Source: Flectonema sp. DT1601
Taxonomy: Eukaryota; Euglenozoa; Diplonemea; Diplonemida; Diplonemidae
Length of the DNA: 64,000 nucleotides
Direction of reading: 5' to 3'
Assembly: GCA_964019425.1 (NCBI GenBank)
Contig: OZ025812.1
Location: forward strand, 821,027-885,026
Below, piece by piece: positions 1-64,000 of this stretch; within the stretch, counting starts at the first letter, position 1, and every line of letters starts with the position of its first letter. The position numbers and the translations under genes are program-made. The notes below the pieces were generated by a model. It was not told the origin of the DNA, ran no database searches, and saw nothing but the letters and a program-made list of their open reading frames with translations.

Positions 1-489
1 CCGTTTATTGATTACAAAAGAGGTGTTGGAATGTAGAGAAGTTGAGGGCTGTTTTTTATCTATTTTTTTTTTGTTCTTTTTTTTTTTTTTTTTATCTAGC
101 CAAAAAAAAAAAAAAAAAAAAAATCTGTAAAAACCTCAACATGAAAAAATTGAAAATTATTTTTTTTCATGTTTGTTTGGGAAGTACACAACCAGGAGGA
201 CCAAAGAAAAAAAAAAAAAAAGTTTGTTCATTTCGTTTATACTCATCACATTATTATCACATACGGACGTCGTTTTCCAGACGTGAGCATTACTGTAAGA
301 TTAACACTAACTAATAATTCTTTTTTCTTTCTTTTTTCAAAACAGCAAAAAAAAAAAGATTTTGATGTTTTTTTTATTGTTTTGATCATTCATTTCGGAA
401 TATATAATTTTTTTTTACTCTCCTTCCAATTGAAGTAGAAAACCATAACAAAAAACGGAGACGAAAAGTCAACAACGGAATAACTTAAA
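1..489. other. AT-rich spacer before first gene
   Basis: Poly(A)/poly(T)-rich sequence; the open frames here are runs of Lys/Phe from homopolymers and are not credible genes. A pyrimidine-rich tract followed by CAG at 343-345 looks like a 3' splice acceptor about 145 nt before the first ATG, so part of this stretch may be a 5' UTR intron or a trans-splice site. No upstream gene end is recognisable. Confidence 0.6.
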
Positions 490-2410
490 ATGCATATCGA
501 CGTTCATACTGAGCCTCCCATAACTGAGGGGAATGATAATCATGTTTGGCAAGTAACCGATGGAGCTCAGTTGGAAGTGTCAGTACCCGAATTGATAAAA
601 ACATTAGAAAAGAAGAATTTCGAAGAAGGAATGACACCCGAGGAATTCATGACTACATACGTCTTATTGATTGCTGTGAAAGTAACGACAGAGTCTCTCG
701 ATTATGTTGAGAAAGGAAAACCAATTTCATGGTCAACAGTTGACTTAGACCCATCGACTCATCTTTTTCTAAGAAAGAAAAGACCAGAAGATGACGAACC
801 AGAAGTAGCACCACTTCCTGATGAGCCTCCTCCTGGATTCGCTCCTACGGAACCTGAAACAGGAATGGCAACGGACACTAACGACTTACCAAAACATAAT
901 GAGGTTCAAGTTAGTGGAACTCTTCCTTTGCAACATTTAAAAATATCAGCCCTGTCGTGGAAGAGTAACGCTGTAGGACCAGCGACTGGTATCAAAAATC
1001 GACCCATCTCAACTGCAACGATGTGTCCTTCTTGTGGTCGTCCTTTTGCTATGAATATCCCAGACGATCTTAGGAAAGGGAAAATGCTCAGCAACGAAAT
1101 GGAACGTGAGCTGGCTGATACTTTAGAAGCTCAGCGAGCAGTCTTGGAAGGTGAAAAGAGAATGTTGGAAGCTGAAGCGAATGATTTAAAAACAGCAATC
1201 AGCAAACTAAACGGAGGACTGACTCAGGCGAAGGAAGACGCTGCTGAGCTCTCACAGCTGTCGGACAGACAGCAGTCGTACACGTCATGGCTGGAGTCTG
1301 AAATTCGACAAACGAAATCAGAAATTGGTGAAGTTGGATTAGATTTTGATGCGTGTGTCAAGAGTAATAAACAACTAACAGGTCTCGTTGAGCAAGCAAT
1401 CACTAAACGTGCTGAATCAAAGTACTGGAACTCGAACGTTAACCAGCGTGCAGTCGGTCGAGATCACTTGGCTGGTCTTGCACCTGACATCTCAACTGCA
1501 CCTGAAGTATACACTTCACAATATCAATCAAAGCCTTCGACGTCAAAGAAAGATCGTTTGAGACAGTTGGTAAACCAGTATGTTAACTTAATATAATCCA
1601 CTACACGAGTTCTATAACAAACAAAAACACACATCAAACAGATACTACCAACGACACAATCCATCAAAACTTGGTATGGTCGACACTCTCGTAGACGAGT
1701 ATCGTGGTAAGGAAAGAGAACTATTAAGTCTGATGGCTCAGAAGTATGGTGATGCTACAGTACTCGCATATGATCCTATTTTAGACGATCACGGTATTGA
1801 TAATAATGGTATGGTAATATTGTTTTTTCTACTTGTTGTTTTAACACTACTGATTACATCAACAACAGCACCATCCGTACCCATAAGTGATCCAGACAGC
1901 TTCGGAGTACCTGACTATGGAGTGGTGAGACAACCGAGGGCGAGAAGTCCTCCACATCCACATCCTCATTCACAGCCTGTGGCGTCAACAAAAGCTGATC
2001 ACGCAATTCATGAATTACTTTCTGGTTTTGTTGGAAGAGATGTCACTGATCAAATTAGTCCTGAGAGGAGTGCTCCATATAAGGGTGGGTCTCCAATATA
2101 TCCTACAGCTCAAAGTGGATATGGAGGAGGAGGAGGGTATGGAAGAGAACCAACTCCATCAAGCTATTCATCAACACTTCCTCCTGGTCCCAGACCCCCA
2201 AATCGATTTGGAGGATATGCAGCCAGTCCTGGAGGAGGATCGCAATACACGGGAGGTGATTCTTTTACTGGCCCGTCTTCTAGTGACCCGTCTCGTGTTA
2301 CGTTTGCCGATGATCGTCCTTACACTGCTGCTTCACCATCGTTCAGGGATGAGTTGTTAAGAACCGCTCCTCTCACAATGGAGAGACGAACCAAAAGAGC
2401 TGGTTATTAG
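490..2410 (+). CDS. Coiled-coil protein with CxxC motif and C-terminal 'KYG' motif, function unknown
   Basis: Three exons, 490-1577, 1642-1808 and 1869-2410, give about 598 aa. The 64 nt intron starts GTATGT and ends CAG; the second, 60 nt, starts GTATGG, ends CAG and keeps the frame, so a simple ORF reading would translate it as a false membrane segment. The N-terminal 100 residues look globular, residues 110-140 are acidic and Pro-rich, a CPSCG pair lies at Cys179/Cys182, and about 200-310 is predicted coiled coil by heptad-like Leu/Glu/Lys spacing. Across the first splice the protein reads into a YYQRHNPSKLG...KYG segment (about 363-400), a short motif I associate with coiled-coil proteins of flagellated protists. 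The tail is disordered, rich in Ser, Pro, Gly and Tyr. Splicing is supported by the motif continuing over the junction. A role in the cytoskeleton or flagellum is only a guess. Confidence 0.75.
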
Positions 2411-2667
2411 TTTATTTTTAAATTTTTTTTATTCTGTCTTCTTTGACTGTCACTTTTTCTTATTTCAGTTTTGGTTATTATCTTTTTTTTTTTTTTTTTT
2501 TTTTTGATAGACTTTTTTTCCCCCAATATTACTAACAGTTAGAATCACAAACGATTTTTCCCTTGTCCGAGAGGTTGTTGTTCCTTTTTATTTCCATTGA
2601 TAATACGGTATCAATATATACCCTTCCTGTGTCTGTGTCTGTTTTTTTTTTTTTTTTTTTTTTTTTT

Positions 2668-2756
2668 GTACCGACGTGGTCGGAAGAAGAAACTATTCAG
2701 GTTCAAAAACCGTTGTTAAATATAGTTCAATAGAATGTAAGTCAAATCTGAATGGG
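2668..2756 (-). repeat. Hairpin-ended dispersed repeat (family R1), diverged copy
   Basis: Starts just after a poly(T) run with the hairpin CCGAC-GTG-GTCGG, then AAACTATTCAGG, and ends at AATCTGAATGGG, the inverted partner of the start. The middle is shorter and diverged compared with the copies at 39094 and 21245. The minus strand is given because on that strand the copy ends in hairpin plus poly(A), as a retroposed element might. Confidence 0.6.
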
Positions 2757-2978
2757 ATTTTCTTTTTTTCTTCTTGTTTCTTCTTTTCTTCTTGACATAT
2801 CAAAATATGAATAGTTATTTGTGTTGAGTCAACCAAGTTTTAGAAAAAAAAATAATAATTAAAAAAAAAGTGAAGAGTCAGTCACTTCAAATTCATCATT
2901 GGATTGTGTGAATTTCTTTTTTTTTTTTTTTTTTAAGGATAGAGAGGCTAGATAGAGGGAGAGAGCAAACCCTCTCGG

Positions 2979-3057
2979 AACCAGCGATCCTTCTGTTGAT
3001 GTGAGAATGTGTGCTAAAAAATATAAACCACATCAACAGTCTTAAGCTGGTTTTACA
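2979..3057 (+). ncRNA. Candidate single-hairpin H/ACA-like RNA
   Basis: Lower stem AACCAGC (2979-2985) pairs with GCTGGTT (3046-3052); upper stem CTGTTGATGTG (2993-3003) pairs perfectly with CACATCAACAG (3029-3039). Between the stems are 7 unpaired bases on the left and 6 on the right, like a pseudouridylation pocket. An ACA triplet at 3055-3057 lies 15-16 nt after the top of the pocket, the spacing known for H/ACA guides. This is structural resemblance only; no target was identified. It could instead be a UTR hairpin. Confidence 0.35.
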
Positions 3058-3293
3058 GGTCCCGCGATTACCCGTTTTTTATAAATAGTTGGTTGCTGTG
3101 TTTTTTCCTCTAAAAAAAGTAAAAAACTTTTTTTTATTTTGAACGCACATACAAATCTCTCTTCTTCTTATTGTTGTGCTACATTGCGAACACTTTTGGT
3201 GTTGTGTGCGAGTTGTGAAGTTACCAGTGTTGCGTTAGTTTTTATTTTTTATTTATTTTTTTTATTCAATCACAAAAAACAGCGGAAAAAAAA

Positions 3294-3329
3294 ATGAAAA
3301 ATGTTGAGCAATTCAAACAAGGTCGCTAA
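3294..3329 (+). other. Short upstream ORF before the cyclase-like gene
   Basis: An ATG at 3294 opens an 11-codon frame ending in TAA, 108 nt before the main ATG and just after an acceptor-like CAG at 3280-3282. If the mature 5' end is at that acceptor the uORF would be in the leader and could dampen translation. No conservation evidence is available. Confidence 0.25.
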
Positions 3330-3437
3330 TTGTAAGTTGTTTGGTATTAAAAAAAAAAAAAAAAAAAAATTATTATTATTTCATCAAAAATCAACAAAGG
3401 AAGAGGGGGGAAAACACCAAAAAAAAAAATAAAAAAA

Positions 3438-5342
3438 ATGTATAATCACTACCTCTCAGCTAGGCGTAAATTAAAAAGTTTGTTCGTTGTGGAGAATGAT
3501 TGCGAACTGACAATTCAAAGAAAGAAATACATGTGTGTATTTAATATTTGGGCTGTGGTCGTTAGTGGTTCGGTCGTTGGCCATTACTGGAACTCGGAGC
3601 ATGAAATATTATGGGCTGCCAATGCTGTTTTTTTTGTTTTATTCGGAGTATCGCTTCTTTGGTTATTTATACAAAAAAGCATGCCTGAAAAACTCGTTGA
3701 GCTGAGCATGATAGTATTTGCAATTGGACTCTTGTTTGTGGATATCGACAGAGCATCAAACGGAGCTCAAACAGCGATGCCGTTTTACATTCTAATCCTA
3801 GACATGTATATTCTTCTAAAAATTGAGTCTAGAAGTGTAAAATTACTAATAACTGTAATGGTGTGTTGGCAGGTAATCCTTTGCATCGAACGAGCCACTC
3901 GTATAGGTCTTTTTAACCCCCATCGCTACACCACCAGCTACAATACTCGTCGTCAGGATTCGTGTTGTGATTTTCCTCCTTGTAGTGTTTCTTGGGTTGC
4001 GAGTCTGTTAGATGGTTGCAGTATTACAATCGTATTCTTGTTAGATTATTGGTTCACGAGAGGGTTTGCTAAACAAGCTGAGAAAGAAAAAACAAAAATG
4101 GCTGCGGTGATTCACGTTGCGAGAACAATGTCAGCATCGTTGGCGGCTTTTGATTTGGATTCAGCGGAAATTGGTTTAGACGAGAGCGGGGAACTACTTC
4201 CTGAGGAATTGTATGGTTCATTTGAAACTTTGCTTCACAATTTAAGAACTTATAAGCCATATTTACCCAAATCTTGTTTTCAATTTTCAGAGTCTGAAGA
4301 AGAACCTTCCATGGCTGGAAGCAAGTCCGGCACCTTCACACAATCGACGTCGTTTACAAGAACTAACACAGAAGTTACTGGTATCTGTTTGAGTAGAAGA
4401 CCTACTGGGGTTACGGTTAAAGCCGATAATCCTGCCACACCTCTTTGTATTCCTCTTCGAAAAAATACCATTTCACTGTTGCTTATTGATTTACACTTTG
4501 ATACGAAGGCGATATTAGCACAGTTGGCATTGCCTTCGGGTGGGGTTCGTGTTGCTAATTTTCAAGCAGCTCATCAACAACTGATTGAAGGGCTGTCGAT
4601 ATTTGAGGCTCACAAAGGAATTGTAGAACACGTTACCGCTGATAAAATTACGATTTCTTTCAATGCTTCGAGGGGTTGTGCTCCTCCGGGTCCAAGTGCG
4701 GCTGTTTCTGCTCTGCGATACTACTCTGTCGTAGCCCCTGGTAGGTCAAGCTCGTCATCATCGACGGTGCTGCAAGGAACCCAATCACCAATGTACTTTG
4801 ATCAGGTTAGTAGTTTTCGTACTACAGAAATATTCATGTCAATCGCTACTGGTGCTGCTCTTTGTGGAGACCTCGGTAGTCATGAAACTAGAAAGTTTTG
4901 CATCGCAGGTCCTCTTCCTCAGTACTTATATTTCTTGAGTAGGTATTCAAAATCTTTAGGGTATACATTAACTTGTAATGCCTCAACAGCGAGTGATGTT
5001 GCTTTTTCATGTGAGTGTGCGGTGTCATTGTATACAATGGAATGTCAGCTGAACCCTTCTATTTATATTTATAGAATCCTGACTGATTCTTATTCAGTTA
5101 TCGACAAGACTCGTCCACCAGACGAATGGATGTACGAACTTGATGCTTTGGGTTATTCAAAGAAGTGGGAAGGATACAACTCATCTGTTCAAAGCTTCTT
5201 ACGCAATGGTGATAGCGTGGCAGCTCTTGATATCCTTAGCAAGAGTGATAACGCAGATGATATAGTTGAAGACTACCGTGAGTATCTTGAAAGTTCAAAG
5301 GCTCCTCCCGTAAGACTGATTATTAATGACATGTGGCAGTAA
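3438..5342 (+). CDS. Multi-pass membrane protein with degenerate class III nucleotide cyclase-like domain
   Basis: 634 aa, no intron needed. Residues about 30-215 hold five or six hydrophobic segments, then a VARTMSASLAAFDLDSAE helix and a YKPYLP motif (about 274-279), both familiar from cyclase-like proteins of free-living protists. Residues about 345-545 follow the class III cyclase pattern: an Asp-bearing strand (LLLIDLHF), a T-A-D where the family has G-D, then a G-x-x-x-G...GDLGS turn and an IAG segment. The usual Lys/Glu substrate residue appears to be His, and the catalytic V-N-x-A-x-x-R stretch is not recognisable, so I infer a pseudo-enzyme or regulator. The C-terminal 80 residues (WMYELDALGYSKKWEGYN...) form a helical tail seen next to such domains in similar proteins. 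Whether it makes cAMP or cGMP cannot be decided. The ATG follows an A-rich leader. Confidence 0.7.
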   Translation: MYNHYLSARRKLKSLFVVENDCELTIQRKKYMCVFNIWAVVVSGSVVGHYWNSEHEILWAANAVFFVLFGVSLLWLFIQKSMPEKLVELSMIVFAIGLLFVDIDRASNGAQTAMPFYILILDMYILLKIESRSVKLLITVMVCWQVILCIERATRIGLFNPHRYTTSYNTRRQDSCCDFPPCSVSWVASLLDGCSITIVFLLDYWFTRGFAKQAEKEKTKMAAVIHVARTMSASLAAFDLDSAEIGLDESGELLPEELYGSFETLLHNLRTYKPYLPKSCFQFSESEEEPSMAGSKSGTFTQSTSFTRTNTEVTGICLSRRPTGVTVKADNPATPLCIPLRKNTISLLLIDLHFDTKAILAQLALPSGGVRVANFQAAHQQLIEGLSIFEAHKGIVEHVTADKITISFNASRGCAPPGPSAAVSALRYYSVVAPGRSSSSSSTVLQGTQSPMYFDQVSSFRTTEIFMSIATGAALCGDLGSHETRKFCIAGPLPQYLYFLSRYSKSLGYTLTCNASTASDVAFSCECAVSLYTMECQLNPSIYIYRILTDSYSVIDKTRPPDEWMYELDALGYSKKWEGYNSSVQSFLRNGDSVAALDILSKSDNADDIVEDYREYLESSKAPPVRLIINDMWQ

Positions 5343-7310
5343 AAAAAAATAATCAACTTTTTTTTTGACATTAATGAGTTGTCGAAACGTGATTTCTTTT
5401 TTTTTTTTTTTTTTCATTCTCAGATGTACCACCTTGGTTGTGGTGCCAATTTGATGGTTGGTCTTGATTGCCAGAATTATTTAATTTTTTTTTTTTTTTT
5501 TTCCCATCCCTCGTTTTTTCACAATGTTATTTTCCCCTTTAAAAAAAGCAACAATCAAATTCACAATCTATGGTCTCTCTGTGACTGTAATGATACGCGT
5601 GGGATCGCTGTCTTTTTTTTTCCATCAGCTTTCGTTATTTGTGAAGCTGGTCTGGTCCTTAGTTTTTTTTTTCTCATTTTTTTTTTCTTTTTTTTTTTCT
5701 TTCATTTTAACAAAGTATTGTAAGAACGAAAAAAAAAAAAAAAAAAAAAGAAATTGTTGAGACAGCAGTCGTAAACCTCTTTTTAGCTGTATCAGTTTAA
5801 GTCGGTTCCCCGCGGTTTCGTGACACAAACAAACAAACAAACAAACAAAAAAAAAAAAACAATCAATAACTGTTTTTTTTTCTGTGTAGTTTTTTTTTTT
5901 TTTTTTTCGCTCCTCTCTTTTTCGCTATCAAGTTGTCCATATATAATAATTATCATAAACTTTTTGTTGCCTAGTTTATTTTTTTTCTAATTGGGTTTCG
6001 TACTCCTAACTTGCTTTGCGATTATTTTTTTGTTTCCTTACAAAGAGAGGAGCAGTTGCTTGAGTTTTTTTTTTTTTTAAAAAAAAATTAATACCATAAA
6101 TTACATTTTTGGTGTTTCTCTTCTTTGACCCCCCACGCTTCCTCATCGCAGAGTACGAAAATTTTCTTATAAAAAAAAAAACATGTTTTGTACTCACGTT
6201 GACGAAAAGATCAATTCAGCGGTAAAGTTCTTTATCAAACCAAAAAAAAAAAAAAAAAACGGGTCAAATTATTTTTAATTCACAAAAAAACTCTCACAAC
6301 TTTTTCCAACAATATTCTACATGTGATTTTTTTTCTTCCCACCCCCTCCCCTTCTTCTTGTTTCATTTTTTTCTTACTTCACTTATATAACTTCTATAAC
6401 GGAAGGTTTCCGTTGAAAGGGGGTGGCTGAGTTTTTTTTTACAAAAGGGTCAAAAGTACTAACTTTTTGTGCATTCTGTTTAGCGAGTTACTCGGTAATT
6501 CGTTGGATTCTCAGTTTTAATACGTAAAAAAAGCGAGTTTGCATTCGTTTGCAGGTCTCGCGGCAAAACCCATCTCCTCCTTCTGATCTTGTTTGTTTTT
6601 CTAATAATTGATTTTTTTTTTTTTTTTTTTTTAAATACTATTTGATAACACCATGTCGCATATGATGTGCACCTTTTCATAAAACATGAATTTGTGCCAT
6701 CTGAAAGTATGCACTTGGGGAAAAAAAAAAAAAAAAAAAAAAGTATATTTCTCTCTCTTCCTTTCCCACCGTTTTTTTTTTTTTTTTTTTTTTTTTTTTC
6801 CATCTCGAAAACATGTTTTACGAGCAAGATTTTTTTTTTTGGAAGCAATCACGTTATTTTATGCAGATTGTTTCTGTTTTGCGTTAGGTTCTTCTTCCCC
6901 CCCTTTTTTTTTTCCTAATCTTCAATATTTTAATTATAATAATGGTAAACCCAAGAAATACCAACTACAGGTTTATGTCTCGTGAGGTTCACTTGTCGCT
7001 ACAACACAAAAAAAAAAAAAAAAAAAAAAAATGGTCACATGAGGTGATCGAAAAAAAAAAAATGCTTCACTACCTCTTCTTATTTTTTCCCCCTCTTTTT
7101 TTATTATTATCGTAATGTAAGGTTATAAACAGACAGTTTTACAAGGTGGGGATTGTTCATTGAGTTTTCTATTTTTTTTTTTTTTTTTTTTCCCTTCCCT
7201 TGTTTTTCAATTCAAACGTTTTTTTGATCAGTTTTGCCCCCTGACGCTGTTGCGTCGAGAGGTCTGCTGAGTGGAATAAAGAGGTAGTGTGTTTTTTTTT
7301 TTTTTTTTTT

Positions 7311-7411
7311 GCACCGGAGAAGAAACTATTCAGATTAAAGAGCCGTTTATTTATTATGTCAAAATGTTATCTATTTCCCTGTGCCGCCAGTAAAACTAGC
7401 TGCGATTAACA
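7311..7411 (-). repeat. Hairpin-ended dispersed repeat (R1), truncated copy
   Basis: Follows a poly(T) run. The stretch GAGAAGAAACTATTCAGATT and on through the CTGTGCCGCCAGTAAAACTA block matches the copy at 39094-39234 almost base for base, but the small CCGAC/GTCGG hairpin is largely deleted and the right end is lost after about 7411. Confidence 0.75.
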
Positions 7412-7634
7412 AAATTTTTGAATTATCCTGCTGAGATTGCTGTTGTTAGTTTGCTTTTTTTTTTTTTTTTTTGCGATTATTTTCTTTTTTCTTTTGCTAA
7501 CTATGACTGTCTTATGCTTTCCTTTTTTCACTAAATTACAACAAAGGTTGTTTTTTTTTTAAAAAAAAAAAAAAATTATAATTTTTGGGCCATTTTGGTG
7601 TATTTTGGGCCACCAGGTGGTGTATTTTGAGCCC

Positions 7635-7635
7635 A

Positions 7636-7678
<43 letters not shown>

Positions 7679-7679
7679 T
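7635..7679. repeat. (TAA)n microsatellite
   Basis: About 14 uninterrupted TAA/AAT units. It directly follows a short repeated motif in which GGTGTATTTT occurs twice around a GGCCACCAGGTGG dyad. Confidence 0.9.
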
Positions 7680-7773
7680 AATACATCAGTTAAAAATTAT
7701 ATTTTTTTTTGCGACTAAAAAAAAAACACACCATTTTCTTACTGCCTGAGCAAGGTTGCACACTATGATATTT

Positions 7774-7891
7774 GGGAAAAACTATAATTCCAAAAAAGTT
7801 TCCGAAATAGACAGCTATTTTTCGGAAACATTCGTGTGTAGAGCTGTCCATTTCGGTAACATTTGCGTGGAATTAGAGTAGAGGTTTTCCC
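7774..7891. mobile_element. 118 bp TIR element (MITE) with 9 bp target duplication
   Basis: Begins GGGAAAAACTATAATTCCA and ends TGGAATTAGAGTAGAGGTTTTCCC, which are imperfect inverted repeats. The 9 bp ATGATATTT stands directly on both sides (7765-7773 and 7892-7900), an exact target-site duplication. The inside is itself an inverted repeat (GTTTCCGAAATAGACAGCT versus AGCTGTCCATTTCGGTAAC). A 9 bp duplication is the usual signature of Mutator-like elements; the ends match those of the larger element at 28653-29829. Non-autonomous, no ORF. Confidence 0.85.
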
Positions 7892-10252
7892 ATGATATTT
7901 TTTACTTGATTTTTTTTTTTTTTTTTTTTTTGGAATCGCGATCTGTCAAAAGTAGACATAGAGACTTACTTTAAACATAGATAGTGCTGATAAAAGGAGA
8001 TGAGCGTCTCTTTTTTGCGGGATTTCCTTGATGGTACTCAATGATAAATATTAATCCCGGACCTGCAATGGAAACATTGAGAAAATCTGAGTAAAAAACA
8101 CCCCTAATTTATTACTTTTTTCCCCCCTACCAGTTCTTCTTAGTGGAAGCCAGAGCCTCACTCAGGATATCACCGAATAGTGTTTATCTGAACTATCCGA
8201 ATCATGCGAAGAGCTCTGAATACCGAGACGGAGGTCTGTTTCCACCGAGATGCCACCTACTTGTCCACGGTTTGAGTACACACAAGAATCTCTTTTTCTC
8301 AATTCAGGTGACAAGCATGTGATGGAAATGAACCGAACGATGCGGCATATTTTTGAAATGCTGCTTCGATCGAAATCCTTAATTTTTTTTATTTATTTAT
8401 TTATTTTTTTTTTTTTGAAAAAAAAAAATTCATTGTTCAGAATAGTCGCAAAAAATAATTTTGACTGATACATATATTGGTGTTAGCATTTGGCAATCTG
8501 CAGCAAGGAAACTTTCTTATATTACCCCCCCAGGAGGGATTCCCCTTTTTATTCACATGTGTAATCTTTTTTTTTTGATAAAAAAAAAAAACAATAAAAA
8601 TGGCGTGGCCCCCCAGATAATGAATCTGTGGGCCTGTTGTTGTTATTTGTTAACAAGTTACTACGGTCTTAACATGTATCCTTTTTTTTTTTTTTTTTTT
8701 TTCCTTTTTTCTTTTCACCAGAGAGCCGCCCCCTTTCCTGGTGTTCGTCTTTTTCTATGGTTAATTTTCAAGACAATATAATGTATTAATTAAGTACTCA
8801 TAAGTTTTATAAAAAGCTGTTACGGTAACATAGGCAAAAGTGGCGCTCAACTATGTTCACGTGGCCTCCAAGTGGTATTATTTATTTATTTGCAAGTCAT
8901 TTACTACGCTGCCGCTGACAGTCAAGATTGTTGGAGAAAGTATCAAATTACCTCCTTCTCCCATCTCGAAAGACATGTTTACGAGCAAAAGTATACCAAC
9001 AGAACCGTAACGTTGACACCTTTATTTTATGCGGCTTGTTTTCTGGTTACGTACAAACAAAAAAAAAAAAAACAGAAAAAAAAAAAAGTGTGAGGATTAT
9101 TTGTTTTTTTAGTGAAAAAGGTACTGATTTCTTTTTTTTTTTTTTTTACTTTTTTTCATAAACAGAAAGTCAATGCATCATTTTTAAGTTTTTTTTTTAT
9201 TCTCTCTTTTTTTTTTTTTTTTTTTTAAAGCTATACCCGAATACATACATTGGTTGCTGATGCTGATGCTGATGGTGATTATGTATTCTAGTCCTACTAT
9301 TTTTTTTTTTTTTTTTTATTGGTTCCCTTCCTTAAGAACAGTTGACACTACTGTATTCAGTTTCTTATCTATTTTACAAAACAAAACAAAGCAACACAAA
9401 ACAAAACAAAGCAAAACAAAACAAACGATTACAAAATTTGAGTTAAAGCCACTTGGTGGCTTTCTTATTGAAAAATTAAGTACCTCGTGCGTGTGTTTGG
9501 GTTGGTGTGCAGATCTACACTGTGATTTTTTTTTTTTTTTTTTTTTTTTTGATGTGTTGACTTTCTGTGGTTTGAAATTATATTGTATTTTTTTTTTGGC
9601 TTTTCTGGAAATTTCGTTATTTCTATTTTATTATATTTCATAGTTTTCTTTTTTTTTCCCTTTTCCCTTTTTTGTTTTTTGTTTTCCCCCTTAAATTATC
9701 AGGAAGGGGAGAAAAAAGGGGAAAATTTTTTTTTTTCTACCTGATGGTTATTCAATTCTTTTAAAAAAAAAAAAAAAAAAGGCTAAGTTAAGCATCGCTA
9801 TATTTCACCGTTATCCTTAACAGATTATTAGAATTTTTTTTTTTTTTTTTTATGATAGTGACGATAGTAGTGGTGGTTTTTAGTGTTGAAAAAAAAAAAA
9901 TTATTTCACCCACACTCAGAGAAAGGTAAAAGAGAAAAATTTAAAAAAAAAAATAGTTTCACTTAGATTTATTTTAAGAAATTGTTATGTTATTATTGTT
10001 CTATGTTAATTCGAGACAAAATAGCGACTGGTTAGTTCCCTATTCATGTTTCGCCTACACGAATGCCTGTGGAAAGCAAGTGAAGTTTCACTCTCTCGCA
10101 CGGGAGATGATTACCCCCAACAAAATCACCCCCCTCCTCCAGGTATAGTCATTACGATTGAGGGGTTTTTTTTTTTTTTGGGTATTGCGATCGTTAGTTA
10201 GTTATTTCTGTTTCTCATTTCTCAGCTCTCACAAAAAAAAAAAAAAAAAAAA

Positions 10253-12312
10253 ATGTTATATGAATGTGCCCTAATAAGTTTAGGCGCATTCATAGTAATA
10301 ATAATCGTAATCATCTTTGTATTGGTGCTTTGGTGGATTGGTAAACAAAAAGCAAACAAATCACTAGAGAATGATAGAACCATATTACGAGACCTAAAAA
10401 CAAAAACACCTCCAAATCCGACTAACAAGACTCAGTTGGGAGAGCAAATCATCAGTGGAGATTGCACTGTGACATTCTGCTGTGAGAATGATTTTAAAAA
10501 AATATATGAAAAAACTGTGTTGAAATTGAATTTACCGATGCTTTTTGTTACTTCTGAGGACGACAGACTCGGAACAGTGCTGTTGGAAAAATGTAAGTGT
10601 AATATAGTTAAAACATTAGGAAAAAAAGGAAAACCACGTCACAGATGGTCAGCACACAATTATCTACTCTTGACTAGTAAAGAAATAAACGGAAGACAAG
10701 AACCTATAATTAAAGTTGGATCAAGTGACTATCACTCAATAAAAATAAAATTCACATTAAACAGAGAATTAGAGCGGTTTTACAGTATCATAAGTCAAGG
10801 TTGTAGTTGGTCTCTACCTGACAATAACAGCTCGTCAAGCAAAGGACAGTCGTGGAGATCTTCTCTACAGACCCTAACTGATGAAATTAAAAATTCCGGT
10901 ATTCGTCCAGAAGGTACAGAAGCAGTTGTAACGACTCTGTTGGGTCGATTGTTGTTTCAATGGCAAGCTAGAAAACCGTTCACTGATTACATTTTAAAAA
11001 AAATAAATAAACAACTTTCAAAAATTGATCCTCCGGAGAACTTAAAAGGTGGAATTCACGCATCAAAAATAACAGTAGGAGAAGTGCTACCCACTTTATC
11101 AAATCCGTTGTTAAAAAAATCAAGTTCAGTGGGTGATATTGAGCTAGAATTTGACGTGAGGTACACTGGAGGTGAGTTTTCTATAATGTTGGATCTTGAC
11201 TTTGACGTTTCAATAAAAAGTTTTGACGTTGAAATTCCGCTTCCAAGAGTATTCACAACCATCACCATTCAACATTTAGAAGGTAGACTATGTGCAGCTA
11301 TTTCATCAGTTTCTGACTACGTATGGTTGGGATTTACATCAGAACCTGACGTTCAAATATCGATCAAGTCTGACATACCAAATGCACCTGTTCGACTGTC
11401 GTCAGCACTGGAGATTCCAGAACTTACTGAGCTGGTTGTGACCTATTTAAAAAGTGAAATAATTCAACTCATGGTGCTTCCAAACATGGAAGACCTTTAT
11501 ATTCCTTTGATAGAGGAATCGTCTAAGGAGGACATAAGTGATGTGATTATTGACTCTGTGGGAGGTTCCGTGAATGGAAAAATTCAATCAGCAGCTGTTA
11601 AAGAAAAATCAGAAAAAGTGTTGTCGAGTCCTTCGCAGACTCCATCAAAAGAAAAACCAACTTTAGGAAAAGTAAAGGTCAACGCGACGTCTCTTTTTGG
11701 TGGAAATAAAATTGCTGCTGCTCGTAGGTCGTCTGTTATTCCGAGCACGGAGACTTCGCCGGTGTCTCTGCCTTCAGTTCCTCCAGCAAGTACCCCGCCG
11801 CCGAGTAGTAGTCAGTTTCTTGATAATGACAGCCTGTCTGGTCTTCCGAAAGCCGCTGTCAGCAGTGGTTCGTTCTCTGGCAATCCCGATGTGAGCGATA
11901 ATCCTGTGAATGTTAACATTGGAAATATAGTGGGCAAAATGCAAGAGGTTTGGTTGTTTTTTTTTTTTTTTTAAATTTTTTTTTGCCTCTCCATCTTTAA
12001 TTTTGCGTGTTTAACTTTTGTTGTGTATAAAAATTTCAAAAAAACAAACAAACAGCTTCTTCCTGTAGTAGAGACGCTCATGGAAACAGCACAGCACGTG
12101 CGACAAGATGTTTGTATTGTTTTCCTCTTTTTTTTCCCCTTCTCACTAAGTAGTATCTATCACACAACACAACACAGGTTATGGAGCAGACTTCACCAAT
12201 TCAGGCTCCTTCTCGTACTCCTCCATTGAACTCAGCGCAGCCTCCGATTGAGAAAAAAGTTTCCATTCGAACGACAGACTTTTTTGGTATTCAAAAACCA
12301 AAACCGAAATAG
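10253..12312 (+). CDS. SMP-domain lipid-transfer protein, NVJ2/TEX2-like
   Basis: Exons 10253-11947, 12056-12109 and 12178-12312, about 627 aa. One N-terminal transmembrane anchor (about 5-27), a PH-like region (about 63-183) and an SMP domain (about 220-415: LLGRLLFQWQ, then KKINKQLSKIDPP, then the GDIELEFDVRYTGG strand), the order known for yeast Nvj2 and animal TEX2. That family sits in the ER membrane and moves lipids, including ceramide in yeast, at contact sites. The tail after 450 is disordered and Ser/Pro-rich and ends in a basic TTDFFGIQKPKPK. Introns of 108 and 68 nt start GTTTGG and GTTTGT and end CAG; the 18-codon middle exon is open only in the predicted frame. An acceptor-like CTCAG lies 28 nt before the ATG. 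Confidence 0.8.
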
Positions 12313-14399
12313 CAATATTTTTGTGATGGATTCCATGTTACGTAACCCATCCAACCTTTGAAGTGTGAAGGAATACTATTTTAAGCTGTAACGGGCTACA
12401 GGGCATGGGGCGCTCAACCTGTAGTACGTGGTCCCCGAATCCCCATATTTGACAGCACATGTGGGATTTTTTATCGATACCAATTGTTGATTTCTTATAT
12501 TGCAACCAAGGTTTGGCCGAACCCTATTCTCGTTTTTGCCAGTTTCAAGTTGCTTTCCATTTAATATTAGTATCAAGTTACCACCCAATAACACACACAC
12601 CCCTTTTCGTCATTAGTGTAGAGGTGTGTTTTTGTATTTGAGTCTTGACTGCAAATTCACATGATTAAAATGACCTTGTGTATACGATGTACAAAATTAA
12701 ACTGTAAAAGGGGGGAAGGTGTCCTGTATTTATCTTTTTTTTTTTTTTTTTTTTTAAACTATCTTAATTATGTGTGTTTGTTTAAATCTAATTTATTTTT
12801 GTGAGTTTGCTGCTTTAAAAAGCAAGTTGCCTTTGGCTTCTAGTCACCTAGTTCTTGTTGTCGTTAAAAAAAAAAAACGCATTATTCTCCCAGCTATTTA
12901 TTCGCATTTTTTCTACTTATCTTTTAATCGTCGTATCAGTGAAGGCAATTGCGCGTCGGTTTTTGTTTTTTCAGATTCCTTTTTTTTTTTTTTCATTGCT
13001 TTCCAATTTTATGTAGAAACTAGCAAAAAAAAAAAAAAAAAAAACTAATACGCACTTTTTATTATTTTTTTTTCTTTTTTTTTCAAAATTAATTTTTCTT
13101 GGTCGTTTCATTTATTTTTCTCAAAAGGATCTTGCGTAGAACGGGAAAAAAAAAAAAAAATAAGAGTGAGAATGGAATCTAACTCTAGTAAAAAGCTAGA
13201 CGGTCGTAATGACGGTGAAGTGTGTTGTTGCTCACTGAATCTCTCAAAAAAAAAAAAAAGTATTATTCTCTCAGCTATTTATTTATAAATTGATTTAAAA
13301 AAAATGGGAAAAATGAAAAAAAAAAGGCAGTGAACTGTCTTTTTATTTAAAACGTGTTGTCAATTTTTTTCTTTTTTTTTCTTCACGAATTGATTTTTTT
13401 TATGTCATGTTACTACATGTCAATCAGGGACTAGTATTTTTTTTTTTTTTTTTTTGACCCTCCTTTTTTAATTAACAACTGAAATTTCCTCCTCCAATAA
13501 TTGACAGGAGGTACAGAGAAATACTAATTGCTGTTCGAAACCCACTAGTAGTTACTTCAAAAAAGGACAAGTTAAGCATTGCTGTGGTGCGCTGTATCCT
13601 TAACAGATTATTATTATACAGAACAGTTGATATTTTACAACCCTTCCTTTGATTAACAACAACAACAACTTTCTCATATAAAGCCAGGCTTGATCGTCTT
13701 TGAAAACTGAAATGAAGTCCCCAGAACTTACTGATGAAGGGAGAGCAGTAGTAAAACTTAAATAACTGACCGCACCTCGATGATATTGATTTCGAATTCC
13801 TGAATGGTTACTTCAAAAAAAAAAAAAAAAGGATAAGTTAAGCGATTTACAAAAAGCAGGTCTTCTGATGATTGTTTTTTCCCGATTTTTTTTCGATAAA
13901 AACAAAACTTTTTTTTTTTTTTTTTTTTCCGTAAAGTGTTTGTTCCTTTTTCGCTCTATCCTAATAATAATAATAATTTTTTTTTTATTTTTTTTTTTTT
14001 TAAAAAACAATTTTTTTGTTATTAATATTTTGTTTGATCCGTCAATCTTCTTTCAGATTGACCTCGCCGGTTTTATTCACTATGTCTCTATTTTCCTTTT
14101 TTTTATTTATTCCAATAAGGGTGTTTTATATTTCTATTGATCGCAGACAGTAGATGGCATGATTACATAAACGAACCTTTACTTTAAAAAAAAAAAAAAG
14201 GTTGTCTTAGTCCTACTCATGGTGATGTATCCTTGACTAACCTTCGTAGCAAGCTCTTCCGTTGTTTTTTTTTATTAATTAATTTTGTTTTTTTAATTAT
14301 TTTCACACAGGGAGATTATGTAGTTGTAGTCGATTGGATGGATGTATTGTGGTCGGTGGAATTATTTTCATTTTTTTTTCATTAGGAGAACCTAATTAG
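12313..14399. other. AT-rich spacer with repeat fragments
   Basis: Contains a block at 12388-12586 (listed separately), short stretches at 13562-13615 and 13830-13850 similar to 9780-9832 (a GGATAAGTTAAGC...TATCCTTAACAG inverted pattern), and a 30-nt piece at 13708-13740 similar to 51702-51735. CATTAG at 14380-14385 after a T-rich tract is an acceptor candidate 14 nt before the SEC24 ATG. No gene was seen. Confidence 0.55.
12441..12586. repeat. Dispersed repeat R3, longer copy
   Basis: Shares CCCCATATT(T/C)GACAGCA, TATTGCAACCAAGGTTT and AAGTTGCTTTCCATTTAA..TATTAGTATCAAGTTAC with 37588-37680; the other copy lacks two internal segments. Just upstream (12388-12436) is a GGCGCTCAAC...ACGTGG(T/C)CC stretch also found at 8819-8875 and 39937-39990, so these may be parts of one larger decayed family. 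Class unknown. Confidence 0.65.
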
Positions 14400-17300
14400 A
14401 TGCAACAGCCCCCCCCAGGTCAGGGTGGCATGCCTCCAGTACCAGGGCAGGGGGTGCCGTTACAACGGCCAGGAATGCTGCCACCAGCACAGCAGCAGGG
14501 AGGAATGCCGCCACCAGTACAGCAGCAACAGGGAGGAATGCCTCCACCAGCACAGCAGCAGCAGAGAGGAATGCCTCCACCAGCACAGCAGCAGGGAGGA
14601 ATGCCTCCACCAGTACAGCAGCAACAGGGAGGAATGCCTCCACCAGCACAGCAACAACAGGGAGGAATGCCGCCACCAGCGCAGCAGCAGAGAGGAATGC
14701 CTCCACCAGCACAGCAGGGAGGGATGCCGCCAGCGGGCCAGTTGCAGAGACCGGGTATGCCGCAGGCACCAGGCGCGCCAGTCCAGCGACCACCAGGCAT
14801 GCAGCAAATGCCGGGCCAACAACAAATGCCGGGCCAACAACAAATGCCGGGCCAACAACAAATGCCGGGCCAACAGCAAATGCCGGGCCAACAGCTACCC
14901 CGTCCAGGGCAACCGCCTCCACAACAACAACAACAACAACAACAGCAGCAACAACAACAGCAACTGGGTGCACCTTCGATGCAGAGACCTTCCCAGCAGG
15001 CGGGTCCGCCACCTGTAGGACCGCCACCTGGACAACCGGGACCTCCTCAGGGTGGTATGCAAGCTCCTATTCAACAACCTGGACAACCAGGCCCGCCAGG
15101 ACAGCCTTCTTGGCAACAGCCAGGGCAGGTACGCCAGCAACCTGGACAACAACCTCCCACAACTCATCCACTGACTGGACCTCCACCACAGCAACGTATG
15201 TCTGGTCCACCACCTTCGGGCAACAACGTGGGCATGCCTCCACCGGGAAGCAATCTGCCGCAGGGTCAGGTAAAAACAATGACTCGACCCGGAATGCAGG
15301 GACGACCAAGTGCCAACGATTCCATGCCTCCACCACCTGGCGGTAGCAACGCCATGCCTCCGCCACCGGGAAGTAACAACGCTATGCCTCCACCACCAGG
15401 CGGTAACAACGCTATGCCTCCACCACCTGGCGGTAATAACGCTATGCCTCCGCCACCGGGAAGTAACAACGCTATGCCTCCACCACCTGGCGGTAATAAC
15501 GCTATGCCTCCGCCACCGGGAAGTAACAACGCTATGCCTCCACCACCTGGCGGTAACAACGCTATGCCTCCACCACCTGGCGGTGTCAATGCTGCACCTC
15601 AGAATACTATGGCTGGGAGACCTGTTGGTAATAATATGCAGGCACCTCCACCTGGTCAGGGTGGAATGCGCCCGCCACCTGGTAACAATGCAATGCCGGC
15701 ACCTCCTAGTAGTAACATGCCGCCTTCCGGAAATAACATTCCGGGTCGGAATACTATGCCCGGACCTGTAAGACCTGGGAGCAACATGCCGCCGCAGGGT
15801 GGAATGGCTCATGGCGGTAACAACGCTATGCCTCCGCCACCGGGAAGTAATAACGCTATGCCTCCACCACCAGGCGGTAACAGTATGCCTGGACCACCAC
15901 CGGGCGGCATGTCTAACAATACTATGCCTCCACCACCAGGCGGTAACAGTATGCCCGGACCACCACCGGGCGGCATGTCTAACAATACTATGCCTCCCCC
16001 AGGACAGAATGCAATGCCTGGACCTCCCGGACAACAGCCAGTGGGTGGACGTATGGCTGGACACATGCAGCCACAACATCAGCAGCAATTCCAGCAGCAG
16101 CAACAACAACCTCCACAGCAGCAACAATTCCAGCAGCAGCAACAGCAGCAGCAGTATCCACAACAACAGCAACAGCAACAGCAACAGCAGGAGGGATATC
16201 CACAGCAAGGTGGTTACCCACAGCAGCAGCAATACCAACAACAACAACAGCAGGGAGGATATACTCAAGGGGGATACCAACAACCTCAACAACAATATCA
16301 ACAAGTAGGTCCTCCGTATGATGTGTTAATTCTTCACAAACCTAACATTGGTCTGAATCAAGGAACTGTTCAGTGTGAGGGAGGCCTTCCAAGACCAGAC
16401 TACGATCAAAAGATTAATCAGTGTAGAATTCCACACGATGCTGTTGAACCTGTATCATCGAAGTATATGCGTTTCACTCACGGGATTATTCCAAATTCTC
16501 AACAGTTGACTACTAAAGTTGGTCTTCCTGTTGGTATCATCATCAGACCATTCGCTGATCGTGAACCTGAAGAAGAACCGATTCCAGTTGTCACATTCAA
16601 ACAAGGAAGGGCTCAGACAGTAGTACGTTGCAGTAAGTGCAAAGCCTACATAAATCCTTACTGCAGATTTACTGATGGCGGTAAAGCATGGGTGTGTGTT
16701 GTATGCAGAGTGATGAACAATGTTCATCAGGACTACTATGCCCCTTTGGATAACGGAATAAGAAGAGATATTCATGAGAGACCTGAACTGAATAGGTGTA
16801 CAGTTGAGTTTAGCGCACCTTCTAATTACTTATCTGGACCTCCTCAGAATCCAAATTTCGTATTCGTGATTGACGTTAGCTTTGCTTCTGTCCAATCTGG
16901 ATTTCTAAGATCAACCTGTGCTGCTATTAAGAATAATATAATGTCTATTCAGGGTGAGGCTCAGATTGCTATTGTCACGTTTGATCAATTTGTTCACGTG
17001 TACAATCTTCGATCTAATCTTGCTGAAGCTAAAATGATGGTACTACCAGAACTTTCAACCGATGAAGACTCGTGTAAGTTCAACGACGATATGAAGCTTC
17101 CTGGAGTCTGGCTTCCAACACTAACAGATGATTTGCTGGTACCGCTATCGGACTCTCACCACTTGATTATGGACTTGTTAGACAAGATTCCTGTTATGTT
17201 CAGTCAAAATCAAAACCCTGAAATGGCAACTGGTCCTGCCATATGCACAGCTCTCAAGATGCTATACATTGGAGGAAAGCTTGTCCTCTTCACGGCAGGT

Positions 17301-18837
17301 CTTCCTTCTCTTGGTGTCGGTCGATTGAAAAACCGTGACAATCAAAAACAACACACTCCAGCAGAGGAAATGAAACTACTAAAACCAGGATCAGCTTGGT
17401 ACAAAGACATTGCATTGTTAGCGAGTAGGCTTCAGGTTGGTGTTGATTTGTTTGTATGTCGCAGTAAACAGTACACTGACTTGGCTACACTACAACAACT
17501 TCCAAAGTATTCTGGTGGTCAACTATTTCTTTATAATATGGGAATGGGAACAAGTCAGTCAGAAAGACTTGATAATGAAGTAAGGCGACTCCTCAGTAAA
17601 GAAACTGGTTACGAAGCAGTGATGAGACTGAGACTCTCTCTTGGATGGAATGCTAAGAATGTTTATGGAAATTTTTATCAAAGCGGGGAATCAACACTGA
17701 TGGTGATTCCAAACATTGATGGTGATAAGGTCTATGGAGCCAATCTAGTTCCCCAGACCTCTGACAACCAAAACACTAAAGAGATCTGTATCCAAGCAGC
17801 CATTCTCTTCACCAACTCTAACAGAGAACGACGAATCAGAATCCACACTGCTATGGTATCTGTTGGAGGTCAATATCAACAAATTATCAACAGCATCGAC
17901 TCTTTAGCAGTAGCAGCAATGCTTTGTCGTCAGGCTATTGATAAAGCTTTTGAAGATAAATTGGAGTCTGCGAGATCGACTTTGGTTGATAAAAATCAAC
18001 TGTTTTTGAAAGAATACAGACAACAAACAGTTGTTCAGCAAGGTCTTTCGACTCAACCTCTGTACCTTCCAAAGTCTATGCGATGCCTTCCATTGTACAC
18101 TCTCGGATTGCTGAAGAGTATGTTATTCCGCGTTGATCAGAACATTACTGCGGACTTGCGTACATTTGCCATCAACAAGATGATGAATTTGTCTTGTGAA
18201 AACATGTTAGTCAGTGTAGTTCCTCGATTGTGGGGAGTTCCTGGAACTGATGGAGATGAATGCACAGCACTCCCTCCAACAAAGACTTCTCTTTCACGCA
18301 ATGGAATATTCATTTTAGACAACACCACGTCTCTTATTGTATGGATTGGAAAGGTATGTTTTGATTATAGCACTGGTACTCACCATTGGATTAAAAAAAA
18401 AAAAAAAAACAACAACAGATGACTCCTCACCCAACAATAACATCGATGTTCGGTGACCCACCTACCTTCGACACACCACAAAGACTTAATAATCCAGTGA
18501 GTTTAGCATTTTGGAAGGTTTGTCTTTATAACACATCATCATCAGGGGAGTTTTAATTAATCAAAAAAAAAAAAAAAAAAAAACAGGTTATTGATTCTTG
18601 TCGTCAACGTAATTTAGGTGTCAGCCATCAGCCTATTCTTCTCGTTAAAGAGGACTCTCCGGAATCAGAAGTTTGGTTTAATAAACTACTGATAGAGGAT
18701 GAGGTATGTTGATATTGTTTTATGTGTTATACTGATGTGTGATTTTAAAATAATAATAATAAAAATAGGTATGTCAGGTTATGAGCTACGGTGATATGCT
18801 TCTTCGTCTTCAGCGCTCAGTTAGTCAAAGTGGATAG
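14400..18837 (+). CDS. SEC24: COPII cargo-adaptor coat protein SEC24
   Basis: Four exons, 14400-18353, 18419-18517, 18587-18703 and 18769-18837; about 1412 aa. SEC24 binds cargo and SEC23 in the inner COPII coat at ER exit sites. The first ~640 residues are low-complexity: MPPPAQQQ-type repeats, five MPGQQQ units, poly-Q, then about ten AMPPPPGGNN-like decapeptides, then Gln/Tyr-rich. Then come the zinc finger (CSKC...CVVC, about 742-765), the trunk with FVFVIDVSFASVQ (about 819-1060), beta-sandwich and helical parts, and a gelsolin-like end (NGIFILDNTTSLIVWIGK) interrupted by the first intron. Introns of 65, 69 and 65 nt all sit in the last 500 nt, all phase 0, all GT(A/T)TGT...AG. The N-terminus is about twice the usual length. 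The long open frames antisense to the repeats are shadows. Confidence 0.95.
14460..14745 (+). repeat. In-gene tandem repeat coding Met-Pro-Pro-Pro-Ala/Val-Gln units
   Basis: About eight imperfect units of roughly 33-39 nt, each coding GG-M-PPP-A/V-QQQ(Q). Units differ by whole CAG/CAA codons and synonymous changes, consistent with slippage plus purifying pressure on the protein. Confidence 0.9.
15327..15590 (+). repeat. In-gene tandem repeat coding MPPPPG(G/S)NNA decapeptides
   Basis: Roughly nine 30 nt units coding AMPPPPGGNN or AMPPPPGSNN; two unit types alternate (CCTGGCGGTAATAAC versus CCGGGAAGTAACAAC), suggesting duplication of a 60 nt dimer. More scattered units recur at 15820-16010. 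Confidence 0.9.
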
Positions 18838-20012
18838 AGTGGGTGCTTATCATTTTGTAAAGTTTCTCCATCGATAGTGTCTTGTCAAAGACAAAAGCGT
18901 TTGCTCTACAACATCTACACCAGCGGTAGCAGCATTGACCACAGCAGCTAAGAAACAGAGAATGACTATTTTGAGTAGTTTTTTTTTTCTTCTCTTCTTT
19001 CTTCTTCAGTCTTCTTTGAAGGCTTCTAACTACCTAGGTTTAAACCTCCCCACCCATGAGAATTATTGCTTTTTTTCCCCCTTTCTTTTATTTTTTCCCA
19101 TTTTTTTTTTTTTTTTTTTTTTGGCTTGTTGCAGGCTTTAGTGTGTTTCGTTCTGATTTAAAAACAAAAAAAAAAAAAAGATTAAAAAAAAAACAAAACC
19201 CGATGGTTTCCTGTTGTTGTCTGGAGATCAATTCAAAGTCTCTGAAGTCATTTTTTTCACATACAAACGAGCTCTATCTTAGCGCTAACTACCGCACGTA
19301 AGGTCTGTTAATTCCATAACCTATCCAGCCATTTTTTTTAGTTTATTTTTTTAATCTTCGCGATCTTATTTCACGTATCTTGGTTTGCATACGAGATCCT
19401 ATGTTTATCTTGAGAGAGGGTGTGTGTGGGGGGGAGGGGAGGGGAGGGGGTGTTTTCTTATCTTTTCGTATCGTTGTTATTAAATTCCCCTTTCTCCCCG
19501 TCCTTTTATTTTTTTTTAAATTGGCTGTAAGCAGTTGGCATCACGACCTTCACCTGAGACACAATATGGAAATCAAAACCTCTTGTTTCCCCTACCAACC
19601 CATTTTTTTTTTTTTTCTTGTGTGTTCTTGTCTCTGCCTGGACTTCGTCATCAGAACTGCTAGTGTGTGGAAAAAAAAAAAAAAAGAGAACAACCTAAGA
19701 ATCGTTAGGAAAAAAAAAAAAAAATTAACAGCGGAATTAAGACAAACGGAGAATGAAAGAGAAAAAAAGCGATACTATCCAAAGAAGAAAAAAAAAAAAA
19801 AAAAAAAAGTAACTTTTCCCTGGTTTGTTTATCGTTCAAATAATACAGCTTTTATAACACAACCGAGTTACATATATTTTCTCTTTTTATTCATTTCAGC
19901 AGGTTGTTTGTTTATACGATGAGATGGTTGTATGGATGCTGATTTTGATGTTATTAGAAATCCTTACATTCATCCTAATTAAATTCACACTCAGGAATCA
20001 CAGCACACAAAC
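18838..20012. other. Spacer between SEC24 and COG1
   Basis: AT-rich with homopolymers; the 68-180 residue frames here are Phe/Lys runs. A G-rich run (GGGGGGAGGGGAGGGGAGGGGG) lies at about 19428-19450 and could form a G-quadruplex. Acceptor-like CAG sites are at 19898 and 19994, the latter 18 nt before the COG1 ATG. Confidence 0.55.
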
Positions 20013-22894
20013 ATGCCTTATGGAGGAGGGAGTGGTGTTGTTGTCCAGCAACCAATGGATGTCAACACGTTGTTTAATGATCAAACAATTGATCAATTGT
20101 GGAACACGTTGTCAGAGAAGAGAAAAGAATGTAAAATGATGCAAACACATCTGAGGCAATTAGTCGGAGATAGGTACAAAGACTTACTGTCAGCAAGTGA
20201 CATGATTGTGGGTATGGGTGATATATGTGAATACTTATCCGATGATTTTGAACAAACCAATGCAAAGCGACTCGCTGAATCGACTGGAAACCAACAATCA
20301 ACCAACACATCACACGAAGACACTATGAATGAATTGGAACTCGCACAACTACCAGAAACACTTCAGTATATTACAAATGCTATATACCAAATTCAAGCAT
20401 GGCTATCTGAAGGTAGATATTTAGAAGCAGCTCTCTGTTGTAAACATACCCGAGCTCCTCTTCAAAGAGTTACTTTATTAAACAACAACAATGGAGTTAC
20501 CGGAAGCTACCTATCTCGTCAAATTACTAAATGCCAAACAGTTATCGATAACACATCAAAGTCGATAATCGAGCATTCAACCAACAGTCTTGCAAAAGCA
20601 CAGCTAACTGTAAACCCTGAAGTACCATCCCTGATAGGTATTTGTTGCACTACTTTGTGTTGTATTTCACTGTTGAATGATTCTGGATTGTTAGATAGCT
20701 TAAAACTTTTCATCCGACATCAAGATGTGAGATTACAAGCTATATCACAATCACAAGTTGATATATCGATCGCCCTGTCATGCGTGTCAGCTTTGTACAC
20801 GTTTAGATCGTTTGTTTACAAAGTTTTTATAGAACACAGCATAGGACTGAAGGACAGCATTCAATTGACATCCATCGCGATATTATCATCGAATATGGAA
20901 ACAAGTAAACCGATAATTGAAATGTCGCAATACATATCTTCATCTGATTATTTTAATTCTAATCATATTGATCTGCTGCCTGAGGATTTACCTGCGATTT
21001 CAGATGTCAAGCTCCTCCTCTCTCGTTGGGAAATTGACACTGCTCGTCATGTTTCTTTGATACTTAAATCTTCTCTTGTATCGTTGTCCTCGGTTGAGGA
21101 GGTTACTGATTTACAAAAAAAAATTGTAAATCTATCATCGTTGTGGCACGGTGAACCACTGCATGCTCAACCACCTGCTGCCTGGATGAAGGACTTTCAG
21201 GTATTGTGATTTTTCTGTTTTTTTTTTACAACAATCATTGACAAACCCATTCAGATAAGCAGCCTTATTATATTTTGTTGATTCGCAGCTAGTTTTTAAT
21301 GGCGGCACAGGGAAAATAGATAAACATTTTTGACATTATAAATAAAAACGGCTCTTTTAATCTGAATAGTTTCTTCTCCGACTTCGTCGGTGCAAAAAAA
21401 ATAAAGAATAATAATAATAACCATAGGAATCATTCGTTGATCGCATGACTGCTTTATTCCGTGAGGAGTTAACCGTTTTTGAGGTATGCCCGCAACTTCC
21501 CCCTTTTTTTTTTGCTGATTTTTCTCATAGGTGATGGGGTCAAAAAAAAAAAAAACTAAATTAAATAAACAAAACAGAACTCAATAACGGGTATTGATGG
21601 TGAATCTGATGATGCAAACGAACCTGAAGAAGAATTACAAGAAATATCAACTGGCAGTGATAAGAAGATAGCTCTCCGGTATACGATTGGAAGATCAACG
21701 AAGGAAACTAGTTTCGATCCGTCGATTCCAAACAACATTGGAATGGTGTTAATGTCATTCGAAGAACATTTTCAAAAGATCACCAAATCCATTGAATTGG
21801 TAGCAGCAGCTACTCAAGAGAATACTCCACACGTGGAACTGACAAACACCCTCACTAACATGTCAATGAAAATAAACAATTTTATAACAAATAATCCAAA
21901 ACCGAGATCGGGGATACTGGTTCAAGGGATATCAAGGATTATTTCACAAGTAGTCTCCCGGAGATCAGGAGAAGAGGGCATCTGGAAATCGAATGCAGGA
22001 GCACTCACTCCATTTTTTGAGCAAATGCATCAAACATACCTGATGTGTTTTGAAAACTGGACATCTGAGATTGCTGAAAACTACTGTTCGTCGATTTCAG
22101 AAATTCTCAGCAGCAATTATTGGGGTCCAGAAAAAGAGATTTTCGATCAAATTTCATACAGCAGTTGGGAACACAGAGAAGAAGTTGTTGACGGGTCCTC
22201 AATAAATATAAATCTACCTGGCTCAGTGACTCCAGGTGTCCTTCAAGCACTACATGAATCTGCTGGTCGTATTTCAGAAAACTTACCATCGCTGCTCCGT
22301 AATGATGTTATAGCTGGTCTTCATACTAAGATGGCATCAGCTTTTGAAACATACAAAACGTTTATTGCTCAGTGTGGAAGTTCAATTTGTCAACCAGCTC
22401 TGTGGCAGATATTGTTCGATGTTCGCTTTATTGGAATTGTTTGTAAAAGTGAAGATCATCCTGCCTATACAGATATTATAACCATCTTAATGAACCCAGA
22501 GACTGGCGTAGATCCTGTTTACTGGAGTACCGAAAAATCTCTTTTTGAAGAAATATTATTATCGGCAATCGCATCGAGTTGTTTATTGTTAGCAGTTCAT
22601 GGTGTGAAGAGACCGGGTAAAGATAAAAGTGCTTCAACGAGAGATGCGTCGTTTGTAGATTTCATTCCTGAATGTCCATCGCGGTTTGTTACGTATCATC
22701 TTGCTTCACTTCAGCAGAATCCAACGACTGCTTCGTCTGGATTAAGTTCAAATTTGATACGCTATTCGAGTGTGGCTGCTGCTTCTGGTGCTTCTCAATC
22801 ACAGTCTTCACCATCGACATTATCAGGACTCCAACACTTAAAGGCTCTCGGAACTGGTCTGCAACAATTAAAAGGAACCTACTTCAAGTGGTAA
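20013..22894 (+). CDS. COG1: Conserved oligomeric Golgi complex subunit 1
   Basis: Exons 20013-21200, 21427-21483 and 21578-22894 give about 853 aa, close to the usual size of COG1. The N-terminus (about 17-75) has the COG1 signature: VNTLFNDQTIDQLWNTL, Arg-rich helix, then LRQLVGDRYKDLLSASDMI. COG1 belongs to lobe A of the COG tether for retrograde vesicles at the Golgi. The 19-codon middle exon (ESFVDRMTALFREELTVFE) is in frame with both neighbours and fits the helical C-terminal part. Intron 1 is 226 nt because a 149 nt repeat sits inside it; intron 2 is 94 nt. Identification rests on the N-terminal motif; the remainder is diverged. Confidence 0.85.
21245..21393 (+). repeat. Hairpin-ended repeat (R1) inside COG1 intron 1
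   Basis: Opposite orientation to the other copies: begins ACCCATTCAGATAAGCAGCC, ends TTTAATCTGAATAGTTTC, then the hairpin CCGAC-TTC-GTCGG, GTGC and a poly(A) stretch. Without it the host intron would be 77 nt, the normal size here, so it is a clean insertion tolerated by splicing. Confidence 0.85.
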
Positions 22895-23144
22895 TTTCGA
22901 TGATCTTTTTTTTATTTTCCCCCCTTTTTTTTTTTATCTACTTATGATTTTTTTTGAGAAATTTTCAACCCCCCTTTGCTATGTTACTACCCCCATTCTA
23001 ATATTCGATTCGTAATAAGGTAACCTTCCTAATCTTGAGTGTTCTAACTGAGAGAGAGAGGATGTCAATGGAACTTTAATTTTTTTTTAAAAAAAAAAAA
23101 ATCAAAAATCAACTCATTGAAAAGACTAAGTTGTACCCACAAAA

Positions 23145-25223
23145 ATGTCATATCGGGGGGGAGGAGGAGGAGGCAACGGATGGGAAGGATCAACTGCTGC
23201 AAGCAGCAGAGCAACCACAGCTGGAATGGCAATTGAGGAAGCAGCGAACGACTCAGCATACATGCAAAAACTACTTCGTAAGCTACGACAATGTTTTATG
23301 TCTAGAGGGGTCAACGGAATCCCGCAACTACAATCATCTTTCAGAAGCATAGATATCGAAAGAGAACGTCACGTTGACGTTTGGGAGTTTAAAAGTGCTC
23401 TGGCAGACCAAGGGTTAAAATTATCTGACAGAGAAAAAGAAGTCTTATTTTACTATCACGACGTCGAGGGAACTGGTGAAATCGACATGGACTCCTTCTT
23501 GGCAGAGACGAGAGAGAGGTTCTCATCAACCCATCAACAAATTGACGACATCTTCAGGAAGATTAGGTCTAAAACAACTGAAATAGATCGACAAATGAAG
23601 ATTCCTGGAGGATGCATTCAAGATCTCTTCCAGGGAATTGACATCACCAGTAACAACAACCCATACATTTCATCGATGATTTTTTATAAGTGTTTTCGCA
23701 GGTATCGAACAGCTTTAGGTCTTTCACCGTCTGACATAGTTTTCATGTGTCGATTTTTTGAAGAAAATTCTGGAAGAAGAGACGATCACAATAACACGAT
23801 ACTACTGCAGAGTGTTTTAAGTTTTTTACGACCACCGTCTACTAATCAAGTTATGAATTTAGTTTTATTAAAACTTAGAGACGCGATTGAAGATCGCGAT
23901 CGAACTCATTCTGGAAGCATTGGATTAGCAAGATTATTAATGAGAGTAGGCGGACCCGTTCAAGACATTGATAGGTTTAAGCAAGGGATGAAGTCATTCG
24001 GATGCGCGTTGCGTGATAGTGAGGTCGATTTGATATTCGAAGCCCTGCATGAGAATAACACAATTCAGGTTGAATCTGTTATAAGTCTCGCACAACAAGA
24101 CCCATTACCAGTGACTGAGGATGACATTCATTTGTTATTGAAAAAATTTCACAAAGAATTAATCACAAGGCATCAACATGGCATAGTTAACTTTCGTCAT
24201 GCCTGTCGAAAATACGATCCAGATCGCACTGGTCTCATCGACGTTTATTGTTTAGCTGAAGCTGCTCGATCGCTATTAACTGCACAGCAGTTTCCAGACT
24301 TAGAAGTTGAAATCCTATTTAACCGTTACAGGAGCAGGAATTCTGAAGAAATAGGTCTAATTGACTATTGTACACTAATAAAATACATCAGAGGACCTGT
24401 TAGTAATCCTAAACAAGATATTGTTAATCAAATTTGGGATTACTTAGATCCTCAAGAGACTGGTTTCATCTCTCATGAGCACTTTAAGTCATCGATTGTT
24501 AACAAGGAGCTTGTTCCTGATGTGTTTTCTCAGATTTGCTCATGTTCGTCTTCATCCGATATTGCGGAAGACGATTTCAGAGATTTCTGGAATGACATGT
24601 CTGCTTCTATTGCAGCAGATAAAGATTTCACTTTAATCCTTTGGAATATTTTTGAGTTGAATTCTCGTAGGTCTAAGAGTCCGACTGTGAGATCTCAAAA
24701 ACATCAAAATACGACAGCATCTCCGCCACCACCACCTCCACCACCACCAAGACAGGGATCCGTCCCGTTAGAACATACATTGCCTGTGGGTGTTGAGAGT
24801 CCTGTTGTATCTCGTGGTGGTTACAGTAGAAGTCGTAGTCCAGTTGAAATGAGAACACCTGAAAATAAAGAAATGAAAACCACTAGAGAACCTTCTATGT
24901 CACATTCACAACAGAGAGAAGCTAGCAATCCCAACTCATCAACCCATCACACTGGTAGAAGGTTCGTCTCTAATCAAGGATTTGGAGGAGGGAGATCAAC
25001 TTTAAATATATTTGGTGGTGATGAGGATGCTTCTCCGGCTCCTGTCCGAAGCACTGCTCGGAATCGTCCACCTCCACCAATTGCAACTCCTCCAGTGTCA
25101 GTCGCACGTTCTCAAGTGTCCGTACCAAGTTCACAGGTTTCTGTTCCAAGAAGCATAACCGGGTCAATGAGAGGGTCAACTGCCGTTGGTAGAAAGCAAT
25201 TACACACTGAAAGACCATTTTAA
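23145..25223 (+). CDS. Calcyphosine-like EF-hand protein with disordered tail
   Basis: 692 aa, intronless. After a Gly-rich start (SYRGGGGGGNG) come a series of paired EF-hand folds to about residue 500, resembling the CAPS/EFCAB6-type array. Visible loops include DVEGTGEIDMDS (about 107), DRDRTHSGSIG, DPDRTGLIDVYC (about 363) and DPQETGFISHEH (about 437). Most lack the acidic residue at position 12 and some lack position 3 or 5, so several hands probably do not bind calcium. Residues about 515-692 are disordered: a poly-Pro block, Ser/Arg-rich stretches and two near-identical SQVSVP(R/S)S units. Proteins of this type are often axonemal, but localisation here is inference. The ATG is the first in frame and follows a short leader. 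Confidence 0.75.
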   Translation: MSYRGGGGGGNGWEGSTAASSRATTAGMAIEEAANDSAYMQKLLRKLRQCFMSRGVNGIPQLQSSFRSIDIERERHVDVWEFKSALADQGLKLSDREKEVLFYYHDVEGTGEIDMDSFLAETRERFSSTHQQIDDIFRKIRSKTTEIDRQMKIPGGCIQDLFQGIDITSNNNPYISSMIFYKCFRRYRTALGLSPSDIVFMCRFFEENSGRRDDHNNTILLQSVLSFLRPPSTNQVMNLVLLKLRDAIEDRDRTHSGSIGLARLLMRVGGPVQDIDRFKQGMKSFGCALRDSEVDLIFEALHENNTIQVESVISLAQQDPLPVTEDDIHLLLKKFHKELITRHQHGIVNFRHACRKYDPDRTGLIDVYCLAEAARSLLTAQQFPDLEVEILFNRYRSRNSEEIGLIDYCTLIKYIRGPVSNPKQDIVNQIWDYLDPQETGFISHEHFKSSIVNKELVPDVFSQICSCSSSSDIAEDDFRDFWNDMSASIAADKDFTLILWNIFELNSRRSKSPTVRSQKHQNTTASPPPPPPPPPRQGSVPLEHTLPVGVESPVVSRGGYSRSRSPVEMRTPENKEMKTTREPSMSHSQQREASNPNSSTHHTGRRFVSNQGFGGGRSTLNIFGGDEDASPAPVRSTARNRPPPPIATPPVSVARSQVSVPSSQVSVPRSITGSMRGSTAVGRKQLHTERPF

Positions 25224-25725
25224 TTAGAATTGTGTGTTAAATTAGATGATTAAAGAGGAAAAAAAAAAAAAAAATTCTTTGTTGTCTTAGTAGTCTCGCG
25301 TATGAATAGTAGTTTCGTTATAATCGTTTTTTTTTTCTTTTTTTCCTTTTTTTTTTGAAATGTAAATTAATTCTTTATGTTATTACAATGCTACAAAAAA
25401 AAAAAAACTCCATCACTCCCCACCATTCTGTGCTATTCCTTTTGATTAGATGACTATGGGATGATTTGAAAATAAACTAAAAAAGTGAGAAAAAAAAAAA
25501 AAAAGCAGTGATTCTTTTTTCTTCTTCTTTTCTATTATTGTTTTATGTTTTTTTTTTTTTTTTTTTTTTTTTTTTTGTAAGCTTTTTTTTTTCTTTGTTA
25601 TATTGTTTTTTAGTTTTTTTTTTTTTTAGAATTTTTTTCTTTCACTGTTCTTGATATTGAAAATAAAAAATTAATTCAAAAAAAAAAAAAATTACAGAAC
25701 AAAAACAACAACAACAACAACAACA
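25224..25725. other. Spacer before dolichol kinase
   Basis: Homopolymer-rich, with one T run of about 28 bases. ATTACAG ending at 25697 is an acceptor candidate 28 nt before the next ATG, followed by (CAA)n. Nothing else seen. Confidence 0.5.
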
Positions 25726-27207
25726 ATGTTAAAACTATGGTATCATCGACTCACAACAACTGAGAACACTCTCGTATTATTATTATTTATAGCGACCTGT
25801 TGGAGTTTGGGTCAAACAGCTCCAATCCGACCGTTGATTTTACTTCTGTTGACTGCCATTGCAGGACATGCTGTGTGTCCAGGAGGAGGCGATCTATACA
25901 GAAACTGTACGAGTGGGTTACTACTGGGTAGTCTTTTGATTCCATTGGGATTTCTTGGACAAGACATCAATAAGACAACAATTGTAGTAAATATGGGATT
26001 CTTAGTAAGCTGGTTAACATCTGTTGGAATATCAACCCACGTCGTCGGACGTAATCATCCGAAATTTAAATTTGGACTGTTGACTGGAATTCTATTATTG
26101 TCAGTTAGACTTTACAACACTCCATCATGGTGTGCAATTCCTCACTCGGTGATTGGTTTTGGTAGTTTTTTAGCTCTGACTCACGGTCTTCCAAAATCAT
26201 TCAGCACTGGAGAAGCAACCATTCTAGGTCAGTTATTTGGTTTGCTTAGCTGTGCTGTTTATAACTATCAGATAGATAGAATGACCAGACTACGTATTGC
26301 GATGTCATTTGGGATATTTGGAGCATTCATAGTGGCGGTAATCGTCGTTGGGATTAAAAGAATTTTCAAGGCTCGTCAAGCGATCATAACTGGAGTGACA
26401 CTCGTTGGGGTTTTCACAGTGTTTTGGATAATGTCAGTGGCTCTTGATCAAAACAGTTTGGTGTGGTTGTGGGGATACACTTTTGCTAAAAAAGCGGTTC
26501 CGGCTAAATTTATTGGATACTACTGTTTGGTGTTGGTGATTGGATTGCCGTTTGCTCCGAGAAAATTTGAATGTCGAGGCAGACCAATTGCAAGAAAATA
26601 TTTTCATGCTCTAGCGTTGGTGATGTTCGTTCCAACTGTACTACTGCACGTTCGGTTTCTGGCATTGGCATTCGCAGTTGCGTTTTCGGTTTTCATGGTG
26701 ATTGAAGCCTGTAGAGTTGCTCAGATACAACCAATCACATCATATTTAACACCCTTGATGTCAACTTATGTTGATGACAAGGATACTGGTACTGCGATTC
26801 TAACTCATATTCATCTCTTACTGGGATGTGCTATTCCTGTTTGGTATATATTTGTTTGTCACCATGGAGGTATCTTCTCTGCTTCAAGTCTTTTATGTGC
26901 GATTGACGGAGTGACAGTCACTGGTCTTGGTGATGCATGTGCTTCTATTATGGGAGTTATTTACGGTAGACTTCGATGGAGTTCTGTCTCTCGCAAGACA
27001 GTTGAGGGATCTCTAGCGATGGTGATATCAATTGTTGTATTCCAAACATTGATGTTATATTTATATGGGTTTCATAATCTATCTACTGCTTCTTGGTCTA
27101 AATTAATCCTCTCTGATGCTCTTGTTGTGTTGTTGGAGGCGACGACTGACCAGGTCGATAATCTCATCCTTCCTTTGTATCACATTGTAGCATTGCAGCT
27201 TATATGA
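25726..27207 (+). CDS. Dolichol kinase
   Basis: 493 aa, intronless, with about 13-14 hydrophobic segments throughout, as in DOLK/Sec59 (human enzyme about 538 aa). This ER membrane enzyme uses CTP to phosphorylate dolichol for N-glycan and GPI precursor synthesis. The second half holds the family motifs: ARKYFHALALVMFVP (about 289), a GLGDACASIMGVIYGRLRW segment (about 400) followed by KTVEGSLA, and the end ALVVLLEATTDQVDNLILPL, all at their usual order and spacing. Start: first ATG after a (CAA)n leader. I am confident in the activity; the gene name is the yeast SEC59 / animal DOLK equivalent. Confidence 0.9.
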   Translation: MLKLWYHRLTTTENTLVLLLFIATCWSLGQTAPIRPLILLLLTAIAGHAVCPGGGDLYRNCTSGLLLGSLLIPLGFLGQDINKTTIVVNMGFLVSWLTSVGISTHVVGRNHPKFKFGLLTGILLLSVRLYNTPSWCAIPHSVIGFGSFLALTHGLPKSFSTGEATILGQLFGLLSCAVYNYQIDRMTRLRIAMSFGIFGAFIVAVIVVGIKRIFKARQAIITGVTLVGVFTVFWIMSVALDQNSLVWLWGYTFAKKAVPAKFIGYYCLVLVIGLPFAPRKFECRGRPIARKYFHALALVMFVPTVLLHVRFLALAFAVAFSVFMVIEACRVAQIQPITSYLTPLMSTYVDDKDTGTAILTHIHLLLGCAIPVWYIFVCHHGGIFSASSLLCAIDGVTVTGLGDACASIMGVIYGRLRWSSVSRKTVEGSLAMVISIVVFQTLMLYLYGFHNLSTASWSKLILSDALVVLLEATTDQVDNLILPLYHIVALQLI

Positions 27208-27286
27208 GTTATACTTCCTCTGTGTGAATTATGGAAAAAGTTTTTATTGTATTCGATATTTACATTTTGTGGGATCTACCGCTACG

Positions 27287-27317
<31 letters not shown>

Positions 27318-27548
27318 GATTTTTATGTATTTATATAGATTAAAGTAGTTTTTTTGTTATGTTGTTTATTTCATTTTTTTTTTAAAAACAGTTTCATTCA
27401 TGGATGATTAGTCTTCCTATACGATTTTTTTTATTTTGCTTATTTTTAGGTTTTTGAAGTTTTAATTAAAAAAAAAAAAAAACAGTAAACCCCCCAACTC
27501 CCTCACGATATAATTACTGGAAGAAGGGTAGGGTGAGAGTGCAGGTCA
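27208..27548. other. Short spacer
   Basis: A/T homopolymers, including an A run of about 28. AACAG at 27481-27485 after an A-rich tract is the only acceptor-like site; it lacks a strong pyrimidine tract. Nothing else seen. Confidence 0.5.
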
Positions 27549-28550
27549 ATGCACCGACTCCCTCGCCCAAAACATGTTGTCACTCGTCGGTATCTTCGAA
27601 CATTCGATATGCGTGTAGACATGAAAAACTTTACGAGAACAACGAGAAATGTTCCATATCAAGTCTCAATGGGATCATACAGAAGGAGGTTGGGTAGTAA
27701 GTTTCAGCAACCGAAATACTGGGTGACGATATCAGTTGGGATACTATTGACAGCTATCTTCATAGCTCAGAGAAAACCTGTTGCTTATACACACAGAAGA
27801 CGCTTTAATGGACTACCTGAAGTAGTCGATACGTACATAGGTGTTTACATGCACGAAAGAGTCGTCGATGCTAACGCCGTTCTCGAAGCAGACCACGAAC
27901 ACTCTGAACTCGTTTATAAAATTCTCGAAAGACTTTTAGTAGTCGTGTCAACTGATGCTGCTACTGAACCAGCTTTAAAGAGATGTAAGTTGTGGGATTG
28001 GAGATTTTCAGTAATGGACAGTTCAGATTTAAATGCCTGTTGTTTTCCTGGAGGTAGGATATGCGTGAATAGAGGGTTAATAGAAAAGGTTAACTCAGAA
28101 GACAAGTTGGCTCTTTTGATTGCTCATGAAGTCGGTCATGCTATCGCTAGACATGGAAGTGAGAGATTACTGTTGAAAATTCTTAGTTATGCGATGATAT
28201 CAATGTTGTGGTCTGCTGATTCAGTTGTTCATTCTCTTGGTCTTGGCCACACTACATTTGAACTTCCATACAGTAGAGCTAATGAGCTTGAAGCAGACGC
28301 TATTGGACTTCATCTTACAGTTGCTGCGGGTTATCACATAGATGAGAAACTTATATCAAAATCACTCGATCTATTACACCATAACACTCCTGAAATTGAA
28401 AATAAATACCTTTCATGGGCTTCTCGAATTGTCAGTACGCATCCAACAAAACAAGAGCGTGTTGAGAAGCTCTGTGCTCTCCTTCCTTCAGTTCATCAAA
28501 GATATGCGGCTCCGATTCCTGTTAGATCATGGAAATTATTTTCATGGTAG
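27549..28550 (+). CDS. OMA1: OMA1-type mitochondrial M48 metalloprotease
   Basis: 333 aa, intronless. A basic, Arg-rich N-terminus suits a mitochondrial presequence; one transmembrane segment (about 58-73) is followed by RKPVAYTHRRRFNGLP, a stretch typical of OMA1. The protease core has the zinc motif HEVGHAIARH (His193, Glu194, His197) and the third ligand in ELEADAIGLHL (Glu248), then the S-T-H-P-T...R segment near 300 that ends M48 domains. OMA1 is an inner-membrane stress protease that cleaves the dynamin OPA1 in animals; the substrate here is unknown. Length and layout match yeast Oma1 (345 aa). Confidence 0.9.
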   Translation: MHRLPRPKHVVTRRYLRTFDMRVDMKNFTRTTRNVPYQVSMGSYRRRLGSKFQQPKYWVTISVGILLTAIFIAQRKPVAYTHRRRFNGLPEVVDTYIGVYMHERVVDANAVLEADHEHSELVYKILERLLVVVSTDAATEPALKRCKLWDWRFSVMDSSDLNACCFPGGRICVNRGLIEKVNSEDKLALLIAHEVGHAIARHGSERLLLKILSYAMISMLWSADSVVHSLGLGHTTFELPYSRANELEADAIGLHLTVAAGYHIDEKLISKSLDLLHHNTPEIENKYLSWASRIVSTHPTKQERVEKLCALLPSVHQRYAAPIPVRSWKLFSW

Positions 28551-28760
28551 GGTGCTAAACAGCTAAAAAATATCTCCAGCTGTTCTCATTTAACTGTACC
28601 ATGAATCGTGTGTTTTCTTAGGTTTGGAGTTTCAGGATTTTTTTTTTTTTTTGGGAAAACCCCTAATTCCACAAAAATAGTTTGCGAAATCGCCAACTCA
28701 TCACAAAAATTTTAACCGCTCGAAACAACCCAACATGACGGGAAAAATTTCAGAATTTTC

Positions 28761-28835
28761 GGAGCTCCGGTGGTCTACTGGTTATGACCGCCGAATCATG
28801 ACCCGGAGGTCTCGGGTTCGAACCCCGTGACATCC
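28761..28835 (+). tRNA. tRNA-like sequence, CAT anticodon, probably a decayed or element-borne copy
   Basis: 75 nt with an A-box-like TGGTCTACTGGTTA, a perfect B box GGTTCGAACCC and a trailing T run as a pol III terminator. Fold: acceptor GGAGCTC against GACATCC pairs at five of seven positions; D stem GTC/GAC; anticodon loop ATCATGA with T33 and CAT, but the anticodon stem has two mismatches; T stem four of five pairs. The weak stems point to a pseudogene or SINE head rather than a working tRNA-Met. Confidence 0.5.
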
Positions 28836-29528
28836 TTTTTTCTCTTTTTCGTAATGACGGAAAATGTGACCAAAACATAGTCAAAGGGCGGATTGATCAC
28901 CCACTGGTCGAGTTGAGACATATTCCCGTTGCAATAAATCACCAAGACCCCTCCCGTGTGATCGATCACTTTAAAATGTTACTGTGCAGTTCACCAGTGA
29001 GACTAAGACCTCCAACCAAAATTCACCAGACTTCAAGTTCCAAATTAGGTAATTTTTGTCAGGCATATTCGAACCATCGACAACAGAAATTCTCACGTTA
29101 GTAAAAGCCTTTAGAAATGTGGCTTAACGATCCTCATCATCGATTTAGGTTCGTGACTCAGAAGCCTTCGTCATGTGGCCCTCCTCCCAGCCAAACTCCC
29201 AACATGACTGGTGTCTCCAAACGAGGGGTCGAGCCGAAGCCCGTTTGTCGCCGGAATCGGAAAAGCCACGAGTCCGAAAGGACCCTAACCTCCGAAGAGG
29301 CAGCTGCCGTTCCCCCATCATTGGATAAGTAAAGCGACGATAAGAGTAGTGGTATTTCATTGTTGGTAAACCTCCCACCTATAACTACACCCGACTAGAG
29401 TCAAACTCAACAGGGTCTTCTTTCCCCGCTGACAGTTTCAAGTCCGTTCCCTTGACTGCTGTTCGCCAGATAGTAGGTAGGGGCAGAAGGAATCTCATTG
29501 GTCCATTCATGCGCGTCTTTAATTAGAA

Positions 29529-29560
<32 letters not shown>

Positions 29561-29636
29561 CAGTTGCAAATTTGTTTTTTCAGGTTGGACTTTGTACGGG
29601 ACAGGCGGGCTTTTATTAGGGCTCCCCCCCCTTGGG

Positions 29637-29681
29637 GGGGGGCTTGCGTCCCGCCAAGAATTTGGCGGACGCAAGCCCCCC
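29637..29681. repeat. Strong GC-rich hairpin inside the TIR element
   Basis: GGGGGGCTTGCGTCC-CGCCAA, a GAA loop, then the reverse complement TTGGCGGACGCAAGCCCCCC: about 20 bp of stem with a single extra C. The neighbouring C8 and G9 runs (29624-29642) can pair alternatively. This stands out sharply in an AT-rich region. Confidence 0.9.
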
Positions 29682-29829
29682 TTGCACTCTTCCCAGCTTA
29701 GTAGGCTAAAAAACAAAAAACCCGCCGCAAGCCAAATTTTTGGGTCAAGTTCGAGTCCTGGTGGACAACTTTTTTTTGTAGGGAGTTGGCGATTTCGCAA
29801 ACTATTTTTGTTGAATTAGAGGTTTTCCC

Positions 29830-30597
29830 TTTTTTTTTTTTTAAAATTCTAGTCACTTTTGATAAAATGAAAACGTGCAGACGGAGGAAACGAAAAAAAA
29901 AAAAAGAAATAAAATAAAACCAAAGTCGAAAAAAAATAATGATGCTGTATTACTACCACGCGTAGTGCAAAGAAAAAAAAAGCAACGAAGGACCACACAT
30001 TTCATGCCCTTGTGTCTGAATGTTCGGAGACTTGTTGTTTTACTGCCTGCGATTCTTTTTTTTTTTTTTTTTTTAAATTCCCCCCCTCTCTCTTCCCTAA
30101 TTTTTTCGTCACAATTATATTGACTCGGCGCTGATGTTACTTTTTTTTTTTACTCGTTGGCTGTGTCTGCTATACCAACATCATGGAAAAGAGACCCCCC
30201 GCGCTGTGTCTCAAAAATATTTACTATTTATTCTATTCTGGTTTTTAAGTTTGTGTTGGTTTTTTTTTTTTTTTTTTTTTTGATGATCTCCGTTTTTCTT
30301 AATCTAAAAGGATAAGGATATCTTTTTATCGTTCTTTTCAGTTTATAAAAAAAAAAAAACACTTTTAGCTTGTTCAAATCACTGGTATCACCCACTTAAA
30401 CAGGATTTAAAAAAAAAAAAAAAAAAAAAATATTGACCATGCGAATCGATCAGTTTGTTATTTTCGTTAAATCACTTGTGTTTAATTTTTAAACTCTGTT
30501 TTTTTTTTTTTTTTCCCCCAGGATTTTTCAAAAAACACTTAAAAAAAGCCATGTTACAGTGAATCCCATCACACATTGAAGAGAAGTGCCCACCTGA

Positions 30598-30630
<33 letters not shown>

Positions 30631-30670
30631 GTAAAATCAGAAGAAGCAGGGACGACGTAAACGTCTACCA
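29830..30670. other. Spacer before MAK-like kinase
   Basis: AT-rich with long homopolymers. A T-rich tract ending CCCCCAG at 30515-30521 is an acceptor candidate about 150 nt before the ATG; a run of about 31 A follows at 30599-30629. Nothing else seen. Confidence 0.5.
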
Positions 30671-32626
30671 ATGGAGAGGTATTCAATGGTAAAACAGATA
30701 GGAGATGGAACGTACGGTTCAGTCTCGAAGGCAGTTCATAAACAAAACAAGGAAGTCGTAGCAATTAAAAGAATGAAACAAAAATTTTATTCATGGGCTG
30801 AATGTGTAGCTCTCAGAGAAGTTCAGGCTCTTCGAAAACTTAACAACCATCCTAATATTGTTAAACTTAGAGAAGTTATAAGAGAACAAAATCAACTGTT
30901 TTTCGTGTTTGAATTTATGGATTCAGATCTACTACACGTAATGAAACAACATGCTATGAGTGGTCAAAACGGTCTTCCTCAGAGTAAAATAAGAAACATT
31001 ATGTATCAACTTATGCAAGCAGTGTCTTGGATGCACAAACTGGGATTTATGCATCGGGATCTCAAACCCGAAAATTTATTAGTTTCAAGAGAATTGACGA
31101 AACTAGCCGACTTTGGATTAGCTAAAGAGATAAGAGCGAGACCTCCATTCACTGAATATGTCTCAACCAGGTGGTACAGAGCTCCTGAAGTCCTTTTACA
31201 GCATAAGGCATACAATAGTCCCATTGATATTTGGGCTGCGGGTTGCATCATGGCGGAGTTGTATACGTTAAGACCATTGTTCCCTGGCTCTTCAGAACCA
31301 GATGAGCTATTTAAAATAACATCTGTGTTGGGTACTCCGACTCAAAAGAATTGGCCTGAGGGGTTGAGACTTGCGAAGCAAATTGGGTTTAGTTTTCCTC
31401 AAATGGTTCAAACACCTTTACGACAATTACTACCGAATGCTGGATCTGCTGCTCTTGATGTTATGAACTTAATGATTCAATGGGATCCAGAAGCTCGTCC
31501 AAAAGCTAGTCAGCTGCTACGTCATCCATTCTTTCAAGTTTCAGTCGAAGGCGAGGGCAACGACTTTCTCGTTCAACAGCCATCTCAAAAAGCACCTGCT
31601 TCTGCTCCGTCTCTTGCGATAGCACAAGAGACTCACAGACGTGATAAGGCTTTTGTTGAGGCTCAGGCGAAGCCTCAGACTACTCAAACTCATAAACACA
31701 ATATCGACATCAATCACCTCCCTAAAATAGACAGCGCAATCTCACTTGATAAGTTTGATAAAGAAAAAGACAAGGAAAAAGAAAAAGAAAAAGAAAAGGC
31801 GACGTTGTCATCGATACCACAAGTGTCTAGCTTCACAAAAGAAAAGAATTCAAAAGGAGTACTTGGCAGTCCTATTAAAAAAGTTGAATCAAACCATTCA
31901 TTGACTGGATCACTCAGAGGAACGAAGTCTCTCTTACAAGGAGGAGCATTTTCAAGTAATAAGTTAGAGAAATTAGATCACACACAACCACTAGCTGGCG
32001 TCTTTAACTCATCTATAACAAGAGTGGAATCAAGTCACTCAAATGGATCAGCTGGATCGTTCAGCGGAGCTCTGTCTAGAGTTAGATACGTTCCGGGTAC
32101 TGTGACTCGTTCACCTACTAAACACCCAATTGCTGGTAGAAGAGCTCCGCCTATTTCTGGTAGTCTCGTCGATTCAATTGGTCCAATTAGTGGTATTTCA
32201 GGCATCAGTGCTACTGGTGGTGGTGGTGGTGGTGGTGGAGGTAATTATTCAACAGGTATATCTCCGGGAACATCTCGACGACCTCTTCCGCTTCCAACTT
32301 CTGGTACGGGTTCTTCCGGTCTCACAGGTCTTCGTCGACCCAATTTTGGTTCGGGATTGAACTTGACTCGAAATAGTCCTGACGGCTGTATGTTTTTTTT
32401 TTTTTTTTTTTTTTTTAATTTTTTTTTCATTATGTTCCATTAATAGTATTTTTTGTGAAATAAATAAAATCAAAAAAAAAAAAAAAAAAAAAAAACAGTA
32501 CCAAACGTGCAAGGGATGTCTGGATTTACTGGGCTTACAGGATTACCTCGCCCATCGTATCTTCAAGGCAGACCAGATAGTAAACAAAAAACAAAACCGA
32601 ATCCTCTGCTTGATCTAGATTTCTAA
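30671..32626 (+). CDS. MAK/RCK-family protein kinase (ciliary kinase)
   Basis: Exons 30671-32387 and 32499-32626, about 614 aa. Kinase domain 4-290: glycine loop GDGTYG, Lys33 in VAIKR, the RCK-typical helix with [32 protein letters not shown], an activation loop with Thr161-Glu162-Tyr163, then [12 protein letters not shown] and [12 protein letters not shown]. This is the MAK/ICK(CILK1)/MOK/LF4 group, which controls flagellar length and transport. Animal members mostly carry TDY; here the dual site is TEY. The tail is disordered, with a (KE)n block, repeated Ser/Gly/Pro stretches and a Gly9 run, ending in NPLLDLDF. The 111 nt intron (GTATGT...ACAG, mostly T and A) splits the last 42 codons. 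The phase-1 junction restores [11 protein letters not shown], staying open to the stop. Confidence 0.9.
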
Positions 32627-33374
32627 GAGAAAAAGGCGAAAAATTATTGTTCGATCTCGCCAATTAAAACTACTCAGAAAAGAAGGAAGTTGCAAAGTTT
32701 CTTTTGTATTTACGTGCTGAAGTTTATCACGTATTGTAAATTGTTAATATTAGTAAAGCATTTCATGGTAAGCCTCGTTAACAGCTTTGGATGGGGGTAA
32801 AAAATCTGCGAGATTTTTTTTTTTTTTTTTAATTTTAATGTTGTTTTTTATTGTATTGACGGAATGCAAAAAAAAAAAAAATTTAAAAGTTTTTTTTCTC
32901 CTCCCTGTTTTTTGTGAGACTATTTTTACGGTTGCAGTTTTTTTCTTTTTTTTTTTCCCCCTTTTTTTTCCCTTCTTTTTCGTATCTGTTTTACCTCTCT
33001 CTGCGTGATACAAAGTAAATCGTCCCACTTCAATCAGCCGAAAGGTTAGATTCTTAGGGTTCTTAGTGGCAGTAAGCTATGTTATTATTTATATCACATA
33101 AACAAATCTTCCTATTATCGAAAACGATTCTCAACTAGTTGATCTCACGCCAAAATGTCTTACAAGCGGAGGAGGAAAAAAAAAAACGTGTTTTTTTTTT
33201 TTTCCACAAACAGCGATATCCATCGATGGTGATACAGATCACGACCCCCTTTTTTAAAAAAAAAAAAACTTGTGTTTTTTTTTTCTTTGCTGTCCGAGGT
33301 GCTGATTGTTGACACTGCTGTCTGTGTGCGAGTTGATAGGCCTGGTCTACGATACAATAGCTGTTCAGTATTTA

Positions 33375-33412
<38 letters not shown>

Positions 33413-34663
33413 TAGGTCACGCTCCGAATGAATATCGGGTACTGATGTGAACCACAGTACTTTTCGTGAGGTTCTTGCATTTATGATGTTCCATTTTTTG
33501 GTTGTTTATTTTAAAAAAAAAAAAAAAAAAATTTTTTTTTTTTTTTCAAGAATGGAAAAAAAAGTGCGAAAGTGTGGTGAAAAAAGTTGTCCCCATGGTC
33601 CTCTCCCCATCCCCTATCCACCGACCCCTTTCATAATGTAATACGTTGCTGTTTTGTATTTGGTTTAGGTTTTGCGTTGTTGGCAACCACTTGTTGATAT
33701 TTTCCTGTTCTTTTGCCCCCCTTTAAAAAAATAAAAAATAAAAAATAAAAATAATAAGTTAGTTCGACTTTACTTGAGATTATTGTGTTCTGTATTTTAG
33801 TCGTCGTCTTCACAAATTGAACAGCTGTTGTTGGTTAACAATTCTTTCCTTCTGTTGGTTCTTTCTTGATTGGAGACAAGGGGTATGACGAATTTTTTAG
33901 ATGAGGAAAAAAAAAAAAAAAAAAAAAAAAGATTATTTTCATCTATTTCTTATGACTCATAATAAAAAAATAACTAATTAAAGTAGCACGAAACGACTAC
34001 CTCACATAATACCTGTTTATTATTTAATAATGTGACTTTGTATCGATGTTTCAACTATCGTATGGATGAAATTTAAATGACAAAAGACCATGCGGAACAA
34101 CACACGCTACTACATGTTTTTGTTTCTTTTATATCGGATCAAACACTTGTGGTAGTGATGAGAAGGGCTGCATGGTCAAGGTGTCAGACGAGCCTGGAAA
34201 GGTTTTTAAAACTTCGTGATGGAATGAAAAAAAAAAAAAAAAAACATAAAAAAAAAAAAAAAAAAAATCAAGAAAAAAAAAAAAAAAAGTTACTCATTTT
34301 TATAAATTATTATTTCTCTTCTGTCTTGTGTGTGTCATTCTATTCTTACTGCTTGGAAGAAGGGGTTGCGATGCGTTTTTTTTCTTTTTTCTTTTTTCCT
34401 TTTCTTATTATCTTCTCAGCTTTGGTCAGTTTCCTTATTCGGCGCCTACAGGAGGACCCTTTGCTTCATATGCGTCCCACCTCACTAATCAAGACATTAA
34501 TGTTTGATATTGTTATTGTTGTCATTTTAACAGATTAAGGAAATGATGAATCAGATTATGTTGTCTCGTAGTTCCAGTAGAGTGGGATACAGTGAACACT
34601 ATTTTGTTTTTGTTTTTGTTTTTCTCATTTTGAAAATAGTATTCATCAAAAAAAAAAAAAAAT
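32627..34663. other. AT-rich spacer
   Basis: Homopolymer-rich; open frames are Phe/Lys artefacts. Acceptor-like ATTTTAACAG ends at 34533 and TTGAAAATAG at 34640, before the kelch gene. No repeat family member or RNA gene recognised. Confidence 0.5.
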
Positions 34664-37229
34664 ATGGGAAAAGGTCGAGACAAACGAAAGAAAGCAGCAG
34701 AAGAAAAGGGAGGTCGGAACAAAGCAAAGAATGACAAAAAGAATCGAGTGAAAAATCTTGAAAAACAATCCAGACGAACTGATGATGCTGGAGAGTTAAA
34801 AGAAGAAGACATTGAACTGTTATTGGAACAACATCGAAGAAAAGAACGAAAGAAGAGAGAAGTTATTGTTGAAGAATGTGAAGCACCGTCACCACGAATT
34901 AATATGACATTCGTATCAAACCCAACGAACCCTTCTGAACTTATCCTGTTTGGAGGAGAGTACTGGAACGGTGATCGTACCGATTCTTTCAATGAGCTCT
35001 ACCGCTATAATTTAGATAAGAAAGTATGGAAGTCAGTCACTGCTGGTAATTCTCCAACACCACGATCATCTCATCAGTCGGTTTGTTATAAACATTATAT
35101 GCTCGCATTCGGAGGTGAGTTCACTTCTCCTTCGCAAAGTCAATTTTATCACCACAAAGACTTGTGGAGATTAAACTTAAACACTTGGGAGTGGGAAGAG
35201 CTTAAACAAAAAGAACGAACCTCACCAACACCCAGATCTGGACACAGAATGACACTATGGAAACGTACAGCAGTTCTCTTTGGAGGGTTTCACGACACGT
35301 TGACTACCAACGGACAGTACTTTGACGATCTTTGGTTCTTAACTGACTTAGACGCTGCCGCAACATGGAAACGCCAAGAAACCAGTGGTGAAGGACCTTC
35401 AAAACGTTCTGCTGTAAACCTTTGCGTCTACGGTGATACGTTGTTTTTATACGGAGGTTTTCACCAAGGAAAGAGTGGAGGAACATCTCACACAGATTTA
35501 TGGAGCATTAATCTAACTTCCTTAGCTTGGACTCGGGTCAAGAAGACTGGAATTCCACCCAACCTAAGAACAGGTATGTCAAGACTAACAATGACTTATT
35601 AGAGTTGTTGTAAAAAAAACCAATTTTAAAAAATAAAACAGGAATGTCCATCGCAGTCAGCGCTCGGAAAGCAGTCTTCTTTGGAGGAGTCATGGACTAT
35701 GATGAGCAGAAAGATGTGAAAAGTAAGTTTTTTAACGACATGTACGTCTTCAATATGGACACGAAAAGATGGTTCCCACTGATGTTAAAAAAGAAGAAGG
35801 AAAGCGGAGGAAAGAGAAGAAGAAACAAGAACCACGTGTCCTCAATACAATCGATTGACACTGAGACCACCATAGACGATGACGACGCCACTACCATAGC
35901 AGACGATGATGAATTCAGCGATGAAGAAACTGAACTGGGATGGGACAAGTCATCAACACCCGCTCTTCCTCAACCAAAAAGAAAACCAACCAACGTCATG
36001 CCCGCTAAAATGACTCGCAAGCAAAAATCTGCTTGGTTGGCTGGGGAAGAACTTCGTAAGGAAGCAGAAAAAGAAGCATTAAAATCACTGGACCACTCGA
36101 AGTACGGCTCAGCAGAAGACACAACAAACGCAGAGGAGGATGAGGTTGCTCCTCAAGGAATGCCAATTTATTTGGGAAATTCTATTGTCGGATATCAAAA
36201 AACTCCTGAGCAGCTTGAAAAAGACAAACAACTTCGAGAAATGCAAAAACTACGAGAAAATCCATTTATTGCTTCTGAAGAGTACACTGAATCTAAAAAA
36301 GGATACGTCTTTAAGATGGGAGAACAAGGACTAGGTTACTACATCGATAACCCTCCTAAAGTTGTGACTTTTCATCCAACTGTCAAAGAGAGATCGAGAA
36401 AAACTTATTTCACAAATGATCAAGAGCAGATAGTCCCTTGTGGAAGATTTAGTGCTGCAGCTTGCTGCTCAGGTAATTACATGTACCTGTATGGAGGACA
36501 GTTTGAGGAAGGATCGAGAGAAGTAACTCTCAATGACCTGTATAAATTAAATCTTAACACTTTAGAAACTTTTGAACCCCTTCAAGAGATGGACTTAACA
36601 AAACTCGATTGGTTTGAGAGCGATGATGAAGGTGATGATGAAGACGAAGAGAATGAAGGAGGTAATGATGAGGAGGAAGACTCCGACAAGAAAGACGATT
36701 CTGATTCTGATGAGGACAGTGATGGTGATGATGATGATGATGAAAAACCAACAACAACATCAACCAAAAACACACGCCGTCGTGTCACATCGAAAAGAGA
36801 TGAGCTTCGCCTCAAACTTGGCGCTGATGAGGATGTTCCAACACCCAACACTCACGAGACTCTTCGAAATTTTTATAATCGAACTCTCGACTTCTGGCTC
36901 GAAGAGACTGGCTACCACTTGGAAGTTGGAGTTTTACTGGTGGCAGCTAAGGCTACAACAGACACTCAGAAAGCTATTCGAAAATCAGCTTTCAGAGTTT
37001 GTACTCGCCGCTACAGTGAGGTTTGTATTTATCAATGGAGACTACTTTTATAATTTGAGTTGTAATTACTTTATATAAACAAATACAGTGTCGACCAGTC
37101 TTAGAACAGATAGAACTCCTCGACAAGGAAGCTGAAGCAGAAGCTAAATGGAGAGAGAAGAAGGAAGCTGAAGCAAAAGAGAAAGAAAGACAGTTGCATC
37201 AAATGCAACGAAAAATGGCATCAAAATAG
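34664..37229 (+). CDS. Kelch-repeat protein, KLHDC4-like
   Basis: Exons 34664-35573, 35642-37020 and 37089-37229, about 809 aa. A very basic N-terminus (GKGRDKRKKAAEEKGG) leads into kelch blades: LILFGGEYWNG, HYMLAFGGEF, AVLFGGFHD, LFLYGGFHQG, AVFFGGVMD and, after a long insert, YMYLYGGQF. The order, the basic start and the CRPVLEQIELLDKEAEAEAKWRE end match KLHDC4 of animals and plants, a conserved protein of uncertain role, likely nuclear or nucleolar. Between blades 5 and 6 is an acidic/basic insert (about 350-550), and an Asp/Glu tract follows (about 640-700). Both introns are 68 nt with GTATGT and GTTTGT donors and CAG ends. Confidence 0.88.
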
Positions 37230-37693
37230 CAACGTTAACCCTTGAACAGCATCTTACTCTATCCTACTTAAGATGCGTCTTTTTTGTTGCAATTTATCCT
37301 TTTTGTTTTGTTTTGTTGATCATATTCGATATCAATTACTTTATGAGTGTAACGTTTCAACTTTTAGTTAATATTTTTTTTTTTTTAAATGCAGGTTCTA
37401 TGATACGAGTGTTGTATTTTTTTTTTTCTTTTTTTCTTTTTTTTTTCTTCTACAAAAAAGTTGAAACAAATAATCTATGACCCTCCACAAAACCCGCAAA
37501 GTATGTATAACAAACATTACTTTTAGTCAACATGTGTCTATGATGTAATGCAGTCATATTTATTTTGCTAACCCTCCCTGCCGACATCCCCATATTCGAC
37601 AGCATTATATTGCAACCAAGGTTTTTAGCCAAGTTTTCAAGTTGCTTTCCATTTAAATATTAGTATCAAGTTACCCCCCTCAGGTAGGAATCA
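37230..37693. other. Spacer containing R3 and R4 repeat fragments
   Basis: After a homopolymer stretch, 37500-37585 resembles 50700-50825 (R4: ACATTAC(T/C)TTTAGTC(A/G)ACATGTGTCT and the TAACCCTCCCTGC/TTAATCCCTCCTGC part), and 37588-37680 is the shorter R3 copy. The R3 end supplies CCCCCCTCAG, an acceptor-like site 11 nt before the F-box gene ATG. Confidence 0.6.
37588..37680. repeat. Dispersed repeat R3, shorter copy
   Basis: Aligns with 12441-12586 over CCCCATATTCGACAGCA, TATATTGCAACCAAGGTTT and AAGTTGCTTTCCATTTAAATATTAGTATCAAGTTACC, with two internal gaps. Identity in the aligned parts is high by eye. Confidence 0.7.
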
Positions 37694-38527
37694 ATGCCAT
37701 GTGAAGTAGCTCAGTTGGATGCATCTGAACTGCAGACCGTAGATCTGAATGAGTGCAGTTGGTTAAATGGACCATCAAATGATCAGTTGAACGCCTTGTT
37801 GTTGGAGGTTGCTCCCGGTTCTGGTAAAGTTCGATCACCACCAACGATTCACGTTCCGCTATCACCAGCTCCGATGAGTGTTTCTCCTTCTCATACGGCA
37901 AGCAGTAATGAAAAAACTAATTCTTGGAATGTCTCTCGACCTGGTTCCAGCTACTCAAGATATACAATGGAAGGAAGACAGATTATTCATTTATCTGACG
38001 ATGTCTTGCAGTATATCTTTTCATTTCTTTGGCCGGTCAGAGAACTTTTCAGTCTTCGTCTAACCCGACGTTCACTTAAAAATGGAATTGATAGTCTTAA
38101 GGCACTCTGCCTTACATGTGATCAACCCGTTAACTGGAAACAAGCAATCGCTTGTGACAGTTGTTGTATAAGTAGCTGTAGAACATGTGCGAAGATAGAA
38201 TTAATGCCGAAAGAATTAATGATAAAAAACTTTTCTCTTGCTAATTGCAGATCATGTAGTGGTCGTATTCAGCCGGAATGGGAATCATGTCCGTGGTGTG
38301 GTACGTTACGGACTGACCTCTCACATAGTATGCGACTTAGAAAAATTTGGAGAAAACCTCGAGCGTGGATTCCTCATCCTTGTGGTCACTTAATGGTTAT
38401 GAGACGTACCTGTGGTGTTTGCATAAAAATATGTACCCAATGTAGGGGTCTTGCCTGTGAAAAATGTATATGGCATGACGGGTCACGCAGTGCCTGTTTT
38501 GCCTGTACTATTTCAAGCGGCAGCTAA
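37694..38527 (+). CDS. F-box-like protein with C-terminal Cys-rich zinc-binding region
   Basis: 277 aa, intronless. Residues about 95-135 (IIHLSDDVLQYIFSFLWPVRELFSLRLTRRSL) read as an F-box. The C-terminal half has at least ten CxxC or CxxC-like pairs: CLTCDQP, CDSCCISSCRTC, CRSCSGR, CPWCGTL, then CGHLMVMRRTCGVCIKICTQCRGLACEKC and CFAC, which could bind several zinc ions in RING-like or ribbon folds. F-box proteins usually recruit substrates to SCF ubiquitin ligases; the Cys-rich part would then bind the substrate or act itself as an E3. I do not recognise a named family. The leader is only about 11 nt from an acceptor-like CAG, and the first in-frame ATG is used. Confidence 0.65.
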   Translation: MPCEVAQLDASELQTVDLNECSWLNGPSNDQLNALLLEVAPGSGKVRSPPTIHVPLSPAPMSVSPSHTASSNEKTNSWNVSRPGSSYSRYTMEGRQIIHLSDDVLQYIFSFLWPVRELFSLRLTRRSLKNGIDSLKALCLTCDQPVNWKQAIACDSCCISSCRTCAKIELMPKELMIKNFSLANCRSCSGRIQPEWESCPWCGTLRTDLSHSMRLRKIWRKPRAWIPHPCGHLMVMRRTCGVCIKICTQCRGLACEKCIWHDGSRSACFACTISSGS

Positions 38528-38677
38528 TACTCTGAGATAGTAGTGCGGTTTTTTTTTTTTTTTTTTTGTTTTTTTTTTTTTGTTTGTTTGTTTGTTTGTT
38601 TGTTGACGAATTTCTATAAAAAAAAACCTTATTTTTTATCACCTTGTGTTTGTTTTTCTAGCTTGAGAATGATTTGG

Positions 38678-38714
<37 letters not shown>

Positions 38715-39093
38715 TTTATTAAGGGGATATGTTATTGGTTCGTTATCCTTCGTTTTTATTTTCTATTTTTTTTTTTTTTTTTTGAATTCATTTTTGTATC
38801 ATTCGGACTAGTCATAATACCGGACTGGGGTGGGGGACGAGTTTCACGCACTCCCCGTTGCACTGCTTCCACCTAACATTTTGAAACTGATTAAAAGCAA
38901 TCAACGGAAAGGAGGATGAGTGACACGGAGTGACGTTCCTGAATTTTTCAGGAATTGGAAGCTGAAATAATTTAAAAAAAAAAAAAAAAAAAATGTTTGT
39001 CTCGTCTGCCCAGTGAAATCGTCACAACACCCACAAAACCCGGTAGTGTTGATCAGCCTGATGAACGACTTTTTTTTTTTTTTTTTTTTTTTT

Positions 39094-39234
39094 GCACCGA
39101 CGAAGTCGGAGAAGAAACTATTCAGATTAAAGAGCCGTTTATTTATTATGTCATGTTTATCTATTTTCCCTGTGCCGCCAGTAAAACTAGCTGCAAATCA
39201 ACAAAAATATAATAAGGCTGCTTATCTGAATGGG
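39094..39234 (-). repeat. Hairpin-ended dispersed repeat (R1), complete copy
   Basis: Between poly(T) runs: GCA, hairpin CCGAC-GAA-GTCGG, AGAAGAAACTATTCAGATT, a conserved core (CCCTGTGCCGCCAGTAAAAC), and the end GGCTGCTTATCTGAATGGG, whose complement repeats the ATTCAGAT of the start. It matches the reverse complement of the COG1 intron copy (21245-21393) with few changes. Confidence 0.85.
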
Positions 39235-39872
39235 TTTTTTTTTTTTTTTTTTTTTTTTTTCCGGAATCCAGACACTTTATATTTTATTATTATTATTATT
39301 ATTATTATTCGTTTTTTTTTTTTTTTTGTTTTTGAATTGAGACTATCCTACAAAAGGCATATATAGGAAACTAATATTGTTTTCCCTGAGGGAGTTGACC
39401 CGCAAAAAAAAAAAAGAAAAATCTTTGCTTCGTAGGCTTATCTCTATTCTTTTCTCGAACTTCACCCTCGTAGACAAAGATTAAAAAATATATTGTGTGG
39501 AATCTGAAATGGTGTTGTCACAACCACTTTGAAGAAATCGAAGGTCTACCCGGAGGTGTCGTTCTCGTTGATGATAAAAAAAAAGAAAAAAAAAAAAAGA
39601 AAAGAAAATCGACTATACACCCTAAAGCGGAGATTGACGTAATGATAGGTTTCTTCATATCATGCACAAGAAATGCATATTTCTGTAAGTGAATGTATTT
39701 TTTTTTTTTTTTTTTTTGATTTTTCGAACTGTCGCAAGCCAATGGAATGATTTTATCGCCTTCCTCTGCCGTCGCTGGGGGGATCTGATCTTTTTTCCCA
39801 CTCCCCTTCTGCCCAGGCTGCAATCACCGAGCGGACTGCTAGGAAAGCCTTACGTCGGGTTCGTCCACTGTT

Positions 39873-39903
<31 letters not shown>

Positions 39904-40683
39904 CACATTTATTTTAATTTACAGCTGTTTTTCACTGTTACGGTAGCGTAGACAAGAGGTGCTCAACTACGTTCACGTGGCCTCCATCAGAGAAACCAGG
40001 CAAATGTTCAATGCCTCTTGTTTCATGGTGACAGTACTTTTATTTTTTGTGCAAAGACCTGCAGTATTCCTCCCAGATAAATCTTTTCGTATCGTAATCA
40101 AATTTCCCCTTCTGCCCTGGTTAAATGCTGAAAGATAGGTCACCTGGAGAAAGTGGGTTAAAAAAGTTAAAGCCAATTTTTTTTTTAAAGTAAACTTTTT
40201 TTTTTTTTTAAAAAAATATATTTATTGCCCTGTTGCTGTTTTTCTTTGTTATTGGTATTGGTTTGTTGTTCGGTTGTGTTTCTTTTTATCACCGCAAACA
40301 CCCACCCCACGCACGCAAAAAAAAAAAAAAAAAAAAAAAAAACATTCACTTTTCTATTTTTGAGTGGTCCCTCTTCCTTCACGTTTCTGTTTTCGCTGTT
40401 TTCGCGACATAGCCTCAAAGTTGTGATAGACGGCAGGTTTTTTTTGTGCTGTCTTGTTTTTCTTGCTAATTTATTTTTCTTCTTTGCAAGTACCCCTCGT
40501 CATTGTGTGTGTGCTTTGGTGACCGTCATTTTCTTCGTTTAGCCGATTTATTTATTTCTTTTTTTCGAAGGTTGGGAGCCGCAATTCTCCATACTTTGTG
40601 ATCGTCTGTTGTGTTTTTACATGAAGGGGGTCCAGACTCAATTTATTTTTATATTTTTTTTTTATATTTTTAAAAGTCTCTAA

Positions 40684-40838
40684 CACTGTCTGCTCACGCG
40701 GGTGGTGGGTTTAGGTAGTCATTTGTTCCAGGTTATTCTACGTCTCTTATCGTCTGTGAGAGTCTCAAGGTTGGCTGGTAGCGATATAACTGTTACCCCT
40801 GTTGAGCTTTTTCCTGACTTTTTGGCTCCTAGGCTTTG
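40684..40838 (+). repeat. Dispersed repeat R2 (SINE/LINE-tail-like)
   Basis: About 155 bp starting CACTGTCTGCTC and ending GGCTCCTAGGCTTTG plus poly(A). About 95% identical by eye to 51851-52024. The A-rich right end and copy distribution are like a retroposed SINE or the 3' tail of a LINE. Confidence 0.8.
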
Positions 40839-41152
40839 AAAAAAAAAAAAAAAAAAAATGAAGATAAAACCGTATTTAAGTCCAGTGAAAATACTTAAAA
40901 AAACAGTTTTTAGAAGGTTCTTGACTTGTGTGGGACACATCTCGCAATATTCAGACTCGAAAGTCAAAATTCCAAACATACAAAACGCAACCGACTGTAA
41001 TAATATATTTTTTTTTCTCTCTAATTCAGAAACATCAATAAAATAAGTAATCTTCTGAAGTTTTGGTTTCCTTCATCCGGTTTTTTAACCTTATTACTGT
41101 CATTCTTCATCTTCAAAAAAAAAAAAAAAATTAGAATTTTCTACAAACATTG

Positions 41153-43570
41153 ATGAATGAATACCCTCTGAGTGATACAGGAAGCTCTGATAATGATGTG
41201 AGATTACATGAAGGTGAATGGAGAGGAGAAGAAAAAGAGCATTGGTGCTCTGGTGATGGTCACGTTGAAGGAATGCTTTGTGAACACAACGCTGATATGA
41301 TCGAAGGTGAACATTGGAGCTGCTGTGGATCTCTTGAATTTGATGGTCCATGTGGAGTTCCTAATGAAACCATACGATCATCAACTCCGATATCACACGA
41401 ATCTGATGAAATGCTGATGTATATATTCGAAACAGAGAGATGGTTTCCAATTGTTGGTTGGGGTCAAAAACGACTTCCTACAGACATACCAGAATGGCAT
41501 GATACGAAACGAAAATCTGTCGACAGACGGCAAATTCGTCTTCCAGCAGGATGCATCTGGGCCTCGTCTTGGTCAATAGATTCATCGCGAGGAGACAACG
41601 AAGGATGGGAATACAGTGGAAATTGGAGATGGAAATATCATCATACAAGAAGAAAGACAGATATGGTCAGAAGAAGAAGATGGAAAAGAAGTTATCACCG
41701 AGAAAAAGAAATTGATATAACTCTTCACCGATCTCGAGAAGGTGAACCTTTAGGAGCGACATTCAAGGACAGGATTCTTATAAAAGGTGAGGGTGTGGCT
41801 GAGTCGTTGTCAGATTTCTTAGGATGGAGATTGTCAAGTGTTGACGATGGTCCAGTCATAGAAGATGATACGCAGATAGCAGAGGCAATTAGAAATAAGA
41901 TTTCATTAAAAATAACATTGCAAGCCATCCCAACACCTGAATTACACTTTCTACCTGACCACCCATATCACAGTCATAGGTGTTTCACTATATCTAAAGG
42001 AAGAAAACAACACGGATCGTTTTTTATGAGCGTCTCACATGCATCTTTTGTAACAAATCCATTCAAGTCTTTTATACTATTCCAATGGAAACATTGTATT
42101 AAGGTAGATAAGCAGATGGCTTGGAAAGGACAGTCGATTAAATTCACAATCAGAGATGATTCCGGTGAGCGCAAAGAATATTTATTTGAAGGATTCGATG
42201 CGAAGGATAATGTGTACGGTAATGTCAAAGACTTAGCAGGTCCTGTCTGTGGAAGGGGAAGGACAGCTTCTCGGTCATCAGCTGCTAGTTTTGATGAAAG
42301 TGGATCTGAATACGATGGCAACTCGAGGGTATTTCACACTCATTCATCAACGAATAAACACTCATCAGTACCATCAGAGACGCCAGGTTCTCCTTCTACT
42401 CCGCTTGTGACTTCTCCAGAAATATCAGTTGCGGAAATGAATGGATTGTTTTCTCGTCTTCCACAACATGTTTCTAAATATTTCTTAAGCGAATCGCACA
42501 TCACTCACGTGACTCATGATACAGTTGTCATTCCTGGAACATCAATCAATGATGTGTTTAACGTTCTGTTTGCAAACGATTCAAAATTCCTATCATCATA
42601 TCACACCAAGCGTGGTGAGTACCAAGGAACAAAAGAAAAACCAACTCCTTGCGTCATTCCTCACTGGGAACAACTCACTCCAGATACTGGTTATCGCAGT
42701 TTTGAATGCACGACAATAGTTCAAGCACCTTGGAATAAACACACTAGATTTGTGGAATGGCAGAGGTATGCCAAGAGTGATAAAAAACTATTGGTTCATT
42801 TTACTAGTCAGACTCCAGACGTTATGACTGGAGACTGTTTTAGAATAGAAGTCCTTGTCGATGTGACACAAGGAAAGGGTAGTTGTGATTTGCGAATTTT
42901 ATCAGAAATTCATTTCTTAAAAAGTACCTGGATTCGGTCAAAGATACAGTCAACAGCCATTGGAGAACTGGTAGTTACATACAGACAGTTTGTGGCGCAG
43001 GCGAGGGAGGCTTTGGGAGGTAAACGATTGTCTTCCAGGTCATCAAATTCTTTTTCTGGAGAAAAAAAAAAAACTGACTCACCACCAGAATCTGCTATCA
43101 CCCAAGCCAATCCAATACCGGTTAAGAATCTCAACTTGTCAGGGATGTTACCGTCGAGTTCAGTTGTTTTTGATATTATCCAACGTTTGATTTCCGGTAT
43201 TTCAAATTTTGGAATTCTTAATGGAATCGCGGTAATATTATTACTCTATAGCTTAGCCTGTGTATGGGCAGTAGTGACCTCTGTGACTACTGCCATTCAG
43301 GGATACTCGGACTTATCAGGCGCGCTATCCACAGCAGCCAGATGTTCGTCTGACCCTCTTTGTAATAGGACAACTGCAGGTGAGAATCTGCTTCGACTTT
43401 TAGAAGCATCAGGAGGGACACAAGCCTCTCTGTCTCTGACGTTTAATACGATTTCATTGGCTGTTGCTAATGTGGAATTAGTTGTTTTACTAATATTTAG
43501 TTTGTTTCTCACTGGGGCAATAGCATTCTTATTACATAGCGTCTTAGGCCAGCGTACACCTGGATCGTGA
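41153..43570 (+). CDS. DysF - PDZ-like - GRAM - VASt membrane protein, Aster/LAM-like sterol transporter candidate
   Basis: About 805 aa, intronless; the first in-frame ATG is at 41153 (the TTG before it is not a credible start). Domains in order: acidic start; dysferlin-type domain (about 84-181) with FETERWFPIVGWG, LPTDIPEW, EGWEYSGNWRWKYH and the closing VRRRRWKRSY; a PDZ-like unit (about 188-257: EGEPLGATFKDR...LGWRLSSVDDGPV); GRAM (about 275-362: FFMSVSHASFVTNPFKSF...RKEYLFEGF); Ser-rich linker; VASt/StART-like (about 424-614: VVIPGTSINDVFNVLFAND...W.QLTPDTGYRSFECT). Two hydrophobic helices follow (about 690-710 and 768-797). GRAM plus VASt plus a TM anchor is the layout of Lam/GRAMD1 proteins, which carry sterol at ER-plasma membrane contacts. 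The DysF and PDZ-like additions are unusual. Confidence 0.82.
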   Translation: MNEYPLSDTGSSDNDVRLHEGEWRGEEKEHWCSGDGHVEGMLCEHNADMIEGEHWSCCGSLEFDGPCGVPNETIRSSTPISHESDEMLMYIFETERWFPIVGWGQKRLPTDIPEWHDTKRKSVDRRQIRLPAGCIWASSWSIDSSRGDNEGWEYSGNWRWKYHHTRRKTDMVRRRRWKRSYHREKEIDITLHRSREGEPLGATFKDRILIKGEGVAESLSDFLGWRLSSVDDGPVIEDDTQIAEAIRNKISLKITLQAIPTPELHFLPDHPYHSHRCFTISKGRKQHGSFFMSVSHASFVTNPFKSFILFQWKHCIKVDKQMAWKGQSIKFTIRDDSGERKEYLFEGFDAKDNVYGNVKDLAGPVCGRGRTASRSSAASFDESGSEYDGNSRVFHTHSSTNKHSSVPSETPGSPSTPLVTSPEISVAEMNGLFSRLPQHVSKYFLSESHITHVTHDTVVIPGTSINDVFNVLFANDSKFLSSYHTKRGEYQGTKEKPTPCVIPHWEQLTPDTGYRSFECTTIVQAPWNKHTRFVEWQRYAKSDKKLLVHFTSQTPDVMTGDCFRIEVLVDVTQGKGSCDLRILSEIHFLKSTWIRSKIQSTAIGELVVTYRQFVAQAREALGGKRLSSRSSNSFSGEKKKTDSPPESAITQANPIPVKNLNLSGMLPSSSVVFDIIQRLISGISNFGILNGIAVILLLYSLACVWAVVTSVTTAIQGYSDLSGALSTAARCSSDPLCNRTTAGENLLRLLEASGGTQASLSLTFNTISLAVANVELVVLLIFSLFLTGAIAFLLHSVLGQRTPGS

Positions 43571-43861
43571 GAATCGTCCCTTTTTTTTTTTTTCTGATTA
43601 ATTTATTAATGAATTATTCATTGTTGTAGTAACGGCTCTATGCGTTTGAAGAGAAATCGTTTTTTTTTTTTTTTCTCTATTTAGTCGATAGCATTTTGGT
43701 TGTTAACGGTGAGTGTGTGTGTGTGTGATGATGTGATTATTTTGTTACTAAAATTTTAAACCAACCCAAAAAAAAAAACAAAAAAAAAAACAAGATTTTC
43801 CCCTCAGGAGTGGTAGCTGCTGAGAGAACTGAAGTGGCAACACAGTGACGATCCTGTCGAC

Positions 43862-44069
43862 CATGTCCACCACCCCCGGATGACGTAGTCGTCTCTTTTT
43901 GAAGGAATGATTGTCCCTTGAAATGCATCAAGCGGGGACAGGGACAATTACCCTGGAAAGCTGCACTCTTTTGTGCAGTAGGGTGTCTGGTGGATGTGCA
44001 TGGAAAAGACAGGGGAGATCGCATCAGGCTGTACCGTTAACCGCAATAGGTCTCCTAGGCTAAAAGCCT
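43862..44069. ncRNA. Candidate structured RNA with nested hairpins
   Basis: Outer helix CATG (43862-43865)/CATG (43999-44002) continuing as TCCACCA (43866-43872)/TGGTGGA (43988-43994) with a 4 nt bulge. Inside are CAGGG-acaatta-CCCTG (43939-43955) and CTGCAC-tcttttg-type loop-GTGCAG (43961-43978), plus GACG-TAGT-CGTC near 43883. AGGCT-AAA-AGCCT (44057-44069) and CGTG-GTTACGA-CACG follow, and a T20 run ends the tract at about 44142-44161. No match to RNase P, SRP or U-RNA signatures was found by eye. Strand is undecided; the T run favours +. Confidence 0.35.
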
Positions 44070-44379
44070 CTGGTGGCGTGGTTACGACACGGAGTAGCGA
44101 CTTAAACTACGAAGTTATAATTTCCTAGCTGATCAATCGCTTTTTTTTTTTTTTTTTTTTTGAGGGGGAGTCCTAGCCTAGTCTTGATTATGTTTTTTGT
44201 ACCTATTTTTTACCTAACAATCGGTTCAATGATTCTCTCATATTAAATTGTGTTAGTTAGTTAGTTTTTTTTTTTTTTTAAAACAAACAACACAAAAAGA
44301 CATTGCATTTCTGAGTTGTATTTTCTTTTCTTCTTTTTTTTGTGTGACTGTTGCCTTATGTGATAGTTCATCTGGTAGG

Positions 44380-44414
<35 letters not shown>

Positions 44415-44864
44415 CCTCAGTTCCGATTTCCAGTGAGGTTGTACGGTTTGTACGAATAATAACGACAAAAGTCTTTTGAATATGAAAGAATGACAGCGTT
44501 CGTTGTCGTTCTTGCTCTTGGGAAGATACTTGTATAAGTGAAGTCTCACTGTTGTCTTCGATTGTGTTTTTATTTGAGAAGAGAGGAGGGGGAAGGAGGA
44601 AGGGAGTGGAGCACTGTCTTGTCCTTGTCCAATTTGTTAAAATGAAAAAATATTTTTTATTTTAAATACAACTCTTAAAACTGTCGATGTTGGAAAATCT
44701 ATTTTTTTTTTTTCCAATTTTTACGACCCATCGTGTGTGGCCTCAGAGCTTTCGTTTATTTTTTTTCGCGTGACTTTTTTTTTCTCTCTCTCTTATGCAA
44801 AATACCCAAAAATGGTTACTTTCATTTTTCCTTTTAAAAAAAAAAAAAAAGTTTAACTACACTC

Positions 44865-45240
44865 CGGAGATAGCCAGTTAGTGATTAGATTCTTCCCACC
44901 TACCGCAGTATTGGGGACCCTCAGAAGAGTCACTCGGTACTCTTTGAGTGTCTACCTAACCGATACTCGGTGGTCTGATGGACTTGATAACTAACTAACT
45001 AGTTAGGAGTAATTCAGTCTCAAAATTTTGATGAATTCGAGTAGCTAAGATTAAGGTCTGAAACTACATAACCATGTTGACGTGGTTCCCTTGGCTGAGA
45101 AGGGCAAACGCGATGAGTAGGACAGGCCTGACACCGCAGTGTCCCCCTTACTTTCTTCGCTGAAGAGGGCTGGGTAAGGGGAATGGTCCGAAGAAAGATT
45201 GTTTTTAATCTTAGCCCGAAACCAACTTGTTTGTTGTCCT
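44865..45240. other. Hairpin-rich tract, class unknown
   Basis: Hairpins: AAGAGT...ACTCTT (about 44933-44955), ACCGA-TAC-TCGGT (about 44959-44971), CCCTT-ggctgag-AAGGG (about 45089), GACAC-CGCA-GTGTC (45130-45143). Directly after it, CCCCTTAC (45144-45151) and TTTCTTCG (45152-45159) are followed by GTAAGGGG (45174-45181) and CGAAGAAA (45189-45196), in the a-b-a'-b' order of a pseudoknot or of two exclusive hairpins. Could be a structured RNA or part of a repeat element. Confidence 0.4.
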
Positions 45241-45360
45241 ACGAAGTTTTGCTTTTTTTTTTGATTGACTGATAATTATTAATACTAACTAGTTAGGAGT
45301 AATTCAGTCTCAAAATTTTGATGAATTCGAGTAGCTAAGATTAAGGTCTGAAACTACATA
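44994..45360. repeat. Perfect 77 bp direct repeat, 290 bp apart
   Basis: 44994-45070 and 45284-45360 are identical, starting ACTAACTAGTTAGGAGT and ending GGTCTGAAACTACATA. The 213 bp between them hold the pseudoknot-like motif. The identity suggests a recent duplication; the copies do not start TG or end CA and I do not class the element. Confidence 0.9.
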
Positions 45361-45846
45361 TCTTTTTACCCCGGATGTTGGGAAACTGTAGAAATGAATT
45401 ACTTTTTTTTATTCTCATTAAAAAATTAATGATACTAGCTGAATGGGTATTGCGAAAAAATCAAACAATGATGATCCAAAAAATAACTCGATTCCGTACT
45501 GCACTGAATGACAACACTGAAAAAGAGATTGTAAAAAAAAAAAAAAAAAAAACCTCTTTAACATTGCCTTTAGTCAACGCTGGTTCAAAAACTCTGGTAC
45601 GATTTATTTTGTTTCATAAAAAATATGTTTCAAAACATTTTCTTTCTCCCTGAGAGAACAATAGCTGAGTGTGTCTAGCCTTTTTTTTTTTTTTTTTAAT
45701 ACTGCAAACAGCTTTTATTACATTGTTCTATCGCAGCATGCTTTTCCTTCTCTGAAGGATTTGTTTGTTTTCTGATAACCAGATTTTTCAATCATATGCT
45801 CTTAGCGAATCCTTAATCTCATTGTAGTCACAGGACATGCTAATAT

Positions 45847-45955
45847 CTCACGGTTGCTGGTAGTGATATAACTGTTAACCCCCTGTGAGCTTTTTCCTGG
45901 CTTTTGGCTTCCTTAGGGCTTCGTAAATAAATAAAATAAAAAAAAAATAAATACG
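45847..45955 (+). repeat. Dispersed repeat R2, partial diverged copy
   Basis: Matches the right two thirds of the 51851 copy: GGTAGTGATATAACTGTTA, GTGAGCTTTTTCCTGGCTTTTGGCTTCC and the GGCTTCGTAAATAAATAAA tail. More diverged than the other two copies. Confidence 0.7.
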
Positions 45956-46018
45956 ACACTATTCTCTGTGATGCTGTACGATGACAGCTAGTTAGAGAGG
46001 TCGTTCTCCTGTTCTCCT

Positions 46019-46049
<31 letters not shown>

Positions 46050-46545
46050 CCAAATTAAGTTGGCATACGAAAACCAAGCATTATTTGTTACAATTTATAT
46101 CCTGGTACTGGCTGCTGTGTTTATCACTGCATGTAGTCTGGGTGAGAAAATCTGTTTAGTTCGATTCTGTGTCCCATCTTTTTTTTTAATTTTTTTTTTA
46201 ACATAACATTTTTTTTCTTCAAACATTCTCGGTGTTTGTAATATTCTGAGCCACAGTGACTTATTTGATCAAAGTTTTCCTTCGTTCACCTGTTGTGTTC
46301 CATCTTTTTTTTTGTTTCCGTAAAAATGTTTTTTATCTACTGTAATTCTTGTTTTTTTTTTTTTTTTTTGTTCTTTCCCTAATTCCTTTTTAAAAAAAAA
46401 ATAGAATTATAAATAACTCTCCTTACTCCTCAGCAAAACACGAACTATAGATGGCAGCACTAGACATGTAGTAGAAGTACTTTAAATTCATTTTAGGTAA
46501 AACGATTTATTTTATAACTCTGATTTCATTCAAGACATTACTAAG

Positions 46546-48229
46546 ATGGGTAATTGCTCTAGCGATAGCGGGGCGAAGAAACCCCCTATGAAGGCAGCAA
46601 AGGAAACGCGCTCCTCTGCGCGGATGGGTGGATATGGAAGTGAGAGTTTGAGAGGGAGTTTGAAAGCGAGAGCTCCAGTCAAGAGCAACAGTACGAATAA
46701 CAGCAGTACTAACAACAGCCCAGCAGCAGTTCCAGCTGCGAAACCAGAGCCTATGGCTAAACCAGTTGCTTCTCCAAAGGGATCTAATAGAATGCAGGAC
46801 ACAATGAGATCGCGAAGTGCTAAGTCTACTCTTCGAAGTGGTGAAGGGATCGTTATCGACAACAACGGAACCAAGAGAGTAATCACCGCCGCTGCTAGAA
46901 GAGAGAACGAGTTCAATAGATACGCAACAGCGCTTCTTCAAAAAGAGGAATCTTATGAAGAATGGTCTACAGATAAATGGCCATGGCCATGGTTGATGGT
47001 TGACCCACCACACCCAAAGAAATCGAGTCAGGCTGATTATGTTTTATTTTTAAAGTGTTTTAGGATATTAGAGAGCAGTGAAGTCGACGCCTACCAGTCT
47101 TGGAAAAAAGACGATCCTGAAAACGCTCGTCAACTCCTAGCCTCTGCGAGTGATGATAAGCTGGAGAGGACTGTAACAGAAGAAGTACCCACAGCGGTTG
47201 ACGACACTACAGATAGTCCGAAATTGAATCACGCAATACCTCGCCACCAAGAAATTCATAATATTAGAAATGTTAAGGTATCTGACTATGAAGCAGAAGT
47301 CTATCCAAAAACTGAAGCTGAGGCTTCTCTCTTAGTCAGAACGCTTCGCTCATCTCCTCTATTCGGACACGTAGTACGTGACACAGTATTGTTAAAGGTC
47401 GCTGGATGTATGAAAAAGAGAATCGTCCCACCGAATACGATGCTCTTTAAAAGAGGAGAGATTCCTTCACAACCGTACTTCTACGTGGCTGTGGCTGGTG
47501 ATGTTCTGATTGACGGAATTAAACAGCGGACGTGCTGTGCATTTGGAGATTTTGCAGTTACAAGTACGCTAGCAAAGTCTGAACAGACGATCACAACAGG
47601 TGAGGATTCTGTAACTGTTTTTCTTCTTGAGAATGATGTTTTCAATGGAGTGATGGGAAGACTTTCTCATGAGAAGAGAGAACAGTATAAGAAATGGCTC
47701 AAAGATATTCATTTTCTAAGCACTCAAACTCCTTCTGCGATACTACAACTCGCTGATGCCCTACAAGAGAAAAAATACACTCCTGGAGAGGTCATTGTTG
47801 AGTTCGACCAGCTGGGTGACTACATGCATTTCATCGTTGAAGGTACGGTTGATGTAATTGGACGAGAATCTAGTGAAGATGGCGTACTCCTACCTGATAA
47901 AAAGAGATGGGTTTGTGATTTCAAAGCTGGTCATCCAATCGGTTATTGTGAGTTCTTTGAACCACAGCCATCTCGTAACATTGCTGATTGCGTTGCTAAA
48001 GATACCGTAATCACTGCTCGTATCAACAGACAACACTTTGAAGCTTGCATGGGACCAGTCAAAGACCTGCTGGAACAACTCACTGAGGCTCCTGAATACG
48101 CATATTATAGGTGTGTTTTTTTTATTAATAGTTTTATTAACAAAAAAAAAACAATCAAAAAAAAAAAAAAAAAAAAAAAACAGGGAGACAAAAGAAAAGC
48201 AACGGGCCCTTGACAGCTCAGGAAAGTAG
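46546..48229 (+). CDS. PKA regulatory-subunit-like protein with two cyclic-nucleotide-binding folds
   Basis: Exons 46546-48110 and 48184-48229, about 536 aa. MGNCSSDSG at the start suits N-myristoylation (Gly2, Ser5-6). Residues 10-130 are disordered and basic. Two CNB folds follow: A about 263-385 (SSPLFGHVVRDTVLLKVAGCMKK, then YVAVAGDVLIDG and FGDFAV) and B about 388-520 (FLSTQTPSAILQLADAL, YMHFIVEGTVDVIG, GYCEFFEPQPSRNIADCVA). In site A the phosphate cassette has FGD for FGE and no Arg; in site B an Arg and Glu remain but spacing is odd, so cAMP binding is doubtful. Trypanosome PKA-R has a similarly altered site and responds to nucleosides instead; I infer a comparable change. No dimerisation domain is evident. 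The 73 nt intron splits the last 15 codons. Confidence 0.78.
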
Positions 48230-48474
48230 AAAATAAATTTTTTTATTATTACTGAGAAAAAAAAAAAAAAAGGTCTTCATTTGCGCTTGAAAAGCGACGA
48301 CGTTTGCAAGTAGTCTTGTTGGACAGTGAGTAACTTCTTTGTGATGTTATCGGATGAAGATTACTGGGAGATCCAAAGCCTGATGACTGTCACTAATTGC
48401 CATCACTGGATGCGAACACTCAGAAAGCAAATCTGATTAAGTTGTAACGAACGCCACTCACCGTTTTAAAATGT

Positions 48475-48492
48475 ATGCCCTAAATAGGGCAT
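48475..48492. promoter_or_regulatory. Perfect 8 bp dyad downstream of the PKA-R-like gene
   Basis: ATGCCCTA-AA-TAGGGCAT, 246 nt after the stop codon. It could be a 3' UTR hairpin or a protein-binding palindrome; there is no evidence to choose. Confidence 0.4.
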
Positions 48493-50281
48493 TAGTTTTT
48501 ACATGTACTAATCGTAAAATCCAATAAAAAAAAAAAAATGATCGTATGAAAGGTGTGAGGATTTACTTGGTTGAAATTTGTGTTACTGCAGCGAAGCAAG
48601 TCTCCTTGTCCCTTCCGAGTGGCGCGAAACAAAAAAAAAAAAAAAAAGACAAACAAAAGCAGAAATAGCAGTGAGGTGTTCCTGCCTGTGGATGGTTAGC
48701 TGAACACGAGCTGCCTTCTTTTTTTGCACAGGGCTTACTAATAGTCGTATTCGGTCCGTGTTGTTAATTGTTCGTATTTTTTTTCGTTTTTTTTTTTCCC
48801 CCCTTCTTTTTTTTCTTCGTTTTCCCCTTCCTGTTTACATAAAATACAAATCACGCAAAAATTTGTCACCCGACCACCCCTGTCCTTTGTTTTTTTTCGT
48901 TTTTTTTTTTTTTTTTTTTGTTCTCGCCCCTTCCGCTTTTCCGTCATCATCACTACCCATAAGCTGCCAGAGAAGTGCCTTCCGCAGTTTAATCAAAAAC
49001 TTACAATGAATACTAGTCAGTCAACAAAAAAATCTGTTTTTTTTTTTTTTTTTTAAATTTTTTTTTGTTGTTCCTACGCATTCATCCGATGGCACAAAGA
49101 GATCCATTGAGTCTTTTGTAAGCGATATTTATGACAAAAAAAAAACAAAAAACAAAAAAAAAACTCTCCTTTAGTATTTTTTTTTTTTTTTTTTTTTTTT
49201 TTGTTTCCACTTGTTGAATAATTTTGATGAAATCTCTACTTTTACGTGGAAAACAATAACAAGCGAAAAGCTCCCCTCCAATCTCTTGATGGGAGGGGGA
49301 CTTGATTTGCTTGCGCCTATGTAGCACAATATTCTCTTTATGTTATGTGTTAGCCTTGCGGATTTTCATGGTCTTGTTCTCTCAACTGACTCACTGTGGT
49401 GGTCTCTGGGTGGAGACTTTTTTTGTGATGTTGTTCATAGTGCTTTTGTCTCCCCGGGGGATTACCGATCAGAAGGAAGTCCTTTGGAAGAACTAAGGGA
49501 AAAAAAAAAAAAAAAAAAAAGAAATAATAATAATAATAAATAATGATTACAATAAAAAAAAAAAAAAAGTGATGCCTTTTTTTTTCCTTGTCAAAATTAC
49601 AAAATCAGCAAGAAAAAAAAAAAAAATAAATAAATAAAAAAAAATCAAATGCAAAAAAAAAAAAAACGAAGGAAAAGTTAACATGCGAGTGAGCAAGAAA
49701 TCTCTTTTGCTGGTTTCTGGCTTTGTGTGTGATGCGTTGCTCGGATATTGTTAGTATTTACTGGTACTGTCAGTCCGGTTCCAGCTTGGTAGTTCTCTGT
49801 TTGAGTAATTACTATTTTTTTTTTTTTTTTAAAAATCGTTTCTTGTGCGATGGGATTTCGCTAATTATCCCCCCATCCAATCAATCAAAAAAAAAAAAAA
49901 AAAAAAAAAAATACTACCTGACTCTTTCTCCATAAGAGAGAAGTGACTGAAATTGAAATTATAGCAGCTGGTAGGGGTCCTCTTTATCATTTCAGCCCCC
50001 CCTCTACTTCGCCATTCCAAACAGTAAGATGACTTTCCTTTAGAGCTCCGACAGCACTTTTAAAACTCCTCCCATTTTCTATTTCTACATACCCAAGCAA
50101 TTTTATGGGTGTTTTTTTATTTGTGCATTTTTGGTTGTTTTTTTTTATGCTTTTTTTTTTTTTTTTCCCCCAAGTTGGTAGCTATATACCAACTAATTAG
50201 GTGAAAAAAAACGCTTTTAGCCTTTAGAGAGGGAAACAAATGTTTTTTTTCTCTTCTTTTTTTTTTCTTTCTTTATTTTTT

Positions 50282-50409
50282 ATACCGACGTAGTCGGAAA
50301 AGAAAACTATTCAGATTGAAAGCCGGTATTTCCTATGGTCATGATTTATTTTCCCCCGTGCGACAGGATTCTGTCTGCGTTCAACGAAATATAAGGCTAA
50401 TCTGAATGG
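50282..50409 (-). repeat. Hairpin-ended dispersed repeat (R1), diverged copy
   Basis: ATACCGAC-GTA-GTCGG, then AAACTATTCAGATTGAAAGCC and at the right AAGGCTAATCTGAATGG. The middle is diverged, but both ends and the hairpin stem are kept; the hairpin loop differs (GTA rather than GAA). Confidence 0.75.
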
Positions 50410-51249
50410 TTTTCTTTTTTTTTCTTTTATTATTAAAAACCCTCTTATTCCTGTGATTAGTGTTTGAATATCTTGTGTCTGAATGATCCTAAGGATGTCT
50501 TCCGTTGGGTTAGCCTCCTACGTTTGCTTTGAAAAAGCTTGGCTGAGCATCACTATAGTTATACGAAGTTGCACTGTTGTTTCTTTTCTTTTATATAAAC
50601 AACTAATTTCCCCCTTCCTGCGTTCATTTTTTTTGTTCTTCGCGTTCTTGCAGCAAAGTTATAATGTAAAAGTACTTACGTCAATTGCAGAGTGTTTGCC
50701 TACACTTAACATTACCTTAGTCGACATGTGTCTCAGAAGTAATGTTAAAAAATTATCGTCATGTTGTTTTATGATGCAATACATTTGTATTTTACGTACA
50801 AAATCAAACAGTTAATCCCTCCTGCGTGTCATTTTTCTTTGCGTTATGACGAGTACTTGGTGTTGGCGTAAAACTAAAAGGGAAAATATGATGTAACTCG
50901 CAATTGTAAAGGAGCAAAAAAAAAAAATCTTTTTTTTTTTTGAGACATTATGTATTATTGTTGGGTAGTTTATATCTGCCTGTCTTGTCTGTTTTTTTTT
51001 TTTTAAATTTTTTTTTTCTCAAAAAAAAAAAAAAAACCCCACGCGGTCAAAAGACCTTCTTGCTACGCATGTGCGTACCTACTTGCTATGTACTTCACTC
51101 TTGTTATTATTATTATTGTTATTGTTGTTTTTCTTTTTTTTTTTTATAACCTCTTTCAAAGATAGAAAAAGCCTTCCAACGTTTTTTGCCACACAAATGT
51201 AAGTGCGTGTAAGCAAAATATGATATAACGAAAACAAGGAAAGGTTGGG

Positions 51250-51280
<31 letters not shown>

Positions 51281-51850
51281 TTTTATTATTATTATTATCC
51301 CCAAATCTGTTAAGTTTCATCCCTGCTATTCTCAATTACATAAACATCCCGTATCTGAATTTCAACGAAATGAACAACACGTGTCCGCATCACTCTTTTT
51401 TGTATAGTTCGGTGTTAAGTCAGTGTAATCCTCCACCAGAAAAAAAATAAAAAAAAAAAATCAAAAAGTTATTCCCACACGACAGTATATATTTTTTTTC
51501 CCTCTTTTTTTTCCCCCCTCGACCCTTACCCTTTTGGTCTCTTACCTTAGGTGTCAAAAAAAAAAATAAAATAATAACATAAAATAAAGGGAATGTTCTT
51601 GACCCTTTTACAGGTCTAATCTCGGCAGTTTTTTTCAGCATCAAAAAAAAAAACAATTATTTTTGAAATGGAAATCCGAATTTTCAAAAAAAAAAAAACT
51701 AGAATGAAGGTCCCAGGACTTACTGATGAAGGAAGGCCTAAGAGGGACAGGTAGTTCCAAGGTATTGAATGAGCAGCAGAGCGAGATAGTTTTTTTTTTT
51801 TTTTTTTTTTTTTTCTTCCAAATTAGCACCATTTTATAACAAACCCATAT

Positions 51851-52024
51851 TCACTGTCTGCTCGCACGGGCGGTGGGTTTAGGTAGTCATTTGTTCCAGG
51901 TTATTCTACGTCTCTTATCGTCTGTGAGAGTCTCAAGGTTGGCTGGTAGCGATATAACTGTTACCCCTGTTGAGCTTTTCCTGACTTTTTGGCTTCCTAG
52001 GCTTCGTAAATAAATAAATAAATA
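51851..52024 (+). repeat. Dispersed repeat R2, most complete copy
   Basis: Starts CACTGTCTGCTCGCACGGG and ends GGCTTCCTAGGCTTCG(TAAA)n with about five TAAA/AATA units. The simple-repeat tail is typical of LINE 3' ends and the SINEs that borrow them. Nearly identical to 40684-40838, so one of them moved recently. Confidence 0.8.
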
Positions 52025-53888
52025 CTGACTAGGTAACCGTTCCCTGCGTAGTTTTTTTTTCTTTTTTCTTTTTTCTTTTTTCTTTTTGCATGTTCTTAAA
52101 AAAAAAAAAAGGAAAAAAAAAAAAAAAAACAACAACGTTTCTTATCTATCTTCTTCATGTTTTAATATAATTTTTTTCTTTTTTCTTTTTTTTTTTTTTT
52201 TTTTTTTTTCATTCGGAGACCTTTTCTGGCTCTGCGAACGACATCGTTACAGTAGTGATAGTCGGATAGTTTTATTATTTTATTAATTTTTTTTTATTCC
52301 TTTTTTCTTCTGTTGAGTTGCGGGAACTAAATGTGTAACAGGACCGAATGATTGAAAAGTGATCCCTAAAAACTACATATTGTCGCTTTTTTAGATGCTT
52401 GTGATGGGCTATTGACATATTGCTTATCTAAAGCATAACCGACTTCGTTTTTCTTTCCCTCGAATGACTGGATTAATCAATGAAGTAGCTGTTGCAATTT
52501 TTTTTTCCTTCTTTTTGTAAGTAATTTTCCCTTTCTTTTTTTGTTTTGTTGTTTGCGACGTGGTAGCAGCCGTCTCGGAGGGGGAGAGGGGGCTCTGTTT
52601 GTGAAATTGATTAGGAATTCAACAAACTCTCGAGGTTTTATTTTTAAAACAGCATTGTTTATATCTATTTATTTTTTTAAAATTTAATTACTTGTTTGTT
52701 GACATTACTCTGATCGAAAAAAAATTTGCCACGAAAGTTTATCCCTTTAGAGACGGATCGCCCACCACTTCATTATTATTATTTTTTTTTTTTTCAAATT
52801 TTATGCAAAAAAAAAAAAAAAAAACCAAAAAAAAGAAGCGGATAAGTATTTTTATCACTAAGTTGAGAAACAGAAAAAAAAAAAAAAAAAAAAAAAAAAA
52901 CAATATTTTAATTTGTTCTTTAAGTTGAGATCTTTACGGGAAAATAAAAATAAAAAATAAAAAATAGAAGAAAACCGCTGTACTGTTCTTAAACTCTCCT
53001 TCTACATGAGCTGTGGAAGCGACTGCTTAATACGTGAGGGTTCATTGATACTAGCTAACAAGCTTTATCGCTGTTGAGGGTGAGAATACTGTGGGCATGC
53101 AAAAAAAAAAATGGACTCGTGTAGGGTATCTATAGATAGCTTATTGTAGGGTTTTGAGTGCGTTGTTGTTACTGCATGCGACCAATCAATTTTTTTTATC
53201 TCTCTCTCTTTTTTTTTTTTTTTTTTTTTTTGACATGATCTGTCCCAACAGGTATACCTTATACAAAAGTGAAAGATCACATACCTATATATTCGTATTC
53301 TATTTTGTTTGATTTAAAAATAATTTTTTTTGAAACGTTTTTTAGCTTTCCGCCATTTGAGACTTACAAATTAATTTTTCTTATATGTTTTTTCGAGAGC
53401 AATCTAATAACAGGGTTGCTGGTTGACCCTCCAAGCTTCCCTCCCTCGGGTAAGCTGAAGCCGTTAGCAGAGAGCTACAAGGTGAGGGGAAAAAAAAACA
53501 AAAAAAACAAGAAAAATTAAAATTAAAATTAAAACACCTGCAATGAAAAAAGCAAAAAGAAAATGTATAAGAAGATTATTATGCAAGAACCCTGAGAAAT
53601 GAGGAAAAAAAAAAAAAAAGTTGACACCCCCGACCCAAGCACCCCCTTTTAGGTGGTAAACCAAAAAACTTATTGGCTTAGTTTATTCAATTTAAAAAAC
53701 TCATTTTCCTTGGAAATTCGAATTTCTTATTTTTTATACCAAGACAGACGCAATTTAGCAAACCATGAACTGCGAGGTCAATAAAGTACTTTATCTGTAT
53801 TAATTGTGTTTGTTTTGTTTGTTGTTTTTATTCATTTTTGAAATATTATTTTTTGACAGATCAAAAGAAAACAACAAAAGTCACAACA

Positions 53889-55874
53889 ATGAAATCGAGT
53901 TTGCTAATGCTATCGGCGTTGGCTGTCGGAGTGACTGAGGGTAAGGAAGTGTTGGAAACGTTGTTTTCGTACAACTGTCAGGGACAGGCTCACATAGCTC
54001 CTGATGCTCTTGGTGGGTCGGCTATCGACATGTCTGTTGTAGAGAGAATGTGGGGGACATACATGGGTCGTGTGAAGGAGAGAGTTTCATGCCACTGTCC
54101 GTTTGTATCACATCAGGTACTTGAAGAGAGGTTCGGACTGTTTCAGAATTTTGTTGACAACTTAATGAATCCAAACTTCGTACTGACACCAGATGCATGC
54201 CTGGATAATATCAACGATCCAACAATGGACATCGCTAAGCTGATGAAGAATGTGCAGTTTCCACTGAAAGTACCGGTCTCTGGTATCGAGACATGTCCAT
54301 CACCGTCTTTGAAGACGGCTGATGGAAGGTGTTTGTTTCAAATTGAACTTCCGATTGTTGAAACGCAACTTCAAGTAGCATTCCTGAGATGTGATTCCGG
54401 GAGACCGGCATTCTCACTTCACTGCGGAGGTAAGTACTGTGATGTTTCAAAGCCTTGCGTAAGTGATTCTGAATGTGAGGGAACATGTTTATCAGTTGAT
54501 AGTATGTTCATGATGTTTGATCAAAGCACACAACTGAAAGCTTCTGACTTATTCGCAGCTGGGTTGTCGAGTATTGGATTAAGTCTTTCTTCATGTGGTG
54601 TTTCTGCTGTGGATGTGGTGACTAACGTGTTTCGAAGGATGACCAACAACCAGCAGGCTGTTGGTTTCTGCATCCCAAAGCTTCTTTCTTTGGGGAACTT
54701 CGCTCAGCACATTGGAGAGTTTGCGATTGGACAGGAATCGGAGTTCGGAAGCTGCGCTGATGAACTTACTAAATTATATTCACCAAAACCAGTAACATAC
54801 ACGATCAACAAACAGTACATTAAAAGTTGGGATGGTGCGTTGTCATCAGGTGAGGATGCGTTGTACAATCTTGAGGTATCTCCATACCCGAAAGTGTCTT
54901 CACTTCCATTAGGAACTCTGGGGGCTACGTACAACTGCAAGGATGAATTGCTTATTCCGTTCTTCGGAATCAGAACCGGCTACAGTCTGATACTTCAGGC
55001 ACTGGCGGAAGAAGGTCAGGCATTATGGAAATGTCAGGGTCAGAATCCGATCTTCTTTGAGTACAATGAAATGATTTGGAATCCGGGTTTCTGGACTGCG
55101 GCCTTCTCTGATTTCCAGGATGGAGTTTATGCGAAGGACCTTTGCACTCTCGCTTCTCAGTACATTGGAGCATTTGCGGATGCGTGTCCAAAGATGGGTA
55201 GTGGTGGTGGTGGTGGTAGTGCAGATGATGCGTCAACCATGTCAGGGTTTCCTTACAAACTATTGGCACCGACTTCCAGTATGGGTTTCCTGAGCTGGAG
55301 TACGAAAAGAATGATGTCGTTGTTGTGGAATGTTCCAAAGGTTGCCGGTAACGACGCTCAAGTAAAGGGTTGGGTAGAGGAGTGTAAATCTCATCCGATG
55401 GGTCTTCCTTCAGTTACCGCGATTCTTGATGGTTCCTTGGCAAAGGCGATGTCGATGAAAGACGGATGCAACAGCAACAGCGACTGTCCTAGCGACATGA
55501 TGTGCACGCCAATGACTGAGCTGTTCGGATCAATGGACTTCACGGCATCGTTTCTATGGCAGTACTACGATGTCAATGGTTGTGCTAAGAAGTCTGCTGA
55601 TTACGAGAACGAGGAGCTTACTGGTTTCAAGCCAAAGGGACATGAAAAGTGTGCGTCGACGGAATCGTTTGTTGAGGACCTGTTAATTGTGGATCCGTTC
55701 AACGGAGGAAAGAAACACGAAGCGTTGCAGAGAATTAAGAAGGCTGGGTATCAGATCTGTATTCCAAACATTCAATCAACATCTGATCCTGACTTTATTC
55801 ATCCTACCGCTGCTGGGATGACGTTAAACGGATTAGAGGCTCTCAATGAGCTTAACCCTCTGAGAAATGATTAA
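53889..55874 (+). CDS. Secreted Cys-rich protein of unknown family, array copy 1
   Basis: 661 aa from the first credible ATG; the frame extends upstream only through TTG and an acceptor-like TTGACAG ending at 53860. Residues 1-17 (KSSLLMLSALAVGVTEG) read as a signal peptide, so the product should be secreted or luminal; no later TM segment is clear. Many cysteines, with two similar motifs, CVSDSECEGTC (about 190) and CNSNSDCPSDMMC (about 528), suggesting a repeated disulfide module. A GSGGGGGS linker at about 437 divides the protein into two halves. No catalytic motif or family is recognised. Base and codon use is visibly less AT-rich than neighbours, as in highly expressed genes. Differs from copies 2 and 3 by Met versus Thr at codon 208 (nt 54511). 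The role is unknown; coat, adhesin or digestive functions are all possible. Confidence 0.85.
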   Translation: MKSSLLMLSALAVGVTEGKEVLETLFSYNCQGQAHIAPDALGGSAIDMSVVERMWGTYMGRVKERVSCHCPFVSHQVLEERFGLFQNFVDNLMNPNFVLTPDACLDNINDPTMDIAKLMKNVQFPLKVPVSGIETCPSPSLKTADGRCLFQIELPIVETQLQVAFLRCDSGRPAFSLHCGGKYCDVSKPCVSDSECEGTCLSVDSMFMMFDQSTQLKASDLFAAGLSSIGLSLSSCGVSAVDVVTNVFRRMTNNQQAVGFCIPKLLSLGNFAQHIGEFAIGQESEFGSCADELTKLYSPKPVTYTINKQYIKSWDGALSSGEDALYNLEVSPYPKVSSLPLGTLGATYNCKDELLIPFFGIRTGYSLILQALAEEGQALWKCQGQNPIFFEYNEMIWNPGFWTAAFSDFQDGVYAKDLCTLASQYIGAFADACPKMGSGGGGGSADDASTMSGFPYKLLAPTSSMGFLSWSTKRMMSLLWNVPKVAGNDAQVKGWVEECKSHPMGLPSVTAILDGSLAKAMSMKDGCNSNSDCPSDMMCTPMTELFGSMDFTASFLWQYYDVNGCAKKSADYENEELTGFKPKGHEKCASTESFVEDLLIVDPFNGGKKHEALQRIKKAGYQICIPNIQSTSDPDFIHPTAAGMTLNGLEALNELNPLRND

Positions 55875-55938
55875 GTTAAAAGAAAACGATCGTTTTGTTA
55901 AAATGCTCACTCTTGCTCTTGCTCTCTTCCTCTTCATT

Positions 55939-55986
<48 letters not shown>

Positions 55987-57155
55987 ATGTTTGTTCGGAT
56001 GAGAAGTTACGGAATAAATGAGGAATTCTAAAATTTGTATATTTCTTTATCTAGTAAGACCTAACTCCTTTGATAAAAAGAAGATATGTTTTCCTTGTTG
56101 AGAATGAGTGATGCTTATCCTGATCCTGATCCTAGCCTTGAGAATTTTCTTTTTTTTTTTCTATTTATTCACATCTTTAAGAAATGAATCGCCCAACATG
56201 TTTCTTTTTCAATGCTGTTTCTTTTTCTTTGACCGCCAACACCTCTGTTTTCAATTTTCAATTTGTCACGCACGTTTCCTTAGATTCCATCTGTTGACAA
56301 CCCGCCCTCTTTTGAATGTGACAACGAATTGGTGATGCAGTTTTGAAATGGAAGAATTAGGCTTTCGTTGTGGAGATGTATTCTTTCGAGAACCTCTTCG
56401 ATGACTTTTTCCCATTGGATTTTTATTATTAATTCTGTTCCATCTTCTTGACCATCATTGATTGCACACACAAGAAGCGGGAAAAACAAAACAAAGCAAA
56501 ACAAAGAAAGAAGGAAATCCCGTCTTCCGAGATGCGTGAGTTTCACTCATGTTTCGTGCCAACTAATCCTTTCTGAGTAGGTGTGTCAAAAGAAAACATT
56601 TTTTTTTTTTTAAAATTCTCCCTCCCTATTTTTATTTGTATTGTTGGTTGATTTATATATTCCATTCGATAAACACGAGTATTTGATCATCATCGACCAC
56701 ACTTTGATACATGAAGAGCGACCCTTCGTTTTCAATCGTCTCTTTCACTACGGTCGATCTTCCTCAGTCGATTTCTATTAATAAATACAAAAAAGCAAAC
56801 TCTTTTTAACTTTCATGTCGTGTGAGTGTATTGTGTAGAGTATTGCGAAATATTTAAAAAAAAGAAAAACAAAAACAGATTCTTTCATTTAGTTGAAGGA
56901 ATGACAAACTGTTCCGCTCTTCCTAAATCCTTTTCATTAATTTTGGCCTGCCGAACTCACTTCAGCTCAGCTGTAGTTCGTTGTTGAAGTGACCTTGACC
57001 GTCGTTTAGTTCAGTCTTCACCTTTGGCCACCATCGTTCCAACAGTCGGTTTCTTTCTAACTGGATCCGAATGAATTGTGTTTTGTTTGTTGTTTGTTGT
57101 TTTTTAGAAATATTATTTTTTGACAGATCAAAAGAAAACAACAAAAGTCACAACA
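55875..57155. other. Array spacer 1
   Basis: Contains the T45 tract, T-rich segments, a CACTTCA...TGAAGTG 7 bp stem (about 56959-56992), and at the right end TTTTTTAG and TTTTTTGACAG acceptor-like sites before the next ATG. An antisense 88-codon frame (56280-56546) is discussed under rejected items. Confidence 0.6.
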
Positions 57156-59141
57156 ATGAAATCGAGTTTGCTAATGCTATCGGCGTTGGCTGTCGGAGTG
57201 ACTGAGGGTAAGGAAGTGTTGGAAACGTTGTTTTCGTACAACTGTCAGGGACAGGCTCACATAGCTCCTGATGCTCTTGGTGGGTCGGCTATCGACATGT
57301 CTGTTGTAGAGAGAATGTGGGGGACATACATGGGTCGTGTGAAGGAGAGAGTTTCATGCCACTGTCCGTTTGTATCACATCAGGTACTTGAAGAGAGGTT
57401 CGGACTGTTTCAGAATTTTGTTGACAACTTAATGAATCCAAACTTCGTACTGACACCAGATGCATGCCTGGATAATATCAACGATCCAACAATGGACATC
57501 GCTAAGCTGATGAAGAATGTGCAGTTTCCACTGAAAGTACCGGTCTCTGGTATCGAGACATGTCCATCACCGTCTTTGAAGACGGCTGATGGAAGGTGTT
57601 TGTTTCAAATTGAACTTCCGATTGTTGAAACGCAACTTCAAGTAGCATTCCTGAGATGTGATTCCGGGAGACCGGCATTCTCACTTCACTGCGGAGGTAA
57701 GTACTGTGATGTTTCAAAGCCTTGCGTAAGTGATTCTGAATGTGAGGGAACATGTTTATCAGTTGATAGTATGTTCACGATGTTTGATCAAAGCACACAA
57801 CTGAAAGCTTCTGACTTATTCGCAGCTGGGTTGTCGAGTATTGGATTAAGTCTTTCTTCATGTGGTGTTTCTGCTGTGGATGTGGTGACTAACGTGTTTC
57901 GAAGGATGACCAACAACCAGCAGGCTGTTGGTTTCTGCATCCCAAAGCTTCTTTCTTTGGGGAACTTCGCTCAGCACATTGGAGAGTTTGCGATTGGACA
58001 GGAATCGGAGTTCGGAAGCTGCGCTGATGAACTTACTAAATTATATTCACCAAAACCAGTAACATACACGATCAACAAACAGTACATTAAAAGTTGGGAT
58101 GGTGCGTTGTCATCAGGTGAGGATGCGTTGTACAATCTTGAGGTATCTCCATACCCGAAAGTGTCTTCACTTCCATTAGGAACTCTGGGGGCTACGTACA
58201 ACTGCAAGGATGAATTGCTTATTCCGTTCTTCGGAATCAGAACCGGCTACAGTCTGATACTTCAGGCACTGGCGGAAGAAGGTCAGGCATTATGGAAATG
58301 TCAGGGTCAGAATCCGATCTTCTTTGAGTACAATGAAATGATTTGGAATCCGGGTTTCTGGACTGCGGCCTTCTCTGATTTCCAGGATGGAGTTTATGCG
58401 AAGGACCTTTGCACTCTCGCTTCTCAGTACATTGGAGCATTTGCGGATGCGTGTCCAAAGATGGGTAGTGGTGGTGGTGGTGGTAGTGCAGATGATGCGT
58501 CAACCATGTCAGGGTTTCCTTACAAACTATTGGCACCGACTTCCAGTATGGGTTTCCTGAGCTGGAGTACGAAAAGAATGATGTCGTTGTTGTGGAATGT
58601 TCCAAAGGTTGCCGGTAACGACGCTCAAGTAAAGGGTTGGGTAGAGGAGTGTAAATCTCATCCGATGGGTCTTCCTTCAGTTACCGCGATTCTTGATGGT
58701 TCCTTGGCAAAGGCGATGTCGATGAAAGACGGATGCAACAGCAACAGCGACTGTCCTAGCGACATGATGTGCACGCCAATGACTGAGCTGTTCGGATCAA
58801 TGGACTTCACGGCATCGTTTCTATGGCAGTACTACGATGTCAATGGTTGTGCTAAGAAGTCTGCTGATTACGAGAACGAGGAGCTTACTGGTTTCAAGCC
58901 AAAGGGACATGAAAAGTGTGCGTCGACGGAATCGTTTGTTGAGGACCTGTTAATTGTGGATCCGTTCAACGGAGGAAAGAAACACGAAGCGTTGCAGAGA
59001 ATTAAGAAGGCTGGGTATCAGATCTGTATTCCAAACATTCAATCAACATCTGATCCTGACTTTATTCATCTTACCGCTGCTGGGATGACGTTAAACGGAT
59101 TAGAGGCTCTCAATGAGCTTAACCCTCTGAGAAATGATTAA
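57156..59141 (+). CDS. Secreted Cys-rich protein of unknown family, array copy 2
   Basis: 661 aa, the same protein as copy 1 except Thr at codon 208 and a Pro-to-Leu change near the C-terminus (nt 59071, CTT instead of CCT). Signal peptide, two C-x-S-x-S-(D/E)-C motifs and Gly linker are unchanged. The near absence even of silent differences points to very recent duplication or ongoing gene conversion rather than selection on the protein alone, because the spacers are equally identical. Confidence 0.85.
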   Translation: MKSSLLMLSALAVGVTEGKEVLETLFSYNCQGQAHIAPDALGGSAIDMSVVERMWGTYMGRVKERVSCHCPFVSHQVLEERFGLFQNFVDNLMNPNFVLTPDACLDNINDPTMDIAKLMKNVQFPLKVPVSGIETCPSPSLKTADGRCLFQIELPIVETQLQVAFLRCDSGRPAFSLHCGGKYCDVSKPCVSDSECEGTCLSVDSMFTMFDQSTQLKASDLFAAGLSSIGLSLSSCGVSAVDVVTNVFRRMTNNQQAVGFCIPKLLSLGNFAQHIGEFAIGQESEFGSCADELTKLYSPKPVTYTINKQYIKSWDGALSSGEDALYNLEVSPYPKVSSLPLGTLGATYNCKDELLIPFFGIRTGYSLILQALAEEGQALWKCQGQNPIFFEYNEMIWNPGFWTAAFSDFQDGVYAKDLCTLASQYIGAFADACPKMGSGGGGGSADDASTMSGFPYKLLAPTSSMGFLSWSTKRMMSLLWNVPKVAGNDAQVKGWVEECKSHPMGLPSVTAILDGSLAKAMSMKDGCNSNSDCPSDMMCTPMTELFGSMDFTASFLWQYYDVNGCAKKSADYENEELTGFKPKGHEKCASTESFVEDLLIVDPFNGGKKHEALQRIKKAGYQICIPNIQSTSDPDFIHLTAAGMTLNGLEALNELNPLRND

Positions 59142-59205
59142 GTTAAAAGAAAACGATCGTTTTGTTAAAATGCTCACTCTTGCTCTTGCTCTCTTCCTCT
59201 TCATT

Positions 59206-59252
<47 letters not shown>

Positions 59253-60421
59253 ATGTTTGTTCGGATGAGAAGTTACGGAATAAATGAGGAATTCTAAAAT
59301 TTGTATATTTCTTTATCTAGTAAGACCTAACTCCTTTGATAAAAAGAAGATATGTTTTCCTTGTTGAGAATGAGTGATGCTTATCCTGATCCTGATCCTA
59401 GCCTTGAGAATTTTCTTTTTTTTTTTCTATTTATTCACATCTTTAAGAAATGAATCGCCCAACATGTTTCTTTTTCAATGCTGTTTCTTTTTCTTTGACC
59501 GCCAACACCTCTGTTTTCAATTTTCAATTTGTCACGCACGTTTCCTTAGATTCCATCTGTTGACAACCCGCCCTCTTTTGAATGTGACAACGAATTGGTG
59601 ATGCAGTTTTGAAATGGAAGAATTAGGCTTTCGTTGTGGAGATGTATTCTTTCGAGAACCTCTTCGATGACTTTTTCCCATTGGATTTTTATTATTAATT
59701 CTGTTCCATCTTCTTGACCATCATTGATTGCACACACAAGAAGCGGGAAAAACAAAACAAAGCAAAACAAAGAAAGAAGGAAATCCCGTCTTCCGAGATG
59801 CGTGAGTTTCACTCATGTTTCGTGCCAACTAATCCTTTCTGAGTAGGTGTGTCAAAAGAAAACATTTTTTTTTTTTTAAAATTCTCCCTCCCTATTTTTA
59901 TTTGTATTGTTGGTTGATTTATATATTCCATTCGATAAACACGAGTATTTGATCATCATCGACCACACTTTGATACATGAAGAGCGACCCTTCGTTTTCA
60001 ATCGTCTCTTTCACTACGGTCGATCTTCCTCAGTCGATTTCTATTAATAAATACAAAAAAGCAAACTCTTTTTAACTTTCATGTCGTGTGAGTGTATTGT
60101 GTAGAGTATTGCGAAATATTTAAAAAAAAGAAAAACAAAAACAGATTCTTTCATTTAGTTGAAGGAATGACAAACTGTTCCGCTCTTCCTAAATCCTTTT
60201 CATTAATTTTGGCCTGCCGAACTCACTTCAGCTCAGCTGTAGTTCGTTGTTGAAGTGACCTTGACCGTCGTTTAGTTCAGTCTTCACCTTTGGCCACCAT
60301 CGTTCCAACAGTCGGTTTCTTTCTAACTGGATCCGAATGAATTGTGTTTTGTTTGTTGTTTGTTGTTTTTTAGAAATATTATTTTTTGACAGATCAAAAG
60401 AAAACAACAAAAGTCACAACA
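59142..60421. other. Array spacer 2
   Basis: Same as spacer 1 apart from 44 instead of 45 T in the long tract. Acceptor-like TTTTTTGACAG again lies 28 nt before the next ATG. Confidence 0.6.
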
Positions 60422-62407
60422 ATGAAATCGAGTTTGCTAATGCTATCGGCGTTGGCTGTCGGAGTGACTGAGGGTAAGGAAGTGTTGGAAACGTTGTTTT
60501 CGTACAACTGTCAGGGACAGGCTCACATAGCTCCTGATGCTCTTGGTGGGTCGGCTATCGACATGTCTGTTGTAGAGAGAATGTGGGGGACATACATGGG
60601 TCGTGTGAAGGAGAGAGTTTCATGCCACTGTCCGTTTGTATCACATCAGGTACTTGAAGAGAGGTTCGGACTGTTTCAGAATTTTGTTGACAACTTAATG
60701 AATCCAAACTTCGTACTGACACCAGATGCATGCCTGGATAATATCAACGATCCAACAATGGACATCGCTAAGCTGATGAAGAATGTGCAGTTTCCACTGA
60801 AAGTACCGGTCTCTGGTATCGAGACATGTCCATCACCGTCTTTGAAGACGGCTGATGGAAGGTGTTTGTTTCAAATTGAACTTCCGATTGTTGAAACGCA
60901 ACTTCAAGTAGCATTCCTGAGATGTGATTCCGGGAGACCGGCATTCTCACTTCACTGCGGAGGTAAGTACTGTGATGTTTCAAAGCCTTGCGTAAGTGAT
61001 TCTGAATGTGAGGGAACATGTTTATCAGTTGATAGTATGTTCACGATGTTTGATCAAAGCACACAACTGAAAGCTTCTGACTTATTCGCAGCTGGGTTGT
61101 CGAGTATTGGATTAAGTCTTTCTTCATGTGGTGTTTCTGCTGTGGATGTGGTGACTAACGTGTTTCGAAGGATGACCAACAACCAGCAGGCTGTTGGTTT
61201 CTGCATCCCAAAGCTTCTTTCTTTGGGGAACTTCGCTCAGCACATTGGAGAGTTTGCGATTGGACAGGAATCGGAGTTCGGAAGCTGCGCTGATGAACTT
61301 ACTAAATTATATTCACCAAAACCAGTAACATACACGATCAACAAACAGTACATTAAAAGTTGGGATGGTGCGTTGTCATCAGGTGAGGATGCGTTGTACA
61401 ATCTTGAGGTATCTCCATACCCGAAAGTGTCTTCACTTCCATTAGGAACTCTGGGGGCTACGTACAACTGCAAGGATGAATTGCTTATTCCGTTCTTCGG
61501 AATCAGAACCGGCTACAGTCTGATACTTCAGGCACTGGCGGAAGAAGGTCAGGCATTATGGAAATGTCAGGGTCAGAATCCGATCTTCTTTGAGTACAAT
61601 GAAATGATTTGGAATCCGGGTTTCTGGACTGCGGCCTTCTCTGATTTCCAGGATGGAGTTTATGCGAAGGACCTTTGCACTCTCGCTTCTCAGTACATTG
61701 GAGCATTTGCGGATGCGTGTCCAAAGATGGGTAGTGGTGGTGGTGGTGGTAGTGCAGATGATGCGTCAACCATGTCAGGGTTTCCTTACAAACTATTGGC
61801 ACCGACTTCCAGTATGGGTTTCCTGAGCTGGAGTACGAAAAGAATGATGTCGTTGTTGTGGAATGTTCCAAAGGTTGCCGGTAACGACGCTCAAGTAAAG
61901 GGTTGGGTAGAGGAGTGTAAATCTCATCCGATGGGTCTTCCTTCAGTTACCGCGATTCTTGATGGTTCCTTGGCAAAGGCGATGTCGATGAAAGACGGAT
62001 GCAACAGCAACAGCGACTGTCCTAGCGACATGATGTGCACGCCAATGACTGAGCTGTTCGGATCAATGGACTTCACGGCATCGTTTCTATGGCAGTACTA
62101 CGATGTCAATGGTTGTGCTAAGAAGTCTGCTGATTACGAGAACGAGGAGCTTACTGGTTTCAAGCCAAAGGGACATGAAAAGTGTGCGTCGACGGAATCG
62201 TTTGTTGAGGACCTGTTAATTGTGGATCCGTTCAACGGAGGAAAGAAACACGAAGCGTTGCAGAGAATTAAGAAGGCTGGGTATCAGATCTGTATTCCAA
62301 ACATTCAATCAACATCTGATCCTGACTTTATTCATCCTACCGCTGCTGGGATGACGTTAAACGGATTAGAGGCTCTCAATGAGCTTAACCCTCTGAGAAA
62401 TGATTAA
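60422..62407 (+). CDS. Secreted Cys-rich protein of unknown family, array copy 3
   Basis: 661 aa. Carries Thr at codon 208 like copy 2 and Pro at the late site like copy 1, so the two variants are shuffled among copies as expected from unequal crossing-over or gene conversion. All other visible features are as in copy 1. Confidence 0.85.
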   Translation: MKSSLLMLSALAVGVTEGKEVLETLFSYNCQGQAHIAPDALGGSAIDMSVVERMWGTYMGRVKERVSCHCPFVSHQVLEERFGLFQNFVDNLMNPNFVLTPDACLDNINDPTMDIAKLMKNVQFPLKVPVSGIETCPSPSLKTADGRCLFQIELPIVETQLQVAFLRCDSGRPAFSLHCGGKYCDVSKPCVSDSECEGTCLSVDSMFTMFDQSTQLKASDLFAAGLSSIGLSLSSCGVSAVDVVTNVFRRMTNNQQAVGFCIPKLLSLGNFAQHIGEFAIGQESEFGSCADELTKLYSPKPVTYTINKQYIKSWDGALSSGEDALYNLEVSPYPKVSSLPLGTLGATYNCKDELLIPFFGIRTGYSLILQALAEEGQALWKCQGQNPIFFEYNEMIWNPGFWTAAFSDFQDGVYAKDLCTLASQYIGAFADACPKMGSGGGGGSADDASTMSGFPYKLLAPTSSMGFLSWSTKRMMSLLWNVPKVAGNDAQVKGWVEECKSHPMGLPSVTAILDGSLAKAMSMKDGCNSNSDCPSDMMCTPMTELFGSMDFTASFLWQYYDVNGCAKKSADYENEELTGFKPKGHEKCASTESFVEDLLIVDPFNGGKKHEALQRIKKAGYQICIPNIQSTSDPDFIHPTAAGMTLNGLEALNELNPLRND

Positions 62408-63663
62408 GTTAAAAGAAAACGATCGTTTTGTTAAAATGCTCACTCTTGCTCTTGCTCTCTTCCTCTTCATTTCTTTTTTTTTTTTTTTTTTTTGATGTTT
62501 GTTCGGATGAGAAGTTACGGAATAAATGAGGAATTCTAAAATTTGTATATTTCTTTATCTAGTAAGACCTAACTCCTTTGATAAAAAGAAGATATGTTTT
62601 CCTTGTTGAGAATGAGTGATGCTTATCCTGATCCTGATCCTAGCCTTGAGAATTTTCTTTTTTTTTTTCTATTTATTCACATCTTTAAGAAATGAATCGC
62701 CCAACATGTTTCTTTTTCAATGCTGTTTCTTTTTCTTTGACCGCCAACACCTCTGTTTTCAATTTTCAATTTGTCACGCACGTTTCCTTAGATTCCATCT
62801 GTTGACAACCCGCCCTCTTTTGAATGTGACAACGAATTGGTGATGCAGTTTTGAAATGGAAGAATTAGGCTTTCGTTGTGGAGATGTATTCTTTCGAGAA
62901 CCTCTTCGATGACTTTTTCCCATTGGATTTTTATTATTAATTCTGTTCCATCTTCTTGACCATCATTGATTGCACACACAAGAAGCGGGAAAAACAAAAC
63001 AAAGCAAAACAAAGAAAGAAGGAAATCCCGTCTTCCGAGATGCGTGAGTTTCACTCATGTTTCGTGCCAACTAATCCTTTCTGAGTAGGTGTGTCAAAAG
63101 AAAACATTTTTTTTTTTTTTAAATTCTCCCTCCCTATTTTTATTTGTATTGTTGGTTGATTTATATATTCCATTCGATAAACACGAGTATTTGATCATCA
63201 TCGACCACACTTTGATACATGAAGAGCGACCCTTCGTTTTCAATCGTCTCTTTCACTACGGTCGATCTTCCTCAGTCGATTTCTATTAATAAATACAAAA
63301 AAGCAAACTCTTTTTAACTTTCATGTCGTGTGAGTGTATTGTGTAGAGTATTGCGAAATATTTAAAAAAAAGAAAAACAAAAACAGATTCTTTCATTTAG
63401 TTGAAGGAATGACAAACTGTTCCGCTCTTCCTAAATCCTTTTCATTAATTTTGGCCTGCCGAACTCACTTCAGCTCAGCTGTAGTTCGTTGTTGAAGTGA
63501 CCTTGACCGTCGTTTAGTTCAGTCTTCACCTTTGGCCACCATCGTTCCAACAGTCGGTTTCTTTCTAACTGGATCCGAATGAATTGTGTTTTGTTTGTTG
63601 TTTGTTGTTTTTTAGAAATATTATTTTTTGACAGATCAAAAGAAAACAACAAAAGTCACAACA
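62408..63663. other. Array spacer 3
   Basis: Like spacers 1 and 2, but with only 20 T in the long tract and one T/A change near 63121 at the edge of a shorter T run. Confidence 0.6.
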
Positions 63664-64000
63664 ATGAAATCGAGTTTGCTAATGCTATCGGCGTTGGCTG
63701 TCGGAGTGACTGAGGGTAAGGAAGTGTTGGAAACGTTGTTTTCGTACAACTGTCAGGGACAGGCTCACATAGCTCCTGATGCTCTTGGTGGGTCGGCTAT
63801 CGACATGTCTGTTGTAGAGAGAATGTGGGGGACATACATGGGTCGTGTGAAGGAGAGAGTTTCATGCCACTGTCCGTTTGTATCACATCAGGTACTTGAA
63901 GAGAGGTTCGGACTGTTTCAGAATTTTGTTGACAACTTAATGAATCCAAACTTCGTACTGACACCAGATGCATGCCTGGATAATATCAACGATCCAACAA
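63664..64000 (+). CDS. Secreted Cys-rich protein, array copy 4, cut by the window end
   Basis: First 112 codons, identical by eye to copies 1-3, including the signal peptide and the preceding acceptor-like site. The frame is open to the last base, so the array holds at least four copies. Confidence 0.85.
   Translation, partial: MKSSLLMLSALAVGVTEGKEVLETLFSYNCQGQAHIAPDALGGSAIDMSVVERMWGTYMGRVKERVSCHCPFVSHQVLEERFGLFQNFVDNLMNPNFVLTPDACLDNINDPT

Follow-up and report, generated by a model that had tools for sequence, protein, structure and literature searches.

A 64,000-nucleotide stretch of the Flectonema sp. DT1601 genome (the window; C33:821027-885026 of the 92-contig, 89,535,806-base assembly used for the genome-wide DNA search) ends in a head-to-tail array of a gene encoding a cysteine-rich protein of 661 amino acids. 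The array probably serves gene dosage in a euglenozoan of diplonemid type, with homogenized inner copies and a soluble product that would be secretory cargo or coat material. The array is real in the assembly and ordinary in kind for the lineage, its architecture being expected from kinetoplastids; the protein family that it encodes is undescribed and probably secreted. Diplonemids are abundant and very species-rich marine protists, of which few genomes have been studied.

The coding sequences of the array gene start at C33:874915, 878182, 881448, and 884690, giving steps of exactly 3267, 3266, and 3242 bp, as claimed in the first-pass annotation for four head-to-tail units (table 1). Alignment of units 1 to 3 bears out its attribution of the step differences to a poly(T) tract, which loses 1 and then 24 bases, and its count of about three base changes, which are internal substitutions at unit positions 675, 1968, and 2776 over ~3.2 kb; one further boundary base differs. 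Among copies 1 to 3, residue 208 is M in copy 1 and T in the others, and residue 639 is L in copy 2 and P in the others. The product has 661 residues in these copies and 662 in copy 4. The flank upstream of unit 1 has no excess likeness to the inner spacers (score 26, against 23-39 for nine intergenic control stretches of the window).

Table 1. Features of the array in the window, with positions counted from the first base of the window.
Feature	Position	Strand	Basis or remark
Unit 1 (left end of array)	53837..57102	+	Unit alignment
Candidate spliced-leader acceptor: T-rich stretch with terminal AG, 29 nt upstream of the ATG	53840..53859	+	Sequence reading
CDS copy 1, 661 aa, 26 Cys, signal-peptide-like start by eye	53889..55874	+	
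Poly(T) tract of varying length	55937..55985	+	Unit alignment
Unit 2	57103..60368	+	Unit alignment
CDS copy 2, 661 aa	57156..59141	+	
Unit 3	60369..63610	+	Unit alignment
CDS copy 3, 661 aa	60422..62407	+	
Unit 4, start	63611..64000	+	CDS from 63664, running beyond the window to C33:886678

The genome-wide search gave at least five scored candidates, namely four full copies, all in the array, and, on C27, a piece of 389 bp; copy counts from this search are lower bounds. In the C27 piece, unit positions 2535-2761, 2811-3125, and 150-542, from adjacent units, are strung together with identities of 97.8-100%; the piece contains no intact gene, having two stops in frame. The near-identity of the copies would also fit a copy number inflated or collapsed by the assembler, as would the cluster of the window's own protein (P0002), which comprises 9 members and names a contig of 368 kb, as against the 1.10-Mb C33, so that the array copy number may differ elsewhere. 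We regard an assembly artifact as very unlikely: private changes and poly(T) lengths distinguish copies 1 to 3, copy 4 stands clearly apart from them, and beyond either edge the array gives way to sequence unlike the units. As read from the assembly, the private changes and edges speak against a pure artifact and are compatible with a wrong copy number.

The inner copies are homogenized, whereas the edge copy is differentiated. Compared with copy 3, copy 4 differs at 0/951 positions in its first segment and 14/1011 in the second (Fisher p=1.3e-4), then at 1/310 followed by 110/382 in the spacer (p=8e-31); the first part of its downstream spacer is 77.7% identical over 479 columns (BLAST). This patchwork supports overwriting within the array and drift at its edge, and disfavors one burst alone. 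Homogenization inside the array is supported because the patchwork needs stretches of an older edge copy to have been overwritten, and the earlier proposal of maintenance by conversion gains support accordingly. The accompanying statement that variants are mixed between copies holds in part, in that three sites alone are insufficient for it, but copy 4 does show mixing, mostly outside the window.

A very recent, selectively neutral tandem expansion, leaving the copies alike through youth, without homogenization or need, would be consistent with only three internal substitutions among copies 1 to 3, with poly(T) tracts one base apart between copies 1 and 2, and with the weakness of the codon proxy for high expression presented below. 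We consider it unlikely, however, given that copy 4 mixes the 0/951 and 1/310 stretches with a 1.4% diverged stretch and a 22-29% diverged spacer, which implies an old ancestor with stretches overwritten later, and that comparable arrays are present in the same genome. The very recent expansion suggested by the first-pass annotation may apply to copies 1 to 3 in addition to homogenization; as one burst alone it is at odds with the patchwork of copy 4.

All open reading frames of at least 200 amino acids in the window are on the forward strand, with the exception of three that overlap a gene for a 1340-aa Sec24-like protein, and because of this one-directional arrangement we examined spliced-leader (SL) trans-splicing. 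A 19-base query, presumably the 3' end of kinetoplastid and diplonemid leaders, had 733 matches in the genome with at most one mismatch, versus 0 for the reversed control. Among the matches listed, SL units stand in tandem, spaced 623 bp apart on C16 and for the most part 610 bp apart on C20; these units carry the 39-nt leader AACCAACGATTCTAAAGCTACAGTTTCTGTACTTTATTG adjoining sequence that we take to be 5S rRNA-like. The published leaders with which it was compared by eye include the entry 'Euglenozoa 14', which we assume to be Diplonema. Among the entries shown in PMC3795323, the leader is two positions from that one and further from the 13 other euglenozoan entries. Judged by these genomic matches, Flectonema sp. 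DT1601 uses spliced-leader trans-splicing, and its SL marks the host as very probably a diplonemid. At gathering thresholds, Rfam had no match in the window or in loci L006, L007, and L009.

In Diplonema papillatum, according to PMC10161547, gene clusters are unidirectional, essentially every mRNA examined carries an SL, and the 39-bp SL shares one repeat with 5S and U2. The Flectonema genome is alike in its unidirectional clusters, SL trans-splicing, and linkage of SL RNA to 5S. The same source describes D. papillatum repeats made of gene parts, and a 283-aa ORF that is arrayed but untranscribed, unlike the near-identical whole genes found here. Six diplonemids are represented by draft assemblies with an N50 of up to 11,390 bp, according to PMC12621601.

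Array architecture is ordinary for this host, since HSP70 and PF00009 (GTP_EFTU) genes are also arrayed in the same genome. Eleven HSP70 copies follow one another every 2853 or 2856 bp elsewhere on this contig (C33:524102-554386), in a search that scored 63 of 88 candidates. Three units at the leading end were compared: the second and third agree throughout their 2853 bp, and the first departs from them only at positions at least 263 bases upstream of its start codon; the coding sequences of the two rightmost copies are 1 and 4 bases off copy 2 in an ungapped comparison that is out of register beyond +2513. In the HSP70 array genes an acceptor-like site precedes the ATG by 26 nt, a layout similar to that of the 661-aa gene. 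The two arrays are alike in contig, near-constant step, and acceptor-like site, and the HSP70 array likewise pairs uniform inner units (two identical among the three compared) with differences towards an edge, the left one; it is unlike in having 11 copies and encoding a conserved chaperone. PF00009 genes occur in 8 copies at ~4.0 kb on C79, with one further off, and in smaller clusters on C18, C20, C31, and C56; the identification reaches the Pfam family only, and the names EF-2-like and EF-1-alpha-like were dropped. Tubulin gave 59 matches, 45 of them scoring within 7 bits of the best, and most are dispersed, so arrays are one usual arrangement here and other routes exist. Taken together with the HSP70 and PF00009 GTPase arrays, the array of the 661-aa gene suggests that copy number may flag proteins made in bulk, and makes this uncharacterized, probably secreted protein a candidate for study.

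A unit appears to form a cassette sufficient in itself, with an acceptor-like site, a 29-nt leader, the 661-codon gene, and a spacer. We read this combination of acceptor, coding sequence, 3' region, and spacer as needing no promoter of its own, each of the near-identical head-to-tail copies having its own candidate processing site (an acceptor recognized from sequence only). Genes in this genome would be co-transcribed, and each mRNA capped by SL trans-splicing, under which a promoter of its own could not easily turn a single gene up; copying the promoterless cassette would multiply its mRNA. Unequal exchange and gene conversion would keep the inner copies close to identical and leave the edge copy to drift. 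In its treatment of trypanosomatid tandem arrays, the Jackson review (PMC4413820) proposes that they perhaps raise transcript abundance under polycistronic transcription, and describes concerted evolution with differentiation often at the array end. The Flectonema array is comparable in its near-identical head-to-tail copies, apparently polycistronic trans-splicing genome, probable concerted evolution, and end differentiation, but differs from the arrays described there in its host, which is of diplonemid type, and in encoding a family with no known relatives.

Codon adaptation, used as a proxy for expression, was computed against two tubulins, against the C45 HSP70, against the C33 HSP70, and against the tubulins together with the C45 HSP70. 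The array gene lies above 16/16 window genes under each of these four references, and is about level with the C33 HSP70 array gene wherever the latter is not itself in the reference (0.396/0.388; 0.360/0.356; 0.374/0.363). Four of its larger relatives (see below) have lower codon adaptation despite higher GC3. On the other side, a C7 relative of 923 aa, for which no array was seen, outscores the array gene (0.599 vs 0.565), the Sec24-like gene reaches a z of 10.7 vs 8.7 with amino acids and GC3 fixed, and tubulins score 0.65-0.71 vs 0.36 with the C45 HSP70 as reference, the C45 HSP70 also being far higher. Even the 11-copy HSP70 gene shows only modest codon bias. The codon proxy agrees weakly with raised expression of the array gene. 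The dosage amplification proposed at first pass fits the spliced-leader genome, the one-directional genes, the HSP70 and PF00009 arrays, and codon adaptation, with the higher-scoring C7 relative counting against it. The C7 and Sec24-like results slightly lower our confidence in the dosage reading.

The two C-x-S-x-S-(D/E)-C motifs reported for the protein are present as CVSDSEC at residue 190 and CNSNSDC at residue 527. A protein search in which the 7997 candidates sharing most words were scored identified three proteins, namely the protein's own cluster and two EukProt transcript products (P0003 and P0004) with 49% identity to it, and a profile search found the same three again. All 26/26 cysteines are invariant across the 661-aa protein and these homologues, none of the three has an N-glycosylation sequon, and the exact motif and the Gly linker are missing from both homologues. 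That the protein falls in no recognized family was borne out for Pfam, NCBIfam, and PDB. In Pfam, its best E-value of 0.13 did not reach the cut-off, nor was any cut-off reached by P0003, P0004, or five larger relatives; NCBIfam had 0 families for four members of the protein family, and the PDB gave a best E-value of 0.12 with phmmer and no match with the profile of a nine-row alignment (A2). AlphaFold2 models of the full protein from these nine rows (mean pLDDT 34.6) and of its module A alone (alignment A3; mean pLDDT 45.0) were too poor for use, and Foldseek of the poor module A model against the PDB had no match at E <= 0.001 (best 0.95, the top matches being mostly small lipocalin fragments), a result to which we give no weight. 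A lipid-binding TULIP-like fold, an idea drawn from the strand-helix layout, was dropped, being without a supporting Pfam match or structure. A word search of one open-access library found no published description of the family.

By eye, the protein starts with a signal-peptide-like segment, and it has no anchor-like hydrophobic segment at its C terminus (maximum 19-residue hydropathy 1.47), which together suggest a soluble product of the secretory pathway. Of the earlier designation as secreted or surface protein, the soluble secreted form is retained and the surface-anchored form disfavored, since the protein's hydropathy of at most 1.47 compares with 2.42-3.58 in membrane relatives; on these features a soluble, secreted protein is likelier. 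The product, with one A and one B module, would probably be held by disulfides among its 26 cysteines, and would most likely be an abundant cargo or coat protein bound for the outside or for a secretory vesicle. PMC12697944 describes a cell-membrane cluster of diplonemids in which secreted enzymes that degrade carbohydrates are enriched, and it also refers to hypothetical components of the cell membrane.

The Flectonema genome itself contains 14 distant matches to the 661-aa protein (26-32% identity), of which two have an E-value of ~0.25. Open frames of 1653-1740 codons were found on C5, C48 (twice), and C63, with that of the C41 relative cut by the fetched stretch and those on C7, C21, and C27 shorter or broken. 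A search with one large relative identified six proteins (P0005-P0010), of which the three from ENA equal by eye the C48, C5, and C41 readings and the three from EukProt are at 56-61%. The large relatives are 1.64-1.73 kaa long, with a signal-peptide-like start, an A-B-A-B arrangement, a stretch rich in Ser and Gly, and, at the C-terminal end, a single strongly hydrophobic segment (peak 19-residue hydropathy 2.42-3.58 in six relatives). Their A module is homologous to that of the array protein (hhalign 97.4% and 97.7%); for the B module the link is weak (67% and 62%), with module borders set by hand. Homology of modules A and B with each other found no support in hhalign (at most 23%), although their cysteine spacing is alike by eye. 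On profile comparison the array protein would be a soluble A-B form of an A-B-A-B membrane family, with the A link at 97% and the B link weak. Unlike it, the relatives have two A-B sets, the Ser/Gly-rich stretch, the hydrophobic C-terminal segment, and 5-11 sequons, and are dispersed over C5, C41, C48 (twice), and C63; their stalk and transmembrane helix are absent from the array protein (hydropathy maximum 1.47).

A cysteine-rich family with larger membrane-anchored relatives, in which 8/12 codons differing between copies 3 and 4 alter the residue, might suggest a reservoir of variant surface proteins like those of antigen-switching families. Such a reservoir is highly improbable here, as at most two residues differ among copies 1 to 3 and the product is without an anchor-like hydrophobic C-terminal segment. 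Within our preferred reading of a dosage array with a soluble secretory product, we tentatively propose, as a possibility short of even odds, that the protein is a major secreted or extrusome-type cargo of diplonemids: it would belong to a family of 26-Cys, sequon-free proteins restricted to the lineage, whose A-B module would also have been incorporated into giant membrane proteins, the two forming a matched soluble and anchored set of feeding-apparatus or cell-coat material so far undescribed in the group. Among the relatives, the copies on C41 and C63, where inspection of the boundary for retroposition found no SL, are 99.4% alike over 4651 bp, from ~30 bases before the ATG.

At all eight of the dispersed spliced-leader (SL) places fetched from contigs C1, C2 and C3 (L037-L044), the leader heads sequence other than that of an SL gene. 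Two pairs of these places share the sequence 3' of the leader, L037 and L041 being 98% identical over 651 bp and L039 and L042 99.9% identical over 987 bp, whereas the sequences 5' of the leader are unlike in both pairs. This pattern is as would be expected of retroposed SL-capped transcripts or of retroelements. SL-tagged retrogenes have been described as a known feature of dinoflagellates. In L042 an extra partial copy of the leader, TACTTTATTG, follows the leader, as if a second trans-splicing had taken place onto an already retroposed leader.

Near-identical pairs were also found among the large relatives of the array protein. Those on the separate contigs C41 (L030) and C63 (L031) are 99.4% identical over 4651 bp, with identity beginning some 30 bases upstream of the ATG; further upstream, no match between them was found at the threshold used. 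The two on C48 (L033 and L034), which lie ~80 kb apart, are 99.0% identical over 4906 bp and differ in their stalk and tail ends.

Among the other relatives (see the table), the 923-aa protein gene on C7 has a codon adaptation of 0.599, higher than the 0.565 of the array gene, and no array was seen at this locus. The reading frame of the diverged C21 relative continues into an extended KQTN repeat, which may be a microsatellite of an intron or spacer.

Tubulin genes are mostly dispersed, in contrast to the HSP70 and PF00009-GTPase genes, which form arrays in the same genome. Genome-wide, the tubulin matches are mostly scattered across many contigs, and 45 of 59 lie no more than 7 bits below the top score.

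Coordinates of array-related loci and of a Sec24-like gene in the window
Feature	Location	Description
Scrambled near-identical array fragment	L009:4356-5292 (C27)	Made up of two spacer segments and a coding segment, joined directly
923-aa relative	L029:4191-6965 (C7)	
Diverged relative	L036:2291-4942 (C21)	
Sec24-like gene	window:14400-18422	Degenerate repeats with many Pro, Gly and Gln codons over a long 5' region
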